NCBI RefSeq assembly: GCF_017357825.1
Contig: NZ_CP046072.1
Location: forward strand, 2,480,001-2,544,000
Source: Sulfurimonas aquatica
GTDB lineage: Bacteria > Campylobacterota > Campylobacteria > Campylobacterales > Sulfurimonadaceae
Length of the DNA: 64,000 nucleotides
Direction of reading: 5' to 3'
Part shown: positions 1 to 64,000 of the stretch, piece by piece
Layout: the number at the start of each line of letters is the position of its first letter
Numbering within the stretch: position 1 is the stretch's first letter
Notes under the pieces: generated by a model
What the model saw: the letters and a program-made list of their open reading frames with translations, nothing else
Databases searched by the model: none
Told to the model about the DNA's origin: nothing
Made by a program: the position numbers and the translations under genes

Positions 1-1132
1 CCGTTTGCTCAACTGCTTGACTCAAGAGCTCAACTCTTTTTTTAATATTTACAACATCAGTGATATCAACAAAAGATACAAGAGCTGTTTTTTTTCCTTT
101 ATAGTTAATTATGCTTGAGCTTGCCCTTGCAATAATCTCTTTGCCACTTTTAGAAACAATGCCAAAATTATCATACTTAACAGTTGCTCCGCTTCCATGA
201 ATACGACTTTCTAGAAGCTCTTTAGTCTTCTCTTGCAGCTCTGGTCTTACTAACTCCCAAAGCGAGAGTTTATGCAATTCATCACGACTATAACCTGATA
301 ACTGACACGAGAGATCATTAGCGTAGACTATCTTTTCATTGTACATGAATATACCCACAAGGGAGCTCTCTACTATACTTCTAAACTTACTTTCACTATC
401 GATTAAAGCTTTTCGTTCTTCATTTCTTTGAGAGATATCCTGTGCAATAACAATAAAAACCTCTTCATCCTCTAGCTTCATTTTATGGAGTCTAATTTCT
501 ACATCATAGACACTCCCATCTTTACGTTGATGGAGTGTCTCAAAAACTAAATGCTCTACTTCATTTTTCAATAAAGGTTTCATAAGTTTCATAAACTGTT
601 TTTTGTTATATTGAGGTTTAAGATCATAGGGACTTAGTGTTTTAATCTCTTTGAGTGTATAACCGATATTTTTATGTGCAGACTCATTCATATAGGACAT
701 TTTAAATGTCTGAGCATCAAAGATATAGACCTCATTCATACTATTTTCAACAATAGTGGAGAGGGATTTAATCTGTTTATCTTTAGTCAAACTAAGACTT
801 TCATCACTATACGAAACAATGATGTCACCATTTTCTAGTCTATTGACTAAATTTTTTCTCCATCCACTGATACGCTCATCTTCATAAAAGTTTATCTCTA
901 GCTCTTTTTCAACGCCATTTTTATGTACATCCAAAAGCACATCAAAGAGTCCAAATCTTTTTATACCTGGAAAAACAGCACTTAACTTTTTATCTAAAAC
1001 ATCATCTAGCTCTAAGTTTTCTGTCTTAAGCGCAGATTTGTTAAAACATATAACTCTGAAATCATTCTCTTCGTAACGATATATTGCTATATTTATAGGT
1101 AAATTATCTAAAATTGTTCTAAGTTCTTGCAT
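1..1132 (-). CDS. PAS-domain sensor protein (3' part cut by window edge)
   Basis: The frame is open from an ATG at 1132 to the window edge, giving 377 residues of an incomplete protein. At least two PAS domains can be read. One spans about residues 125-240 and ends in the PAC-like text VFIVIAQDISQRNEER. The second spans about 245-360, starts SKFRSIVESSLVGIF and ends TALVSFVDITDV. The first 110 residues (MQELRTILDNLPINIAIYR) look like a third, more divergent PAS. No membrane segment or signal peptide is visible, so it is probably cytoplasmic. The output domain (kinase, GGDEF or EAL) must lie beyond position 1 and cannot be named. The next gene upstream ends 70 bases away on the same strand. 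Confidence 0.85.
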   Translation of the reverse strand, partial: MQELRTILDNLPINIAIYRYEENDFRVICFNKSALKTENLELDDVLDKKLSAVFPGIKRFGLFDVLLDVHKNGVEKELEINFYEDERISGWRKNLVNRLENGDIIVSYSDESLSLTKDKQIKSLSTIVENSMNEVYIFDAQTFKMSYMNESAHKNIGYTLKEIKTLSPYDLKPQYNKKQFMKLMKPLLKNEVEHLVFETLHQRKDGSVYDVEIRLHKMKLEDEEVFIVIAQDISQRNEERKALIDSESKFRSIVESSLVGIFMYNEKIVYANDLSCQLSGYSRDELHKLSLWELVRPELQEKTKELLESRIHGSGATVKYDNFGIVSKSGKEIIARASSSIINYKGKKTALVSFVDITDVVNIKKRVELLSQAVEQT

Positions 1133-1160
1133 GCTTAATATCCATATCTATTTAGTCTAC

Positions 1161-1191
1161 TATCATTTTATCAAAAAAACTTATAATGATA
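1161..1191 (-). terminator. Possible terminator hairpin between two minus-strand genes
   Basis: The 7-base arms TATCATT (1161-1167) and AATGATA (1185-1191) are perfect complements, and the loop holds a run of seven T on the minus strand. It lies just after the stop of the methyltransferase gene. The loop is long (17 bases) and no U tract follows the stem, so this is weak. Confidence 0.3.
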
Positions 1192-1201
1192 TATAAATCT
1201 T

Positions 1202-1954
1202 TTAATCCATTAGAGGTTTGATACTAGGATTGCAAGATATCTTATGCTCCATATCCACATAATCAAAAAAAGTTAGCTGGCTAAGTGATGCAACCGTAGC
1301 GGCTCTAAAGCTCTCTCCCTTATTTAAATAGATATTAAATCCATTCTCATACAGAGCGAGTCGTGTCTGCAGGGCTATTGAGTAAGTTGTCAAAACACCC
1401 TCTTTTTTTATGGCGTTTGCTATGTCTTTAAAGTACTCTTTTGTCCAAAGAGTGGGATTTGTAGTTGGAGAAAAGGCGTCTTGATAGACTATGTCAAATT
1501 TGTTTTGAAATCTTCTTACATACTCTCTTGCATCACCTAAAAAGAGTTCTATATATAGAGTGTCATCTTCATAAACGCCATCTATAGAGATGGCGTTTAT
1601 TATCTCCCTAAATTGTTCAAACTCTTGAGGATAAGAAAAACTTGTAAGTGACTTTATCAAAGAAGCATCGAGTTCTGGTGAGTATATTTTTAGTTTTGTT
1701 TGTGGAGAATTTTGTTTATAATATAAAAGAGTACAAAGAGTGTTAAAACCCAAGCCATAACAGATATCTAAAATAACAACTTCATCTTTATTGCTAAGTG
1801 ATTTAAATGCAGGTATGACATGTTTTTCATAGGACTCTTTTAGAGCCCCATCTTTTGTGGAGTGATAATGCTCATCATACTCTTTAGAGTAAGCAGTATA
1901 AGAGCCATCTTCACTGAGTGTCAGAGTATGTGTTTCATCATTAAAGTTTTTCAA
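1202..1954 (-). CDS. MnmC/MnmD-like SAM-dependent methyltransferase (DUF752 type)
   Basis: This 250-residue protein resembles the methyltransferase half of MnmC. That half makes 5-methylaminomethyl(-2-thio)uridine in the wobble base of some tRNAs, using S-adenosylmethionine. Visible marks are the glycine-rich SAM loop ILDICYGLGFNTL (about 61-73) and the family motif YQDAFSPTTNPTLWTKEYF (about 157-175), which corresponds to DAFxPxxNPxxW in MnmC. The FAD-dependent oxidase half is absent, as in stand-alone MnmD proteins. The start is a TTG at 1952-1954 directly after an in-frame TAA; no strong ribosome site is seen. It follows the GGDEF gene by 20 bases on the same strand. Confidence 0.75.
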   Translation of the reverse strand: MKNFNDETHTLTLSEDGSYTAYSKEYDEHYHSTKDGALKESYEKHVIPAFKSLSNKDEVVILDICYGLGFNTLCTLLYYKQNSPQTKLKIYSPELDASLIKSLTSFSYPQEFEQFREIINAISIDGVYEDDTLYIELFLGDAREYVRRFQNKFDIVYQDAFSPTTNPTLWTKEYFKDIANAIKKEGVLTTYSIALQTRLALYENGFNIYLNKGESFRAATVASLSQLTFFDYVDMEHKISCNPSIKPLMD

Positions 1955-1974
1955 TTATGACTTAACTTTAAGCA

Positions 1975-3495
1975 CTATGCGTCTGGGGAGATACTATCGT
2001 AAACAGCGACTTGGTTCCTGCCGTTTTCTTTTGCCGCATAAAGAGCTGCATCGGCTTTTTTATAGAGCACATCTAAGTTATTTATATCTCCATCTGTACA
2101 TGTTACTAAACCACTAGAGATGGTTAAAAAATCCGAAGCGTCGTTCTTTTTATGCTCAACTGCCTCAAGAAGAAGAGCCTCTTGAAGTCTACTGACTCTT
2201 TCTAAGAGGTCTTCTTTTTTGTTATGAGTTATGAGTACGGCAAACTCCTCTCCACCTATACGAAAAGAGAGTTCACTTGCTCTTTGAAATGTTGACTTTA
2301 TCACTCTTGCAACTGTTTTAATTGCCTCATCTCCAGCTTGGTGGCCATAAGTATCGTTATAGCGTTTGAAAAAATCTATATCCATCATAAGCATACTAAA
2401 GCACAAGCCTTCGCGTTTAGCTCTATTTATCTCGAGTAAACCTTGCTCATTAAAATATTTTCTATTGTAAAGACCAGTAAGTTCATCCGTGACAGCAATG
2501 TTTGCAAGATTATCTGCCATCTCATTAATCTGAAGTTCTCTTTTTCTACTCAGTACTTTCCACATAACAAGCAGAAGTACCGTAAAGACTCCTATACTAA
2601 TAGAGAGTATCAGCATCATTTTTATAAAAAGTCCTCTCTCAAATGTAGCATTTGTCAAAAATATAAAATAACCAATATCTGTACCTTGAATATCTTTTAT
2701 AGGATTCACTGATGTATGGTAGTATTTCTCATTCATCTCAATATGTAAATCTATCTCCATATTTTCAGCACATAGCTTTTGCATCTCATCTGGAACAGCA
2801 ACAGTATTATAAACGATATAATAATCTTTAGTCTCAACACAATCGTGAATCTCTTGCATTATATGCGTGGATGCATCCCTATATATCTCTTTCTTAACAG
2901 CCATCAAAACTTCAACATCAATGATTTTAGAGATAGCACTCATTATCTTATCTATCTCTTTACCAAGCTCTATATAGCCTATTAATTTACCATCAACAAA
3001 CCAAGGATGAACATTGCGTAGAGTAAAATTCTTTTTGATACCAAACTCAAGTCCACTAAAAGGTTTTTGTAGGAGTTTTGCTTGCTTAAAAGTATATCTA
3101 TCAACTATATCTGAATGGCGATTTTTATCATGCACTCTTAAGATAACTTTTCCGTTGATATCTAGAAAATATAAATGTGTAACATCCATTTTTTCATTTA
3201 ATCTATTATATATTGGTTGCATAAAATCGAAAAGTTTATCAGTTTTCTTGGAGAGAAATAGCTCTTGTATCTCTTTATCATACTTAAGCAACTCTATAAG
3301 TACATCAAAGGCATTTACATTGTTTTTTACACGATTTGTAAACTCCTGTTCAAAATTAGGAGCACTCATCATCTTTCGCTCTTCTATTGCAGCGAACTGT
3401 AAATATAAAACTATTGAAAATACAGATGCAGCCACGATAAGTATGCTTATACTTACCGGAATAAAAAGATTGAGTTTATAAGATTTTGAGTTCAT
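1975..3495 (-). CDS. Membrane diguanylate cyclase with periplasmic dCACHE-type sensor
   Basis: The 506-residue protein has a membrane segment at about 10-31, a periplasmic region of roughly 255 residues, a second membrane segment at about 290-312 and a GGDEF domain at about 335-500. The periplasmic part has the dCACHE_3-like pattern THLYFLDINGKVILRVH followed by VDRYTF and YIELGKEI. The cyclase domain carries DLTGLYNRKYF and an intact RIGGEEF active loop, so it should make cyclic di-GMP. The position of the RxxD inhibitory site reads RASE, so allosteric product inhibition may be lost. Ligand unknown. It precedes the methyltransferase gene by 20 bases and lies 15 bases downstream of luxS. Confidence 0.9.
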   Translation of the reverse strand: MNSKSYKLNLFIPVSISILIVAASVFSIVLYLQFAAIEERKMMSAPNFEQEFTNRVKNNVNAFDVLIELLKYDKEIQELFLSKKTDKLFDFMQPIYNRLNEKMDVTHLYFLDINGKVILRVHDKNRHSDIVDRYTFKQAKLLQKPFSGLEFGIKKNFTLRNVHPWFVDGKLIGYIELGKEIDKIMSAISKIIDVEVLMAVKKEIYRDASTHIMQEIHDCVETKDYYIVYNTVAVPDEMQKLCAENMEIDLHIEMNEKYYHTSVNPIKDIQGTDIGYFIFLTNATFERGLFIKMMLILSISIGVFTVLLLVMWKVLSRKRELQINEMADNLANIAVTDELTGLYNRKYFNEQGLLEINRAKREGLCFSMLMMDIDFFKRYNDTYGHQAGDEAIKTVARVIKSTFQRASELSFRIGGEEFAVLITHNKKEDLLERVSRLQEALLLEAVEHKKNDASDFLTISSGLVTCTDGDINNLDVLYKKADAALYAAKENGRNQVAVYDSISPDA

Positions 3496-3510
3496 AGATT
3501 TAGACTAATC

Positions 3511-4023
3511 TTAGTTTATCTGTTTGAGTTTTTTTGCACTTAACTGAAGTGCATCATTATCCATAACACCTATTTTATGACTAAGAATATCATTTGCAAT
3601 TTTCTTAGCATTTTTAAGTGAGTGCATTTTATATGTTCCACACTGGTAGAGGTTCAACTCAGGAATATCACTTTCACTTTTTACTTCTAAAACATCTTTC
3701 ATAGATTTTTTCCATGCTTTTGCTACTTTTTTCTCAGCTGGTTTTCCAAGCACAGACATATAAAAACCTGTACGGCATCCCATAGGAGAGAGGTCGATTA
3801 TCTCAACGTCTTTGGCGTTTAAGTGATTACGCATAAAACCTGCAAAAAGGTGTTCAAGAGTATGTATACCCTTTCCATCCATTAAGCCTTCATTTGGCTT
3901 GTAAAAACGCAGGTCATAAACGGTAATATCATCTCCTGATGGAGATTTCATTCCCTTTGCACGGCGAACTGCCGGTGCTGGCATGATAGTGTGGTCAACT
4001 GTAAATGAGTCTAGTAATGGCAT
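3511..4023 (-). CDS. luxS: S-ribosylhomocysteine lyase LuxS
   Basis: The 170-residue protein cleaves S-ribosylhomocysteine to homocysteine and 4,5-dihydroxy-2,3-pentanedione (the AI-2 precursor), as part of recycling the methyl-donor product SAH. The metal-binding motif HTLEH (H54, H58), the catalytic cysteine in [11 protein letters not shown] (C83) and the later zinc cysteine in [11 protein letters not shown] are all present. Length and N-terminus ([11 protein letters not shown]) match the family. The start has AAGGAA 8 bases upstream. A structured leader precedes it (see 4032-4119). Confidence 0.97.
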
Positions 4024-4031
4024 ATTTATAA

Positions 4032-4119
4032 TTCCTTAATTGTATTTCATAAAATGAAGGAAACCTCCATCTTATACTCCCGTAAAGGAATAAAATCCCT
4101 TTACTCCGCTTGCGCCGCA
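4032..4119 (-). promoter_or_regulatory. Structured luxS leader with possible ribosome-site switch
   Basis: The roughly 170-base gap upstream of luxS holds stacked inverted repeats, read on the minus strand. They are a near-palindrome TGCG-C-CGCA (4111-4119), a hairpin with perfect 7-bp arms GTAAAGG/CCTTTAC (4082-4104), and a hairpin AUGGAGG-UUU-CCUUCAU with one G-U pair (4054-4070). The sequence UUCCUU (4057-4062), inside the last hairpin, is the exact complement of the AAGGAA ribosome site (4032-4037). The two pairings are mutually exclusive, which is the layout of a translational switch. No known riboswitch class was recognised. A dispersed repeat element is the main alternative. Confidence 0.45.
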
Positions 4120-4191
4120 TGAGACGACTAAAGTTATTTAATTACAGATATTTTAGCGAAAAAGTTTGATTGTAAATTGAAGTCATTTTCT

Positions 4192-4827
4192 CTATGCTCT
4201 ATTTTGCAAAAACTTCACAGCTTCTAATGCATTATCAAAGATGATATCCGTATGTTCTTGTAGTGTTTCTAAAGTGTCATACCCACTCAAAACTCCTATG
4301 GATTTTACACCTGCGTTTTTAGCACTAATGAGATCGAGTTTAGTATCCCCTATCATCCATATCTCTTGCTCCTTCGTATCAAAAGATTCTAGTGCTTTTA
4401 AAATAGGCTCTTCATGTGGTTTTGGATTCTCAACATGTTCTCTTCCTATCAAAACTCTAAAGTACTCCATAAGTTTTAAATGCTCCATAATCACTTGAGA
4501 ATACTTTCCTGTTTTTGTAGTAACTATACCTAAAGAAGCAAAGGAGTGAGCTAGCATTACCGCTTCTCTAGCAGACTCTATAAGATATGTCTTTTGTGTA
4601 GATATCTTTTGATAATACTCTTTATAAGTGTTCACATAATCCCAGACAACGTCTTTCTTAACCCCAAGTTCACCATACATCACATCTAGGGGATACCCTA
4701 TAAGAGCTTTTATATCTTCATCGCTTGGACATTTAGCCTCATAAGTATCAAAAGTGTGGTGAAAACCCTCTAAAATTGCATCCGTTGAGTCTATGAGTGT
4801 TCCATCTAAATCAAAAAGTATTATCAA
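4192..4827 (-). CDS. HAD-family phosphatase (phosphoglycolate phosphatase-like)
   Basis: The 211-residue protein has all four haloacid dehalogenase motifs: LFDLDGTLIDS near residue 4 (nucleophile and acid Asp), VTTKTGKYS in motif II/III position, the lysine in NPKPHEEP, and WMIGDTKLDLISAKNAG (motif IV). The helical cap after motif I places it with Gph/PpaX-type enzymes that hydrolyse phosphoglycolate or pyrophosphate, but the substrate cannot be fixed from sequence. The gene starts 12 bases after the stop of the hybrid kinase gene, so the two are likely cotranscribed. Confidence 0.88.
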   Translation of the reverse strand: MIILFDLDGTLIDSTDAILEGFHHTFDTYEAKCPSDEDIKALIGYPLDVMYGELGVKKDVVWDYVNTYKEYYQKISTQKTYLIESAREAVMLAHSFASLGIVTTKTGKYSQVIMEHLKLMEYFRVLIGREHVENPKPHEEPILKALESFDTKEQEIWMIGDTKLDLISAKNAGVKSIGVLSGYDTLETLQEHTDIIFDNALEAVKFLQNRA

Positions 4828-4839
4828 TTAAAAACTCAC

Positions 4840-6981
4840 TTATATATCTTTAGTGTATAACGCAATAGAGTTGTTGAGTTTTTGAATCTCAACCGAGTAA
4901 TCTTGAACAAACTTAGGAAGAAACTCATACTTTTTATAAAGGAGTTGCTTGTGCATCTCTGTTGCTAAAGTATTCATATCATATGCACATATAGAGCCAG
5001 AGAGACCTTTTAAGTCTAGACATAGCATTTTAGCTTGCTCATATCGATGATCTTCAATCAACTCAGCAAGGAACTCATCACTTTTTCCATATGCATCCTT
5101 AAACTCCATCAGTAACTCTTTATAGAGCATAGTATTTCCTTCTATCTGCTCAACTCCATGCTCTATATCTAGTCCATCATAAGATACTTTCTCTTGGATA
5201 CCCTCATCTGTCTCCTCCACTACTTCGCTTTTTTGCATAAACATGCTAAATGCACTAAAGAGTTTCTCTTTTTTGAGTGGTTTTGCGATGTAGCCGTTCA
5301 TTCCAGAGTTAAACATCTGTCTTACTTCGTCTGTTGATGTAAGTGCACTTAGTGAGATAATTGGTAACATATCAAACTTAGGATTTTCACGAATGATTTG
5401 TGAAGCTGTATAGCCATCCATAAGAGGCATATTTATATCCATCAGTACTAAGTCAAACTCTTTGTCGGAGTTAACAATCTCTACGGCCTCTTCACCATTG
5501 TTTGCTATGGTAATGCCTATACCTGATTTTCCCAAAAGACTCACAATTACTTTTTGGTTGATTAGATTATCTTCAACAAGGAGTAGTTCTCTACCTTTAA
5601 ACTCAGAAAATCTCTGCAGTGTAACATTTGGAGTACTGTCAAAAACACCCCTGTTTACTTTTAGTTTTTGAGTCCTAGATGCATGTTTAGTCTCATCTAA
5701 GAGATCTTTTTTCTCTTGAGGAATGTAAGCTTCACTGAGTATATGGTAAATTCTCTCTTGAGTAAATGGTTTGTTCAGGTGTTGCACATCTAAGCCATCT
5801 ATGTTTAGAGTTGAAGAGCTAAAGAAATTCTCAACTGAAACAACCTTACAATCACTCTCTTTTAAACTTGCAAGTGCTTTAGTTGTGAAGAGTCTCTCAT
5901 CAATTACCACCATATCATACATGGAAAAGTCATATAAGTTTTGAAGGTACTCGTTTCTATTTTCTACTTTAACGCTGTACTTGAAGTTTAAAAATATCTT
6001 CTCTAATGCGAGTGCAGAATCTGGGTTATCATCTACAACTAAAACTTTTTTATTTGCCAATCTTTTGTCAAGCTGTCTTCTGTACTTTTTCTCAGTATCT
6101 TTTGCTGAATGAAAAGGAATCGTTAAAGAAAACTCAACATTTTTACTCTTGGTATTTTTAACACTTAACTTGCCGTCCATAAGCAGAGATAAATCTTTAG
6201 CGATAAAAAGTCCAAGTCCCTCATACTGGTTTGTCTCTTCGTTATAGTTGTAGTTAAATAGAGACTCATCAACATCAAATTTAATATCCGTAGTAATAGT
6301 AAAGTTGAGTTTTTTCACTAATGAAAACTCATTTACCTTTGTCACATGCATGAGTGTCTTTCTTGATTTGTTATACATACTATACTCAAGAATATTTCGT
6401 AAAATATTACCAAGGTTCAGAGTGTCACCCATAAGTATGTAGGGAATATCGCTATCTACATCATAAATAAGTTCGACATTAGAGTTCTTAAAATCATTTA
6501 TCAGGCTACCCGAGATATCATTTAAAAGGTTTACAAATGTAAAGTTGTTATTTACTATTTCAACTTTTTTAGATTTTAAACGCAAGAACTCTATTAAGTT
6601 CCCTGTCATGTCATAAAGTTTTTTCTCTGAATCCATAACTTTTACTAAATCTCTATCTTGAGGATTCTCTTCTATTTTTTGAGATAAAAGTCCCTCTTTA
6701 CTGACCACATCTTGCACTACGCTATAGATATTTTCACTCATATCAGAGATTATTTTATCTTGAGCGTCCTTGATGACGTTTTGTCTCTCTTTGACTTTAG
6801 AGTACTCTTTTTTTAACTTTATAAACTGATAAGAGGAGGATATAAGTGCTATAAGACTGGCAATACTTAGCAGTATCCAAAGAACTCTTTCAGAGTCGTT
6901 CATAAATGTCTGGTCAATTAACTCTTGAGAGAGAAGTAGCGTACTCATGCTGAGAAAGATAAAAAGGTATTTCATTTTCAT
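4840..6981 (-). CDS. Hybrid histidine-kinase-like protein lacking its phospho-histidines
   Basis: The 713-residue protein has a signal or membrane segment at 1-18, a second membrane segment at about 35-55, then a kinase-like core, two receiver domains (about 308-425 and 475-590) and a C-terminal HPt-like domain (about 605-710). In the dimerisation helix the usual SHE(I/L)RTP is replaced by MSENIYSVV (E83 in place of His). In the HPt domain the usual AHxLKG reads CLDLKG, with Leu in place of His. The ATPase G2 box GLGLFIAKDLSLLMDG is kept. The second receiver (LLVEDN, LMDINMPLMDG, AKPLK) is canonical, and the first keeps VVDDN, VVID and NKPF. It may be a scaffold or a receiver-only output rather than an active kinase. 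Confidence 0.88.
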   Translation of the reverse strand: MKMKYLFIFLSMSTLLLSQELIDQTFMNDSERVLWILLSIASLIALISSSYQFIKLKKEYSKVKERQNVIKDAQDKIISDMSENIYSVVQDVVSKEGLLSQKIEENPQDRDLVKVMDSEKKLYDMTGNLIEFLRLKSKKVEIVNNNFTFVNLLNDISGSLINDFKNSNVELIYDVDSDIPYILMGDTLNLGNILRNILEYSMYNKSRKTLMHVTKVNEFSLVKKLNFTITTDIKFDVDESLFNYNYNEETNQYEGLGLFIAKDLSLLMDGKLSVKNTKSKNVEFSLTIPFHSAKDTEKKYRRQLDKRLANKKVLVVDDNPDSALALEKIFLNFKYSVKVENRNEYLQNLYDFSMYDMVVIDERLFTTKALASLKESDCKVVSVENFFSSSTLNIDGLDVQHLNKPFTQERIYHILSEAYIPQEKKDLLDETKHASRTQKLKVNRGVFDSTPNVTLQRFSEFKGRELLLVEDNLINQKVIVSLLGKSGIGITIANNGEEAVEIVNSDKEFDLVLMDINMPLMDGYTASQIIRENPKFDMLPIISLSALTSTDEVRQMFNSGMNGYIAKPLKKEKLFSAFSMFMQKSEVVEETDEGIQEKVSYDGLDIEHGVEQIEGNTMLYKELLMEFKDAYGKSDEFLAELIEDHRYEQAKMLCLDLKGLSGSICAYDMNTLATEMHKQLLYKKYEFLPKFVQDYSVEIQKLNNSIALYTKDI

Positions 6982-7025
6982 GCCTTAAAAATTAGGTTTG
7001 CTTATTGTACTGAAAATAAGTTTTA

Positions 7026-8528
7026 CTAATCTTTAGTCCACTCAATATAGTTATGCCATATACCGCCAAGAGCTGGTTTTATATTTTTTACATTCTTATT
7101 TACTGCTGATATCTCATTTGGAATATACAAAAAAAGATAGGGATTATCATCTGTTATAAGCTCAAACATCTCCTGCCAAACAAGAGAGAGTTTCTCTCTA
7201 TCTATCATACTTTGAGACTTCTCAATAAGCTTGTTCACCCTAGGGTTATCATAGCCTACAAGATTAAATCCGCCCTTTGTATCACTATCTTTATGCCAAA
7301 AAAGGTATGGATCTGGCGTTGGCGAGAGTCCCCAGCCTAAAAGAACCGAGTCAAACTTATGAGGAAATACGACCATATTTAAAAATGCTTGCCACTCCAT
7401 AACACGAAGATTTACCACTACTCCTGCTTTTTTTAACTGATGCTGTAAAACTTGTGCTGCATAAGGGCGAACTGGCGATGAGTTTGAAGTAACTATCTCA
7501 AATGTAAAAGGATTATTCTCATCATAGCCTGCCTTTTTAAGAAGTCTTTTTGCCTCTTGTATATTTGGCGTTGGAACTTTTACACTCTCGTTAAACGCAG
7601 AAGTTCCCGGCAAAAAAGGGCCACTGCATACTTTTGCATGTTTAAAAAAAAGTATATCTACTAACTCTTGTCTATCTACCGCTAATGAGAGTGCCTTTCT
7701 TACATCAGGATTTTTGAACTTTTCTACTCTAAGATTAAATCCAAGATAAGTATATGAGAGACTAATTTTCTCATAAATGTTAAACTTGTCAAAAAAGTCT
7801 TTATCGAGTTGTCTCTCATAAGCCATTGGCTCAACTCCACCAATGTCAAGTTCAGATGACTTGAGCATCAAAAAACGGGTCATCTGGTCTGCGATGACAT
7901 GAAAAGATATCTTATCTATTTTAGCCCTGCCCTCAAAGTACTCATCAAAAGCGCTCAGTTCTATATTTTTTGAGTACTCAAGTTTTGAGAGTCTATATGC
8001 TCCTGTACCTATGGGGTTTGTGTTAAAGCTTGAGCTCATAAAGTTTTGCTCATCCCTTAAGATATGTTCAGGCAGTATTCCCATCATCCAAGTCTCTAAG
8101 GCTTTAAAATAGGGTTTAGTATACTTTACTTCTACTCTATACTTATCTAACACCTTTACACTCTGCACAAAACGAAAACCAGTGCTGTAGGGTGAAGATA
8201 TTTTATCAGATATAAGGACTTGGTATGTAAAAAGAACATCTGCTGATGTAAACTCCTCCCCATCATGCCACTTTACACCTTTTTTCAGCTCAAACACTAA
8301 TGTTTTATCATCAAGAAAATAAAATTTCTCTGCCAAATCACTTATAATATTTTTAGAGTCTTTATCAAACTTTACGAGACCATTAAATAGATAACCAGCT
8401 ATTAAAGAGGAGCTAGAGTCAGTTGCTAGGATGGGGTTTAAACGCGATGGATTTGATGATGTCGCTAGGTGGAGCGTTGATGCAAAATAAAGGGTATAAG
8501 CAAATACTAGTAGGAAGATGGCTCTCAT
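7026..8528 (-). CDS. Extracellular solute-binding protein, peptide/nickel (SBP_bac_5) family
   Basis: The 500-residue protein begins with a cleavable signal peptide (MRAIFLLVFAYTLYFAST) and has the layout of DppA/OppA-type periplasmic binding proteins. It shows NPILATDSSSSLIAGYLFNGLVKFD at the mature N-terminus (written in part here), WHDGEEFTSADVLFTYQ at about 100, and NPIGTGAYRL and DVRKALSLAVDRQEL further on. Such proteins hand peptides, opines, nickel chelates or similar solutes to an ABC importer. No permease or ATPase gene is adjacent, so partner and ligand are unknown. The start has GAGGG 7 bases upstream, which sits inside an inverted repeat (8536-8556). Confidence 0.88.
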   Translation of the reverse strand: MRAIFLLVFAYTLYFASTLHLATSSNPSRLNPILATDSSSSLIAGYLFNGLVKFDKDSKNIISDLAEKFYFLDDKTLVFELKKGVKWHDGEEFTSADVLFTYQVLISDKISSPYSTGFRFVQSVKVLDKYRVEVKYTKPYFKALETWMMGILPEHILRDEQNFMSSSFNTNPIGTGAYRLSKLEYSKNIELSAFDEYFEGRAKIDKISFHVIADQMTRFLMLKSSELDIGGVEPMAYERQLDKDFFDKFNIYEKISLSYTYLGFNLRVEKFKNPDVRKALSLAVDRQELVDILFFKHAKVCSGPFLPGTSAFNESVKVPTPNIQEAKRLLKKAGYDENNPFTFEIVTSNSSPVRPYAAQVLQHQLKKAGVVVNLRVMEWQAFLNMVVFPHKFDSVLLGWGLSPTPDPYLFWHKDSDTKGGFNLVGYDNPRVNKLIEKSQSMIDREKLSLVWQEMFELITDDNPYLFLYIPNEISAVNKNVKNIKPALGGIWHNYIEWTKD

Positions 8529-8535
8529 TCATTTA

Positions 8536-8556
8536 CCCTCAAATTATAATTGAGGG
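8536..8556 (-). promoter_or_regulatory. Perfect inverted repeat over the ribosome site of the binding-protein gene
   Basis: CCCTCAA and TTGAGGG form perfect 7-bp arms around a 7-base spacer. On the minus strand the spacer contains TATAAT, and the 3' arm contains the GAGGG ribosome site of the gene starting at 8528. It could be an operator overlapping a -10 box or an RNA hairpin that hides the ribosome site. It lacks the T tract expected of a terminator. Confidence 0.45.
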
Positions 8557-8591
8557 TATTATATATCAATAGAGTTAATGTAGAAAAGCTC

Positions 8592-9344
8592 TTAGTTAGC
8601 TTCTACTTTTCTGTCGTGAAGTTCTTGAACTGGGCGTTCATTGTCAACATAAAACTTTCTAAAGTGTTCTATCTGCTCTTTTGAAGCAGTTATAGGTTTT
8701 TTCAATAAGTACCACTGTACATTTTCAGAACATGGTGGTGTCGTTAGAGAACCTATATAGTGATAGTAGTGAGAAGTATCTAAAGGCATGAAGTCTTGTG
8801 GATCAATCTTTACAGTTGAGCCAACATTATTTATAATTTTTTCTAAAACAACACTTTTTTCTCCCGCTTCAAAGAAAACTGCTACAACAGCAAGTTGCTC
8901 TGTTTTAGGGTTTTGATGAACCATATGAGCGACCATATCAAAACGCTTGCCATCTATAGTATGCTCACTCTTACCATGAAAGTGAAACTGTAAAAGATTA
9001 AAATCTTCGCCATGAAGAGTAATCGCTCCACCATGCTCAGGAGTTACTTTTATAGAGTGCCCATTATCTATAACTTTTGCCATACCTGTAATATCATCAT
9101 GCATACTTAAATCATACTCATGATTCATAGACATAGTCTTACCTGGAATAATATTTATAGGTGATTGGTGAATCCCCTTGCCGCATGTTTTGGAAAACTC
9201 CTCCCAATGGGCAGGACCATTATGACTTCCATAATCCCAATGCTTGTCGTGTGCTGAAGCTTCTTTAGGTTTTACATTCTGCGAACCATTACATCCAACT
9301 AATGCTAATGTTACTATAGCTGTTGCTAAAAGTGTTTTTTTCAT
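8592..9344 (-). CDS. Alpha-class carbonic anhydrase, predicted lipoprotein
   Basis: The 250-residue protein interconverts CO2 and bicarbonate in the periplasm. A lipoprotein signal (MKKTLLATAIVTLALVGC, lipobox LVGC) suggests membrane anchoring through the cysteine. The alpha-class marks are HWDYGSHNGPAHW, the QSPINI motif, the zinc histidines in LLQFHFHGKSEH and MVAHMVHQN, and the TTPPCSENVQWYLL strand. It lies just upstream of the porin's 3' side on the same strand (13 bases between them) and may supply inorganic carbon to a CO2-fixing cell. Its physiological role here is inferred. Confidence 0.95.
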   Translation of the reverse strand: MKKTLLATAIVTLALVGCNGSQNVKPKEASAHDKHWDYGSHNGPAHWEEFSKTCGKGIHQSPINIIPGKTMSMNHEYDLSMHDDITGMAKVIDNGHSIKVTPEHGGAITLHGEDFNLLQFHFHGKSEHTIDGKRFDMVAHMVHQNPKTEQLAVVAVFFEAGEKSVVLEKIINNVGSTVKIDPQDFMPLDTSHYYHYIGSLTTPPCSENVQWYLLKKPITASKEQIEHFRKFYVDNERPVQELHDRKVEAN

Positions 9345-9357
9345 ATACTTTCCTTAA

Positions 9358-10695
9358 TTAAAATTGATAGTTTGCTATAGCTCTATACTGAGTTAATTTA
9401 TCAGTCTGAGAAATAGAACCTAATTCACTTGCTAAAGTGTCATTATAAGTCAAAATAGCTTTAAGTGCAATAGAGAAGTTTTGAGAGTGTTTGTATGCTA
9501 TAACTGCATTATAATCATTTTGATCTTTAAAAAATCTACTATTTGAGCTATTTAGGTATGCAAGAGTAGTGCTTAAGCCCTTAAAACCAAAAGAGTCATA
9601 TTTTTGATTATAAAATATTTTCACACCCTGAGTTCCACCAATATATACACTATCAGCCTTAAGAGCATTTCCGTAAATAGATTGAAAAAGATTGTTTGAA
9701 GTAATCATATTTGTAAATAGAGGTGTACCATCCCATGGAAGCACTAAAGAGTCATGTGCATTGTCATTACTAATAACTTTTGAGTAATCAATTCCAATTT
9801 TAGCACTTTTAATGGCAAGTTCCGCCTTAAAAGCCACTGCATTTACTACAATTATTTTACCGCCAGTAAGTGAGCCTGTATTTTTTAAATTCTTATCTGC
9901 ATTACCTATACTGTCTTGACGTATATACTGTGCACCTAGAGTTAGTTTATTATCAGCAATTTTCATATCTAAAGTAGAGTCAAGATAGATAGAGTTCATA
10001 AAATGATTTGCATAGTCATCATAAACTCTAAAGTTAAAATCATCACGATTATATATCACACCAACCTGTGCAAGATAATCATTTTTCGACTCTGTTATCG
10101 CATCTCTATTTGCACCTAAGGCATGTTCAATTATGCCCATAAACCTATTTGAAGTTCTCTGCTTAAACTTGTTAATAGCCACAACTTCTATTTTTAGATT
10201 TTTATTTTTTGTATACGATGCAAAAATTCCTGAAACTGCAGAGGGAAGCATTCTTACATCTTTAGCATTCATAAGTGGAGATTTAATAACTTTTCTCCCT
10301 GCATCAATGTTTATATTGGCATTTTTATAAGAGATATAAAGTTCACCAAGGGTTGAGAATCCCTCTGTTGCATCTCCACCCAATGCCCCATTATCTTTAG
10401 CGATGATAGATGTGTCTACATTTGGTGAGAGTAAAAATGGGTTGGTAGTCATAAATGTAGTGCTGGCGCTAAAACCGTTAAGAGTTGCAGTTTGCATATT
10501 AAACTGGCCACCTACAGAGTTTGCATATGCTGATGTACTTGGCAGATTTGTTTTTTCTTTATCTGTTTGAATATAGTAATATTTTATCTTTGCATTAACA
10601 TTTGCCTTGTCGAAAAGCTCTGATATGTTTTGCGCTTGTGTCGCTGCAAGTAGTGTTGATGAGAATAATAGGAGTGCATATATTATATATTTCAA
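9358..10695 (-). CDS. Outer-membrane porin, OprD/Opr-like family
   Basis: The 445-residue protein has an N-terminal signal peptide (MKYIIYALLLFSSTLLAATQ), many alternating hydrophobic-polar stretches typical of beta strands, and a terminal aromatic residue (YRAIANYQF), as in outer-membrane barrels. The early text NAKIKYYYIQTDKE and LGELYISYKNANINIDAGRKVI resemble the Opr porins common in Campylobacterota. Substrate specificity cannot be read. It directly precedes the carbonic anhydrase gene, so the pair is probably one transcript. Confidence 0.82.
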   Translation of the reverse strand: MKYIIYALLLFSSTLLAATQAQNISELFDKANVNAKIKYYYIQTDKEKTNLPSTSAYANSVGGQFNMQTATLNGFSASTTFMTTNPFLLSPNVDTSIIAKDNGALGGDATEGFSTLGELYISYKNANINIDAGRKVIKSPLMNAKDVRMLPSAVSGIFASYTKNKNLKIEVVAINKFKQRTSNRFMGIIEHALGANRDAITESKNDYLAQVGVIYNRDDFNFRVYDDYANHFMNSIYLDSTLDMKIADNKLTLGAQYIRQDSIGNADKNLKNTGSLTGGKIIVVNAVAFKAELAIKSAKIGIDYSKVISNDNAHDSLVLPWDGTPLFTNMITSNNLFQSIYGNALKADSVYIGGTQGVKIFYNQKYDSFGFKGLSTTLAYLNSSNSRFFKDQNDYNAVIAYKHSQNFSIALKAILTYNDTLASELGSISQTDKLTQYRAIANYQF

Positions 10696-10800
10696 GGTAT
10701 TCCTTTTTTTGAGAAGGAAATTTTACAACTAATATAATAAAATCTAAATAAATCTATAAAATAAATTGATAGTGTATCTTGAGTGTAGGGAGAAGTTTAC

Positions 10801-10816
10801 CCAGAGAAAACTCTGG
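10801..10816 (-). terminator. Hairpin downstream of rpsI, possible terminator
   Basis: Perfect 6-bp arms CCAGAG/CTCTGG enclose a four-base loop, 25 bases beyond the rpsI stop. A clean U tract is missing on the minus strand, so termination strength is uncertain. Confidence 0.5.
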
Positions 10817-10840
10817 ATAAAAAGTTTGAAAGTAGAAATA

Positions 10841-11233
10841 TTAACGTTTAGAGAACTGACGAGAACGACGAGCTTTTCTCTTACCTGGTTTCTTACGTTC
10901 AACAACACGTGAATCACGAGTCATCATACCCTCTGGTTTAAGGATAGCTTTTATTTCTGGGTTGAATGCTACAAGTGCACGAGATATACCGTGACGAAGT
11001 GCATCAGCTTGACCACCAAAACCACCACCTAAAGTAGTAGCAACGATATCAACTGAACCATCTTGCTTAGAAAGAACTAATGGTTGTTTAACACGAAGCT
11101 TTTTAGCTTCAAGTCCACCTAACCATGCATCTAGTGAAAGACCATTAATAGTCATGTTACCAGTTCCTGGAGTTAACCATACTTTTGCGATTGACGCTTT
11201 ACGGCGTCCTGTTGCATATATTGTTTTTGCCAT
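10841..11233 (-). CDS. rpsI: 30S ribosomal protein S9
   Basis: The 130-residue protein of the small ribosomal subunit starts [19 protein letters not shown] and ends in the typical basic tail [11 protein letters not shown], which reaches the P-site tRNA. The length fits the family. It follows rplM by 11 bases, the conserved L13-S9 operon order. Confidence 0.99.
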
Positions 11234-11244
11234 CTAGTAAATCC

Positions 11245-11667
11245 TTACTTAGCTATTTGTGCAGTGTGAGGGTGTTCAGCACCTGCATATATTTTTAATT
11301 TCTTAAGCATTTTAGCACCTAACTTAGTCTTAGGAAGCATACCACGAGCTGATAACTTATAAAGTTTCTCAGGGTTTTTCTCTAAAAGTTCAGTCATTTT
11401 AACACTCTTAGTAGAACCAAAGTAACCAGAATGAGAGAAATACTCTTTGTTAGCTATTTTACCAAGACCATTAAATTTAGCCTTAGAAGCATTAATGATA
11501 ACAACATAGTCACCACAATCAATATTTGGAGTCCAGCAAACTTTGTTCTTACCACGAAGAAGTGTTGCTACTTCTGTCATCATACGACCAAATGTTTTAC
11601 CTTCAGCATCAATCAAAATCCATTTTTGATCAATTTGTTCAGCAGATGCAATTTTAGTAAATTTCAT
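11245..11667 (-). CDS. rplM: 50S ribosomal protein L13
   Basis: This 140-residue large-subunit protein has the family marks WILIDAEGKTFGRMMTEVATLLRGK, GDYVVIINA and ARGMLPKTKLG (shown in parts). It is first gene of the rplM-rpsI operon. The 230-base gap upstream, shared with a divergent gene at 11902, must hold its promoter. A TATACT box at 11727-11732 (minus strand) is a possible -10, with no convincing -35. Confidence 0.99.
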   Translation of the reverse strand: MKFTKIASAEQIDQKWILIDAEGKTFGRMMTEVATLLRGKNKVCWTPNIDCGDYVVIINASKAKFNGLGKIANKEYFSHSGYFGSTKSVKMTELLEKNPEKLYKLSARGMLPKTKLGAKMLKKLKIYAGAEHPHTAQIAK

Positions 11668-11901
11668 TTTGAACCTTTATTTGAGTAATTTGTTTAATAA
11701 ACGCGAACGCTTATTTAAGTGGCGAAAGTATAGCTATATAAACTTATAAGAAGCTGAATTTAAGGATATTGTAAGTTTTTAGGATTCTATAGTAGTGGAT
11801 CAATATTTATAAATTATTTTAGAAATATAATTATATCTAGATTTTTAAATATAGCCCTACTCATTACTATCTAATCAGATGAAATATGATAGTATATTCA
11901 C

Positions 11902-14382
11902 ATGAAAAAAGAATTCAATCATAATAAATTCAAATATGAAGTAGTCTCCCCAGCATCTCCTAGTAGTCTAGAACTTATGTACTATAAAGACTATCATAAT
12001 GCAGATGGTATTTACTTAGGCTGTAATGAAGCTTTTGCAAAGTTTTTAAACCTGCCTATGGAGGAAATTATTGGCCATACTGATATTGAGATACTTGGCG
12101 AGAGTACTGGAGCTATAGTTCAAGCACTTGATAGAGAACTTATAGCCCAAAAGATAGCAAAAAAGAGTCAAGGGTGGATTAGACTTCAAGATGGTTCAAG
12201 TGTGCTACTCAGTACCTCAAAATCTCTTATTTATAATGCAGCACAAGAAGTCATTGGCCTTATGGGGATTAGCATTAATATTACAGACTCTTATGAAAAT
12301 GAAAAAAAACTCAAAGTACGAGAAGAAGAGCTTATCAACTCTAATAATCTTTTACATACAATCATCAACACAGTTCCGGTGCGCATTTTTTGGAAAGATT
12401 TAGATTTAAACTTCCTAGGTTGTAATGAACTCTTTGCAAATGATGCACGGAAGAAAGATGAGAGTGAGATAATTGGCAAAAGCGATTATGACTTAAGCTG
12501 GAAAAATGAAGCTGAAATATATAGAGCAGATGATAGAAGTGTTTTAGATTCACAAATCCCAAAACTATTTTTTGAAGAACCCCAAACAAATTCTGATGGG
12601 GAAGAGATGTGGCTAAGAACTTCTAAAATCCCTCTCTATGATAGTGAGAATAAACTCTTTGGGCTCTTAGGTATGTATGAGAATATTACACATGCTAAAA
12701 TTTCTGCTAACAAACTCAAAGAGAGCCAGCAACACCTCCAAGCTATCATAGAAAATGAGCCAGAGTGTGTAAAGCTTGTAGATCCAAATGGTAGGTTGAT
12801 TACAATGAACCCTGCGGGACTAGCTATGCTTGAAGCTGAGTCTCTTGAAGTGGCACAGCAGCAAACTCTAGTAAACTATATGTGTAAAGAGTGGAGAACT
12901 CCTTTTTTAGAGCTCCATCAAAAAGTCATGCAAGGTCTAAATGCTAGCTTAGTGTTTAAAATCAAAGGATTAAAAGGAACCTCGCGTTGGCTAGAGACAA
13001 ATGCAGTTCCTATGAGAGATGCAGATGGAGATATAACTGCTCTACTTGGTATAACGCGAGATATTACTCAGAGAAAAAAAGATGAAGAGAACATAATATA
13101 TCTTGCAAATTACGACTCCTTGACTCAACTTCCAAATCGTGCAAACCTAGACACTACTCTACACAATACCCTAGCAAGAGCTAAACGCAACACAGAAAAC
13201 TTCGCTTTGATGTTTTTAGATATTGACAACTTTAAAGAGATAAATGACAACTTAGGACATGATACAGGGGATAAACTTCTTGTTGAAGTTTCAAGATGTT
13301 TAACTTCTATACTAAGAGAAGAAGATACTGTAGCTAGACTTGGAGGGGATGAATTTATCATTTTATCCCCAAATACAAATGCGAATGGAGCACATGAAGT
13401 AGCAAAAAAAATACTCAAAGAGATTCAAAACCCACGCTACATTGATGACAATACACTTAGTGTGACTGCATCCATAGGCATTGGAATCTATCCAGATGAT
13501 GGAGAAGATAAGGAGACTCTTTTTAAAAATGCCGATACTGCTATGTACAGGAGTAAACGAGAGGGGCGAAATAACTACTCATTTTTTACAAAAGAGATGC
13601 AAATTAGCTCTAAACGCAATCTTGAGCTTAGTCATGCTCTAAGAACTGCTCTTAACAACAACGAACTTCACCTAGTTTATCAGCCTCAAATCTCTCTGCA
13701 TAATCAAGAAGTTATAGGTGCTGAGACTTTACTAAGATGGACACACCCGGAGTTTGGCAATATCTCGCCTGCTGAGTTTATTCCAATAGCTGAAAATAAT
13801 GGACTTATTATAGAGATTGGTGAATGGGTACTTCGCAGCGCTACAAAACAGTTGCAAATATGGATAGATGAGGGAATAAAGCCCTTTGTAGTATCTGTAA
13901 ATCTCTCAGCCATTCAGTTTCGTCATGCGAACCTTCCAGAGTCTATATCTGAGATACTCAAAGAGAACTCTCTTGAGGCAAAATACTTAGAGTTAGAACT
14001 CACAGAGAGTGTTACGGCAAAAGATCCGCATCAGGCTATAGAGATCATAAATGCCATCAATGAGATAGGCGTAAAAATATCTATAGATGATTTTGGAACA
14101 GGCTATTCAAACCTTAGTCATCTTAAAAAATTCAAAATCTATAAACTAAAAATTGACCAATCTTTTGTTCAAGACATAAAGGATGACCAAGAAGACAGAG
14201 CCATAGTCTCAGCCATCATAAATATGTCAGATGCACTAGGACTTAAAACTATAGCTGAAGGTGTAGAAACAATAGAGCAACTTCAGTATCTTCGCTCTCA
14301 AGGATGTCAAGAGGTGCAAGGCTACTACTTTAGTAAACCTTTAGTTGCAGAAGATTTTATCTCATTTATAAAAAAGAGTTAA
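11902..14382 (+). CDS. PAS-PAS-PAS-GGDEF-EAL protein (c-di-GMP turnover)
   Basis: The 826-residue soluble protein has three PAS domains (about 25-130, 145-265, 275-390), a GGDEF domain (about 400-555) and an EAL domain (about 575-820). The cyclase loop RLGGDEF is intact, with an RxxD inhibitory site (REED) five residues before it. The phosphodiesterase motif reads ETLLRW, and NLSAIQF, ELTES, DDFGTGYSNL and KIDQSFV are present, so both activities are possible. No membrane segment is seen. It is transcribed away from rplM. No good ribosome site precedes the ATG. It ends one base from the convergent ABC-F gene. Confidence 0.93.
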   Translation: MKKEFNHNKFKYEVVSPASPSSLELMYYKDYHNADGIYLGCNEAFAKFLNLPMEEIIGHTDIEILGESTGAIVQALDRELIAQKIAKKSQGWIRLQDGSSVLLSTSKSLIYNAAQEVIGLMGISINITDSYENEKKLKVREEELINSNNLLHTIINTVPVRIFWKDLDLNFLGCNELFANDARKKDESEIIGKSDYDLSWKNEAEIYRADDRSVLDSQIPKLFFEEPQTNSDGEEMWLRTSKIPLYDSENKLFGLLGMYENITHAKISANKLKESQQHLQAIIENEPECVKLVDPNGRLITMNPAGLAMLEAESLEVAQQQTLVNYMCKEWRTPFLELHQKVMQGLNASLVFKIKGLKGTSRWLETNAVPMRDADGDITALLGITRDITQRKKDEENIIYLANYDSLTQLPNRANLDTTLHNTLARAKRNTENFALMFLDIDNFKEINDNLGHDTGDKLLVEVSRCLTSILREEDTVARLGGDEFIILSPNTNANGAHEVAKKILKEIQNPRYIDDNTLSVTASIGIGIYPDDGEDKETLFKNADTAMYRSKREGRNNYSFFTKEMQISSKRNLELSHALRTALNNNELHLVYQPQISLHNQEVIGAETLLRWTHPEFGNISPAEFIPIAENNGLIIEIGEWVLRSATKQLQIWIDEGIKPFVVSVNLSAIQFRHANLPESISEILKENSLEAKYLELELTESVTAKDPHQAIEIINAINEIGVKISIDDFGTGYSNLSHLKKFKIYKLKIDQSFVQDIKDDQEDRAIVSAIINMSDALGLKTIAEGVETIEQLQYLRSQGCQEVQGYYFSKPLVAEDFISFIKKS

Positions 14383-14383
14383 A

Positions 14384-16219
14384 TTAAAGTAGTTCCATCT
14401 TCTTTTCATACTCTTCGTTTATCTCGTCAAGCTCGCTTTGAGCTATTTCGAGTTCTTCAAAGAGCTCTTCTACTTCAGATTCCTCTTTACTTACTAGTTT
14501 AGAGAGTTCTATTAAAGAGGCACTATCGCCACTGTTTGAGACCTCAACCAACTCTTTGTGATGGAGTTCAAGCTGTTCTTCTATCTCCATAATATTTGTT
14601 TCTATCTTTTGCACTTTTTTCTTTAGAGGCGAGGTTATTTTGTTTCGCTCTCGCGTTAAATCTGCTTTTAGTTTTTTATTCTCTTTGGTATTTGATTTAG
14701 GAGCAGGTTTGTTTTTTTCAAGTTTTTCATCTTCACCTTCATCCCAACCAATTTTTTCAAGAAACTCATCATAACCGCCATCAAAATACTCAGCGCCCTC
14801 TTTGGCAAAGATAACAAGTCTGTCACAAACTCTACGGAGTAACTCTTCAGAGTGGGTTACGATGATAACTGCCCCCTCAAAGTTTCTTATGGCATTTGTA
14901 AGTGCTTCTATGGAGTCCATATCAAGGTGATTTGTAGGCTCATCCAAAAAGAGTAAGTTTACTTCTCGTGCTAAAATTTGTCCTAACATAACGCGAGACT
15001 TCTCTCCACCCGATAAAAGTGAAACCTTTTTATCCGCGCTATCGCCACTAAACATCATAGCCCCAGCTATACTTCTTATACTCTGCGTTGGGAGTTTTGT
15101 ATTTGCGGAGTGTATCTCATCTATTACCGTCGCGTTTGCATGAAGTCTATCTATGTTTGTTTGACCAAAGTGGGCAAACTCTACTGATGGATGAGAGCTT
15201 ATGGTTCCACTAAGTTGTTTTAACTCTCCGGCTAAAGTATTTAGGAGAGTTGATTTTCCTTTTCCATTTTTTCCGATGATGCCTAAACACTCCCCACGTT
15301 TAATAGAAAAAGAGATATTTTTAAAGAGTATGTTTTCTGGTGTATATCCAAAGCTAAGATTTTCAACCTCTAACATTAACTTTGCAGGCGTCTCTTTAAA
15401 GTTAAAGTCAAATGCCAAAGTGTTGTCAAACGCCAAGTCATCAAGAAGTTCCATCTTTTCTAATTGTTTAACCTTAGACTGTGCAAGAGACGCAGTAGAC
15501 GCGCGAGCCTTATTTTTAGCTATGAACTCTTCTAACTCTTTTACTTTTTTATCTTGTGCAATTTTCTGTTTTGCATAGAGTTCATCATTGGCATTTAACT
15601 GCTCATAAAATTTATGTGTATCACCTTGGATTATCTCTATCTTTTTTCTCACGATTCCCATGGTATGGGTACAAACACTGTCCATAAAGTCACGGTTGTG
15701 TGTTATAAGAATAACCTCACCCTCAAAAGCTCTTAAAAATGACTTCAGCCAACGCAGAGAGACGATGTCAAGGTAGTTGGTAGGCTCATCGAGTAGAAGT
15801 AAGTTAGGTTCGGTCACAAGGAGTTTTGCAAGGTTGATGCGGATTTGATATCCACCTGAAAATGAGAGTGGATCTTTTTCTAAGTCCTCTTGAGTAAACC
15901 CAAGTCCAAAGAGTATCTTCTCCACTCTATAAACGTCATACTTCATCTCGTCTTCTAATGCTAAAGCCGCCTCTTCTCTAAGTGTGCTCTCACTAAACGT
16001 AAGGTGCTGTTTTAGCGTGCCTATCTTGTAGTTTTTTGGGATGATTATCTCACCGTCATCGGCAGACTCTTCACCAAGTATGAGTTTGAAAAGTGTTGAC
16101 TTTCCACTTCCATTTCTTCCAACTAGTCCAGTGCGATTTCCTGCATTTAGTTTTAAGTTGAGATTGTTAAAAAGTTCTTGGGAGGCGAAATTTTTAGAGA
16201 TGTTTTGTAGTTGTATCAT
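14384..16219 (-). CDS. ABC-F family ATPase (ribosome-associated type)
   Basis: The 611-residue protein has two nucleotide-binding domains and no membrane segments. The first has Walker A GRNGSGKST, a variant signature SFSGGYQIR and Walker B LLLLDEPTNYLD. The second has GKNGKGKST, LSGGEKSRV and LLFLDEPTNHLD. An interdomain linker of about 60-80 residues and a charged C-terminal coiled coil (about 510-611) match Uup/YheS-like ABC-F factors, which act on stalled or paused ribosomes. The exact subgroup was not assigned. It converges on the PAS-GGDEF-EAL gene with a single base between stops and no terminator in the gap. Confidence 0.92.
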   Translation of the reverse strand: MIQLQNISKNFASQELFNNLNLKLNAGNRTGLVGRNGSGKSTLFKLILGEESADDGEIIIPKNYKIGTLKQHLTFSESTLREEAALALEDEMKYDVYRVEKILFGLGFTQEDLEKDPLSFSGGYQIRINLAKLLVTEPNLLLLDEPTNYLDIVSLRWLKSFLRAFEGEVILITHNRDFMDSVCTHTMGIVRKKIEIIQGDTHKFYEQLNANDELYAKQKIAQDKKVKELEEFIAKNKARASTASLAQSKVKQLEKMELLDDLAFDNTLAFDFNFKETPAKLMLEVENLSFGYTPENILFKNISFSIKRGECLGIIGKNGKGKSTLLNTLAGELKQLSGTISSHPSVEFAHFGQTNIDRLHANATVIDEIHSANTKLPTQSIRSIAGAMMFSGDSADKKVSLLSGGEKSRVMLGQILAREVNLLFLDEPTNHLDMDSIEALTNAIRNFEGAVIIVTHSEELLRRVCDRLVIFAKEGAEYFDGGYDEFLEKIGWDEGEDEKLEKNKPAPKSNTKENKKLKADLTRERNKITSPLKKKVQKIETNIMEIEEQLELHHKELVEVSNSGDSASLIELSKLVSKEESEVEELFEELEIAQSELDEINEEYEKKMELL

Positions 16220-16278
16220 AGGACTCTTTTTATTTATATCTGCCGTATTATATCAAGACAAAATAGTCAGTTTGCTTA

Positions 16279-17550
16279 TTACTTTTTGTGTATTAACGAG
16301 ACATTGGTTACTCTATTTCTTCCATTGAGTTTAGATTTATATAAGGCTCTATCTACAAGTTTTAAAACATGGTCTACATTTTCGCCTTCAATTATGGAAG
16401 AGTGATAGAGTCCACAACTTATTGTCTTTGAAAAACTAATATCATCAACGCTAAAGACATGTTGCTCAATGAGTTTTCTTATTTTCTCGGCAATATTGCT
16501 TACATCCGTATAATCGATACGATTGAGCAGTATCACAAACTCCTCTCCACCAGCTCTATAGACCTTATCATTTTCACGTACTGCTTCTTTTAATATCTTT
16601 GATATCTCTTTTATGACCCTATCACCAATATCATGTCCATAAGTATCATTCACATCTTTAAACCAGTCTATGTCAAACATTAAAACGGCATAAGGAGCCT
16701 TATGATCTCTCTCATGACTTATCGCTCTTTCAACATCTTTTTCAAGTGTAAGGCGATTTCTCAGTCCTGTCAGAGGGTCATGCAGTGCCAAATCTTTGAG
16801 TTTGACATTTGCATCTTCAAGTTTCATCGTTCTTATAAGCACTTCATTTTCTAAATTATTTAAGATACTTTCATTTTTACGATAGAGGTCGACTATCTCT
16901 CGTGTGAGTGGTTGAAATATAAAAATAACCTCTAGGAGTAGAACAATTATTATGAGTACCCAAGTAACAACTTCAAGCCATCTTAGATCTTTTAACTTCT
17001 CTTCGCCCTCTTCTTGGTACTCCATTACAACTCTATCTATATCTAAAAGTAAAAGTTCAGATAATCTATCCACTTTTTCTATAAGTATATCTACATCACT
17101 ATGCTTACTCATTTTAAAAATTTCATATGCACTCTCGAGATACTCATCAACTCTTTTTTTTAGATTTACATCCCCAAAGTAGGTCTCATCAAGCACCCTT
17201 GAAAGTTTCACTTTACTGCCATTTGGCAAAAAACCAGTTGAGAGGATTCTATTAGCTTCTGACATCTCTTTTATATCTGCCATAAGTGTTTGGACTAAGA
17301 TATTGTTATGAACAATACCCTCATTAATCTTGGAGTCCTCTATATCTTTATGTAATCTATGGAGAGCCAGAGCTATATGCTGAGAGAGCATTCGCTGTTT
17401 TCCTGAAATATTTACAATGTAGGCAGTATTTTTAGACTCTTCTAATGCTTTAAATAGGACGTAAAATGAAGCACTTGATAAAAGTGCGATTAATAAAAGC
17501 GCCACTACATACTTAAGAGTAATACTTCTTTGTAGCGATAAAATATTCAT
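16279..17550 (-). CDS. Diguanylate cyclase with PilJ-type periplasmic sensor
   Basis: The 423-residue protein has a membrane segment at about 12-32, a helical periplasmic domain (about 33-195) starting with the PilJ-type motif VNISGKQRMLSQHIALALHRL (shown in part elsewhere in this class), a second membrane segment at about 197-218, a short coiled coil and a GGDEF domain. The active loop is RAGGEEF with an RxxD site (REND) five residues upstream, so it should be an active, product-inhibited cyclase. PilJ-type domains in nitrate sensors bind nitrate or nitrite, but the ligand here is unknown. Confidence 0.9.
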   Translation of the reverse strand: MNILSLQRSITLKYVVALLLIALLSSASFYVLFKALEESKNTAYIVNISGKQRMLSQHIALALHRLHKDIEDSKINEGIVHNNILVQTLMADIKEMSEANRILSTGFLPNGSKVKLSRVLDETYFGDVNLKKRVDEYLESAYEIFKMSKHSDVDILIEKVDRLSELLLLDIDRVVMEYQEEGEEKLKDLRWLEVVTWVLIIIVLLLEVIFIFQPLTREIVDLYRKNESILNNLENEVLIRTMKLEDANVKLKDLALHDPLTGLRNRLTLEKDVERAISHERDHKAPYAVLMFDIDWFKDVNDTYGHDIGDRVIKEISKILKEAVRENDKVYRAGGEEFVILLNRIDYTDVSNIAEKIRKLIEQHVFSVDDISFSKTISCGLYHSSIIEGENVDHVLKLVDRALYKSKLNGRNRVTNVSLIHKK

Positions 17551-17610
17551 CTATCTTCCTATTTTTTAAAGAATAATTCTAAATTATATCTACATAATTA
17601 ATAAAGTATA

Positions 17611-20334
17611 CTAAATTTTAACAAGTTTAACACTATCGGCTAATATATAACAGATATATCCATTTACTAACTCTGCAGTTATATCTTCTATAGCCCGTTT
17701 ATAGTAACGGACTTGTTTCACATGGTGTTCAGAAAAACTTAGTGAACTTTTATAATCAAGTATATTCCAAGAGCCCTCTTTATGTTTTACTAAAAGATCT
17801 ACATAACGCAGGTTATTTTTATAACGCAGAGCTTTTTCTCTGTAACAATCGCCATCTATAAGCTTAAGCACCTCTTCATTTTCTACAAACATCTCAACTC
17901 GACGGACTATATCTTCTATCTCATCAACTTGGAGTTCAAAACCAAACTTATTTATCATCATATCTTTGGCGTTTGGTATGGACTCTTTATTAAAGGAGCT
18001 CATCATCTCCAGCATATAGTGAAGAGCTAAACCAAAATTAATGGCGTTTATATTTTCCGCTTGCTCACTCTCTAACGCCAGTATGTCACTCTGTGTTCCA
18101 TAGTAAAGCTCTTTGTGTTCCAAAGGTTGAAGATCTTTTTTCTTCTCTTTTTGAACTCTTTCACATTGCAACTCACCACTACTTTTTGCATCTAACTCTA
18201 GCAGATCAAAAGAGGACTTTTTAGACTTTTTAATTATGATGAGATTCTCTCTTGCCCTTGTAAACGCCACATAGAGTGCATTGAGACTATCTTCACGCAC
18301 AAGTTTCTGCTCTTTATGGAGCGCATTTTCATAACTTCTGTCTATCGCTTCTCTATTTTTAGTTCTTAGATATACGTTTTGCAAAGCTATTCCATCATAT
18401 TCATAAATGATACTTGAGCGAGAAGCTGGTGGGTTTTTAAGCCTATCCATCACGATAACGTGAGCGTATTCCAAACCCTTTGACTTATGAACGGTGAGCA
18501 CTCGCACGCCATTGAGGTCTGACGCTGCTGCAGAAGTATCGAGTCTTTCATACTCAAAGAGTAGTGCTTCTATGTCTTCATACCCTTTTATGGCATTTAG
18601 AAAACGCAGGAGATGAAAGTCATGCTCAAAGAGATTATATTTCTCTATGGCGCGTTTGACAACGTCAAAGAGTTTGACCTTATTAAAGTCCACAGAAGAT
18701 ATGCTCTGTATCTCTTGGGATATAAGCGCGAAGAAGTTATGTTTATAGATATCTTCTTTAAAGTAGAGATACTTCAAGTACTCCAAAAGAGCCTTCACGC
18801 TTCTTTGGTTTATGAGTTTTGTCGTTGTCTCTGTTACAACTTCAATCTCATTTTCTTGAAGCGAGAGCTTTATGGCTTCTCCATCCCCATTAGTCGCACA
18901 TAAAATTGCAATCTCATTTAAATCAGCACCAAGAGCTATGAGTCTTTGCACCTGTGTTAGAGTCTCTTCTAAAAGTTCGTCATTCTCTAAGACCTCTACA
19001 TATCCGCCTTGAGCCTCTTTGCGAACAAGTTGGTCGCTATAACCTTCTATCTTATCTCTAAAAGTAGCGTTTACAAACTCTATGACCTCTTTTTGTGAGC
19101 GGTAGTTTGTTAGAAGTTTTTCAACCTCAGTATCATTCTCTTCTACCACCTCGCCAAAAAGAGCCGAAACGCCACCACGAAACCTATAAATAGACTGCTT
19201 CACATCCCCAACAAAAAAGAAACTTCCATTTTCAAAGATTCCATTTCCAGAAGTTATCTCTTCAATGAGAGGTTTTAAAATCTTATACTGAAGTACACTC
19301 GTATCTTGGAACTCATCAAGTAGTATATGTTCTATCTTAGCATCAAGACGAAAGTATAAAAACTGACTATCGTCATTTTTATGCAGTATCTCATAAACAA
19401 GAGAGGTTACGTCTGAAAAACTCAGTTCGCTATCATCCATATAAAGAGCTTTTTTTGACTTTTGATAGATCTCAACAAGTTCATTAAGTGCATAAAAAAA
19501 GTTCTGCTCTTTAGCTCTATGATGATTTGCCACGGTAGTTTGTATGGTATGAAGGTAATGATTCATCTCAAGAGTAAAACACTTCTTAAACGCCCAGTAC
19601 TCCAGAGACTCTTTTTGCACCCATGTTTTATCTTTTAGCTCTGCAAAACTCTCCACTTTAACGGCGCCTTGAAGTTGTCCACTTGCCTTGTCACAGTTGG
19701 CCACTATCCCTTGAAGTCCCGATAAAGCGCTCATGGCTTCGTCTTCAAAGGCTCTCAAGTCGATTTTTGTAAAACTTATGTTTGAGAGTTCCTCTTTTTT
19801 TATGTAAAACTCATCTAAAAGAGTAAAGATGTCACTGATTCTTTTTTTAGACTCCAAAGAGAGGTTTATGAGAATCTCGCGTTTATTGGCAGCACTTACT
19901 TCACTTAAAAAACGCGACATAAGTTTGAGCTCATGTTGAGAACTAAAAGTGGAAAAGTCTGGCATCAAAGAGGCATAGAGAGAAAACTTTCTAAGAACTT
20001 GCGTAAAAAAACTATCTATTGTCATTATTTTCGTGTGTGAGTTTAAAAACTCTTGGAGTATTTTTTTTCGGTTAGCTAGAAGATGTTCACGAGACAAACC
20101 GGTTACCTGCATAATGACATCAAGTTCACCACGAGACTCAAGCTCTTCGAGTGTTTCAACTATTCTCTCGCTCATCTCTGAAGCTGCTTTGTTTGTAAAG
20201 GTAAGTGCTAGTATCTTTGAAGGCTCCGCTTGCATAAAAAGCAGGGAGAGATAACGCACAACAAGCATAAAAGTTTTGCCACTTCCAGCACTCGCTTCGT
20301 AAGCTAGGTTATTTTTAAACATTTCATTATTCAA
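17611..20334 (-). CDS. addA: AddA-like UvrD/RecB-type helicase-nuclease
   Basis: The 907-residue protein is the helicase-nuclease subunit of an AddAB-type complex that resects double-strand breaks for RecA. Walker A is YEASAGSGKTFML; other helicase motifs are ALTFTNKAASEM, LLDEFQDTSVLQY, GDVKQSIYRFRGG, TVHKSKGLEYAHV and ALYVAFTRARENL. A C-terminal PD-(D/E)xK nuclease motif is seen as YVDLLV ... NILDYKSS. The start is TTG at 20334 with AGGAAAG upstream; an ATG at 20322 is the alternative. Its partner addB lies 6 kb upstream, separated by the nor block. Confidence 0.88.
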   Translation of the reverse strand: MNNEMFKNNLAYEASAGSGKTFMLVVRYLSLLFMQAEPSKILALTFTNKAASEMSERIVETLEELESRGELDVIMQVTGLSREHLLANRKKILQEFLNSHTKIMTIDSFFTQVLRKFSLYASLMPDFSTFSSQHELKLMSRFLSEVSAANKREILINLSLESKKRISDIFTLLDEFYIKKEELSNISFTKIDLRAFEDEAMSALSGLQGIVANCDKASGQLQGAVKVESFAELKDKTWVQKESLEYWAFKKCFTLEMNHYLHTIQTTVANHHRAKEQNFFYALNELVEIYQKSKKALYMDDSELSFSDVTSLVYEILHKNDDSQFLYFRLDAKIEHILLDEFQDTSVLQYKILKPLIEEITSGNGIFENGSFFFVGDVKQSIYRFRGGVSALFGEVVEENDTEVEKLLTNYRSQKEVIEFVNATFRDKIEGYSDQLVRKEAQGGYVEVLENDELLEETLTQVQRLIALGADLNEIAILCATNGDGEAIKLSLQENEIEVVTETTTKLINQRSVKALLEYLKYLYFKEDIYKHNFFALISQEIQSISSVDFNKVKLFDVVKRAIEKYNLFEHDFHLLRFLNAIKGYEDIEALLFEYERLDTSAAASDLNGVRVLTVHKSKGLEYAHVIVMDRLKNPPASRSSIIYEYDGIALQNVYLRTKNREAIDRSYENALHKEQKLVREDSLNALYVAFTRARENLIIIKKSKKSSFDLLELDAKSSGELQCERVQKEKKKDLQPLEHKELYYGTQSDILALESEQAENINAINFGLALHYMLEMMSSFNKESIPNAKDMMINKFGFELQVDEIEDIVRRVEMFVENEEVLKLIDGDCYREKALRYKNNLRYVDLLVKHKEGSWNILDYKSSLSFSEHHVKQVRYYKRAIEDITAELVNGYICYILADSVKLVKI

Positions 20335-20430
20335 TAGTAAACTTTCCTATTATTCCCTTTATAGAGAACATCATATTTAGAAGATTATATCAAAATTAGA
20401 GCAAAGAGAATATTTGAAATTTTTAGGCTC

Positions 20431-20673
20431 TTAAAAATAGTAAGCGGCACCAACAAGCAGAAGGATAGTTCCCAGCCATAAGATAGGGATTATCCTATAA
20501 CTTAGCACTACATCTTTTAGTTGCATAAAATGTTCTATGACTAGTAAGCCTTTTATAAATGTGCCCAGGAGTAAGAGAGTGATGATTGCATCACTTACAA
20601 GTTTAAAGTATCCTACTAAAAAAGTAAAGCTTGTAAGTGAAACTAAAATAATCCATATTTTATCTATATTCAT
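20431..20673 (-). CDS. norF: NorF-like small membrane protein (COX4-type)
   Basis: The 80-residue protein has three hydrophobic helices (about 8-25, 28-47, 60-79) and the conserved text LLLLGTFIKGLLVIEHFMQL typical of small prokaryotic cytochrome oxidase subunit IV-like proteins. In cNOR operons this small subunit, paired with the subunit-III-like NorE, is called NorF. It starts one base after norE, which fits the norEF pairing. Its role in NO reductase assembly or activity is inferred from context. Confidence 0.75.
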   Translation of the reverse strand: MNIDKIWIILVSLTSFTFLVGYFKLVSDAIITLLLLGTFIKGLLVIEHFMQLKDVVLSYRIIPILWLGTILLLVGAAYYF

Positions 20674-20674
20674 A

Positions 20675-21253
20675 TCATCTCATTATATATATAAGTGGAA
20701 ATAGAACTATCCAAAGTAGGTCAACTAAGTGCCAGTAGATTGCACCTGTTTGTAAACCTCTATAGTCTTCTAGTGTGTATCCACCATTCTTAGCTTTTTT
20801 TTGCATGTTAAAAAGAACTATAAGACCTAAAAGTACATGCATAAAATGAAAGACTGTGAGCATAATGTAAAACATAAAAAAGGTATTTGTACTGAGGTCT
20901 ATACCTTGTTCAGACTTTTGCATAAATTCAACAATTTTGTTTATGATAAAAAAAGAGCCAAGTCCCATTGCCCCAAGTAGCCATCTTGAAGTAATATAAT
21001 TTGCCTTGTCTCTATCTTTTAGTTGTATAGATTCTACAGCTTTTACAACAAAATAACTACTAGTGATTAATATAATTGTATTTACAAAGCCAAACCTCTG
21101 ATCAAGCAAAAGTTGAGACTCATTAAAGAGTTCAACCTCAAGTCTACGAGAAAAGGCATAGCCTAAAAAGAGTGCACCAAAAGTCACAAGCTCTACATAA
21201 ACAATTATCCATACTCCAAAATCACCTGGAGGTAGTACTTGTTTTACTCTCAC
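20675..21253 (-). CDS. norE: NorE-like cytochrome oxidase subunit III-family protein
   Basis: The 192-residue protein has five membrane helices and the subunit-III pattern GDFGVWIIVYVELVTFGALF at the start, HFMHVLLGLIVL in the middle and GAIYWHLVDLLWIVLFPLIY at the end. It is short, lacking the first two helices of CoxC, as in NorE. The start is a GTG whose last bases overlap the norQ stop (GTGA), suggesting coupled translation. It belongs to the nor operon and probably aids NO reductase activity. Confidence 0.8.
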   Translation of the reverse strand: MRVKQVLPPGDFGVWIIVYVELVTFGALFLGYAFSRRLEVELFNESQLLLDQRFGFVNTIILITSSYFVVKAVESIQLKDRDKANYITSRWLLGAMGLGSFFIINKIVEFMQKSEQGIDLSTNTFFMFYIMLTVFHFMHVLLGLIVLFNMQKKAKNGGYTLEDYRGLQTGAIYWHLVDLLWIVLFPLIYIMR

Positions 21254-22029
21254 GAACTAAAGTGTAAACCAATAAGTTTTCGCAGTACTTCTAAAACCTC
21301 ATCTTCATCACTTAAAGACTCAACGATAGAGTGCATACAAGCTTGGTAAGGGTCAAAACCATTTACTATTAGTTTCGCACTATATACAAGTAATCTTGTT
21401 GAGACTGCCTCTTCTATATCGCTATCTGTGAGTTGTCGAATCTCTCCTGCTATGTTTACAAGCTTTTGTGCGACTTCAGCGTTTACTCCACTCTCTTTAA
21501 TGATTATCTCTTTTTCTATTTCAGGTTTAGGGTAATCAAAACTAAGAGATATAAAACGCTGTTTTGTACTTGGCTTCATTCCCTTGAGTACATTTTGATA
21601 TCCAGGATTATAAGAGACTACCAACATAAAATCAGGATGTGCTTCAATAAGTTCGCCTGTTCTATCTATGGGTAAAACACGACGATAATCAGCAAGTGAG
21701 TGAAGAACTACAGTTGTATCTTTTCTGGCTTCTATAATCTCATCTAGATAACAGATTCCACCCTCACGCACTGCTTTTGTAAGAGGACCATCTTGCCAAA
21801 AAGTTCCATGCTCATTTATAAGGTGACGCCCTATTAAATCTGCTGCACTCAGATCATCATGGCAAACTACAGTATAAACCTTTCTATCTAGTTTTTCGCC
21901 CATCGACTCTATAAAGCGAGTCTTTCCACATCCTGTTGGTCCCTTGATAAGTACAGGAAGATTCATAGAAGCCGCTGCTTGGAAAAGTTCAACTTCGTTT
22001 GATTGTGATAAGTAGTAAGTATTTGACAT
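21250..22029 (-). CDS. norQ: NorQ, MoxR-type AAA+ ATPase for NO reductase maturation
   Basis: The 259-residue protein has Walker A KGPTGCGKTRFIES (about 30-43), Walker B ICYLDEIIEAR and the arginine-rich sensor regions of the MoxR/CbbQ/NorQ family. With NorD it inserts the non-heme iron (FeB) into NorB. It lies 11 bases downstream of norD, in the same operon. Confidence 0.93.
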   Translation of the reverse strand: MSNTYYLSQSNEVELFQAAASMNLPVLIKGPTGCGKTRFIESMGEKLDRKVYTVVCHDDLSAADLIGRHLINEHGTFWQDGPLTKAVREGGICYLDEIIEARKDTTVVLHSLADYRRVLPIDRTGELIEAHPDFMLVVSYNPGYQNVLKGMKPSTKQRFISLSFDYPKPEIEKEIIIKESGVNAEVAQKLVNIAGEIRQLTDSDIEEAVSTRLLVYSAKLIVNGFDPYQACMHSIVESLSDEDEVLEVLRKLIGLHFSS

Positions 22030-22040
22030 AATTGTTCTCC

Positions 22041-23852
22041 TTATTTTGTTAAGTTCATATATATTTCTGGCACTATAGTCGGTAGCTTTTTAGGCTCTCG
22101 TATAACTGCATAACCATTTCTTCCAAAGAGATATGGTAAGTACTCTTTGGCCTCTAAATCAATCGTGATACAAAAAGGAGTGAGTCCCATTTTCTTAGCC
22201 TCTATAATCGCTTTTTTAGTATCTTCTATACCGTAGCGACCATCATATCTATCTACGTCGTTTGGCTTTCCATCGCTGATAATCAACAGTAGTTTATTTT
22301 GTGTTTTTTGTTTTGCTAGTATCTTTGTAGACTCTCTAATTCCTGCACCCATTCTAGTGTAGTATCCAGGCTTAATGGCATCGATTCTTCCACGGGTAAA
22401 GTCACTATATTTTTCATTAAAATTTTTTACAATTTCATATCTTACATTTGTATTTTTCAGCGATGAAAAAGTATAGATGGCGAACTTGTCTTGTAGTTTC
22501 TCTAAAGCTTCTGAGAAAACTATAAGAGCATCTTTTATCATATCTATCACTCGTATCTCTTGCGTTATACCCGCTTCGGTTGAGAGTGAGACATCTGCTA
22601 ATATAAGAGTAGATATATCACGGCTTTTTCTCTCATAACTTTCATAAAAATTCTGATGATGCCCTGATTTATTTAGATGTCCCTTGTAATCTATCCATGT
22701 ATCTAGATTTATCTCATCTCCATAGGGAAGACGACTGTTTTTAACACGCTCAAGTTCCATGAGGTCTAGTTCTCTCTCTATTTTTTTGACCATTTTCTTT
22801 AAACGCAGAGGAAGCTTTAACTCCTCTATATTTGTAATGATATGTGTATTTATACAGACATAATTTTTAAGATAGGAGTCTGTTTTATAGTTATACTCAT
22901 CTATAAAGTGACCATCACCTACTGGATACTCCTCTTGAGAGTGTACTGCTAAGTCTAAGTCCATTTTGAGTCTAGCCGAGAGATTTGCTTTTTTATTTCC
23001 TAAAGTAATCTCATCTAAATCTTCTGCATTATAAAGAGCGTCTTCATCAAAACTATCATCTTCACTTCTATCTACATTGACCTTATCCATTATACTCATC
23101 ATAGACTCTGGAAGAAACGCCACTAAACCATCTGTCTCTTTGTCATCATCCATCTTCTGAGATTGCTTTTTCATCTTTAGAGTTTCAGTTAGCTCCGGCT
23201 TTTCATCTCCACGAACTGGCTCATCCTCATCGTCAAAATCACTATACTTACTTTTTGAATCCTTAGGAGGATATATCCACATCACAAATGGGTAAGCGTT
23301 AAGACTATCTATTGATTGTGCATCTACTAAAGCTTCTTCATTAAAAGATTTAATATATGACAATTTTTCATTCTGCTCTAAAAGATAAGCACTAGCAGAT
23401 TCATAAAAAACTCTAAAACCTGGATATCTATTTATGAGCTCTTGTGCCGCATTATTATTTTTATAAAAAAGAGTTCCTCTGTAATAGTCTGTTTTTGTAG
23501 CCATTGCAACCAGCCAAAAGTAGAGCATCTCGTTAAGCTCTTTTGTAGCAAAGTAAGCGAATGATGCAGGCAAGTAAAGTGCCTTTTCATCTTGAGACGC
23601 AAGAAAAAAACTATTTCCTGCATTTGATATTTTCTCATACAGTGAGCGAGAAGTATCTATATGGCGTTTATCTGTAACTTGGAGCTCTTTAGCTCTTTGA
23701 CCACCTAAAAGGTGATAAAAAACTTTTAAAGCTTTAGATTTGTCTTCAAAAAAAACACGCTCACTCTCATGAGACTTACTTGTTTTTTTATCTAAAAATT
23801 TGTTCCAAAACTTGCCAATAGTCTCTTCAAACTCAAGTATTGAGAGTAACAC
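22041..23852 (-). CDS. norD: NorD, von Willebrand factor A protein for NO reductase activation
   Basis: The 603-residue protein has a helical N-terminal half, an acidic low-complexity linker (about 205-290) and a C-terminal VWA domain (about 415-600). The metal-ion site is seen as ILADVSLSTEAG, with LLLIISDGKPND as the later strand. The VWA protein recruits the NorQ ATPase to NorB. It starts 4 bases after norB. Confidence 0.92.
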   Translation of the reverse strand: MLLSILEFEETIGKFWNKFLDKKTSKSHESERVFFEDKSKALKVFYHLLGGQRAKELQVTDKRHIDTSRSLYEKISNAGNSFFLASQDEKALYLPASFAYFATKELNEMLYFWLVAMATKTDYYRGTLFYKNNNAAQELINRYPGFRVFYESASAYLLEQNEKLSYIKSFNEEALVDAQSIDSLNAYPFVMWIYPPKDSKSKYSDFDDEDEPVRGDEKPELTETLKMKKQSQKMDDDKETDGLVAFLPESMMSIMDKVNVDRSEDDSFDEDALYNAEDLDEITLGNKKANLSARLKMDLDLAVHSQEEYPVGDGHFIDEYNYKTDSYLKNYVCINTHIITNIEELKLPLRLKKMVKKIERELDLMELERVKNSRLPYGDEINLDTWIDYKGHLNKSGHHQNFYESYERKSRDISTLILADVSLSTEAGITQEIRVIDMIKDALIVFSEALEKLQDKFAIYTFSSLKNTNVRYEIVKNFNEKYSDFTRGRIDAIKPGYYTRMGAGIRESTKILAKQKTQNKLLLIISDGKPNDVDRYDGRYGIEDTKKAIIEAKKMGLTPFCITIDLEAKEYLPYLFGRNGYAVIREPKKLPTIVPEIYMNLTK

Positions 23853-23856
23853 AGAA

Positions 23857-25227
<1,371 letters not shown>

Positions 25228-25231
25228 CTAT

Positions 25232-25678
25232 TTATCCTTCAATGTTTGGTGGCCATTCGTTATCATCGATACGAGATGTCCATATTAAAAAGTCAGCTAA
25301 GTCGTTAACCTGAGTTTGCGTTAGGTTGAACTGTGGCATTTTTCTTCTACCAGGTTCACTAAGAGGCTGTGCAGCCATCCATCCATTTAAATACTCTTTA
25401 AATGAAGCTTCATCGCTAGCTCCGCGACGATCAAATACATTTGCAAGCTCTGGTGCATAGTAAGCACCCTCACCCATAATAGTATGGCAACCCACACAGT
25501 TGTTTGTCTCCCATAAGTTTTTACCACGCGCAACAGACTCTGTAATCTTATCTGCGTTTGATAGTTTGGGTACTTTTTGTACTGTATCTACGCTCAGGCC
25601 GGCAAATACTAAAATAGCAAACAGTCCCCCACCGAAGTAGATATTTCTAGCCATATTTTTATTAATACGTTCAGACAT
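25232..25678 (-). CDS. norC: Nitric oxide reductase cytochrome c subunit
   Basis: The 148-residue protein has one N-terminal membrane anchor (about 14-32) and a periplasmic cytochrome c domain. The heme site is NNCVGCHTIMGEGAYYAPEL, and the axial Met lies in GRRKMPQFNLT. It passes electrons from soluble cytochrome c to NorB. It is the first gene of norCBDQEF, with GGGAG upstream of the ATG and twin operator-like repeats in its promoter region. Confidence 0.97.
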   Translation of the reverse strand: MSERINKNMARNIYFGGGLFAILVFAGLSVDTVQKVPKLSNADKITESVARGKNLWETNNCVGCHTIMGEGAYYAPELANVFDRRGASDEASFKEYLNGWMAAQPLSEPGRRKMPQFNLTQTQVNDLADFLIWTSRIDDNEWPPNIEG

Positions 25679-25692
25679 TGATAACTCCCTTA

Positions 25693-25773
25693 TTTAATTC
25701 TACCTATGAGTAGTATATGAAAGTTTAGCAGAGTTATATTTAATTCTACCTTGAAGTAGTATTTAAAAGTTTA
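25693..25773. promoter_or_regulatory. Twin operator-like repeats between norC and the Rrf2 regulator
   Basis: Two 35-base direct repeats, at 25693-25727 and 25739-25773, match at 30 positions and start 46 bases apart. Each holds an imperfect dyad of the form ATNCTAC-N6-GTAGNAT. They fill the 138-base gap between norC (leftward) and the Rrf2-type gene (rightward), so they are good candidates for binding sites of that regulator, controlling both directions. I did not see the same dyad elsewhere in the window by eye. Confidence 0.65.
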
Positions 25774-25816
25774 TTAATATGATTAGAGTATACTTAGCAA
25801 AATAGTTGGAGAGAAG

Positions 25817-26227
25817 ATGCAATTACACAAAACATCACAGTATGCTATTCGTATACTTTCATACATAGCTAACTCTAGTGATACCCTGCTTAGTGCTAAG
25901 GTGCTCTCAGAGACTTTAGATATCTCATATAAATACTTAACAAAAATAATGACTGAACTTGTAAATGGTGGATTTATACTCTCAATAAGAGGTAGAGAAG
26001 GTGGTTACAAGTTAGTAAAGAGCGCTTCTGAAATTACTATACTTGAAATTTTAAATTATTTTAAAGAGCTTGAGGAGTATAACGAGTGTATCTTAGGTAC
26101 AGGATTTTGTAACCCTAATAACAAGTGTATCTTGCATGACCAGTGGCTTGAACCAAAAGGCCTTATAACAAAAATGTTTGCAGAAACTACTCTTGATAAT
26201 TTTGATAGCGAACATTTTAAAATCTAA
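25817..26227 (+). CDS. Rrf2-family regulator, NsrR-like NO sensor
   Basis: The 136-residue protein has an N-terminal winged helix (HKTSQYAIRILSYIA ... SYKYLTKIMTEL, wing RGREGGYKL) and three cysteines (C91, C98, C104) in ECILGTGFC and NKCILHDQW, the place where NsrR and IscR bind an iron-sulfur cluster. Divergent position from norCB and the twin repeats between them support an NO-responsive repressor of the nor operon. The cysteine spacing (x6, x5) is close to but not identical with the best-known NsrR proteins, so the symbol is left blank. GGAGAG precedes the ATG. Confidence 0.85.
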   Translation: MQLHKTSQYAIRILSYIANSSDTLLSAKVLSETLDISYKYLTKIMTELVNGGFILSIRGREGGYKLVKSASEITILEILNYFKELEEYNECILGTGFCNPNNKCILHDQWLEPKGLITKMFAETTLDNFDSEHFKI

Positions 26228-26229
26228 AC

Positions 26230-28575
26230 TTATTCTCTACCACACATAATTTTATACTCACAGTAGAGACAATTCTTTATATCTTCGCACTGCTTAGTAT
26301 CAATCTCTTCAAGTGCTAATAAATCTTTTATATGAGATTGGAGTATCGATAACTTCTCAGTTAAAAACAGTTCAGGAATAATGGTAGACTCTTTTAAATC
26401 ATAAAATCCGCATCCAGTCACATTTCCTAAACTTCCCGAGAGTATATGATAAAACTCTAACTGAAAGTCTGTAGCCTCAGTGAAATTATTTTTATTGTAA
26501 AGAGTGTATGAGCCTGTTTTATAATCTAGCACTTCTATATCATTGTCTAGTTTATCTACTCTATCTATCTGTCCCATTAGAGTCATGCCATGATAAGGAG
26601 CTTTAAAACTCTCTTCCGTTGCGACTACTCTATACCCTTGAGCAAAACGCTCTATTTCATTTTTTGAAAATGCCCTAAGTCGTTTTTTTTGTATGGCTAT
26701 CAAGTACTTGTCTAACTCGCTTCTACCCTTAACACCATCAAGTTCTCGCTCAAGGTCGCTTTGTAACTCTTTTTCATCTGTGTAAAAATTCTTTTTAGAG
26801 TAGAGATTCTTTAAGGCCTCATGAACTGCATTTCCTATTTCATGTTCTTGGGGCATGTCTTTAGGAATAATATGCGAGCTTAAGCGCTGAATGTATTTAT
26901 GGTAATACTTGCGTTTACATGTAAGGAATGTTTTAAGTCTTGTACTTGATAGCTCCACGCCTTTAAAACTATAGGCAATAATCTTATCTTCAAACTCTAC
27001 TCTTTGCTTATCCTCTCTTGTAAAGAGTAGTGATGCAACATCTACTTCTTCATGTATATTTTTATCTTTGATGCCGAGTTGTTTTAAGAACCTAGAAGCA
27101 CTACTCTCACTTGAGGCTACAAAAGAGATCGCTACCTCTTTAGAGGAGTTTATAAGCATCTCATAGTAGTGGCGTTGGAGGTTCTCTCTATCACTCATGG
27201 TTGGCAAGTTTGCGTTTTCCCTAACTTGTGAGTTTAAGAACATATCTTTATCACTGCGTTTAGGCACATTTTTATCATCAAAGTCTACGATTATGACCGC
27301 ATCAAACTTCACAGAACGAGTTTCAAGCACTCCCATAACGGTAACTTTACCACCCCTAACGTCATCTAAACTTCTAGCGGCCAACCTTTGCAAAAAGAGT
27401 TTTAACAAAGACTTCACACTCATATCTAACATAAAAGGGATGACTTTTTTAAAGCTATGAACCTCTTCAGCAAACACCTTTAGTTCGCGTTTATTAGATA
27501 TCAGCTCTTGAATGGTTTGAAGTAGTTCTATAAAGTCAAACTCACTCGCTTTTTTACCAAAGATTCCCAGTAGTAAGTTTTGAACTTCTCTGCCCACTCT
27601 CTCAACTCTGGCATAGTTCTCTTTTGAGTCTTGTTCAATCTCTTTGAGTGACGCGTTTAACTGCTTATAAATTTCGCTCTTGCTAAATGACTCACCCATA
27701 GCAAGGTTAAGGTTTGATTTATCATCAAAACTTTTAAGAGTATCTGCCATCTTCTCATTAGGAAGTATTACGGCTATATTTTCAGGCTGATACCCTTTTT
27801 TCACAAACTCATATATTTTATTTTTAACAAACGCCACTTGAATGATAGACTCGCTAAAACTCTCACAGCTTACGTTTGTGTTTTTAACAATCTTCTCTTT
27901 TGAACTGACATCTTTTTCATTAAGTGATATTTTATACTCATATCCACTCTCAAGCCTTATACCTAACTCTTCAAATCTACTCTGCATTTTAGAATTAAAT
28001 TGACTTGTCGTAAAAACTAGCTCCACTCTGCAAAACTGAGTACATTTTTCTAAAAGTTCAAACTCAAAGTTAGTCAGATGTCCATCCACTTTTATAGTGA
28101 TACTACTGTGTGTTTTAGCATAAGAGTCGTTAAACTCATAAAGTTTTGGTAAAAATATTTTATCTAAGTACTCTCTCTCCTTACACAGTTTTTCATAACG
28201 TTTATAAAGCTCTTGAAGTATACTGATATGCTCTTCATACTCAGCATAAGTATCTGCGTTTAAAAGATTTTCAATCTCATACATCTCAGCGCTAAGTTCT
28301 GCAAAAAATTTAAAGATATAAGTAGAGTTTTTAGTAAAAGTAAAAAAGTTTCTCTCTATCTGAAGATTTGAGAACTCTTTGAAGTCAGAAGCCTCAAGAA
28401 GAAGTAAAACGCGACTATCATCATCTATATACTTATACCCTTTTACGATGCACAGTTTAGAGATAAAATCACTCATAGTGATGTAGTTAGGTAAAAAAAG
28501 GGTTTCTTCTTCTAAGGAGAGTTGCTCGTGGCGAATTGCACGAGCTGAGGGTAAAACTATAGTAGTCTCATCCAT
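26230..28575 (-). CDS. addB: AddB-like nuclease with iron-sulfur cluster motif
   Basis: The 781-residue protein has a degenerate helicase-like body and a C-terminal PD-(D/E)xK nuclease. Visible are GNAVHEALKNLY, MGQIDRVDKL and EVLDYKTGSY (catalytic Asp and Lys). Four cysteines suit the 4Fe-4S latch of AddB and Cas4-type nucleases: one in FLTCKRKYYHKY and three in NCLYCEYKIMC (C-x2-C-x5-C). It should pair with AddA (17611-20334) in double-strand break repair. It starts 3 bases after fixH, at the tail of the cbb3 operon. Confidence 0.85.
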   Translation of the reverse strand: MDETTIVLPSARAIRHEQLSLEEETLFLPNYITMSDFISKLCIVKGYKYIDDDSRVLLLLEASDFKEFSNLQIERNFFTFTKNSTYIFKFFAELSAEMYEIENLLNADTYAEYEEHISILQELYKRYEKLCKEREYLDKIFLPKLYEFNDSYAKTHSSITIKVDGHLTNFEFELLEKCTQFCRVELVFTTSQFNSKMQSRFEELGIRLESGYEYKISLNEKDVSSKEKIVKNTNVSCESFSESIIQVAFVKNKIYEFVKKGYQPENIAVILPNEKMADTLKSFDDKSNLNLAMGESFSKSEIYKQLNASLKEIEQDSKENYARVERVGREVQNLLLGIFGKKASEFDFIELLQTIQELISNKRELKVFAEEVHSFKKVIPFMLDMSVKSLLKLFLQRLAARSLDDVRGGKVTVMGVLETRSVKFDAVIIVDFDDKNVPKRSDKDMFLNSQVRENANLPTMSDRENLQRHYYEMLINSSKEVAISFVASSESSASRFLKQLGIKDKNIHEEVDVASLLFTREDKQRVEFEDKIIAYSFKGVELSSTRLKTFLTCKRKYYHKYIQRLSSHIIPKDMPQEHEIGNAVHEALKNLYSKKNFYTDEKELQSDLERELDGVKGRSELDKYLIAIQKKRLRAFSKNEIERFAQGYRVVATEESFKAPYHGMTLMGQIDRVDKLDNDIEVLDYKTGSYTLYNKNNFTEATDFQLEFYHILSGSLGNVTGCGFYDLKESTIIPELFLTEKLSILQSHIKDLLALEEIDTKQCEDIKNCLYCEYKIMCGRE

Positions 28576-28578
28576 TTT

Positions 28579-29079
28579 CTAGTATTCGTATGAGGTTGGA
28601 TTTCTAGTGTCAGATTTTATATTTAAAAATCTATAATTTTTTCCTATTTCTACTTTTAAAATTAGGTTCCATACGCCAGCCTTGCTAAACTTAGCATCTG
28701 TAAATGTATAGACTCCATTCTCAACAATAGTAGGACTAAGGGTTTGATCTAATTTATTTGTTTCAGGTCGACTTATTGCAAGAGTTAAGACAGCATCATT
28801 TACAGCATTCCCATTTTTATCACTAATTTTATATGAAATATCCGTATCTTCTTTTAATGTAGTGCTATTTAAATACTTTACATTATACTTTTTATCAAAC
28901 TCTATTTTTGCCTGTATCAATATATTTGCATTCAGATCGGCTACTTGATACTTGCTCATATATGCATCACTCTCTTGTATCTCGGCACTCTGTGTAACAA
29001 CGATAGTCGCAACACAAAATCCAAATACTAATATAATTGATGCCGCAATTGAATATGGCCAGATTCTTCCTTTACTCAT
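28579..29079 (-). CDS. fixH: FixH-family protein of the cbb3 operon
   Basis: The 166-residue protein has an N-terminal membrane segment (WPYSIAASIILVFGFCVATI) and a periplasmic beta-rich domain with YKISDKNGNAV and GVWNLILKVEIG, as in FixH/CcoH proteins, which help assemble cbb3 oxidase or its copper supply. Its start overlaps the preceding gene by 8 bases. Confidence 0.82.
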   Translation of the reverse strand: MSKGRIWPYSIAASIILVFGFCVATIVVTQSAEIQESDAYMSKYQVADLNANILIQAKIEFDKKYNVKYLNSTTLKEDTDISYKISDKNGNAVNDAVLTLAISRPETNKLDQTLSPTIVENGVYTFTDAKFSKAGVWNLILKVEIGKNYRFLNIKSDTRNPTSYEY

Positions 29080-29776
29080 TCTCTTTTCTCTTTCTTCTCA
29101 TGTAAATTTTTCTCTTAATGTACATAAATACTCCATAAACTATGAAACTATAAAAGAAAAACTTCACAGCCAAAATCACATAGTCACTATTCTTACTAGA
29201 AAATGAATCTAGCCTAGTCCCTTTACTCACAGCAACCTGTTCTGCTATATCAAGATATCCATTAAACATAGAGCCAGAGTACTTTCCAAGTAGTTCACCT
29301 TTTTTAGCTTTAGAAGCTAAAAGTGGTAAAATACTTCCTCCATAATCGCTACGCATCTCATTAAAATCATCCCATGATTTTGTGTAAAATATTGCCATGA
29401 AATAAGCTTGAACGAGAGAAGCCGATGGGCTTAGTACCTGTTTTTTATTAAAATAGTTATATAAAGACATATCATTTACTGCGATATCAACCCTTGAATC
29501 CATTTCCGAAAAAGTCAGTAAAATAGTAGGCTCATTGAACTCTTTTAAGAGCTCCTTTTCATAATCTACAACATTAAGACCATTAGGTAGTTCTTTAAGC
29601 ATTACAAGACGTAAAGATATACCAGTTTTTTTATAAAGTTCACTACCAAGAGATTCTATCTCTTCATTAAACTTTGGATTAAAAATCACTTCATCTTTAT
29701 ATAAATATTCTGCAAATAGTTGAGTTTGAAAAAACAGGGTAAGGATGAGGGCCGCAAGCCCTCGTGAGTATTTCAA
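29072..29776 (-). CDS. TPM-domain-like membrane-anchored protein of the cbb3 operon
   Basis: The 234-residue protein has a signal peptide (about 1-22), a periplasmic domain with the TPM-like pattern LGSELYKKTGISLRLVML ... EPTILLTFSEMDSRVDIAV, a C-terminal membrane helix (about 203-221) and a basic tail. TPM domains are widespread and of unsettled function. Position between small cbb3-operon genes and fixH suggests a role in oxidase biogenesis, which is inference. Confidence 0.65.
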   Translation of the reverse strand: MKYSRGLAALILTLFFQTQLFAEYLYKDEVIFNPKFNEEIESLGSELYKKTGISLRLVMLKELPNGLNVVDYEKELLKEFNEPTILLTFSEMDSRVDIAVNDMSLYNYFNKKQVLSPSASLVQAYFMAIFYTKSWDDFNEMRSDYGGSILPLLASKAKKGELLGKYSGSMFNGYLDIAEQVAVSKGTRLDSFSSKNSDYVILAVKFFFYSFIVYGVFMYIKRKIYMRRKRKENE

Positions 29777-29785
29777 TAAAACTTC

Positions 29786-29875
29786 CTAACCAACAAAGAG
29801 ATGATTTGGAGTTACGACAACATAAATTGTGTAAGCTGCCATAAGTACGAGACCAAGTGCAATAATTTTTTCCAT
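29786..29875 (-). CDS. Small single-helix membrane peptide (29 aa) in the cbb3 operon
   Basis: An ATG at 29875 preceded by the strong site GAGGGGAAAAG opens a 29-residue frame, MEKIIALGLVLMAAYTIYVV then VTPNHLFVG, ending TAG at 29786. It is one hydrophobic helix with a short polar tail. It lies 11 bases after the DUF4006 gene and 9 before the TPM-like gene, so it sits exactly in the operon spacing. It could be a minor oxidase subunit or assembly peptide like the small subunits known in other cbb3 complexes, but no homology is claimed. Confidence 0.7.
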   Translation of the reverse strand: MEKIIALGLVLMAAYTIYVVVTPNHLFVG

Positions 29876-29886
29876 TCTTTTCCCCT

Positions 29887-30114
29887 CTACTTTACATCTA
29901 CAATGTGATTAACTCTACTTTGAGTATCAAACATTTTAATTGATTTTTCATCTTTTATATCATAATAGTTCGTAGCACTTTCTGTTTGATAATCATATGA
30001 CAGATAAGCCAATGTCAAAACAACTACAACTAGAACTACAGTAGCAATTAAAAAGCCTACCATTCCATCAAGGACCATTAGCCCTCTTTTAGTATTTACG
30101 CGATCGTCATTCAT
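29887..30114 (-). CDS. DUF4006-family small membrane protein
   Basis: The 75-residue protein has one membrane helix (GMVGFLIATVVLVVVVLTLAY) and a short hydrophilic tail. Small proteins of this type follow ccoP in Campylobacterota. It starts 11 bases after ccoP. Function unknown; a link with cbb3 assembly is inferred from position. Confidence 0.8.
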   Translation of the reverse strand: MNDDRVNTKRGLMVLDGMVGFLIATVVLVVVVLTLAYLSYDYQTESATNYYDIKDEKSIKMFDTQSRVNHIVDVK

Positions 30115-30125
30115 AATTGCCTCCC

Positions 30126-31049
30126 TTACTTACTTAGGCTAGTGATGTATGCACCAACAGCTTCTTTTTGTTTAGCATTTAGTCTATCAATAGCTGGCAT
30201 AACACCTATTGCACCCTTCATACCATGATTAAGCACATTTGTAACAAGAGCAGTGTCAAATGAAGCAATATTTGGAGCAACATACTCCATACCCATTCCT
30301 GTTTCACCATGACATGAAGCACAAGTACTAGCAAATACATCGCCACCAGCTCCATTCATACCATTTGCTACATAAGCAGATACAGCATCGATTTCAGCAT
30401 CTGTAATTAAAGCACCTGTATTCATGTTGAAGAGGCCATTACGGTCTGGCATAGGATTTTCAGATCCCATTAGCATATTGTTAGAGCCATTTTCAATTAC
30501 ATGTTTAACAGATTTTGCTGCGATTCTTTGATTAAGATTTGCAGCTTTTCCATCAATTCCATCAGCAGCAATACCGTGACAAACTTTACACTCTGCTAAA
30601 AATACAGACTCACCCATCTCAATTAGTCTATCACCAGTTATTGAGGCATACTCTTTTTCAAATTTAGCATTATGAGCTGCTGTATCTTCATTATACTCAC
30701 CAATTTGTGAATACGAATTTACAGGATAACCCATAGTAAAATACCACATTGCCCATACTAAGGTAGCAAGAAAAATAATTGCCCAACCCATTGGTATAGG
30801 ATTTTTATACTCGCCAATATCATCCCATGACTCATCCGCTAATTCACCATCAGCAGTATCAACTTGCATTTGGCGAACATATTTAATTACAACAAATACT
30901 GTAATTATTACAAGTGCAATTGCACCTGCAACTGCAAGCATATTTACTATATCACCATTAAAGCCACCCTTAGAGCCAATTACTGAAACGTAAGTGAAAC
31001 CAAGCATTGCAGCTGTTATTATAATTCCCCAAAGATAAATCTTATTCAT
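30126..31049 (-). CDS. ccoP: cbb3 oxidase diheme cytochrome c subunit III
   Basis: The 307-residue protein has two membrane segments near the N-terminus (about 6-25 and 34-58), a third hydrophobic stretch at about 91-110 and two cytochrome c domains. The heme sites are AECKVCHGIAADG and STCASCHGETGMGM. NNMLMGSENPMP and IGVMPAID supply likely axial methionines. It delivers electrons to CcoO/CcoN. The two-domain tail is strikingly like that of CoxB in this window. Confidence 0.96.
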   Translation of the reverse strand: MNKIYLWGIIITAAMLGFTYVSVIGSKGGFNGDIVNMLAVAGAIALVIITVFVVIKYVRQMQVDTADGELADESWDDIGEYKNPIPMGWAIIFLATLVWAMWYFTMGYPVNSYSQIGEYNEDTAAHNAKFEKEYASITGDRLIEMGESVFLAECKVCHGIAADGIDGKAANLNQRIAAKSVKHVIENGSNNMLMGSENPMPDRNGLFNMNTGALITDAEIDAVSAYVANGMNGAGGDVFASTCASCHGETGMGMEYVAPNIASFDTALVTNVLNHGMKGAIGVMPAIDRLNAKQKEAVGAYITSLSK

Positions 31050-31058
31050 ATATCTCTC

Positions 31059-31262
31059 CTATTTCTCTTTTTCTTGCGATTTAGCGTTTACCGGAGTATC
31101 CCCTAAGTCATCATGAAGTGCAAGGTCAGCATACTCTTCATAGTCGTGACCATCTGCATCTTTTCTGTTTTTATATAAGTGATATATATATGCATACAGA
31201 GCGACTGTCATAAATACAACCACTGCAAGATAAGCATAAGCTTGAAATTCAGCAATATCCAC
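31059..31262 (-). CDS. ccoQ: cbb3 oxidase small subunit CcoQ
   Basis: The 67-residue protein has one membrane helix (YAYLAVVVFMTVALYAYIYHLY) and a charged C-terminal tail. Position between ccoO and ccoP and length fit CcoQ/FixQ, which stabilises the complex. Confidence 0.9.
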   Translation of the reverse strand: MDIAEFQAYAYLAVVVFMTVALYAYIYHLYKNRKDADGHDYEEYADLALHDDLGDTPVNAKSQEKEK

Positions 31263-31274
31263 TTTAAATCCCTC

Positions 31275-31997
31275 TTATTTTAGACTATTCATATAAGCAA
31301 TAATAGCAACAATTTCAGGAATCTGACCATTTGCAACTGCTTCTTTAATGTTTTCGTCTTTCATATCAGCTACGATTAATTTTGCTTCTTCTAAAGCTAA
31401 ACTTCTCGCATCCGCAATATTATCCCCAATTAATACTATAGATGTACTACCATCTCTCATAGGTATTAATTGTGCTTTATCTGTCCCTTTATCTTTGTTG
31501 AAAGTATAAGGTACAGCAAATACACTTTCAACTGTTAATTGCTCTGCATAAGCAGTATCAATATCAGTCATATTATCATATAACCAACCATACGGAGGCA
31601 TAATAGAACCAGGTACAACACCCGCTGGATCTTTCATGTGATTTTCATGCCAGTCAGTAGTTCTGTAGTTACCAACTCTCATTAAATCTGGACCAGTACG
31701 CTTTGATCCCCAAAGGAAAGGACGATCGTATGCATACTCACCACTTAAAGAGTAGTGACCATAACGGTCAGTCTCAGACTTAAATGGGCGAATCATCTGT
31801 GAATGACAAGCATTACAGCTATTTTTAATATATATTTGACGACCAGCTAACTCTAATGTAGAGTAAGGCTTTGTCCCAACTAGAGGACGTGCAGACTGTA
31901 CAAAGTTAGGGATGATCTCAACTAAACCAGCAAAAGCAATTGTAATAAATACACCTAGCGCAAAAGCAAAGGGATTTTTTTCTAACCAATGAAACAT
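31275..31997 (-). CDS. ccoO: cbb3 oxidase monoheme cytochrome c subunit II
   Basis: The 240-residue protein has one N-terminal membrane anchor and a cytochrome c domain with the heme site NSCNACHSQMIRPFKSE, the typical CcoO context. A methionine-bearing PGSIMPPYGWLY follows. It starts 15 bases after ccoN. Confidence 0.97.
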   Translation of the reverse strand: MFHWLEKNPFAFALGVFITIAFAGLVEIIPNFVQSARPLVGTKPYSTLELAGRQIYIKNSCNACHSQMIRPFKSETDRYGHYSLSGEYAYDRPFLWGSKRTGPDLMRVGNYRTTDWHENHMKDPAGVVPGSIMPPYGWLYDNMTDIDTAYAEQLTVESVFAVPYTFNKDKGTDKAQLIPMRDGSTSIVLIGDNIADARSLALEEAKLIVADMKDENIKEAVANGQIPEIVAIIAYMNSLK

Positions 31998-32012
31998 AAT
32001 ATAATCCTTTTA

Positions 32013-33506
32013 TTAAGCGCCCATAGGCGATGCATTTTGTAGCTCTGACTCTTCAACACGACGAGCAGATGTAGTTTTATAGATGTTATAAGCAAACATC
32101 AAGAAACCAACTAAGTAAAGTGTACCACCAACAGCACGAATTGTGTAGTATGGGTGAAGTACTGTAACTGTATCGATGAATGAGTAAGCAAGGTTACCAA
32201 ACTCATCGTGAGCACGCCACATCATACCTTGAGTAATACCTGCAATCCACATAGAAGTAAAGTAGAGTACTATACCTAATGTTTGAACCCAAAACTGTGT
32301 AGCCATTAATGACTTAGAGTAGATCTCGCGTTTAAAGAAGCGTGGAGCCATGTGATAGATTGCAGCAACTAATGTAAATCCAACCCAACCAAGTGCACCA
32401 TCATGAACATGACCAACAATCCAGTCAGTAAAGTGAGCAATAGCATTTACAGATTTAATAGCTTGAATCGGACCTTCTAATGTAGAGAACATATAGAATG
32501 TTGAACCAAGAATCATAAACTTAATCAATGGAGATGAAGCAACTTGTTGCCACTCACCCTTCATTGTAAGAAGCATATTAATCGCTGAACCCCATGAAGG
32601 TAGGATTAGAACTACTGAGAAAATAGATCCCATAGTTTGAACCCAATCAGGAACAGTCGTATAAAGAACATGGTGTCCTCCAGCCCATAAATAAACAAAC
32701 ATTAAACCCCAAAACGAAAGTAATGAGAGTTTATATGAGTAGATTGCTTGACCAGACTCTTTTGGTAAAAAGTAATATATTACCGCAACGATTGGTGTAG
32801 TTAAAACAAATGCAACTGCATTGTGACCAAACCACCACTGAACTAATGCATCATTAGTACCAGCATACATAGAAACAGAGTGATACCATGCACCAATCAT
32901 TGTCTCACCTGCTGGTGATGTAGCAAACATTGTTGGAACTTCTAAGTTGTTTAGAAGGTGAAGCATTGCCACTGCTAAGAATGTAGCAATGTAATACCAT
33001 ATAGAGATATAAAGTGATTTCTCACGTCTCATACCAACTAAACCAGCTATTCCAGCACCCCAAAGCAACCAAATTACAGTAATACCAAGATCTAATGGCC
33101 ACTCAAATTCTGCGTACTCTTTTGATGTAGTAATTCCAAGTAATAAAGATATAACGATGACTGCTGAAGCAGCAAAGTAAATCCAGAAATGAAGTTTCCC
33201 GATAATCATAAGTGTTTTTGACTCAGCCATAGAGACTTTTAGTACACGTTGACCAACAAAATACCAACTTGACCAAACGGCACTTAGCACAAAACCATAG
33301 ATAACACTATCTGTATGAAGCACTCTTAATCGACTAAAGTTTGTATATTCAGCCAAACCTTCACCAAGAAATGAGTTAAATTCAGGATAGGCCATTTGCC
33401 ATGCCATTATAACCCCTACCAACATACCAACTGTACCGACGAATATTGCATTCATCATAAACAGTTTAGCTACTGTATAGTCATATTCTAAAGGACGATT
33501 TTCCAT
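32013..33506 (-). CDS. ccoN: cbb3 cytochrome c oxidase catalytic subunit I
   Basis: The 497-residue protein has about twelve membrane helices and carries the low-spin heme b and the heme b3-CuB site where oxygen is reduced. The ligands are visible in RLRVLHTDSVIYGF, WWFGHNAVAFVLT, WAGGHHVLYTTVPDW and WIVGHVHDGALGWVG. It is the first gene of ccoNOQP and has GAGGAG upstream of the ATG. The 120-base gap before it is very AT-rich and should hold the promoter; no FNR-like box was recognised. Confidence 0.97.
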   Translation of the reverse strand: MENRPLEYDYTVAKLFMMNAIFVGTVGMLVGVIMAWQMAYPEFNSFLGEGLAEYTNFSRLRVLHTDSVIYGFVLSAVWSSWYFVGQRVLKVSMAESKTLMIIGKLHFWIYFAASAVIVISLLLGITTSKEYAEFEWPLDLGITVIWLLWGAGIAGLVGMRREKSLYISIWYYIATFLAVAMLHLLNNLEVPTMFATSPAGETMIGAWYHSVSMYAGTNDALVQWWFGHNAVAFVLTTPIVAVIYYFLPKESGQAIYSYKLSLLSFWGLMFVYLWAGGHHVLYTTVPDWVQTMGSIFSVVLILPSWGSAINMLLTMKGEWQQVASSPLIKFMILGSTFYMFSTLEGPIQAIKSVNAIAHFTDWIVGHVHDGALGWVGFTLVAAIYHMAPRFFKREIYSKSLMATQFWVQTLGIVLYFTSMWIAGITQGMMWRAHDEFGNLAYSFIDTVTVLHPYYTIRAVGGTLYLVGFLMFAYNIYKTTSARRVEESELQNASPMGA

Positions 33507-33628
33507 TTAGACTCCTCAAAGATTGAAATATAAAGATTTAGCTGAATATAAACTAAAACTAAATTTTTATGTTTCATATTTTATCGGTTAATTAATTTAA
33601 TAATCCTTAAAAGCTGTTATTATATTCA

Positions 33629-34144
33629 CTATATGTTTTTCTTATCTCTCTTTAAAGCTTCAATTAAGTCTTTGTTTTCAATCTGCATTTCTTTAAAAGA
33701 ATCTTGTAGGTATTTATGAAGATTATCTTCGTTTACTCCTTCTTTAATTGCTTTTGAATAATAATCAAAAAAATTATTATAAGGCGTAATCCCTGATGAG
33801 ACTACCATCTCTAAATCAATCTCTTTAAAGTAACTATTCCAAGATGGAGTGATCTTTTTCACTACACTCTTTTTTAGTTTCCATGTTATAGCTGCAACAA
33901 CCATCATTAAAATAGATGAAAGTACTATGTAAAGTACAATACAAGTTGCAATACCTAATTTATCAAATACATATTGGTTAAAGACAACAAAGTATTCTAT
34001 GACAGGGAGGGAAATAAAAAAAAGTATGTATACAATGTTACTTAATCCACCTATTGGGGCAGAATTAAATATCATAAGCTTTTTTCCGGATGAAGATGTA
34101 AATGTTGATAATATCTCTTTTAATGAGAACTCAGGATTTTTCAT
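33629..34144 (-). CDS. Uncharacterised two-helix membrane protein next to ctaB
   Basis: No family was recognised. From the ATG at 34144 (AAGGAA 5 bases upstream) the protein has 171 residues with two hydrophobic segments (about 35-60 and 70-97) and a charged C-terminal half. An upstream TTG at 34189 would add 15 residues but lies in a hairpin and lacks a ribosome site. It lies between ctaB and ccoN on the same strand and may serve one of the two oxidases; that is inference from position only. Confidence 0.6.
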   Translation of the reverse strand: MKNPEFSLKEILSTFTSSSGKKLMIFNSAPIGGLSNIVYILFFISLPVIEYFVVFNQYVFDKLGIATCIVLYIVLSSILMMVVAAITWKLKKSVVKKITPSWNSYFKEIDLEMVVSSGITPYNNFFDYYSKAIKEGVNEDNLHKYLQDSFKEMQIENKDLIEALKRDKKNI

Positions 34145-34181
34145 AACAATTCCTTGAAAATATGTGGGGTTGAAGAGAGGC

Positions 34182-34202
34182 TGCAACAAAAAATCTGTTG
34201 CA
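34182..34202 (-). terminator. Hairpin just after ctaB
   Basis: Perfect 7-bp arms TGCAACA/TGTTGCA with a 7-base loop lie 10 bases beyond the ctaB stop. There is no following U tract, so it may be a weak terminator or an RNA-processing stem. Confidence 0.4.
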
Positions 34203-34211
34203 TGATGAAGC

Positions 34212-35075
34212 TTAGACTTTTAAGAACTCATCTATGCTTACTAATATAATAGTTGCTAAAAAAGCACCATTAATCTGATAAAAAATAGCTCTTGCTTTTT
34301 TAAGTACAAAGTTTTTACTAAGTAGCTGTAAACTACTAGCAAAACCAAGTATAGCTGTAATTATAAGTAAGATATTAATAGTCATACTAGCAGGTTCAAA
34401 TATACTAACCATAAAATAACCTGTCTGTATAGTGAAAATCAACCATACAAAAGTTAGCTTTTGCAAAGTATTTTTTCCAAAAAGACGCATAGCAGTTGGA
34501 TAGCCACCATTATCATAATCACCGTAAAATAGCATTACCAATAACCAAAAGTGAGGTATCTGCCATATAAAGTAAAATAAACCTAGAGCGTAAAACTCTA
34601 CTTCAAGTAGACTATGCCCAGCAGCTAGCCAGCCAATTGCTGGAGGTATCACACCAAGTAGGGCACCTGGTACAACCGCTAAAGCACTAGTCTTCTTTAA
34701 TGGTGTATAAACAAGGTTATACCAAATAAATGCAAATAAAAATAAATTGAACCCTATCATACCTAGTAGGTTGTAAATAATAACTAGTGAGACAAGTATC
34801 AGTAAAGATCCTATGTATATACCACTCATAGGAGACCATTTACCAGAAGCTATTGGTCTATTTTTTGTACGTTCCATTAGTGCATCTGATTTATATTCTT
34901 GTACTTGATTAAGCGTAGACACACCCATAGCAACTAAAAGTACAGCAAACGTTGCTATATACATATCAGTCCCAGTTTCGCCCTTTGCCATTATATATGC
35001 AAAGAGAGCCGAGAGGCTCACAGCAAAAGATAGAACAAACTTAGTTAATGATATCAAATCTTTAATCACTGACAA
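34212..35075 (-). CDS. ctaB: Heme O synthase (protoheme IX farnesyltransferase)
   Basis: The 287-residue protein has about eight membrane helices and attaches a farnesyl group to heme b to make heme O. The UbiA-type Asp-rich motif is replaced by the family pattern NQVQEYKSDALMERTKNRPI. GVIPPAIGWLAAG and WQIPHFWLL are further family marks. It suggests the nearby oxidase uses heme O or A. No heme A synthase gene (ctaA) is seen in the window. Confidence 0.93.
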   Translation of the reverse strand: MSVIKDLISLTKFVLSFAVSLSALFAYIMAKGETGTDMYIATFAVLLVAMGVSTLNQVQEYKSDALMERTKNRPIASGKWSPMSGIYIGSLLILVSLVIIYNLLGMIGFNLFLFAFIWYNLVYTPLKKTSALAVVPGALLGVIPPAIGWLAAGHSLLEVEFYALGLFYFIWQIPHFWLLVMLFYGDYDNGGYPTAMRLFGKNTLQKLTFVWLIFTIQTGYFMVSIFEPASMTINILLIITAILGFASSLQLLSKNFVLKKARAIFYQINGAFLATIILVSIDEFLKV

Positions 35076-35194
35076 TCCTTATTTTAATAATACATCTAAC
35101 CATAGTTAATTGTTGGAATCATACCATGAAACCATTTTGTTAACTTTAATTATAAACTTATATAAGATCATTCACATGAGCTTAAAAAAGTCTA

Positions 35195-35229
35195 CAAAAA
35201 AAGTCCCCTTACCTATGTAGTAAGAGGAC
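35195..35229 (-). terminator. Rho-independent terminator after coxB
   Basis: Read on the minus strand, a 10-bp stem (arms 35203-35212 and 35220-35229, with one U-G pair) and a 7-base loop are followed at once by seven T (35196-35202). It lies 32 bases after the coxB stop and separates the cytochrome oxidase operon from ctaB. Confidence 0.9.
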
Positions 35230-35261
35230 AATTCTTTATAAATAAGGATAAAATCCTTTAA

Positions 35262-36485
35262 TTATTTTGTGCTATTGAGATATTCAGCAATTGCTGAAAT
35301 TTCTTCTTCTGACACATAAGGGAATGCTGGCATAGTACCCATCATACCCTCTTTACCATTCTTCAATACATTACGTAAAAGGTCTGCATCGTATTCTACA
35401 AGATTTGGAGACATACCGTACATACCTTTACCATCTTCACCATGACATGAACTACATGCTGCAAATGAAGCTGGTTGATCACCTTTCATACCACTAGCAA
35501 CATAAGCTGCAATCTCTTGAGCATCTGTACCAGTAGCCATACCAGCTGGCATCGCACCCATAGCATAACCAAGTTTATCTTGACCATTATTGATCACATC
35601 TAATACTTGCTCTGTAGTCAATCTTCTAGTGTTAAGAGTTGGTCCTATAAGTTGTTTATCTGTTCCAACTGCATGACAGCTTTTACATCCATGTTGTTGT
35701 AATACAGCATCACCTGATTTACCATAGTCACCTTTTGGTGTATCATCACTACTATTGAACCAAGCATTATATTCTGCTTCTGGAAGTACAACAACTCTAG
35801 AGTACATATATGAGTGATCAGTACCACAGTACTCAGCACACTCAACATCATATTCACCAATATTTTCAGCTTTAAACCACTGTTTTGTTACACGACCTGG
35901 AACCACATCCTCTTTTATACGGAAAGCTGGAACATAGAATGCATGTAAAACATCATCAATTGGTGCACTCATCTCTAAGATGATATTAGTATTAACTGGT
36001 ACATAAAGTGCCGATTTACCCATTGTACCTTTTTCAAGGACATTTCCTTTGTCATCTTGCTTAGGCTTAGTAAATGCTCCACCAAGTTTGTGAACAAAAC
36101 CATTTGCATTTGCTGGATATTCATATCTCCATTTCCACTTAGAGCCTTCAACTTTAACTGTAATACTTTGATCAGCATTAGGTAAGTCTCTTGCTACTGT
36201 CATAGATGAATAACCATAATAAAATAGTACAAATAGCATAGCTGTTGGGATAGCTGTCCACAAAATCTCCATTAGAGTATTATGTGTTACATTTTTGATA
36301 TCTTCATTTTTAACATTACTCTCACGGTATTTCCATGCGAAATAGATCATTGGCAGTACAACAGATGCAAAAAGCACTATTGAAACTATTAAATTTATAT
36401 ATAAAGCTTCGTCAATACTTGCCCCGGTGATAGTACCACCAGAATCAAATCCTTGAAGAGTGTTTGCAATAACTTCTTTAGACAT
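35262..36485 (-). CDS. coxB: Cytochrome c oxidase subunit II with CuA and two fused cytochrome c domains
   Basis: The 407-residue protein has two membrane helices (about 29-50 and 70-90), a CuA domain with CAEYCGTDHSYM (about 217-228), and two C-terminal heme c domains with sites QHGCKSCHAVGT and FAACSSCHGEDGKG. Most caa3-type subunits have one such domain; this has two, and they resemble the CcoP pair. Electrons would run from external cytochrome c through the hemes and CuA to CoxA. Last gene of the operon, followed by a strong terminator. Confidence 0.95.
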   Translation of the reverse strand: MSKEVIANTLQGFDSGGTITGASIDEALYINLIVSIVLFASVVLPMIYFAWKYRESNVKNEDIKNVTHNTLMEILWTAIPTAMLFVLFYYGYSSMTVARDLPNADQSITVKVEGSKWKWRYEYPANANGFVHKLGGAFTKPKQDDKGNVLEKGTMGKSALYVPVNTNIILEMSAPIDDVLHAFYVPAFRIKEDVVPGRVTKQWFKAENIGEYDVECAEYCGTDHSYMYSRVVVLPEAEYNAWFNSSDDTPKGDYGKSGDAVLQQHGCKSCHAVGTDKQLIGPTLNTRRLTTEQVLDVINNGQDKLGYAMGAMPAGMATGTDAQEIAAYVASGMKGDQPASFAACSSCHGEDGKGMYGMSPNLVEYDADLLRNVLKNGKEGMMGTMPAFPYVSEEEISAIAEYLNSTK

Positions 36486-36497
36486 TTTTATGACTCC

Positions 36498-36869
36498 TTA
36501 GTGTTCTGCATGTGCTTCTGGAGCACTGTGTGCTGCTGGAGCACTTTTTGGTGAATTAGTGATATGTGACTCTTCAGCAAACTGAAAATTACTCACATCG
36601 TATATAACAACTAGAAAAAAGAAAATAACTAAGAAAACTGAAAACACTACAGACCATCCAATTAGTTTTTCACCTTTAAGGTGCATGTAATAGAATAGAA
36701 TCATTAATGCTTTGATAAGACCAATTAATAACTGGATACCAAATATATTTTCTGTTAAGAACATTGTTGGCTGAATAAATGTTACAGCCGTTAGAACTAA
36801 AAGTCCAATAAGAACTTTATAGTATCCACCCTTCTCTGCTTGATAATCTACTTTTACATTAGTGTCCAT
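36498..36869 (-). CDS. Cytochrome c oxidase subunit IV family protein
   Basis: The 123-residue protein has three membrane helices and a His/Ala-rich C-terminal tail. The middle text LIGLIKALMILFYYMHLKGEK is typical of prokaryotic COX4-like subunits. It overlaps the 3' end of coxC by 11 bases, and precedes coxB by 12 bases, so its operon membership is clear. Confidence 0.85.
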   Translation of the reverse strand: MDTNVKVDYQAEKGGYYKVLIGLLVLTAVTFIQPTMFLTENIFGIQLLIGLIKALMILFYYMHLKGEKLIGWSVVFSVFLVIFFFLVVIYDVSNFQFAEESHITNSPKSAPAAHSAPEAHAEH

Positions 36870-37566
36870 GTGTTACTCCTCCTGTTACGTCGCCTGCACC
36901 TATCATATAGAAATATGGAAATACAAATACCCAAATTAAGTGAACTAAATCCCAGTAAAGAGCTATATTCCAATGCAATATATGGTGACCTGGAGTTACT
37001 TTGTTTGCATTAATACGTTTGATTAACCATATCATAAGACCAATACCTATAATGATGTGAAAACCGTGAAGACCAGTCATTGTAAAGTACATACCAAAGA
37101 AAAGGATTTCACCAAATGCTTTAGAGTGTGCATTTCCTGACTGAAGTGCATCAAGACCTAAAAACACTCCGTGATTATACTCAGCAGTCCACTCAACAGC
37201 TTTTACACCTAAGAAAACTATAGCAAGTAATATCGTAGCCCAAATCATAAGTTTTGCACCCTTAACATCACCACTACGCATTTTTAATAGACCAAGACCC
37301 ATTGTTAGTGCTGATATCAACAGAACCACTGTATTAAAACCACCAAGGTATCTGTTAAGACTAGCAGATGCATTGATAAAATCTGCATGATGCAGTGTAA
37401 AATAGTAAGTTAATGTAAGGAACATAGCTCCAAACATCATTACCTCAGTAAGCATGAATAACCAAAATCCTAACTTACCACCGTAAAAATCACCTTGCCA
37501 ACCTTGAACTTCGTATTCTTTCCCATCGCGACTAGTCGCGATTTCTGGTACATATTCGTGTCCCAT
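36859..37566 (-). CDS. coxC: Cytochrome c oxidase subunit III
   Basis: The 235-residue protein has five to six membrane helices. Family marks are GKLGFWLFMLTEVMMFGAMF, GMYFTMTGLHGFHIIIGIG and LYWDLVHLIWVFVFPYFYM. Its start shares a base with the coxA stop, so translation is likely coupled. Confidence 0.94.
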   Translation of the reverse strand: MGHEYVPEIATSRDGKEYEVQGWQGDFYGGKLGFWLFMLTEVMMFGAMFLTLTYYFTLHHADFINASASLNRYLGGFNTVVLLISALTMGLGLLKMRSGDVKGAKLMIWATILLAIVFLGVKAVEWTAEYNHGVFLGLDALQSGNAHSKAFGEILFFGMYFTMTGLHGFHIIIGIGLMIWLIKRINANKVTPGHHILHWNIALYWDLVHLIWVFVFPYFYMIGAGDVTGGVTHGH

Positions 37567-39240
37567 TAGTCAATCCTTTTCATAGTTTCATAATCAAATT
37601 TTACCACTGGCTCACCATGGTGATACTCATAAGGCTTAAAGTCAACATAAGGAACTTTAGAATGGTTCTCTAATGGTGGTGGTGATGTTGGACAGTGCCA
37701 CTCAAGTGTAGTTGCATGCCATGGATTAAGACCTGACTCTTCACCATTTCTCCATCCAGCAATTAAGTTTAAGAACATTACCGTTAAACCAACAAATATA
37801 ACTACTGCACCAACTCCTGAAATTTGATGATAAATTTCAAACTCTGGTAAATAATCAAAATAACGTCTTGGCATACCGTAGTAACCAGCGATAAACATTG
37901 GGAACCAAAGTAAGTTAATACCAATAAAGTTTAGGTAAAAAGCAATTTTAGCCGTTCCTTCATTGTACATTTTACCAGTTACTAATGGGAACCAATAGTG
38001 AAGACCAGCAAATAGTAAGAATACAACACCACCAAGAATAGCATAGTGGAAGTGAGCAACTGAATAGTAAGTATCCTGTAAGTGAATATCAGCACCAATC
38101 ATTGCAATTGTAACACCTGTAAGACCACCAATAGCAAAAGTAATAATTGTACCTAGTGCCCATAACATTGGTGATTTAAGGATAATTTTACCCTTATACA
38201 TTGTAGCAATCCAGTCATAAAACTTAATACCAGTTGGAATAGCAACAAAAAATGTTAGGAATGAGAAAATAGTTTTAGCTATATCTGACATACCAGAAGT
38301 AAATAGGTGGTGACCCCAAACAATATAACCAATACCTGCGATTGATGCAGATGAAAGAGCAATTGTACGGTAACCAAAGATTTCTCTTCTTGAAAACACT
38401 GGAATGATTTCAGACATAATACCAAATGCTGGAAGAATCATAAGATAAACAGCTGGGTGAGAATAAATCCAAAATAGGTGCTGGAATAAAACTGGATCTC
38501 CACCTTTTGCAGGGTCAAATATACCAATACCAAAATATTTCTCTAAGATAGCAAGAACTAATGTAATACCTACAACTGGAGTCGCAAGAAGTTGAATCCA
38601 TGCTGTAGCATAGATACCCCATACAAATAGTGGCATTTTAAAGAAGTCCATACCTGGAGCACGTAAACGGTGAATTGTTACAAGGAAGTTAAGACCTGTA
38701 AGAATTGAAGCCATACCAAGAACAAATGCTGCAACAAGTGTAGTAATAACATTTGTACCAGTATTTAAACTATATGGTGCATAAAATGTCCAACCAGTAT
38801 CTGCAAAATTAAAGTCTAAGCCTTCGCCTGTAAAATTAAACAGTGAAGTTAGAGCGATAATACAACCTACGATGTACAACCAGAATGTAAACCAGTTAAG
38901 ACGTGGGAAAGATACATCTTTAGCCCCAATCATTAATGGCATAACAATATTTCCAAAAATAGCTGGAATACCTGGAATGATAAATAAGAAAATCATAATT
39001 ACACCATGTAGTGTAAAAGCCTGATTAAATGTATCCCCATCCATAAATTGTGCACCTGGTGCAAATAACTCTAATCTCATTAGCATTGCCGTAGAAACAG
39101 CAACTAAAAAGAATGTGAACATAAACAACCGCATACATAATACCAATACGTTTGTGGTCGATTGTCAACATCCACTGCCAAAATGTGCTTTTTGGGTGAC
39201 CAATAGCACAGTGTGTTTCGTCGAAATAAGTTTTACTCAT
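37566..39240 (-). CDS. coxA: Cytochrome c oxidase subunit I, A2 type, with an apparent frameshift
   Basis: The true start is the ATG at 39240 with AAGGAG 6 bases upstream; it reads MSKTYFDETH ... LTIDHKRIGIMYAVV. The frame then breaks near 39115-39131, and the rest continues in the next frame from MFTFFLVAVSTAMLMRLE. Dropping one T from a TTT run (39123-39125) restores a 557-residue protein. The body has heme a His in FTLHGVIM, CuB ligands in WIYSHPAVYLMILP and VWGHHLFTSG, and VAHFHYAILGG. The YS in place of the helix-VI Glu marks the A2 subfamily. It may be a sequencing slip or a real mutation. Confidence 0.9.
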
Positions 39241-40021
39241 TGTTTTCTCCTTTTTTTTGATGGTCGTCCTCTTTTCTTCCAGACTTAACTAGAAAGTAGA
39301 AAAAGCCAAATACTAGCGTTAACATTATTATTGCTGCAAATTTTTCCCAAGCAAAGATATATGTCTTTCCTTTAGCATCATATGCAAAACAATATGGTAA
39401 TGCTTTAGCGATTGTCGAGCCGATTTTACCCTCTGCAGCATCTATTAATGATATTTTAGCATTGAATGGAAGTTGCTCAATACCATTTAAGTATCGAGTC
39501 ACTTTTCCTTCAGGTGATAAAACAATTAATGCAGCAGTATGAATATAATCAACTTTTCCATTATCAGCTACTGTTTTTTGGAATGAAAATCCTACAGTAT
39601 CTGCCAAAACTCCCGAACTATTGTTCTCGCCAATAACAAAATGCCAAGCATCAGCGACATACTCTCTAGTCATAGATGCAAGTAAGTTTTTACGCTTTGC
39701 CGCTGCTAAATCTGCTGGTTCATCCTCAGCAAAACTAACAGTAAGAACTTTATAATCCGTGTTTTCAGCTAGGTCTAATCGACTAAGCATTTTTGCTAAA
39801 TCATTTAGTTGTGGAGTACAGATACCTGCACATCTAAAATAATTAAGCGTAAGAATTGTTGGTTTTCCATCCATTAACTCTTTTAAGGTTTTACTTTTTG
39901 ATTCTTCATCGATAAATGTTAAATCAAGTGGTACCATCACCCCTAACTTCTCTTTGATACCTATAGTATCTGCATTTGCAAAAGTAAGAAGTAAAGATAA
40001 TACCAATATAAATTTTCTCAA
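39233..40021 (-). CDS. SCO1/SenC-family copper chaperone
   Basis: The 262-residue protein has a signal peptide, a thioredoxin-like domain with the copper-binding CAGIC motif (NYFRCAGICTPQLNDLAK) and the later His in YIHTAALIVLSPEGK, and a C-terminal membrane helix (about 228-246). Sco proteins deliver or reduce copper for the CuA centre of subunit II. The gene overlaps coxA by 8 bases and is the first clear member of the oxidase operon. Confidence 0.92.
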   Translation of the reverse strand: MRKFILVLSLLLTFANADTIGIKEKLGVMVPLDLTFIDEESKSKTLKELMDGKPTILTLNYFRCAGICTPQLNDLAKMLSRLDLAENTDYKVLTVSFAEDEPADLAAAKRKNLLASMTREYVADAWHFVIGENNSSGVLADTVGFSFQKTVADNGKVDYIHTAALIVLSPEGKVTRYLNGIEQLPFNAKISLIDAAEGKIGSTIAKALPYCFAYDAKGKTYIFAWEKFAAIIMLTLVFGFFYFLVKSGRKEDDHQKKGENNE

Positions 40022-40098
40022 ATGTACCCTCCTGTAGAAAATAACGCAGAAGTATACAAAAGTTTTGTTTAAATCAAACTTGAACTAATTTATCTATT

Positions 40099-40566
40099 TT
40101 AGATTGATTTAAGTTTTATAACTGATAGTGATGTTGGTCGTATTAATATAAGTGTAACTAATGCTATTAACAAAAACAGATAGAAGTATAAAATCTCCCC
40201 TGAGACCTTGTATGCGATAATACCAAAGACTGTATTGCCTTGGGGTATAAGAAAATACAACAACTTAGTATGCTTTTTTATTTTTAAGTTTAAGTCATAA
40301 TTATTATTACTTTTACTTAAGTCACTATTAGATTTACTTAATTTTCTGATATATCTATACATTAGAATATAATATAATACAGGTAATTCGATTAGCTTAT
40401 ATATAATAAGAAAATAGATAATAAAAATATTGTACTTTCCATCAAAATAAGTAACTGGATCTAATGAAAAGTTTATGTGAAAGATAAAACCAATAATGGC
40501 TATGATGAAGATTGCAGATATCATAATGATTCTGCGTTTATGAAGGTACGTAACTAGTTCTTGCAT
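40099..40566 (-). CDS. Uncharacterised membrane protein near the cytochrome oxidase operon
   Basis: No family was recognised. The 155-residue protein has four hydrophobic helices (about 13-31, 42-68, 97-120, 124-143) and a Ser/Lys/Asn-rich loop. It starts 5 bases after the preceding membrane-protein gene and ends 78 bases before sco. Confidence 0.6.
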   Translation of the reverse strand: MQELVTYLHKRRIIMISAIFIIAIIGFIFHINFSLDPVTYFDGKYNIFIIYFLIIYKLIELPVLYYILMYRYIRKLSKSNSDLSKSNNNYDLNLKIKKHTKLLYFLIPQGNTVFGIIAYKVSGEILYFYLFLLIALVTLILIRPTSLSVIKLKSI

Positions 40567-40571
40567 CTGCT

Positions 40572-41093
40572 TTAGTATAGACTTCTTATACTCACACCTA
40601 TATAGATTGCAATAAGTCCAAGCAGGATGTTAATTGGTAAAAGATGTTCACTTACTAGCCACATACAGTCACTCTGTTTTTGTGGCTTACAGAGTCTACA
40701 ATTTGCCTTACTTAATATCCATGTCATCAATATCATGTTCATAACCATGACTATCCAGATAATAAACTTTGCATTGATGTATTTATATGCTTCAAATTTA
40801 CTACTATCTAATATAAAACCTTCTGCATCCATAGCTTCTTCTCTATAGCCCAATCCCATTAGTATTGAAGTTAGTAATGAAACACTAATAAAAGGAATTA
40901 AAGCGATAAAAAACTTTTTAAAGAGTCCTGCCCTACTTGCAAACCTACGATCTACTTGAGTATCCTTACTTGCAGCTCTAGTTAAAAAGTGAAGTGCAGC
41001 CATTCCCCCTACCCATACAGAAGCAGTTACAACATGTAAAAAAATCACTATATTTGGATAATTATCCATAATAGCATAAATTAGTTCTCTCAT
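40572..41093 (-). CDS. CopD-like integral membrane protein
   Basis: From the ATG at 41093 (GGAG 6 bases upstream) the 173-residue protein has four membrane helices. The first holds IVIFLHVVTASVWVGGMAAL, a pattern like CopD and related heme- or copper-handling membrane proteins (conserved His followed by W and GG). A C-R-L-C pair and another Cys lie in a loop near 135. A GTG at 41105 is an alternative start but would place the ribosome site inside the gene. Location beside Sco and a DsbD_2-type protein suggests copper or heme handling for the oxidase (inference). Confidence 0.6.
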   Translation of the reverse strand: MRELIYAIMDNYPNIVIFLHVVTASVWVGGMAALHFLTRAASKDTQVDRRFASRAGLFKKFFIALIPFISVSLLTSILMGLGYREEAMDAEGFILDSSKFEAYKYINAKFIIWIVMVMNMILMTWILSKANCRLCKPQKQSDCMWLVSEHLLPINILLGLIAIYIGVSIRSLY

Positions 41094-41160
41094 AAAATTC
41101 TCCACTCGATATTATATAAACTGAATCATATCAGCTAATATATTCAAACACTCTTAAATA

Positions 41161-41919
41161 TCAACTTCCACATTTTCCAGATGCACAGCCACTCTCTTTT
41201 GAGTCCATAGCTTTCATAGTGGAGTTTGAGTTATGTAGAAATTTATCATACTGCTTGTAAGCTTTAATAAGAGTCCATCCACCATAAAAAATAACAGTTA
41301 TCGCAGCTAGATTTAGCATAATTTGTCTAAATCTATTTTGTGTGAAAAGCCCTACTATAAATGCAAAGCTAAAGAGTGTTGGAATAGTAAAAATTCCAAA
41401 TATAAACATTACTATTCCGCCAAGTAGTGCTGATTCAGTTGTAGTTGCGGTTACTAGCATTGTGTAAACTAATCCACACGGAAGAAGTCCATTTAACATT
41501 CCAAGTATAAAAAAACTTTTTAGGGTAGCTGAGCTAAGCTGAGCTTTGAAAATTCTCTTAAACCAATTATGTTTTGTAATAGGATACTCAATAGTGTTTA
41601 AAAATTTCAACTTACCTGCAAAGGAGAGGCCCATCAAAATCATCATAATACCAGTAAGTCCAAATAAAATTGCTCTTGAAAGCGGGGTTACATCCCATAA
41701 GGAACCAAAATATCCAAATAAAATACCCAGAAGTGTATAAGAAGTAACCCTTCCAATGTTATATAAAAAATGAGAAAATATTTGTGCTGTTTTTGAATCT
41801 TCAGGTTTGATTTTTGCAGTAGTGTATGTAACTATAAAGCCTCCACACATTCCTATGCAGTGACCGATAGAGCCTAGTAAAGCAAAACTAATAATCGCAG
41901 CTAATTCAATATTTTCCAT
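41161..41919 (-). CDS. Sulfite exporter TauE/SafE-like (DsbD_2/UreH type) membrane protein
   Basis: The 252-residue protein has six membrane helices, the motif GSIGHCIGMCGGFI at residues 16-29 and GMLNGLLPCGLVYTML in the middle, plus a Cys-rich C-terminus (GCASGKCGS). Proteins of this type are often next to cbb3 or CcoI genes and are thought to move copper or reducing equivalents. It lies between carA and the oxidase cluster. Confidence 0.82.
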   Translation of the reverse strand: MENIELAAIISFALLGSIGHCIGMCGGFIVTYTTAKIKPEDSKTAQIFSHFLYNIGRVTSYTLLGILFGYFGSLWDVTPLSRAILFGLTGIMMILMGLSFAGKLKFLNTIEYPITKHNWFKRIFKAQLSSATLKSFFILGMLNGLLPCGLVYTMLVTATTTESALLGGIVMFIFGIFTIPTLFSFAFIVGLFTQNRFRQIMLNLAAITVIFYGGWTLIKAYKQYDKFLHNSNSTMKAMDSKESGCASGKCGS

Positions 41920-41943
41920 GTGTATAATTAAGCTTTAATCTAA

Positions 41944-43089
41944 CTATCTATTTTCTTTCATAAGAGTCACAAACTCAGAAAATATATATGCACTCTCTTT
42001 TGGACCAGGGCTAGCTTCAGGATGATGCTGTACTGAAAATATTGGAGAATCTTTATATTTCAGTCCTTCTATTGTGTTGTCAAAAAGATTAGTATGAGTT
42101 ATATCAGCAATTTCAACTATATTATCAGGAACATTATAGTTATGATTTTGTGCAGTTATCTCAATAAAGCCACTCTTTTCATTTTTAACAGGATGATTTC
42201 CACCATGATGGCCAAACTTTAATTTAAAAGTATCATAACCATGTGAGATGGAGAGAAGTTGATGGCCCAAACATATACCAAACATTGGTATCTTTGCTGT
42301 GATCAGCTTTTTAATCTGCTCTTGTTCTTTTTTAAGTACAAGTGGATCACCAGGACCGTTTGATAAGAAAACACCATCTATTGACTTCTCTTTATATGCT
42401 TGTATTAAATCTTCGGCAATAAAATCATTTGGTATTACTTCTACTCCTATTCCCGCTCCAACAAGTTCATTTAAGATATTGCGTTTAACACCGAAATCTA
42501 TAACTGCTATTTTTACTTCTGTTTGTGGAGCTTCATTATATTTAAACTCCGTAGAAGAGTATGTGCCACTTGTATGTTTATAAACTTTTTTTGTACTTAC
42601 TTGCTCTATATAATTAATATCTTCAATACGAGGAGATGATTCAAGAATCTTTTTCAGTTCATCTTTGTCGCTTATTTCACTAGAAGCTATCATCATCATG
42701 GAACCTTCGGCTCTTAACATTTTTGTTAAATATCTTGTGTCAATATTACAGATACCCATAACATTGTGTTTAACTAAAAAACTATCAAGCGATTCTTCCG
42801 CTCTAAAGTTAGAATAACGTGGCTGGTATTTTCTTACTATCATGCCTTTAGCATGTGCGCCTGCGCTCTCCATATCCTGCTCGTTAGTCCCTACATTACC
42901 TATTTCAGGCATTGTAAATGTAACAAATTGACCAGCGTATGATGGATCAGACATAATCTCTTGATAACCGCTAAGAGAAGTGTTAAATACAATTTCACCC
43001 ACTACCGTATTATCTGCACCAAAGCTATTTGCTTCTAAAAATGTTCCATTTTCAAGGTATATCCAAACTTTTTTCAATGCATCACTCAT
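41944..43089 (-). CDS. carA: Carbamoyl-phosphate synthase small subunit
   Basis: The 381-residue glutaminase subunit gives ammonia for carbamoyl phosphate, used in arginine and pyrimidine synthesis. The class I amidotransferase triad is visible: Cys in MFGICLGHQLLS, His in VQHHPEASPGP and the nearby Glu. The N-terminal domain has GEIVFNTSLSGYQEIMSDPS. It starts 3 bases after the DUF507 gene. carB is not in the window. Confidence 0.97.
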   Translation of the reverse strand: MSDALKKVWIYLENGTFLEANSFGADNTVVGEIVFNTSLSGYQEIMSDPSYAGQFVTFTMPEIGNVGTNEQDMESAGAHAKGMIVRKYQPRYSNFRAEESLDSFLVKHNVMGICNIDTRYLTKMLRAEGSMMMIASSEISDKDELKKILESSPRIEDINYIEQVSTKKVYKHTSGTYSSTEFKYNEAPQTEVKIAVIDFGVKRNILNELVGAGIGVEVIPNDFIAEDLIQAYKEKSIDGVFLSNGPGDPLVLKKEQEQIKKLITAKIPMFGICLGHQLLSISHGYDTFKLKFGHHGGNHPVKNEKSGFIEITAQNHNYNVPDNIVEIADITHTNLFDNTIEGLKYKDSPIFSVQHHPEASPGPKESAYIFSEFVTLMKENR

Positions 43090-43092
43090 TTT

Positions 43093-43644
43093 TTACTCCA
43101 TACCTCTTTTAGTCATCTCTTCACGATAGAGCTTTTCATGTAAAATTTCAAACTCATCAGTTCCTGGAATAAACTTTCTCTTATATGAACGAATTTTATC
43201 CATTACTGCGTCTTCAATTTCTGAAGTATCTGCAAGAAAAGACGTCATTGCGTTATAAATAATATTTTTAATGCGATTTTCCGTAACGTCAAAATGGATT
43301 AAATCTTCTTCATATAGTTCATCTAAAACTTTATGAGCAATATCTGAAAATCTCTCTTCATAATTTAAGATTACGTCAAATTCTGGAGCTAGTTTTTTCT
43401 TAATCATAAAAAAGAGTTGTCTCTCATCTGCGAGCATAAATTCTATCTCTTCTTCATTATCATCGCAGATGTCATTTACCTTATCTTCGAGTGCCATCTC
43501 TTTTTTAACATTCTCTTCAAGAATTTTTTGAGCTTCAAAAGCAACAGGCTCTAAGCCCCTAGTCATAGTTACAACACCACTTTTATTTAAATCAATCGCT
43601 ATTTTATTTGATATATGAGGAATAGTTTTTAGTGATATTTTCAT
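43093..43644 (-). CDS. DUF507 family protein
   Basis: The 183-residue, mostly helical acidic protein matches the DUF507 pattern: KISLKTIPHISNKIAIDL at the start, and ADERQLFFMIKKKLAPEF in the middle. Its role is unknown. It is directly upstream of carA. Confidence 0.8.
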   Translation of the reverse strand: MKISLKTIPHISNKIAIDLNKSGVVTMTRGLEPVAFEAQKILEENVKKEMALEDKVNDICDDNEEEIEFMLADERQLFFMIKKKLAPEFDVILNYEERFSDIAHKVLDELYEEDLIHFDVTENRIKNIIYNAMTSFLADTSEIEDAVMDKIRSYKRKFIPGTDEFEILHEKLYREEMTKRGME

Positions 43645-43708
43645 CTGTGTAGGACCCTACTTATTAATTAAATTTGGACATTTTACACTAATTAAAGTAA
43701 AAGTTTGA

Positions 43709-44218
43709 TTACTTACTTAAAAGTTGTGAGAGGAGTGATGCTTTTTGTGGATCCATTTTAGTTAAAATTTTTCCTACTACTTTCGGTTTAAGTGATTGTA
43801 AAATAACTGAGGCTTCATTTGCTTGCATCTCAGAAAGTATATTGGAAGCTGCAGCTGGCTTCATCTTTGCAAATGTTTGAGCAATTTTACTCATTTTAGT
43901 ATCTCTTAGCTGCTCTAAAATAGCCTCATTTTTAGCTAACATCTCTTTTATACTCTTCTCTTTTTGAGATACTTCTAAAAGCTTAGAATCAACGCCTTCT
44001 TCTTGGATAGCCAGTTTCTTCTCTTTTTGTTTTAGCAACTCTTCTGTTGCAGTTTTAAGTGCACTTAGAGACTGTTTTTGTTCATCAATTCTTTCTAGTT
44101 CAACAAGAAGTTCACTTTTTCTTTCTTGAAATATCTCTGTACATTCAAACAATCTATCACTAGTATCAAGTGAAAATAGAAGTGAATAAAAGAGAGATAA
44201 AAGTAGTATAATTTTCAT
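43709..44218 (-). CDS. MotE-like flagellar motor protein
   Basis: The 169-residue protein has a signal peptide (MKIILLLSLFYSLLFS), a long coiled coil (about 30-110) and a C-terminal helical repeat region with MKPAAASNILSEMQANEASVILQ and LTKMDPQKASLLSQLL. This is the MotE/MgtE-N-like layout of a periplasmic flagellar motor chaperone. Its start overlaps the fliJ-like gene by 4 bases. Confidence 0.78.
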   Translation of the reverse strand: MKIILLLSLFYSLLFSLDTSDRLFECTEIFQERKSELLVELERIDEQKQSLSALKTATEELLKQKEKKLAIQEEGVDSKLLEVSQKEKSIKEMLAKNEAILEQLRDTKMSKIAQTFAKMKPAAASNILSEMQANEASVILQSLKPKVVGKILTKMDPQKASLLSQLLSK

Positions 44219-44649
44219 GAAGCTTCCTCTATATTTCTTTTATTATCATAAGTAATAAGTGCTATATCATCTAACTCTTTGGACTCTTTTACTTTTTGAA
44301 GTTTAATCATCATTTTTATCTCTTGAACGTCAAGATAGTTAAATTTTTCAAACTCAATCATATCTAACTTTAGTCTCTCTTTAGCAGCTCTAATCTCATT
44401 TTTAGCAAAATCAACCCACTCTTCATTATGCTTTATCAATGAACGCTGAGAATCTAAAAGGGTTCTTGATGATAAAAATTCTGATATTGTGCCAGATTTA
44501 GGAGTATGTATGTTTTGAAGTTGTGTGTATGAGGATTCAAGTGCCTCTTGTGCATTTTTTAAATTATTATTAGCAGACTCTAAAACTCTCTCACTCTTTT
44601 GCATTATGTTTTTTTTAACACTTACAAGAGAGGTATATCGAGTTTTCAT
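44215..44649 (-). CDS. FliJ-like flagellar export coiled-coil protein
   Basis: The 144-residue protein is almost entirely alpha-helical coiled coil, starting with the FliJ-like MKTRYTSLVSVKKNIMQKSE. FliJ is a stalk-like part of the flagellar export ATPase. Pairing with a MotE-like gene, overlapping by 4 bases, supports the flagellar role. Primary sequence is poorly conserved in this family, so the call rests on pattern and context. Confidence 0.68.
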   Translation of the reverse strand: MKTRYTSLVSVKKNIMQKSERVLESANNNLKNAQEALESSYTQLQNIHTPKSGTISEFLSSRTLLDSQRSLIKHNEEWVDFAKNEIRAAKERLKLDMIEFEKFNYLDVQEIKMMIKLQKVKESKELDDIALITYDNKRNIEEAS

Positions 44650-44676
44650 AACGAGTGCCTTAAAGTTTGAATTACA

Positions 44677-45942
<1,266 letters not shown>

Positions 45943-45946
45943 CTAA

Positions 45947-46795
45947 TTACTTCGTTAATTCTTCACAGATAGTATCTGTGTATATTGCAAAACCTACTGA
46001 TGTGAGATTTTCATTTTTATATCTTCCACCACGTGCATAAACTTCATTACCATTAATACATCTAAAAAAGACTTCATCATAATAGAGCATTTTTGCATAA
46101 TACAGAGGTGCAATTACCGTATTTTTACATGATATTTCAGAACACAATTTCTTCATTTTTTCTAGTTCTTCTTTTATTGCTTGTGGCGCCAAAGCTATAA
46201 CATCATCTATCTGCTTAACATATTGTAAATATACAAGTTTTGTAAGCCATTCTACTTTTAAGCTTATAAACTTATCGATATTTATATGTATAAAATCATC
46301 AATACTTAGTTCATCAAACATTTCAACTAAAAGTTTAGGAATCATGATATTTGATATCTGCGTTAATGGATTAATCTCTAACTTATCAAAAATATCTATC
46401 GCTAAATTTAAAACAGTTGATAACTTCTGCTCACCCATGTACTCCACGCCAACTTGATACTGTTCATGTGTTGGATAAGTTACAACCGGCTGAATGTAAA
46501 ACCACTTTTTCTGCTCTGTATTTGCTCCTAGACGCTTCTCAATAATACGAACCACGTCAATGGTAGAGTCAGCACGGAGTGATAAAGAGTTGTTCTTTTC
46601 ATCGTTTACTCTAATAAGCTTTTTTTCATCAGCAATACTTAGATGCTGGTGATATGAAAAGATTGGAGTTACTATCTCTTCATATCCATCTGCATATAAA
46701 ATTTCACTAGCGACATTTTCTACATGGCGTTTAACTCTTGCACTTTGGCCAAAGTAAAGTTTTGAGCCATTTGGAATTTCATGTTCAAGTATCAT
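45947..46795 (-). CDS. hisZ: ATP phosphoribosyltransferase regulatory subunit HisZ
   Basis: The 282-residue protein is a class II histidyl-tRNA synthetase-like paralogue without the anticodon domain. It has EIVTPIFSYHQHLS and SLRADSTIDVVRII (motif 2-like) and the C-terminal YARGGRYKNENLTSVGFAI. HisZ activates the short form of HisG in histidine synthesis. Length and missing C-terminal domain separate it from HisS. The stop of the upstream aminotransferase gene overlaps its start by one base. Confidence 0.85.
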   Translation of the reverse strand: MILEHEIPNGSKLYFGQSARVKRHVENVASEILYADGYEEIVTPIFSYHQHLSIADEKKLIRVNDEKNNSLSLRADSTIDVVRIIEKRLGANTEQKKWFYIQPVVTYPTHEQYQVGVEYMGEQKLSTVLNLAIDIFDKLEINPLTQISNIMIPKLLVEMFDELSIDDFIHINIDKFISLKVEWLTKLVYLQYVKQIDDVIALAPQAIKEELEKMKKLCSEISCKNTVIAPLYYAKMLYYDEVFFRCINGNEVYARGGRYKNENLTSVGFAIYTDTICEELTK

Positions 46796-47907
46796 TATTT
46801 AGCCATTGCAAATGTAATTTCATTAAAAATTCGATTTGCAGTTCCATCATACTTTCTTCTGCCAAGCTTATCAAGTGAAAGCTCAACAGCGTTTACAACC
46901 CATGCCATTTCATAGTTTGAGATAAGCCCCATTTGGTTAATGCGAAATATTTTACCTTTTAAGTGGTCTTGCCCACCTGCTACATTTACGTCAAATTTTT
47001 CTTTTAATAGATTACGAATTTCACTAGCATTTTCATCATCTATTGTTGTCATTGACTTTGCAGGAGACTTAGGATAAATGTGCAGTCCTAAAGCTTCTAA
47101 CGCAGAGCCAACGGCATTTGAGCGAACTTCAGTATCAGCATAAAGCTTATCTATTCCACCATCAACTTCAATCATTTTTAAAACTTCTAAAAGGCCAATT
47201 ATTAGAGTTGTAGCAGCTGTCCATGCAGTTGTATTTTCTCTTTGCTTAGCTATTTCGGTTGCAAGATTTAAATAATAACCTTTACCTGCTCCTATTTTTT
47301 CTATAGCACTATTTGAGAGTCCTAAGATTGATAAACCTGGTGGAAGCATAAGCGCTTTTTGACTTCCAGCAATTAAACAGTCAATATTTGTAATGTCAAT
47401 TGATTCAACGCCAACAGCTGTGATTCCATCAGCTATTATCATAATATTTGGGTTTATCTCTTTTGCCGCTTTAGCTATCTCTTCTACTGGGTGGCGAAGT
47501 CCACCAGCTGATTCGCTAATTTGTACCGCAATCGCATCAATACTTGAATCACTTTTAAGAGCACTAACAATAGCTTCAACACTTACAGGCGTATTCCATT
47601 CATTTTTTATCTCTTGTGAACCCAGCCCATTTGCTTTTGCTATCTTTCCAAAACGCTCACCAAATTTTCCAGAGTTAACATTTAAAAGTGTGTTATGACA
47701 CAAGTTAATTACAGCCGCTTCCATAGCACCCGTACCACTTGAAGCTATCATTACAACTTCATCAGTTTTAAAAAGCTTAAAAAGATGCTTTCTTGTCTCT
47801 TCGAATATCGCTTCAAATTCAGGAGTACGGTGATGCATCGTCTCATCACTCATTGCATTACGAACATTTTGTGGAACTGGAGTTGGTCCAGGAGTAAAAA
47901 GTAACAT
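46795..47907 (-). CDS. Class V aminotransferase (alanine-glyoxylate/serine-pyruvate type)
   Basis: The 370-residue PLP enzyme begins LLFTPGPTPVPQNVRNAMS, and has DETMHHRTPEFEAIF, SSGTGAMEAAVINL and the lysine motif IAGSQKALMLPPGLSIL. This fits the alanine-glyoxylate, serine-glyoxylate or serine-pyruvate aminotransferase group. The exact substrate cannot be read from sequence. It is followed with one base of overlap by hisZ. Confidence 0.88.
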   Translation of the reverse strand: MLLFTPGPTPVPQNVRNAMSDETMHHRTPEFEAIFEETRKHLFKLFKTDEVVMIASSGTGAMEAAVINLCHNTLLNVNSGKFGERFGKIAKANGLGSQEIKNEWNTPVSVEAIVSALKSDSSIDAIAVQISESAGGLRHPVEEIAKAAKEINPNIMIIADGITAVGVESIDITNIDCLIAGSQKALMLPPGLSILGLSNSAIEKIGAGKGYYLNLATEIAKQRENTTAWTAATTLIIGLLEVLKMIEVDGGIDKLYADTEVRSNAVGSALEALGLHIYPKSPAKSMTTIDDENASEIRNLLKEKFDVNVAGGQDHLKGKIFRINQMGLISNYEMAWVVNAVELSLDKLGRRKYDGTANRIFNEITFAMAK

Positions 47908-48092
47908 TATAAATTCCTAACAAGGTTTAGTGTTTCATACAGATAAAAAGGTCTTCTCTATCATAAAAACCTCGTATTATATCGAAATAAGTTTAAATAT
48001 AGTTCCCTGTTAATCCACTTTGGCATTCTAGCCCTCATTTTATATCTATTGAACTATTTTGATTAGAACTATAACCTCAACTATTAAGGAAC

Positions 48093-48488
48093 TTATTTTG
48101 ATGCCATTCTTGCTGTTATTTTGTCTAATGTTGTAAAAATTGTATTTTCGTTAAATGGTTTCACTAAATAACCATTTGCCCCTTTTCTTATCATCTTTAG
48201 TACATCTTTCTTTGTACCATCTGTTGTTGCCATAACTATACGTATTCTATTCCACTCTTTATGCTCGCGAACTCTATCGACGACCTCTTCACCATTCATG
48301 TTTGGCATATTCCAATCAAGAAACATAATATCAATTCGCTCTTTTTTCATAACCTCTAATGCTTCAATTCCATCTTGCGCTTCAAAGGTTTTAAATGCTT
48401 TCCAATGAGATTTATCAAAATAACGGCTTACTGCACTTGATAATACATGTCGGCTAATCTTACTGTCATCTACAATTAGTATGTTCAT
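48093..48488 (-). CDS. Single-domain response regulator (CheY-like)
   Basis: The 131-residue protein is a stand-alone receiver domain: acidic pair in LIVDDSKISR, phosphorylated Asp in IMFLDWNMPNMNGEEV, Thr in VMATTDG and Lys in YLVKPFNE. No output domain is present. It has about 185 bases of non-coding DNA before the next gene on one side and 147 on the other; no kinase is adjacent. Confidence 0.93.
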   Translation of the reverse strand: MNILIVDDSKISRHVLSSAVSRYFDKSHWKAFKTFEAQDGIEALEVMKKERIDIMFLDWNMPNMNGEEVVDRVREHKEWNRIRIVMATTDGTKKDVLKMIRKGANGYLVKPFNENTIFTTLDKITARMASK

Positions 48489-48635
48489 GCTTTTGCCTTT
48501 GTGCTATTATAATAAAATATTATCACAAATAACTACAATTGCAAATTATATAAACTCTAACCTCAAAAAGTCAAAAGCTTTTTTAGATAAAATTTGTAAA
48601 AATTAATACAAATATAAAAGTAATAAAGGATTATA

Positions 48636-49406
48636 ATGGAGATATTTGACTCTGTCATTTTAGGTGCGATTGAAGGGTTTACTGAGTTTTTACCTATTTC
48701 ATCTACTGGGCACTTAATTGTAGCTAGTGAATTTTTGGGCATAGATCAGACCAGTGTAACTAAAGCTTACGAAGTAATTATCCAGTTTGCTGCAATTTTG
48801 GCTGTAATTTTCAACTATAAAGATAAGTTTACATTTAAAAAAATAGATTTATGGAGTAAGGTTTTTTTAGCCTTTATTCCTATTGGAGCTGTTGGTTTTG
48901 TTTTTTCAAGTCAGATAAAAGAGCTTTTTACCATAAATATCGTTGCTATAATGTTTATAGTTGGTGGTGTAATTTTTTTAATAGTTGAAAAGTTTTTTAT
49001 CAAAGAAAATGCAAAACTCATCGATGATGTAGAAGATGTTTCACTTAAGCAATCTTTAGTGATAGGTTTTGCACAAATTTTTGCTTTAGTTCCAGGGACG
49101 AGTAGAGCAGGTTCTACGATTATAGGTGCGTTATTAGTAGGTCTTAGTAGAAAAGCGAGTGCTGAGTTTAGTTTTTTACTTGCGTTTCCTGTGATGAGTG
49201 CTGTGACAGCTTATGACTTACTTAAGCATTACAATGAATTTACATCTGCAAACTTAGATGCATTAGCAGTTGGTTTTGTTATCTCATTTTTAGTGGCGTT
49301 TGTTACTATTAAACTACTTCTTAAATTTTTAGAAAAATTTACTTTTGTTGCATTTGGAGTCTATCGAATAATTTTTGGAGTTCTTCTTTTAATACTTTTT
49401 AATTAA
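48636..49406 (+). CDS. uppP: Undecaprenyl-diphosphatase
   Basis: The 256-residue membrane enzyme recycles the undecaprenyl lipid carrier of peptidoglycan synthesis. Family motifs are [20 protein letters not shown] near the start and [20 protein letters not shown] in the middle. About seven membrane helices. AAAGGA precedes the ATG. Confidence 0.96.
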
Positions 49407-49467
49407 GAGAAAATGGAATAAATATTGCTTAATAATCCTTGACAAATTAAATGTTAAAGGAGATATC

Positions 49468-49560
49468 ATGAAAATAATTATTCACTATATTAACCAATTA
49501 CATCTATTTTTAAAAAATCTAGAAATAAGGTTTTGTAAACTTAGTCTTAAACTCCTATAG
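49468..49560 (+). CDS. Small 30-residue peptide with strong ribosome site
   Basis: An ATG at 49468 preceded by AAAGGAGATATC opens a frame [19 protein letters not shown] then [18 protein letters not shown] hexamer lies at 49439-49444. The peptide is hydrophobic and basic. Its 3' end overlaps the convergent NTP pyrophosphatase gene by 6 bases. Size and composition recall type I toxin peptides of Helicobacter and Campylobacter, but no homology is shown; it could also be a chance frame. Confidence 0.5.
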
Positions 49561-50142
49561 AGTTTTTATGATTTTAGTTGCAAGACTTAATGCTTTTGAG
49601 CGGTGAGATAATTTCTTTTTTATCTCATCACTAAGTTCACCTAATGTTTTATCATAGCCACTTGGTACGAACATAGGATCATATCCAAAGCCACCCTCAC
49701 CTTTTGTCTCTGTTAATGCCGTTCCATACATCCAGCCATGCACCGTTCTCTCAATCCCTTTCGTTACAATAGCAATAGCAGCTGTATAGTGTGCAGGTGA
49801 ACTACTCACACCTTTTTTCTTTATATCTTCTATGAGCTTATGAAGGTTCTCTTTGTCCGTTGCATCCTCGCCTCCATACCTTGCACTATATATACCAGGC
49901 TCCCCATCAAGTACATTAACACTTATACCGCTATCATCAGCAATCACGATCACATCATCATCACCAAGTGCATTATAAACTGCTCTAGCTTTTATAAGTG
50001 CATTATCCTTAAAACTGTCTGCATCTTCAACAATGTCAAACTCTTCCATCAACTCTACATAGGGCACAACTTCATAATCTTGACATAAGGCTTTTATCTC
50101 TCGCACTTTGCCTTTATTAGATGTAGCTAAAACTAATTTCAA
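49555..50142 (-). CDS. Non-canonical purine NTP pyrophosphatase (RdgB/HAM1)
   Basis: The enzyme clears dITP, ITP and XTP from the nucleotide pool. Family marks are [71 protein letters not shown] and ALSLATKI. The best start is a TTG at 50142: it gives the family N-terminus (M)KLVLATSNK and has AAGGAA 6 bases upstream. An ATG at 50148 lies too close to that site, and a TTG at 50169 has none. Confidence 0.93.
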
Positions 50143-50213
50143 ATTCATTTCCTTATATATATGTAACAAAATTTTGTAGTATAATCCTGCAATTATACTA
50201 TAAAGGGCTTCAT

Positions 50214-51539
50214 ATGTTTAAAAAAGTGTTACCACTTTCATCCATTATCTTTCTAAGGTTTTTAGGACTATTTTTAGTTTTACCAGTTCTCTCCGTTTAC
50301 GCGCTAGATCTTGAGGGAGCAACTCCCTTTCTCGTTGGTATTATTGTAGGTGGTTATGCGCTTACTCAAGCTATCTTTCAACTTCCATTTGGAAAAATGA
50401 GTGATAAGATAGGAAGAAAACCAACTATTCTTTTTGGTCTCATAATCTTTCTAGTTGGTTCAATTATTTGTGCATACTCTACAGATATTTACACTCTAAT
50501 GATAGGACGTTTCCTACAAGGTGCCGGAGCAATTGGTTCAGTTGCAACAGCAATGGTTTCAGACTTAGTTGAAGAAAATAGCCGTGGAAAAGCAATGGCA
50601 ATCATGGGTGGATTCATAGCGATAAGTTTTGCACTTGCAATGGGACTTGGTCCAGTTGTTGCATCATCATTTGGTATAGATACAATATTTTTAATTACAG
50701 CGGGACTAGCAGTACTTTCAATTATACTTCTTTTTACAAAAGTACCAACACCACCAAAGATTAAACATATTTATCATAATGATTCTAGAACTTTAGATAT
50801 CTTAAAAGATAACAACCTTTTAAATATGATAGTTATCAACACTCTTCAAAAAGGTCTCATGACAATGGCGTTTGTATTGATTCCTATTATTTTAACAAAG
50901 CCAGAGTATGGTTTTAATTGGGAAAAGTCTGAGTTATGGATGGCATATCTTCCAGCTATGATAGCTGGTCTTATAGCTATGGGCCCAGCAGCCGTATTTG
51001 GTGAGAAAAAAAATATCCCTAAACAGATTTTCTTAATCTCTATAGTACTATTTTTAGCATCATTTTTAATTATGGGCTTTACTAGTTCAAGCACAGTGTT
51101 TGTAGTTGGTGTTGTATTTTTCTTTATCGGTTTTAACATGATGGAACCTCTTGTTCAATCTATGATTAGTAAATTTGCAAAAGTACACCAAAAAGGTGCG
51201 GCATTAGGAATCTCAAACTCTTCTGCATACTTTGCAACTTTTTTAGGTGGTACATTTGCGGGAATTTATTTAGACTTTAGTGACAGAGAGACACTAGCAG
51301 CAAGCATATCTATAGTAGTAGTACTATGGCTTATCTGGACCGCACTTAAGTTGCAAAACCCTATTAGACACTCTCATCTTTATATTTCACAAGACGAGGT
51401 AGATATGGATAAGTTAAATAAACTAGAGCATGACCATATAGCAGAGTGGTATCTTAATGAAACAGAAAATTTAGCCGTAATTAAATATGTACCAGAAGCA
51501 ATTACTGAGGATGACTTAAAAGCTAAAATCATAAAATAA
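50214..51539 (+). CDS. MFS transporter, YajR-like
   Basis: The 441-residue protein has about twelve membrane helices and the MFS motif [17 protein letters not shown] in the loop after helix 2, plus [20 protein letters not shown]. The roughly 55-residue hydrophilic C-terminal tail resembles the small YAM domain of YajR drug-efflux-like transporters, which is an impression from pattern only. Substrate unknown. Confidence 0.85.
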
Positions 51540-51546
51540 TATACTC

Positions 51547-51584
51547 TTATATACTTTTAGATATAATTTTTTAAAAGTATATAA
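51547..51584. promoter_or_regulatory. Perfect 12-bp inverted repeat around a TATAAT box
   Basis: Arms TTATATACTTTT (51547-51558) and AAAAGTATATAA (51573-51584) are exact complements with a 14-base centre that contains TATAAT (51562-51567). It lies 7 bases after the MFS stop and 13 bases before the chemoreceptor gene. It could be an operator, or a weak hairpin without GC pairs; termination seems unlikely. Confidence 0.4.
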
Positions 51585-51597
51585 AATAGGAGTTTTT

Positions 51598-53049
51598 ATG
51601 AACAAAAGTATGTCTTCTCTAACTAAGATACAGTATGCAAATATAATATCTTTAGGTATATTTTTCATCGCCCTTATCGTTGAAATATATAATTATGGCT
51701 TTGACATAATGAGAGTAGTTAATCTTGCCAACTTTGCTTTAGCTTGGTACATGTTTATTAACATTCGAAAAGTACAGTCAAATATCCGTCTTTTTAGCAC
51801 TGCTATGGCAGATGCACAATCTGGTATCTTACATAACGAGATAAAAGATTATAAGGAAGGTGGCGAGCTTGAAGATCTACGTAACCACTTTAATTCACTA
51901 CTCGTTCAACTCAATGCTTTTGTTACATCAGTATCGGCATCCATTACTGAAGCCAGTGCCAAGTCTTCATATCCTCATATAGATGAAGATAAATTCTCAG
52001 GGCAATTTCTAGAAAATATAAATATCACCAATAATGCTATAGCTAGTATGCATACAGATACAACACATATTGAAAATGCTGAAGTAAATGCTGTAATATC
52101 TCAAATAGGCCAAGGTGTTTTAGGCGAGCTAAGTATTCTCCAAGTTGATTTAAGTAAATCACTAGAAAGTATAGAAAAAATAGTAGAAGTAAGTAAAGAT
52201 ACAGAAGACTCTGTCTCAGCTAGTAGTGGAGCAATAGATGATGTAAGTGAAAACCTACAGCATCTCACAGAGGGAGTACTCCAAGCTTCCCAAAAGATAG
52301 ATGAACTAAATCAAAAAACTGCAGATATTAACTCTGTCGTAGATTTAATAAAAGACATCGCTGATCAAACAAACTTGTTAGCGCTTAATGCAGCTATAGA
52401 GGCTGCACGTGCAGGTGAACATGGCCGTGGCTTTGCAGTTGTGGCTGATGAAGTAAGAAAACTAGCAGAACGCACTCAAAAAGCAACAGGCGAAATATCT
52501 ATATCAATACAAACATTCCAACAAGATGCTTCTGACTTACAAGATGGATCCGCTTCTATGATTGAGATAGCTGAAAAGTCGAGTGAAACTATTAATAACT
52601 TCAGTAGCACATTAGAAAGCTTTAGACATGATGCTAAGGTAGCATCATCATATGCTGTAAATTTAGAGAATATGGTCTTTGTTGTTTTAGCTAAAATAGA
52701 CCACACTATTTATAAGTCAAATGCCTACTCATCAGTATTTAGACGAAAAAAACGTATTGACTTTCCAGATGTACATTCATGTAATTTAGGTAAATGGTAT
52801 TTAGGTTCCGCTAAAGAGAAGTTTTCTTACTCCCCTATTTATAAAGAGATTGAAAAACCTCATATCAAAATACATCAATTAGTAGATAAAAATATCTCTT
52901 ATATTGAACCAGAAGATAGGGTTTTAGAAAATAGTGATGAGATAGTAGAGAATTTTCAAAATATAGAAAAACTTAGTACTCTACTCTATCAATTAATGGA
53001 AGATATGTTGGAAAATGGCCGTAAAGACTCCTTAGCAGGAACTCATTAA
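51598..53049 (+). CDS. Methyl-accepting chemotaxis protein with C-terminal CZB domain
   Basis: The 483-residue protein has two membrane helices near the N-terminus (about 12-28 and 32-52) with almost no periplasmic loop, a short HAMP-like stretch, and the signalling hairpin tip [21 protein letters not shown] (19 of these residues are the standard core) followed by [20 protein letters not shown]-terminal CZB zinc-binding domain has [19 protein letters not shown] and PHIKIHQLV (His, Cys, two His). CZB proteins sense zinc or hypochlorous acid in the cytosol. Confidence 0.92.
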
Positions 53050-53062
53050 GTAAAATATATCT

Positions 53063-53560
53063 TTATAGTCTTGAGATTAATACTTCATTAATCTCATTAA
53101 AAATATCTTCTACAGCTTCACCGCTTTTCGCGGATGTTTTATAGATATTTATAATGTTATCAGATAATTTTCGTAAACTCTCAATTGATATCTTGATATT
53201 TGTTTCTAAATCATTTTTATTTAATGCTATACAAATAGGTGCATCTTTGGATGATGATAAACATAACTTTATATGATTAGGCAATGCTCTTATACTGCTC
53301 TCACAAGTCAAATCAGCTACTATTATAAAAGCTTTAGCTCCTAAAAGATACTGTTTAAAGATAGACTTCTGCTCAGTTCTTCCTTCTATATCCCACAGCA
53401 TAGCGGTAGAGTCTATTTTAGTATGCAATAATTTTTTTGATATTGACACACCAATACTACTTAAATACTCTTCACTAAAACTATTATCAACAAAACGCTG
53501 GACCAAACTAGTTTTTCCAACTCCAAAGTCGCCAACCATTACTACTTTGTATATAAACAT
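53063..53560 (-). CDS. Ras/Rab-like small GTPase
   Basis: From the ATG at 53560 (GGAG 6 bases upstream) the 165-residue protein has the P-loop GDFGVGKTS, the switch-II start WDIEGRTEQ, the base-binding NKND and the SAKSG box, the five GTPase motifs. The Ras catalytic Gln after WDxxG is replaced by Arg. No membrane segment or lipid tail is visible. A longer reading from 53623 adds 21 residues without a ribosome site. It faces a hybrid histidine kinase (53669) across a 108-base gap. Confidence 0.82.
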   Translation of the reverse strand: MFIYKVVMVGDFGVGKTSLVQRFVDNSFSEEYLSSIGVSISKKLLHTKIDSTAMLWDIEGRTEQKSIFKQYLLGAKAFIIVADLTCESSIRALPNHIKLCLSSSKDAPICIALNKNDLETNIKISIESLRKLSDNIINIYKTSAKSGEAVEDIFNEINEVLISRL

Positions 53561-53668
53561 TGACTCTCCCATAATTCTTAGAGTATTATAGATTATTATA
53601 GTTAAATAGCTAGTTAAAAACACTATTTTTTTGCTATTATAATAATAAAGAAAGTGAGAAGATAAATT

Positions 53669-55693
53669 TTGAGTAATACAAACTATAAATCAAGTTTAAA
53701 TCAAACTTTAGCAATTTTATATGCTGAATCTAATGCCGATCAAGACTACAATAAAGCAATACTTAGCTTTGTATGTAAAACTCTTGAGAGTTCCTTAACA
53801 TTAGATAATATCCTTGCTCAATACATAATTTATAAAAAAAGATATGGGTATTATTTTGACTTTGTAATAGTAGATAATACATTTGACCTAAATGTAGTTG
53901 AGAAAATATTAGAAATTAATCCTCGACAAAAATTTATCATGAATGTTAAACTAGATACAGACTTTAATAAGACTGTAGATAGTACTCATGGCATAGAAAA
54001 TCTTATATATGAACCCATAAAAACATCTATTATTAGCAAACTTTTCGTAGACATATTAAAATTAGAAGAAGATAACTCACTTTTAGCAAGATATTTCAGA
54101 GAAAATGAGAAAATTGAACAGGCAAATCTAGCAATTGCTGATGATAATCACAAAAAAATAATGCTATTGGAAAATAAGCTTAAATCTCAAGGTGACTTTT
54201 TTGCCAGCATGAGTCATGAAATACGTACACCGATGAATGCCATTATAGGAATGAGTCAAATACTTCTTGATGATAGCTCTTTATCCAAAAAACAAATCCA
54301 GACCGTTAAAACAGTAAATAACTCATCAAATATGCTTCTTGGAATTATCAATGACATATTAGATTATTCAAAGATCGAAGCAGGTATGCTTAAATTAGAA
54401 AGTATCTCATTTGATTTAAATATGATTTTAGATTATGTAGCAGATATGATTGGATTAAAGATACAAGAGAAGGGTTTAGAGCTCGTATTTGATGTAAACC
54501 ACAATGTAAATAAACAATTTATTGGTGACCCTCTAAGAGTCTCTCAGATACTCCTAAATTTAGTAAGTAATGCTGTCAAATTTACAGATGAAGGAAGTAT
54601 CCTGCTGCAAGTAAAAACCTTACAACACAATGAAAATGACTCTTTTCTTAGCTTTGAGGTTAGAGATACTGGTATAGGCATAAAAAAAGATAGATTAAAC
54701 TCTCTTTTTGAAAACTATACACAAGCGGATGATGAAACAAGTAGAAAGTATGGTGGAACTGGTCTAGGTCTCTCAATTTGTAAGCAGCTTGCTACGATTA
54801 TGCAGGGGGATGTATGGGCTGAGAGTGACTATGGAAATGGGAGCTCCTTTTTTGTAACATTAAAGTTACAAAACGAGTTTGATAATTCTAAAAGAAACTA
54901 TAGACTTCCTTCAAAAGATTTAACCAATAAAAATATACTACTTGTAGACTCCCGTGTTAAAACTATAAATGCGCTTAAATATATGCTTGAATATTTCAAA
55001 ATGCAAGTAGACTTCACACATAATATAGCTGAAGCTAAAAAGTATATAAAAGATAATAAGGTTGATATACTATTTATTGATGAAGATATATATAATCAAA
55101 CTGCTTGGGATGATATATATGTTGATAAGATAGTGCTCATTGAGGACTGGATGGTTAGTATTAAAAAGAATGAAGATGAATACCTAGAACATCTTACTTA
55201 TTTAAAACGACCATTTAATCAACAGATGCTATTTGAAACTATCTTAAGTCTTTATGGCTACAAAGACAAAGAGACTTTAGCAAAAGACAAAAAATATACA
55301 AAAGATGACTTAAAGAAACTAACACCACAAAAAATTCTACTTGCAGAAGACAACCATATCAATCAGGCAGTTATCAAAGGTCTACTCACTGGGACTAATA
55401 TAGAGGTTTTTTGTGCTAATGATGGTGAAGAGGTTTTAGAAGAGTTGTTTACATCAGAGTACCCATACAAGCTGATTCTTATGGATATAAATATGCCAAA
55501 CTTAGATGGCTATGAGGCTACATCAAAAATTAGAGAAAATTACAAATACGATGATATATCAATTATTGCACTATCTGGGGATGTATCAACTGAAGATATT
55601 GAAAGAACTAAAAATAGCGGTATGCAGGAGCATTTAGCTAAACCTATAGATATACAAGAGTTCTATAGAGTATTAATTTCTACTCTATCTTAA
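53669..55693 (+). CDS. Hybrid histidine kinase with two receiver domains
   Basis: The 674-residue soluble protein starts at a TTG (53669). It has an N-terminal receiver-like domain without the usual acidic residues (about 10-140), a dimerisation helix with MSHEIRTPMNAI, an ATPase domain with LLNLVSNAVKFTD, VRDTGIGIKKDRL and GGTGLGLSI, a degenerate receiver (LLVDSRVK, FIDED, KRPFNQ) and a canonical receiver (LLAEDN, LMDINMPNLDG, AKPID). Signal unknown. It ends 10 bases before a hairpin shared with infC. Confidence 0.93.
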   Translation: MSNTNYKSSLNQTLAILYAESNADQDYNKAILSFVCKTLESSLTLDNILAQYIIYKKRYGYYFDFVIVDNTFDLNVVEKILEINPRQKFIMNVKLDTDFNKTVDSTHGIENLIYEPIKTSIISKLFVDILKLEEDNSLLARYFRENEKIEQANLAIADDNHKKIMLLENKLKSQGDFFASMSHEIRTPMNAIIGMSQILLDDSSLSKKQIQTVKTVNNSSNMLLGIINDILDYSKIEAGMLKLESISFDLNMILDYVADMIGLKIQEKGLELVFDVNHNVNKQFIGDPLRVSQILLNLVSNAVKFTDEGSILLQVKTLQHNENDSFLSFEVRDTGIGIKKDRLNSLFENYTQADDETSRKYGGTGLGLSICKQLATIMQGDVWAESDYGNGSSFFVTLKLQNEFDNSKRNYRLPSKDLTNKNILLVDSRVKTINALKYMLEYFKMQVDFTHNIAEAKKYIKDNKVDILFIDEDIYNQTAWDDIYVDKIVLIEDWMVSIKKNEDEYLEHLTYLKRPFNQQMLFETILSLYGYKDKETLAKDKKYTKDDLKKLTPQKILLAEDNHINQAVIKGLLTGTNIEVFCANDGEEVLEELFTSEYPYKLILMDINMPNLDGYEATSKIRENYKYDDISIIALSGDVSTEDIERTKNSGMQEHLAKPIDIQEFYRVLISTLS

Positions 55694-55702
55694 AGGAAGA
55701 GT

Positions 55703-55725
55703 AACTCAAGAAAAAATCTTGAGTT
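55703..55725. terminator. Hairpin between convergent genes
   Basis: Perfect 8-bp arms AACTCAAG/CTTGAGTT with a 7-base loop lie in the 41-base gap between the convergent hybrid kinase and infC genes. No U tract follows on either strand, but the position fits a shared bidirectional terminator. Confidence 0.55.
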
Positions 55726-55734
55726 GTTAGAGTT

Positions 55735-56253
55735 CTACTTCTGTGGTGTTACATACATATTGAAGTAACGACCCTCAAATTTAGGTGGCTTTTCCATCAC
55801 ACCTATGTCTTCAACCATTGGCCAAACACGAAGAAGAACTTCTTTTCCAGCTTCAGGATGAGCCATTTCACGACCACGTAAAAATACTCTAAACTTAACA
55901 TGAAAACCTTTTTCTAAAAATTCTCTTGCATGTTTCACTTTGTACTCTATATCATTTTCAGCAATTTTAACAGATAGTTTAATCTCTTTTACAACTATTT
56001 TAACTTGATTCTTACGTTGTTCTTTGAGTTTCTTCTCTTCTTGATATCTGTATTTACCGTAATCCATAATCTTAGCAACAGGTGGTTTTGCATCTGGAGC
56101 GATTAAAACTAAATCTTGTCCTAACTCATTTGCTTTTTCCATAGCCTCATCAAAAGAGATGATTCCTAGAGAATCTCCTCCATCTACATTACATCTTAAC
56201 TCTGTCGCACGGATATCGTCATTCATGATGACGCGGTTTTTCTTTTGAATCAA
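55735..56253 (-). CDS. infC: Translation initiation factor IF-3
   Basis: The 172-residue factor checks start-codon pairing on the 30S subunit. Family marks are [35 protein letters not shown] and the C-terminal [23 protein letters not shown] (in parts). The start is a TTG at 56251-56253, overlapping the thrS stop as TTGA, with GAGG upstream; an ATT is the next codon. IF-3 rejects non-standard starts, so this points to the usual autoregulation. rpmI and rplT do not follow. Confidence 0.97.
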
Positions 56254-58058
56254 AAATTTACCTCATTAATTTTAGTTTGTATAAGTGTTAAGAATTCTTC
56301 TTCACTTATATTGTATTGTTCTCTTGTTCTTCTATCTCTAATTGCTACTGTTTTGTTTTGAATCTCTTCATCACCAATAACTACTATCATAGGAACACGA
56401 GTTTTTTCAGCCGTTCTGATACGTTTATTTAACGAATCGTTCTTAGCGTATATTTCACTATCGGCATTAATATCAATAAGTTTATCTGATAATTCCTTAG
56501 CATAATCTTTATGACTCTCCGCAACTGGCACAATAGCTACCTGCGTTGGAGCGATGAACATTGGAAATTCTCCAGCATAATGCTCTGTTAAAATACCAAT
56601 AAAACGTTCAAATGAACCTAAGATAGCACGGTGAATCATAACAGGTTGTATCTTGTCATTATCTTCACCATTATACTCAAGTTTAAATCGTTCAGGAAGA
56701 TTAAAATCTAACTGAATCGTTCCACACTGCCACTCACGCCCGATTGCATCTGTGATTTTAATATCGATTTTAGGACCATAAAACGCCCCTCCACCTTCAT
56801 CAATCTCATATGGAAGTTCATTTTTATCCATAGCGTTTTTAAGCGCTTGCGTTGAAACATCCCAAACCTTATCGTCACCAACTGCTTTTTCAGGTTTTGT
56901 AGATATCATCATCTTGTAATCAAACTCAAATGTTGACATTATTTTATCTACAAAGTCTACAACTTCTATAATCTGCTCTTCAATCTGATCAGCCGTACAG
57001 AAGATATGTGCATCATCTTGAGTAAATTCACGAACACGAAAGAGTCCATGAAGTGCACCTGTAAACTCATGGCGGTGAACAACGCCATACTCAAAGTATT
57101 TAATAGGTAGATCACGATATGAGTGTAAATCATCTTCATAAACTTTAATATGACCAACGCAGTTCATAGGCTTAACGCCAAACTCTACGTCATCAATACT
57201 AGTAAAATACATGTTTTCACCATAGTTTTGATAGTGCCCTGAAGTTTTCCAAAGATCTGAACGCAGCATTTCTGGACCACGAACTGGCTCGTATCCGCGT
57301 TTACGGTGAGCTTTAAAGAGTAATGATTCTAAACGAGCGCGAAGACGTCCACCTGCAGGAAGCCAGATCGGAAAACCCGCTCCAACTTCTTCACGAAAAG
57401 TGAAAAGTTTCATCTCGTTTCCAAGTTTTCTATGGTCGCGTTTTGCAGCTTCTGCCAACATGTCCATATGAGCCTTAAGAGACTCTTTATCTGCAAATGC
57501 AATACCGTAAATACGCGTTAACATCTCATTTTTAGAGTCTCCACCAAGATATGCACCAGCTATTTTTGTAAGTTTAAAGTAGCGAATCAGTCCAATATTT
57601 GGAAGATGTGGCCCGCGGCATAAATCTTCAAACTCGCCTTGCTTGTATATTGAGACAGTATCTGAGGGTATTCTCTCCATTACAGATAATTTTAAATGAT
57701 CATCTTTAAACTTCTCTTTTGCTTCGTCCATGGAAATAGAGTACTTTTCTATCTCATACTTTTTCTTAGCAAATGAAAGCATCTGTTTTTCTATCTTTTT
57801 AAGATCTGCTTCACCTACTTCTTCGTTTGTTTTGAAGTCATAGTAAAAGCCCTCTTTTACAACAGGCCCAACATAAAATTCAGCATCTTTATAGATAGAC
57901 TGGATAGCTTGTGCCATAAGGTGAGCAGTTGAGTGACGAAGAACTTCTAATGAGTCAGCTGAATTATCAAGATGAATTTGCTCACCCTCAAATCCAAGCT
58001 CTTTAGCCGTTTGTAGGTCAATTATCTCTTCATTATGTTTTATTGCAATTACATTCAA
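56250..58058 (-). CDS. thrS: Threonyl-tRNA synthetase (no N-terminal TGS domain)
   Basis: The 602-residue class II synthetase charges tRNA-Thr. An N-terminal editing domain has [11 protein letters not shown] and [10 protein letters not shown]; the catalytic core has [43 protein letters not shown] (in parts), and a C-terminal anticodon domain follows. The family's usual 60-residue TGS domain is mostly missing, as often in Campylobacterota. Stop overlaps the infC start. Confidence 0.97.
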
Positions 58059-58074
58059 AGTAATATTTTCCTTT

Positions 58075-59763
58075 TTATAATTCTGTTTTTAATATAGCGC
58101 CGTTAGACGCGTTTGAGACTAAAAGCTGATAGCGTTTTAACCATTTAGACGTAACCTCATTTTTGTAAGGTTTCCATTTCGCACGACGTTCTGCAATGAT
58201 ATCTTCACTAACATTTAGCTGGAGTAAATGAGCATCTACATCTAACTCAATCTCATCACCATCTTCTACTAATGCTATAAGGCCACCTTCAGCAGCTTCA
58301 GGAGAAACATGTCCGATAGATGCGCCACGAGTAGCACCAGAGAAACGTCCATCAGTTATAAGTGCAACAGACTCACCAAGACCCATACCCATAATGAGTG
58401 AAGTAGGTGCAAGCATCTCTTGCATTCCAGGTCCACCTTTTGGTCCCTCGTAACGGATAACTACAACGTCTCCACCTTTTACTTTATGACCCATGATACC
58501 AGCTAATGCTTCTTCTTGGGAGTTAAAACATACCGCTGTACCTTTAAACTTTCTCATATCTCCTGTGATACCAGCTGTTTTAACAACCGCACCCTCTAAC
58601 GCCAAGTTGCCAAAGAGTATAGATAAACCACCAACTTTAGAATAAGCGTTTTCAGTTTTATGAATAACAGCTTCGTCTAAAATCTCACAACCTTCGATAC
58701 GTTCTGCTAAAGTCTCACCTGTAATCATTAAAGAGTCAAGGTTTAGGCTACCGTTACGTTTAGAGACTTCACACATTACTGCGTTTACTCCACCTGCACG
58801 GTTAACATCATCCATATGAACATCACTTTTTGATGGAGATATTTTAGCTATGTGTGCTACTTTATCTGCTATCTTATTGATATTTTCAATTTTATAATTT
58901 ATATCTGATTCTCTTGCTATTGCCAAGAGATGAAGAACAGTGTTTGAGCTTCCACCCATTGCCATATCTACAACGAAAGCATTGTGAATAGCTTTTTCAT
59001 TTAGAATATTTTTCATTCTAAACTTTTCATTGTTTTCCATCTTAGCTAACTCAACAATACGACGAGCTGCTTTTTTTACGAGTTCTATTCTCTCTGGTGT
59101 CATCGCTAAAATTGTTCCATTACCCGGAAGGGCTATACCCATAGCTTCACAAAGAGTATTCATTGAGTTTGCAGTAAACATACCAGAACATGAACCACCT
59201 GATGGACAAGCTTCACACTCAATCTCATAAAGTTCTTCGTCAGTCATCTTCCCTTCAGCATGTTTTCCAACAGCTTCAAATGCAGTTGCAAGGTCAATAG
59301 GAGTACCATCTTTCTTATGTCCAGCAGCCATTGGACCACCTGAAACAAAAATAGTAGGAACATTCACACGAAGTGAACCCATAATCATACCCGGAACAAT
59401 TTTGTCACAGTTTGGTATACAAATCATTGCATCTAGTTTGTGAGCATTCATAACTGTTTCTATAGAATCAGCAATGATTTCTCTTGAAGGTAGAGAGTAA
59501 AGCATACCATCATGACCCATAGCGATTCCATCATCAACACCAATGGTGTTAAATACGAATGGAACTCCACCAGCTTCACGAATAGCCTCTTTAACTATCT
59601 CTCCATATTCATGTAAAAAGAAATGACCTGGAATAATATCAATATAACTATTCGCAACTCCGATAAATGGTTTATCGAAATCTTCATCTTTTAAACCTGT
59701 AGCACGTAACAGCGAACGATGAGGGGCTTTATCAAACCCCTTTTTAATAGTATCACTTCTCAT
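58075..59763 (-). CDS. ilvD: Dihydroxy-acid dehydratase
   Basis: The 562-residue iron-sulfur enzyme makes the 2-oxo acids of valine, leucine and isoleucine. Cluster and family motifs are [34 protein letters not shown] (in part) and [20 protein letters not shown]. It starts [19 protein letters not shown], typical for IlvD. It precedes thrS by 16 bases. Confidence 0.97.
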
Positions 59764-59829
59764 AAGTATCCTTATAATTTATTATAAATGTGATTATATC
59801 ATTTTTTTTGCAATTTATATTAAAAACTC

Positions 59830-59858
59830 TTTACAAATGAAAAACAATCGGCTATAAT
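59830..59858 (+). promoter_or_regulatory. Sigma70-type promoter of the tRNA cluster
   Basis: TTTACA (59830-59835), a 17-base spacer and TATAAT (59853-59858) lie about 40 bases upstream of the tRNA-Gly gene. Both hexamers are close to consensus with optimal spacing. Confidence 0.85.
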
Positions 59859-59897
59859 TCCGGCTCACTTACAAACTTGTATTGTAAGAGTATGGAT

Positions 59898-59972
59898 GCG
59901 GGAGTAGCTCAGTGGTAGAGCATAACCTTGCCAAGGTTGGGGTCGCGAGTTCGAACCTCGTCTCCCGCTCCA
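59898..59972 (+). tRNA. tRNA-Gly (anticodon GCC)
   Basis: A full cloverleaf: acceptor arms GCGGGAG and CTCCCGC, D arm with AGCTCAGTGGTAGAGC, anticodon loop CTTGCCAAG, T loop GTTCGAACC and encoded CCA. First of four tRNAs in this cluster. Confidence 0.98.
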
Positions 59973-60012
59973 TTTAATTTAACATTATAAAAACTGTGAT
60001 TTCATAGCAGAT

Positions 60013-60099
60013 GCCCGGGTGGCGAAATTGGTAGACGCAGGGGACTTAAAATCCCCCGGTAGCAATACTGTGCCGGTTCGAGTCCGGCCCCGGGCACCA
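60013..60099 (+). tRNA. tRNA-Leu (anticodon TAA)
   Basis: Acceptor arms GCCCGGG and CCCGGGC pair perfectly; the anticodon stem GGGGA/TCCCC encloses CTTAAAA, anticodon TAA. A long variable arm (class II) and an encoded CCA are present. Confidence 0.98.
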
Positions 60100-60123
60100 T
60101 TGATATGAAAGATATAATTGACT

Positions 60124-60197
60124 GGTGCCATCGCCAAGTGGTAAGGCCGCAGCCTGCAAAGCTGCTATCCCCAGTTCAAATCTGGGTGGCACCTCCA
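60124..60197 (+). tRNA. tRNA-Cys (anticodon GCA)
   Basis: Acceptor arms GGTGCCA and TGGCACC pair perfectly; the anticodon stem GCAGC/GCTGC encloses CTGCAAA, anticodon GCA. Discriminator T and encoded CCA fit tRNA-Cys. Confidence 0.98.
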
Positions 60198-60226
60198 GTT
60201 TTATGATTTTATAACAAACTACACGT

Positions 60227-60315
60227 GGATCTTTGGCAGAGTTGGTCGAATGCACCGGTCTTGAAAACCGGCGAGGGTTACACCTCCCAGAGTTCGAATC
60301 TCTGAGGGTCCACCA
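60227..60315 (+). tRNA. tRNA-Ser (anticodon TGA)
   Basis: Acceptor arms GGATCTT and AGGGTCC pair with two G-U pairs; the anticodon stem CCGGT/ACCGG encloses CTTGAAA, anticodon TGA. A long variable arm and encoded CCA are present. The discriminator base is A rather than the common G. It is the last tRNA of the cluster and may be an integration site for the DNA beyond. Confidence 0.97.
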
Positions 60316-60384
60316 CTTCATTATCCCTTTAAACACCCTAAACAACGACATCATAAGCGACTTTAAGCTTTAACCTAATTATGC

Positions 60385-60405
60385 ATTGGTAACCTATTGG
60401 TAACC
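60385..60405. repeat. Tandem 10-base repeat ATTGGTAACC beyond tRNA-Ser
   Basis: ATTGGTAACC occurs twice, one base apart (60385-60394 and 60396-60405), in the 166-base gap between tRNA-Ser and the helicase gene. Each copy holds the palindrome GGTAACC. Short arm-type repeats of this kind occur near integrase attachment sites; that reading is inference, since no integrase gene is in view. The rest of the gap holds no recognised feature. Confidence 0.5.
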
Positions 60406-60481
60406 ACTATTCATATTAACAATCTTTTTACTATTATCAAACTCTCTACGCCTGAGAAAGAAATTATATTTTTTCGTCCTT

Positions 60482-63400
60482 CTACTTACTCATTGTAATT
60501 TTACACAATGGAAGCTGTCTATAATTTCCATATTGCTCATCAAACCACTCAATAACATTTTCAATAGCTACATTTATAACTTTATATTCTTGCTCTTCAT
60601 GTAAATTTATGAGATTTTGCATCTTCTGAGAAAACTGTCCAATGAATAAATTGTTTTGAACTAAGTTGTATGGTTTATTTGGATAGCGTTTTTCAAGTGA
60701 AACCTCTGAACCAGCAATTAGGGTAACTTTATTCTTATCATGTTGAGATTTATAACTCATATATAAATCGGATAATCCCATTACAAAGGTCTTCTTGTTT
60801 GGTTGTGCATAGTTCTTATTATTATCTAGATTTTCTGTAGATGTCGTTTTCTGTTGAGAGAACACTTCATTATCAGTTACAATAATCAATCTTTTCTTCG
60901 CCCTAGTCATTCCTACATAAAAAAGGCGAATGAAATCATCGTTTAATTTCATTTGATGTGCAACTAAAACTACAGTATCAAACTCTTTACCTTTTGATTT
61001 ATGTATAGTAGATACCAAGACTTTATTATAAGTTGAGATAAGTTGTTCTGAGGATATTTCATCTAAATATATATGCCAAAGAGATGGAGTATATACTTCA
61101 TGATCATCTATAAAGCCTTTAACTATTTTATACACAATGGTCATATTTTTGGAGCCAGCATATCTCTCTTTAACTTTCTCATAACACGCCCAAAGAAGAT
61201 TTTCAGTTAAGTCTTCATCTTTTAAAAGTTCATCTAAGAACCTGATTTCTACAAGTGAATTTAGCTTAAAGCCTTCATTATCTAATAAATAATTTACCTC
61301 AATATTTCCTTCATGTAAAAGAGCATAGATATCTGCCACTTCATTATTACTAAAAGCAAGTACAGCACTACTACTCTTAGGTTCAAGATACTTTTTAATC
61401 TCTTCAACTGCAGGTTGCTGTAGATGGGGTGAAGTACAGTTTACTATAACAACTTCACCAGCTTTTTTTGAATATGCACTTAAAGGATGCTGTTTGTATC
61501 GAATGGCAACATTTTCGATGAACTTGTTTGAATAGTCGACTATATTTTGAGAGCTTCGGAAGTTTGTTAAAAGCTCATACTGAGCATAGGACTTACTATT
61601 TTCATCATCAAATCCAAATTTCTCTTCAAACTCTTTTATAAATTTTATATCTGCACCGTTTACATTGGATAAGATACATTGATCATCATCACCCACAGCA
61701 ATGATTCGTTTTTTATTTTCATGTGCATTAGAAAGTGCTTGTATTAGCTTAAATCCATCACTATTGATATCTTGGTACTCATCTAATACTACAACTGTTT
61801 TAAATGGGATATCAATCTTGTTATCATTAATGTGTTGCGCTGCAAGTGCTACAACATTTTTAAGGATACTATCATTGTTGGTAACTTTTCTTCCTATGAG
61901 TTGCAATGCAAATCCATGAAATGTAAAAATATCAATATCGTAAGCGAGTTGTCCTATCAGCTCAAATAGTCTAGATTTGAACTCCATCATTGCGGTACGA
62001 GAGTAAGTTAGCATAAGGAACTGATCAGCTTTAATATCTTCTTGTAAAATCAGAGAAGCTATTTTATGTACTAAAACCTTCGTCTTACCACTTCCTGGCC
62101 CGGCTAAAATCATCATAGCTTGAGACTCTTTATCGTCAATAACTTTTTTCTGTTGGTCCGAGAGTGAATTGAATATTTTATTATAACGATACTCTGTCAT
62201 AGGTCTTTTAAACTTCTCTTTTAATTCACCGTATTTATTAACAAACATTCGATACGAAAGCGTAAAGTAATCTTTCATAAAAGCTTGAGCATGTTTTGAG
62301 TTTTTAACCAATCTCTCAGAGTATTCACCGACTATATGTATGGACTCCATTTTCCTCTGGTAGTAAGGCTCTAGTCTAGATTTATATTCAAGCTTTGTAT
62401 ATTTTTTATTTGGAACTAACATCTTATCTAGCTTTTTTATATTCATAGGAGCATAGTAAATAAATCGTCCATTACCTAGTTCTAGTATTCTGAGTTCATG
62501 TAAATGCAATAATGCTTTATCGATAATTTTTGTACTGTGTACCTCTTTTAAATCTAATGCTTGCTGAAGTTCTAGCATAGAGAACTCAACAACCTCTTTA
62601 GTATTGTACTTTTTCTCTTGAAGGTTCGTTGATAAAAAGTTTATAATTTTCAGACCGATGTAGTGCTTGTAATCAATAATACTTTTGACTTTTTCACTAT
62701 CAATGAACTCGAAGTACCACAAATCTTTTTGTCTATCAAGTCGGTTAAATTTAAATTGATGCTTGTAACCTATCCAGCTTTTAAGTAGCATTTTTATAAT
62801 CGATGTAATATTTTCATCTTTTATATTTAAACTTTCCTCATCTAGTAATACTTGGTTTAATTCACTCATTCTGATACTATGGCTATGTTCTCTCATTAAA
62901 TATTCAAACAATATCTTCTCTATTTGAGTATAGCTTTGATATAAGGACAAGCTTTCTTTACTAATCTTCAAACTTAAGTCTTTTGCATCTGAGACTATTT
63001 TCATATCTTTTAATTCTAAGACAGACTGAGTTACGAGTTCATGAGGATAACCAAGTATTTCAGTTAATTCATCAAGCTGAACAGCTTCTGGTTTCCCACT
63101 CCCAAGTAAGGTTTGAAGAACTCTTGATAATCTTGTTTGAGATTCTTCACTATACTCTCTGGTTTTAAATGCTTCATGTAAGATTGCTAAAGAGTCTTTT
63201 GCTACAGCATCTGCATAATATTGAACTTTATTTCTAGAACGTTCTAAATAGTCTTCTCTTTCCAGTTCAAGCAGAGCAGTTTTAACTTTCATATCGTAGT
63301 CGCTAGATTTATCTTCCGTGTCCCATCCAGCTTGAGAAGCAATCTCTCTGGTTGTAAGAGTTACTGGATTTCGACCATCATTTTTAAGAACTCTAAAGAT

Positions 63401-64000
63401 TGCATTTATCTCATCCGGATTAATTTTAGAGCGAGTTAATGTAGTGAAGTGTTTATCTAAATCATTTTGTGAGAAAAGTAGTGGACAAGACGCTCGAATA
63501 TTTTGATCTCTTGCCCCTCTTCCTGCTTCTTGAGAATAGTTTTCTAAGGATTCTGATATCTCGTAGTGGATGACATTCTTAATATTTGGCTTATCTACTC
63601 CCATTCCAAATGCAGTAGTAGCTACAACGATATCTACTGTGTCATCTATATACTCTTTTAAAATTTGCATTTTAATATCAGTATCAAGCTTTGAATGGAA
63701 AGATTTAACATTTTTACCTGTGTCTACGGCCAGCTGTTCTGCAATCTCATCGCACTTTTTCGTTGAAGATGGTATATATATAAGTGTCGAACCTTCTTTA
63801 GTATTTATAAGCTCTAGTAAGTTCGTATATTTAGCTTTATCTCCATCTAGTTCATATCCTTCATAATCAAGATTTTTTCTCTCAGGCACTGCAATATAAC
63901 GATTCATTTTAACATTTAAAGAGGATTCAATATATTCAGTTATATCATCCATAACTTTTGGTTTTGCAGTTGCAGTAAAACAAGAAACTGGGATACTGTC
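60482..64000 (-). CDS. RecQ-UvrD fusion DNA helicase (5' part cut by window edge)
   Basis: The frame runs off the window: before the internal Met at 63952 it reads IPVSCFTATAKPKVMDDI, a RecQ motif III context, so the true start is beyond 64000. What is seen (1172 residues) has the second RecQ helicase lobe (TLIYIPSSTKKCDE, VVATTAFGMGVDKPNI, SQEAGRGARDQ), a RecQ-C-like winged region, then a complete UvrD-type helicase (ILAGPGSGKTKVLVHK, VVLDEYQDINS, GDDDQCIL, TIHKSKGKEFDTV, YVGMTRAKKRL). A missing RecQ lobe 1 and Walker A should lie outside. It may act in replication-fork repair or in defence; no zinc-binding cysteine set was recognised. Confidence 0.88.
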   Translation of the reverse strand, partial: DSIPVSCFTATAKPKVMDDITEYIESSLNVKMNRYIAVPERKNLDYEGYELDGDKAKYTNLLELINTKEGSTLIYIPSSTKKCDEIAEQLAVDTGKNVKSFHSKLDTDIKMQILKEYIDDTVDIVVATTAFGMGVDKPNIKNVIHYEISESLENYSQEAGRGARDQNIRASCPLLFSQNDLDKHFTTLTRSKINPDEINAIFRVLKNDGRNPVTLTTREIASQAGWDTEDKSSDYDMKVKTALLELEREDYLERSRNKVQYYADAVAKDSLAILHEAFKTREYSEESQTRLSRVLQTLLGSGKPEAVQLDELTEILGYPHELVTQSVLELKDMKIVSDAKDLSLKISKESLSLYQSYTQIEKILFEYLMREHSHSIRMSELNQVLLDEESLNIKDENITSIIKMLLKSWIGYKHQFKFNRLDRQKDLWYFEFIDSEKVKSIIDYKHYIGLKIINFLSTNLQEKKYNTKEVVEFSMLELQQALDLKEVHSTKIIDKALLHLHELRILELGNGRFIYYAPMNIKKLDKMLVPNKKYTKLEYKSRLEPYYQRKMESIHIVGEYSERLVKNSKHAQAFMKDYFTLSYRMFVNKYGELKEKFKRPMTEYRYNKIFNSLSDQQKKVIDDKESQAMMILAGPGSGKTKVLVHKIASLILQEDIKADQFLMLTYSRTAMMEFKSRLFELIGQLAYDIDIFTFHGFALQLIGRKVTNNDSILKNVVALAAQHINDNKIDIPFKTVVVLDEYQDINSDGFKLIQALSNAHENKKRIIAVGDDDQCILSNVNGADIKFIKEFEEKFGFDDENSKSYAQYELLTNFRSSQNIVDYSNKFIENVAIRYKQHPLSAYSKKAGEVVIVNCTSPHLQQPAVEEIKKYLEPKSSSAVLAFSNNEVADIYALLHEGNIEVNYLLDNEGFKLNSLVEIRFLDELLKDEDLTENLLWACYEKVKERYAGSKNMTIVYKIVKGFIDDHEVYTPSLWHIYLDEISSEQLISTYNKVLVSTIHKSKGKEFDTVVLVAHQMKLNDDFIRLFYVGMTRAKKRLIIVTDNEVFSQQKTTSTENLDNNKNYAQPNKKTFVMGLSDLYMSYKSQHDKNKVTLIAGSEVSLEKRYPNKPYNLVQNNLFIGQFSQKMQNLINLHEEQEYKVINVAIENVIEWFDEQYGNYRQLPLCKITMSK

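Follow-up and report, generated by a model that had tools for sequence, protein, structure and literature searches.

A modular hairpin repeat dispersed in 5' leaders of Sulfurimonas carries or adjoins the ribosome site and is predicted to adopt two alternative folds

The leader of luxS in Sulfurimonas aquatica contains a copy of a small interspersed repeat, which occurs in many unlinked non-coding copies in Sulfurimonas and near relatives and is patchily distributed at orthologous sites. The leader lies in a stretch of 64,000 nucleotides of this genome (contig NZ_CP046072.1, positions 2,480,001 to 2,544,000), called the window here, whose own numbering is used below. With moderate confidence, we propose that the element is a dispersing 5'UTR cassette, which would supply a ribosome site (Shine-Dalgarno sequence, SD) and tune translation in cis. 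The luxS leader would be one copy of this modular hairpin repeat, which may have spread into 5' untranslated regions.

The luxS coding sequence (4023-3511, minus strand) lies 3' of the hairpin element, and the product is S-ribosylhomocysteine lyase (NCBIfam, 297 bits; cut-off 197). Read 5' to 3' on the minus strand, the leader comprises a candidate -10-like TAAAAT (4155-4150), the hairpin P1 of module A (4126-4113; CGTC ... GGCG), the hairpin P2 (4104-4082; GTAAAGGGATTTTATTCCTTTAC, with the arms GTAAAGG ... CCTTTAC), the hairpin P3 (4076-4048) and the SD AAGGAA (4037-4032). The -10-like box was recognised by eye only; it lies upstream of the inserted segment described below and is also present in the insert-free leader L013 of a relative. 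The arms of P1 co-change among related copies (by eye, uncounted). P1 and P2 correspond to the two upstream stem-loops that had been noticed in the first-pass annotation of this DNA. In P3, the positions 4076-4064 pair with 4060-4048 (13 pairs including G.U) and the SD is left free. The segment UUCCUU (4062-4057) overlaps the 3' arm of P3 and perfectly complements AAGGAA (6/6 pairs), and it can indeed pair either locally or with the ribosome site, as had been proposed. The SD-hiding hairpin, designated ALT (4032..4062, minus strand), is longer than originally claimed: beyond UUCCUU/AAGGAA and a 1x1 mismatch (4056 x 4038), AUUUUAU/AUACAAU (4055-4049 with 4039-4045) is pairable in 6/7 positions (4052 x 4042 being T.C), with GAA as the loop. 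When the leader sequence 5' of the SD was dinucleotide-shuffled, TTCCTT occurred at all in 78/2000 shuffles and formed one arm of a hairpin with 8 or more bp in 2/2000. The fold of the 130-nt leader has a z-score of -2.8, and equal stability was reached in 1/200 shuffles. The alternative pairing in the luxS leader is real, which is settled by the homologous copies elsewhere.

In its own genome, the luxS leader matches four more places, and the copy count marks it as a repeat element. The matches include the ribH leader (80% over query positions 5-109), the sequence before a small ORF, whose product is membrane-protein-like by eye and has no NCBIfam match, and, with module A, the 16S-tRNA-Ile spacer of two rRNA operons (L389 and L390 versus L387 and L388). 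The genome has four 16S genes, and both tRNA-Ala operons are without module A. Weaker matches lie before purT and after one further ORF, which we take to be der. Within the genus, the luxS leader was matched in 47/60 genomes. Among the copies collected, 11 loci were skipped as duplicates and 51 references were obtained, 43 of which were used (alignment A2) to build the covariance model R1; A2 is biased to the common form because eight loci with unusual P2 or P3 were excluded (L073, L074, L078, L080, L081, L086, L089 and L104). R1 found three strong copies in the window's genome and seven at E up to 1. A deep search of 12 genomes gave 4-60 matches each at E up to 0.01, inner array units counted, the copy-rich genomes being G036 (60 matches) and G292 (51). 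Across the order, 46/298 genomes had an R1 match at E up to 0.01, a tally that contains false or doubtful matches and in which counts for copy-rich genomes are lower bounds, as at most 14 candidates were scored per genome. False or doubtful matches are also contained in the 11 each of G287 and G279, because the distant loci are partly unlike the element: among seven loci of G287, G279 and G102 inspected by eye, L211, L212 and L217 are unlike it, L213 is doubtful and L214-L216 (G102) are alike. Moreover, a 27-nt pattern for module B was found in at least 120 stretches of named genomes. Among the matches listed, 65/80 titles are Sulfurimonas, and the other titles are Campylobacterales, Helicobacteraceae, Sulfurimonadaceae, Epsilonproteobacteria, Arcobacter and an unnamed bacterium. 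One metagenome bin with module B is titled Helicobacter pylori, a label that we suspect to be wrong. A collection of viral sequences contained one match, the contig L372 with module B before an ORF, which may be a bacterial or proviral contig.

The element is built from separable parts. In module A, several hairpins follow one another (CTTTAGTCGCC-ACA-GCGGCG) and are succeeded by P2; module A' differs in its 5' part (GCAC..GTGC, GGGCTTCCTGCCGAAGGAAACC) and has a P2 of the same kind; and module B consists of P3, the short hairpin P4 and the SD. In L148, L151, L158, L194, L195 and L201, module A' contains an additional hairpin around GTACCCTTGGGGTAT. Module A without B was found at 22 places, 11 of which lie between ORFs of the same strand, with eight copies in antisense and three in sense orientation; one of the sense places (L047) depends on a doubtful ORF, and several places represent the same site in two species. 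Module A without B also occurs in two of the four rRNA spacers and after a gene. Module B is placed strictly. For the 27-nt pattern, a sense start codon follows 2-12 nt downstream in 118/120 of the matches listed and 5-12 nt downstream in 116/120, and the remaining two stretches end 14 and 2 nt past the match; of 4800 random positions, 362 are followed by a start codon and its ORF at 5-12 nt. In the placement of R1 hits, which covers the best 98 of 106 and leaves out the eight weakest, 72 lie before a sense start codon with an ORF, 18 are inner array units, three precede a start codon with an ORF under the length cut-off and five are unlike the family. In the array L198, matches at 468, 579, 690 and 801 are 111 nt apart and the SD ends only the last unit; in the arrays L151 and L187, the inner units retain SD-like ends. 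Separable modules and tandem inner units amount to a modularity like that of BOX elements. It was ruled out that the end of module B is a generic SD context, since ATAAAATTAAGGA-N3-10-ATG and its reversed control each occur just once in the window's genome. A leader peptide was also rejected because the frame ATG AAG ... TAA shifts with the loop length and is absent from some copies (by eye).

Orthologous leaders with and without the element could be compared for luxS and ribH. LuxS is present in 56/60 related genomes, and 30 luxS loci were read. R1 detected the element upstream of luxS in 3/30 loci, those of the window's genome, G032 and G021; conservation before other luxS genes, on which the first-pass annotation had made its proposal depend, was seen in no more than these two relatives of the set. 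In G036, which is outside this set of 30, only P2 and the SD precede luxS (L173). The closest relatives of the window's genome in the tree of the 30 LuxS proteins (G028, G009 and G003) lack the element; the three carriers need three changes in this tree and its well-supported branches force at least two, one gain and two losses fitting equally well. The alignment of the window leader with L013 (relative G018) delimits a 96-nt insert (4042..4137, minus strand) between TAATTAA and AATTAAGGA, which comprises module A together with the larger part of module B but stops short of the SD. The L013 site already contains AATTAAAATTAA. As the insert-free relative has AATTAAGGA, the SD of luxS is probably native to the gene rather than insert-borne. 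The insert-free luxS leaders L007, L011, L014, L015, L022, L027, L028 and L033 still end in AAATAAAATTAAGGA. These letters are identical to the end of module B; they may be a remnant, or the module may have obtained its ribosome site from them. A second hairpin repeat, about ACGGCAGGCtttAAGCCTAGCCTT flanked by longer inverted arms, was observed upstream of luxS in eight relatives (L007, L022, L024, L027, L028, L029, L031 and L033). In 30 ribH leaders inspected by eye, A and B occur together in two (G000 and G016), A without B in G025 and A' without B in G026. Many of the other leaders place the ribH SD inside the end of kdsA, with few nucleotides between the genes, which suggests that the element came with an SD of its own at this gene. 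Two further repeats of other sequence were noticed upstream of ribH, in L229 (G074) and L233 (G036): GATTCCAAATCAAGTTTGGAATGACG... and TATGCATTCCACCTCAGGAGAGGATGG....

The dispersal that the first-pass annotation had considered under its alternative of a MITE-like repeat is borne out by the many unlinked copies; the terminal inverted repeats of a MITE were not seen on the luxS insert, the one insert inspected by eye in this respect, as its end ATAACTTTAG and the reverse-complemented GTATTTCATA mismatch. Neither target duplications nor a transposase or other moving enzyme were identified. That the element moves is suggested by its presence and absence at orthologous sites, on which mobility rests because terminal repeats (luxS insert), target duplication and transposase were not identified.

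The genes downstream of the element are functionally mixed. According to NCBIfam, elements precede luxS, ribH, dnaK, groEL, tkt, metG, dapB, ilvC, fabI, hypA, the gene for L7/L12, flgE, fabG, a leuC-type dehydratase gene, clpX, efp and nusA, although several of these proteins are cut by the region edge and score under the curated cut-off; purT is preceded by A without B. No NCBIfam match was obtained for 2/20 downstream proteins. Judging from N-termini, we take further downstream genes to be rplI, rpmF, rplS, cysK, purA and nuoH. This mix fits no single metabolite.

Both folds are kept in the family. The family form of ALT is CCTT-N-ATTTTAT-GAA-ATAAAAT-N-AAGG, and its variants keep the arrangement of 7 bp, mismatch and 4 bp (CCTTcATTTTAT/ATAAAATtAAGG, CCTTaAATTTAT/ATAAATTaAAGG, CCTTcATTTTGT/ACAAAATtAAGG and CCTTcATTTTAC/GTAAAATtAAGG). 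In the 43 aligned sequences, 92.2% of the cells of P2+P3+P4 are paired (shuffle mean 83.7%, 0/500 as high) and 12 pairs show two-sided change (shuffle mean 6.6, 1/500 as high), and P2+ALT reaches 95.0% paired and 13 two-sided pairs (0/500 shuffles for both); these shuffle controls leave kinship in, and the copies were selected partly by a pattern over the hairpin of B. Structures slid by 1-3 columns gave at most 63.0% paired. P2 is the most covarying helix, with two-sided change in 9/10 pairs, as compared to 1/5 pairs of P3 and 4/11 pairs of ALT, with few cells each. The CCUU-AAGG pairs show conservation and not covariation: two of the four have one two-sided cell each, which may be an artefact of L002 being displaced by one alignment column. 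When 65 distinct 27-mers were stacked from the SD, 82.2% of ALT was paired (mean 75.2% and maximum 78.5% in 500 arm shuffles); the same 27-mers were hardly above the shuffles in two-sided pairs (5 versus 4.9) and pair types (14 versus 13.2). For P3, 94 copies form a mean of 8.2 pairs with their own 5' arm versus 6.7 (maximum 7.2) in 300 arm swaps, and 29 copies with an uncommon 3' arm form 6.4 versus 5.5 pairs (at most 6.1). Like the alignment shuffles, the arm shuffles and swaps do not take out all kinship. With this caveat, covariation is strong in P2 and modest in both P3 and the SD-hiding hairpin. Between orthologous leaders of two species, entire hairpins can differ with both arms still matching, which suggests that hairpins were swapped between copies. 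A search for perfect stems found stems of at least 8 bp in 43/78 copies versus 7/78 shuffles and missed imperfect P2 hairpins; it is not used for counting B without A.

The energy test covered 99/119 copies, those with a 27-mer starting in a CTT-like arm. A P3 of at least 4 bp is present in 95 of the 99 copies and absent from four. For the 95 copies, the predicted difference of P3 minus ALT at 25 C has a mean of -1.5 kcal/mol (sd 3.7): 46 copies, about half, are within 2 kcal/mol, and beyond that 37 favour P3 and 12 favour ALT. The predicted pairing of the SD with CCUU in 114 copies has a mean of 0.22 at 37 C, 0.33 at 20 C and 0.38 at 10 C. As in SD-sequestering leaders, two mutually exclusive helices, one of them over the SD, are evolutionarily kept. 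The switch-like pair of SD-hiding and SD-freeing folds that had been proposed for luxS is a property of the family, with modest covariation, whereas the luxS copy itself is predicted to favour the open state strongly. Its ALT is weakened by the mismatch and its P3 minus ALT amounts to about -8.5 kcal/mol at 25 C, so that as a switch it should be among the poorer family members.

We therefore envisage the following scheme, which is drawn from sequences and predicted folds. Module A or A' is a string of palindromic hairpins that lies between genes in either orientation, and module B would be a ready-made landing site for the ribosome, in which the 3' arm of P3 (CCUU) also complements the SD (AAGG) downstream. 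The RNA could adopt two folds: either P3 forms and leaves the SD free, or CCUU pairs with the SD and hides it. As transcription yields P3 ahead of the SD, the open state is expected to arise first, and ALT would follow upon disruption of P3. Since module B abuts a sense start codon and provides or adjoins the SD, it should set the frequency of translation. The balance of the folds may tune the initiation of translation in cis for each gene separately, instead of sensing one metabolite.

The first-pass annotation had considered it conceivable that the luxS leader is a riboswitch with an SAH- or SAM-related ligand. Such a riboswitch would explain the alternative pairing at the SD, and luxS belongs to SAH recycling. 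However, 27/30 luxS leaders are without the element, many unrelated genes follow it elsewhere, so that no aptamer of one pathway is indicated, and an aptamer-like core was not noticed by eye. A luxS-specific riboswitch was rejected on this distribution, and we regard a SAM- or SAH-related one as very improbable. In agreement with the annotation, no known RNA class was recognised: at the gathering threshold, Rfam gave only tRNA and rRNA in the window and five loci of its genome. At E up to 1, eight loci yielded two hits, both judged to be due to chance, namely a miRNA model off the element and a plastid psbJ model antisense to the ribH copy (24.7 bits versus a gathering score of 53.1). A cluster of four tRNA genes was also noticed at 59898-60312 of the window (plus strand). 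In translational riboswitches that hide the SD, anti-SD and anti-anti-SD helices are mutually exclusive. The Sulfurimonas element resembles them in its two mutually exclusive helices at the SD, but it has no recognised ligand domain or link to one pathway and is patchy per gene. For Campylobacter jejuni, TPP is the only metabolite riboswitch reported in leaders in the accessible part of a transcriptome study (PMC3847290).

Three other readings concern what the repeat does. It is possible, albeit somewhat unlikely, that the element is a neutral or selfish hairpin repeat, whose insertion before an SD is tolerated and whose alternative pairing is a by-product of palindromes beside the SD. Module A speaks for this reading, as it occurs without B in both orientations (eight antisense and three sense at the 11 same-strand places), in rRNA spacers and after a gene, and so do the tandem copies and the entire hairpins that differ between orthologous leaders. 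It accounts less well for module B, which is sense and at a start codon in nearly all matches listed, with an SD hairpin of 7 bp, mismatch and 4 bp that recurs across many variants and a competing P3 in 95/99 copies. Alternatively, the copies could be a common target of one trans factor, such as an RNA-binding protein (CsrA or S1, for example), an RNase or temperature, and form a translational regulon of growth genes. The conserved sequence beyond the SD, the sense-only placement, the many core genes (dnaK, groEL, L7/L12, nusA, efp and fabI) and the shift of the predicted SD:CCUU pairing with temperature would fit. RNA thermometers likewise keep the SD in an AU-rich hairpin that contains a mismatch, the arrangement predicted for ALT; the Sulfurimonas element differs from them in its competing upstream hairpin and its mixed downstream genes. 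We consider a common target quite improbable, as the window's genome has three strong copies and another genome 60 matches, P2 and P3 are highly variable in sequence, the temperature trend is expected of any hairpin, and no binding protein or other trans factor was identified. It is rather doubtful, too, that the element is a roaming translational switch, that is, a bistable leader copied before dozens of housekeeping genes that gives them a shared response and, by dispersal and hairpin swapping, builds species-specific regulons.

Literature searches in an open-access library found no description of this element. In the available parts of the respective reports, the closest in kind to the cassette proposed here are the BOX elements of Streptococcus pneumoniae and the TAACTGA repeats of marine Beggiatoaceae (PMC3049150; PMC4679880). 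BOX elements are described there as small interspersed non-coding repeats of modular build, with tandem inner modules, predicted RNA hairpins and a reported effect on the expression of neighbouring genes (PMC3049150). The Sulfurimonas element is likewise small, interspersed, non-coding, modular and hairpin-forming, which is a likeness of kind; unlike BOX as portrayed in that source, its module B lies sense-only at start codons and carries an SD and a conserved SD-hiding alternative hairpin (PMC3049150). TAACTGA repeats are located just before start codons of functionally mixed genes, mostly forward in one genome, and a translational role was proposed, with their spread left unexplained (PMC4679880). 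The Sulfurimonas element shares the position before start codons of mixed genes, but it is structured and supplies an SD, while the TAACTGA repeats appear in the accessible text as direct repeats of a heptamer, which bear little resemblance to an SD and are not predicted to fold by themselves (PMC4679880). With MITE and REP sequences it has in common that it is a dispersed palindromic intergenic repeat of many copies; a repeat survey whose counts include Sulfurimonas gotlandica does not describe this element in its available part (PMC12306157). The strictly sense module B and the luxS insert, by eye free of terminal inverted repeats, set it apart from MITEs.

The usual view of small interspersed repeats is that they are clutter between genes, with an occasional effect on expression. 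In the present case, core genes are preceded by a repeat module that carries the ribosome site or lies next to it, in up to tens of copies per genome and with a conserved two-state fold. The orthologous leaders with and without the element provide ready comparisons. If the folds act in the cell, this would be an example from nature, in a sulfur-oxidising genus, of a dispersing element that spreads control of translation.
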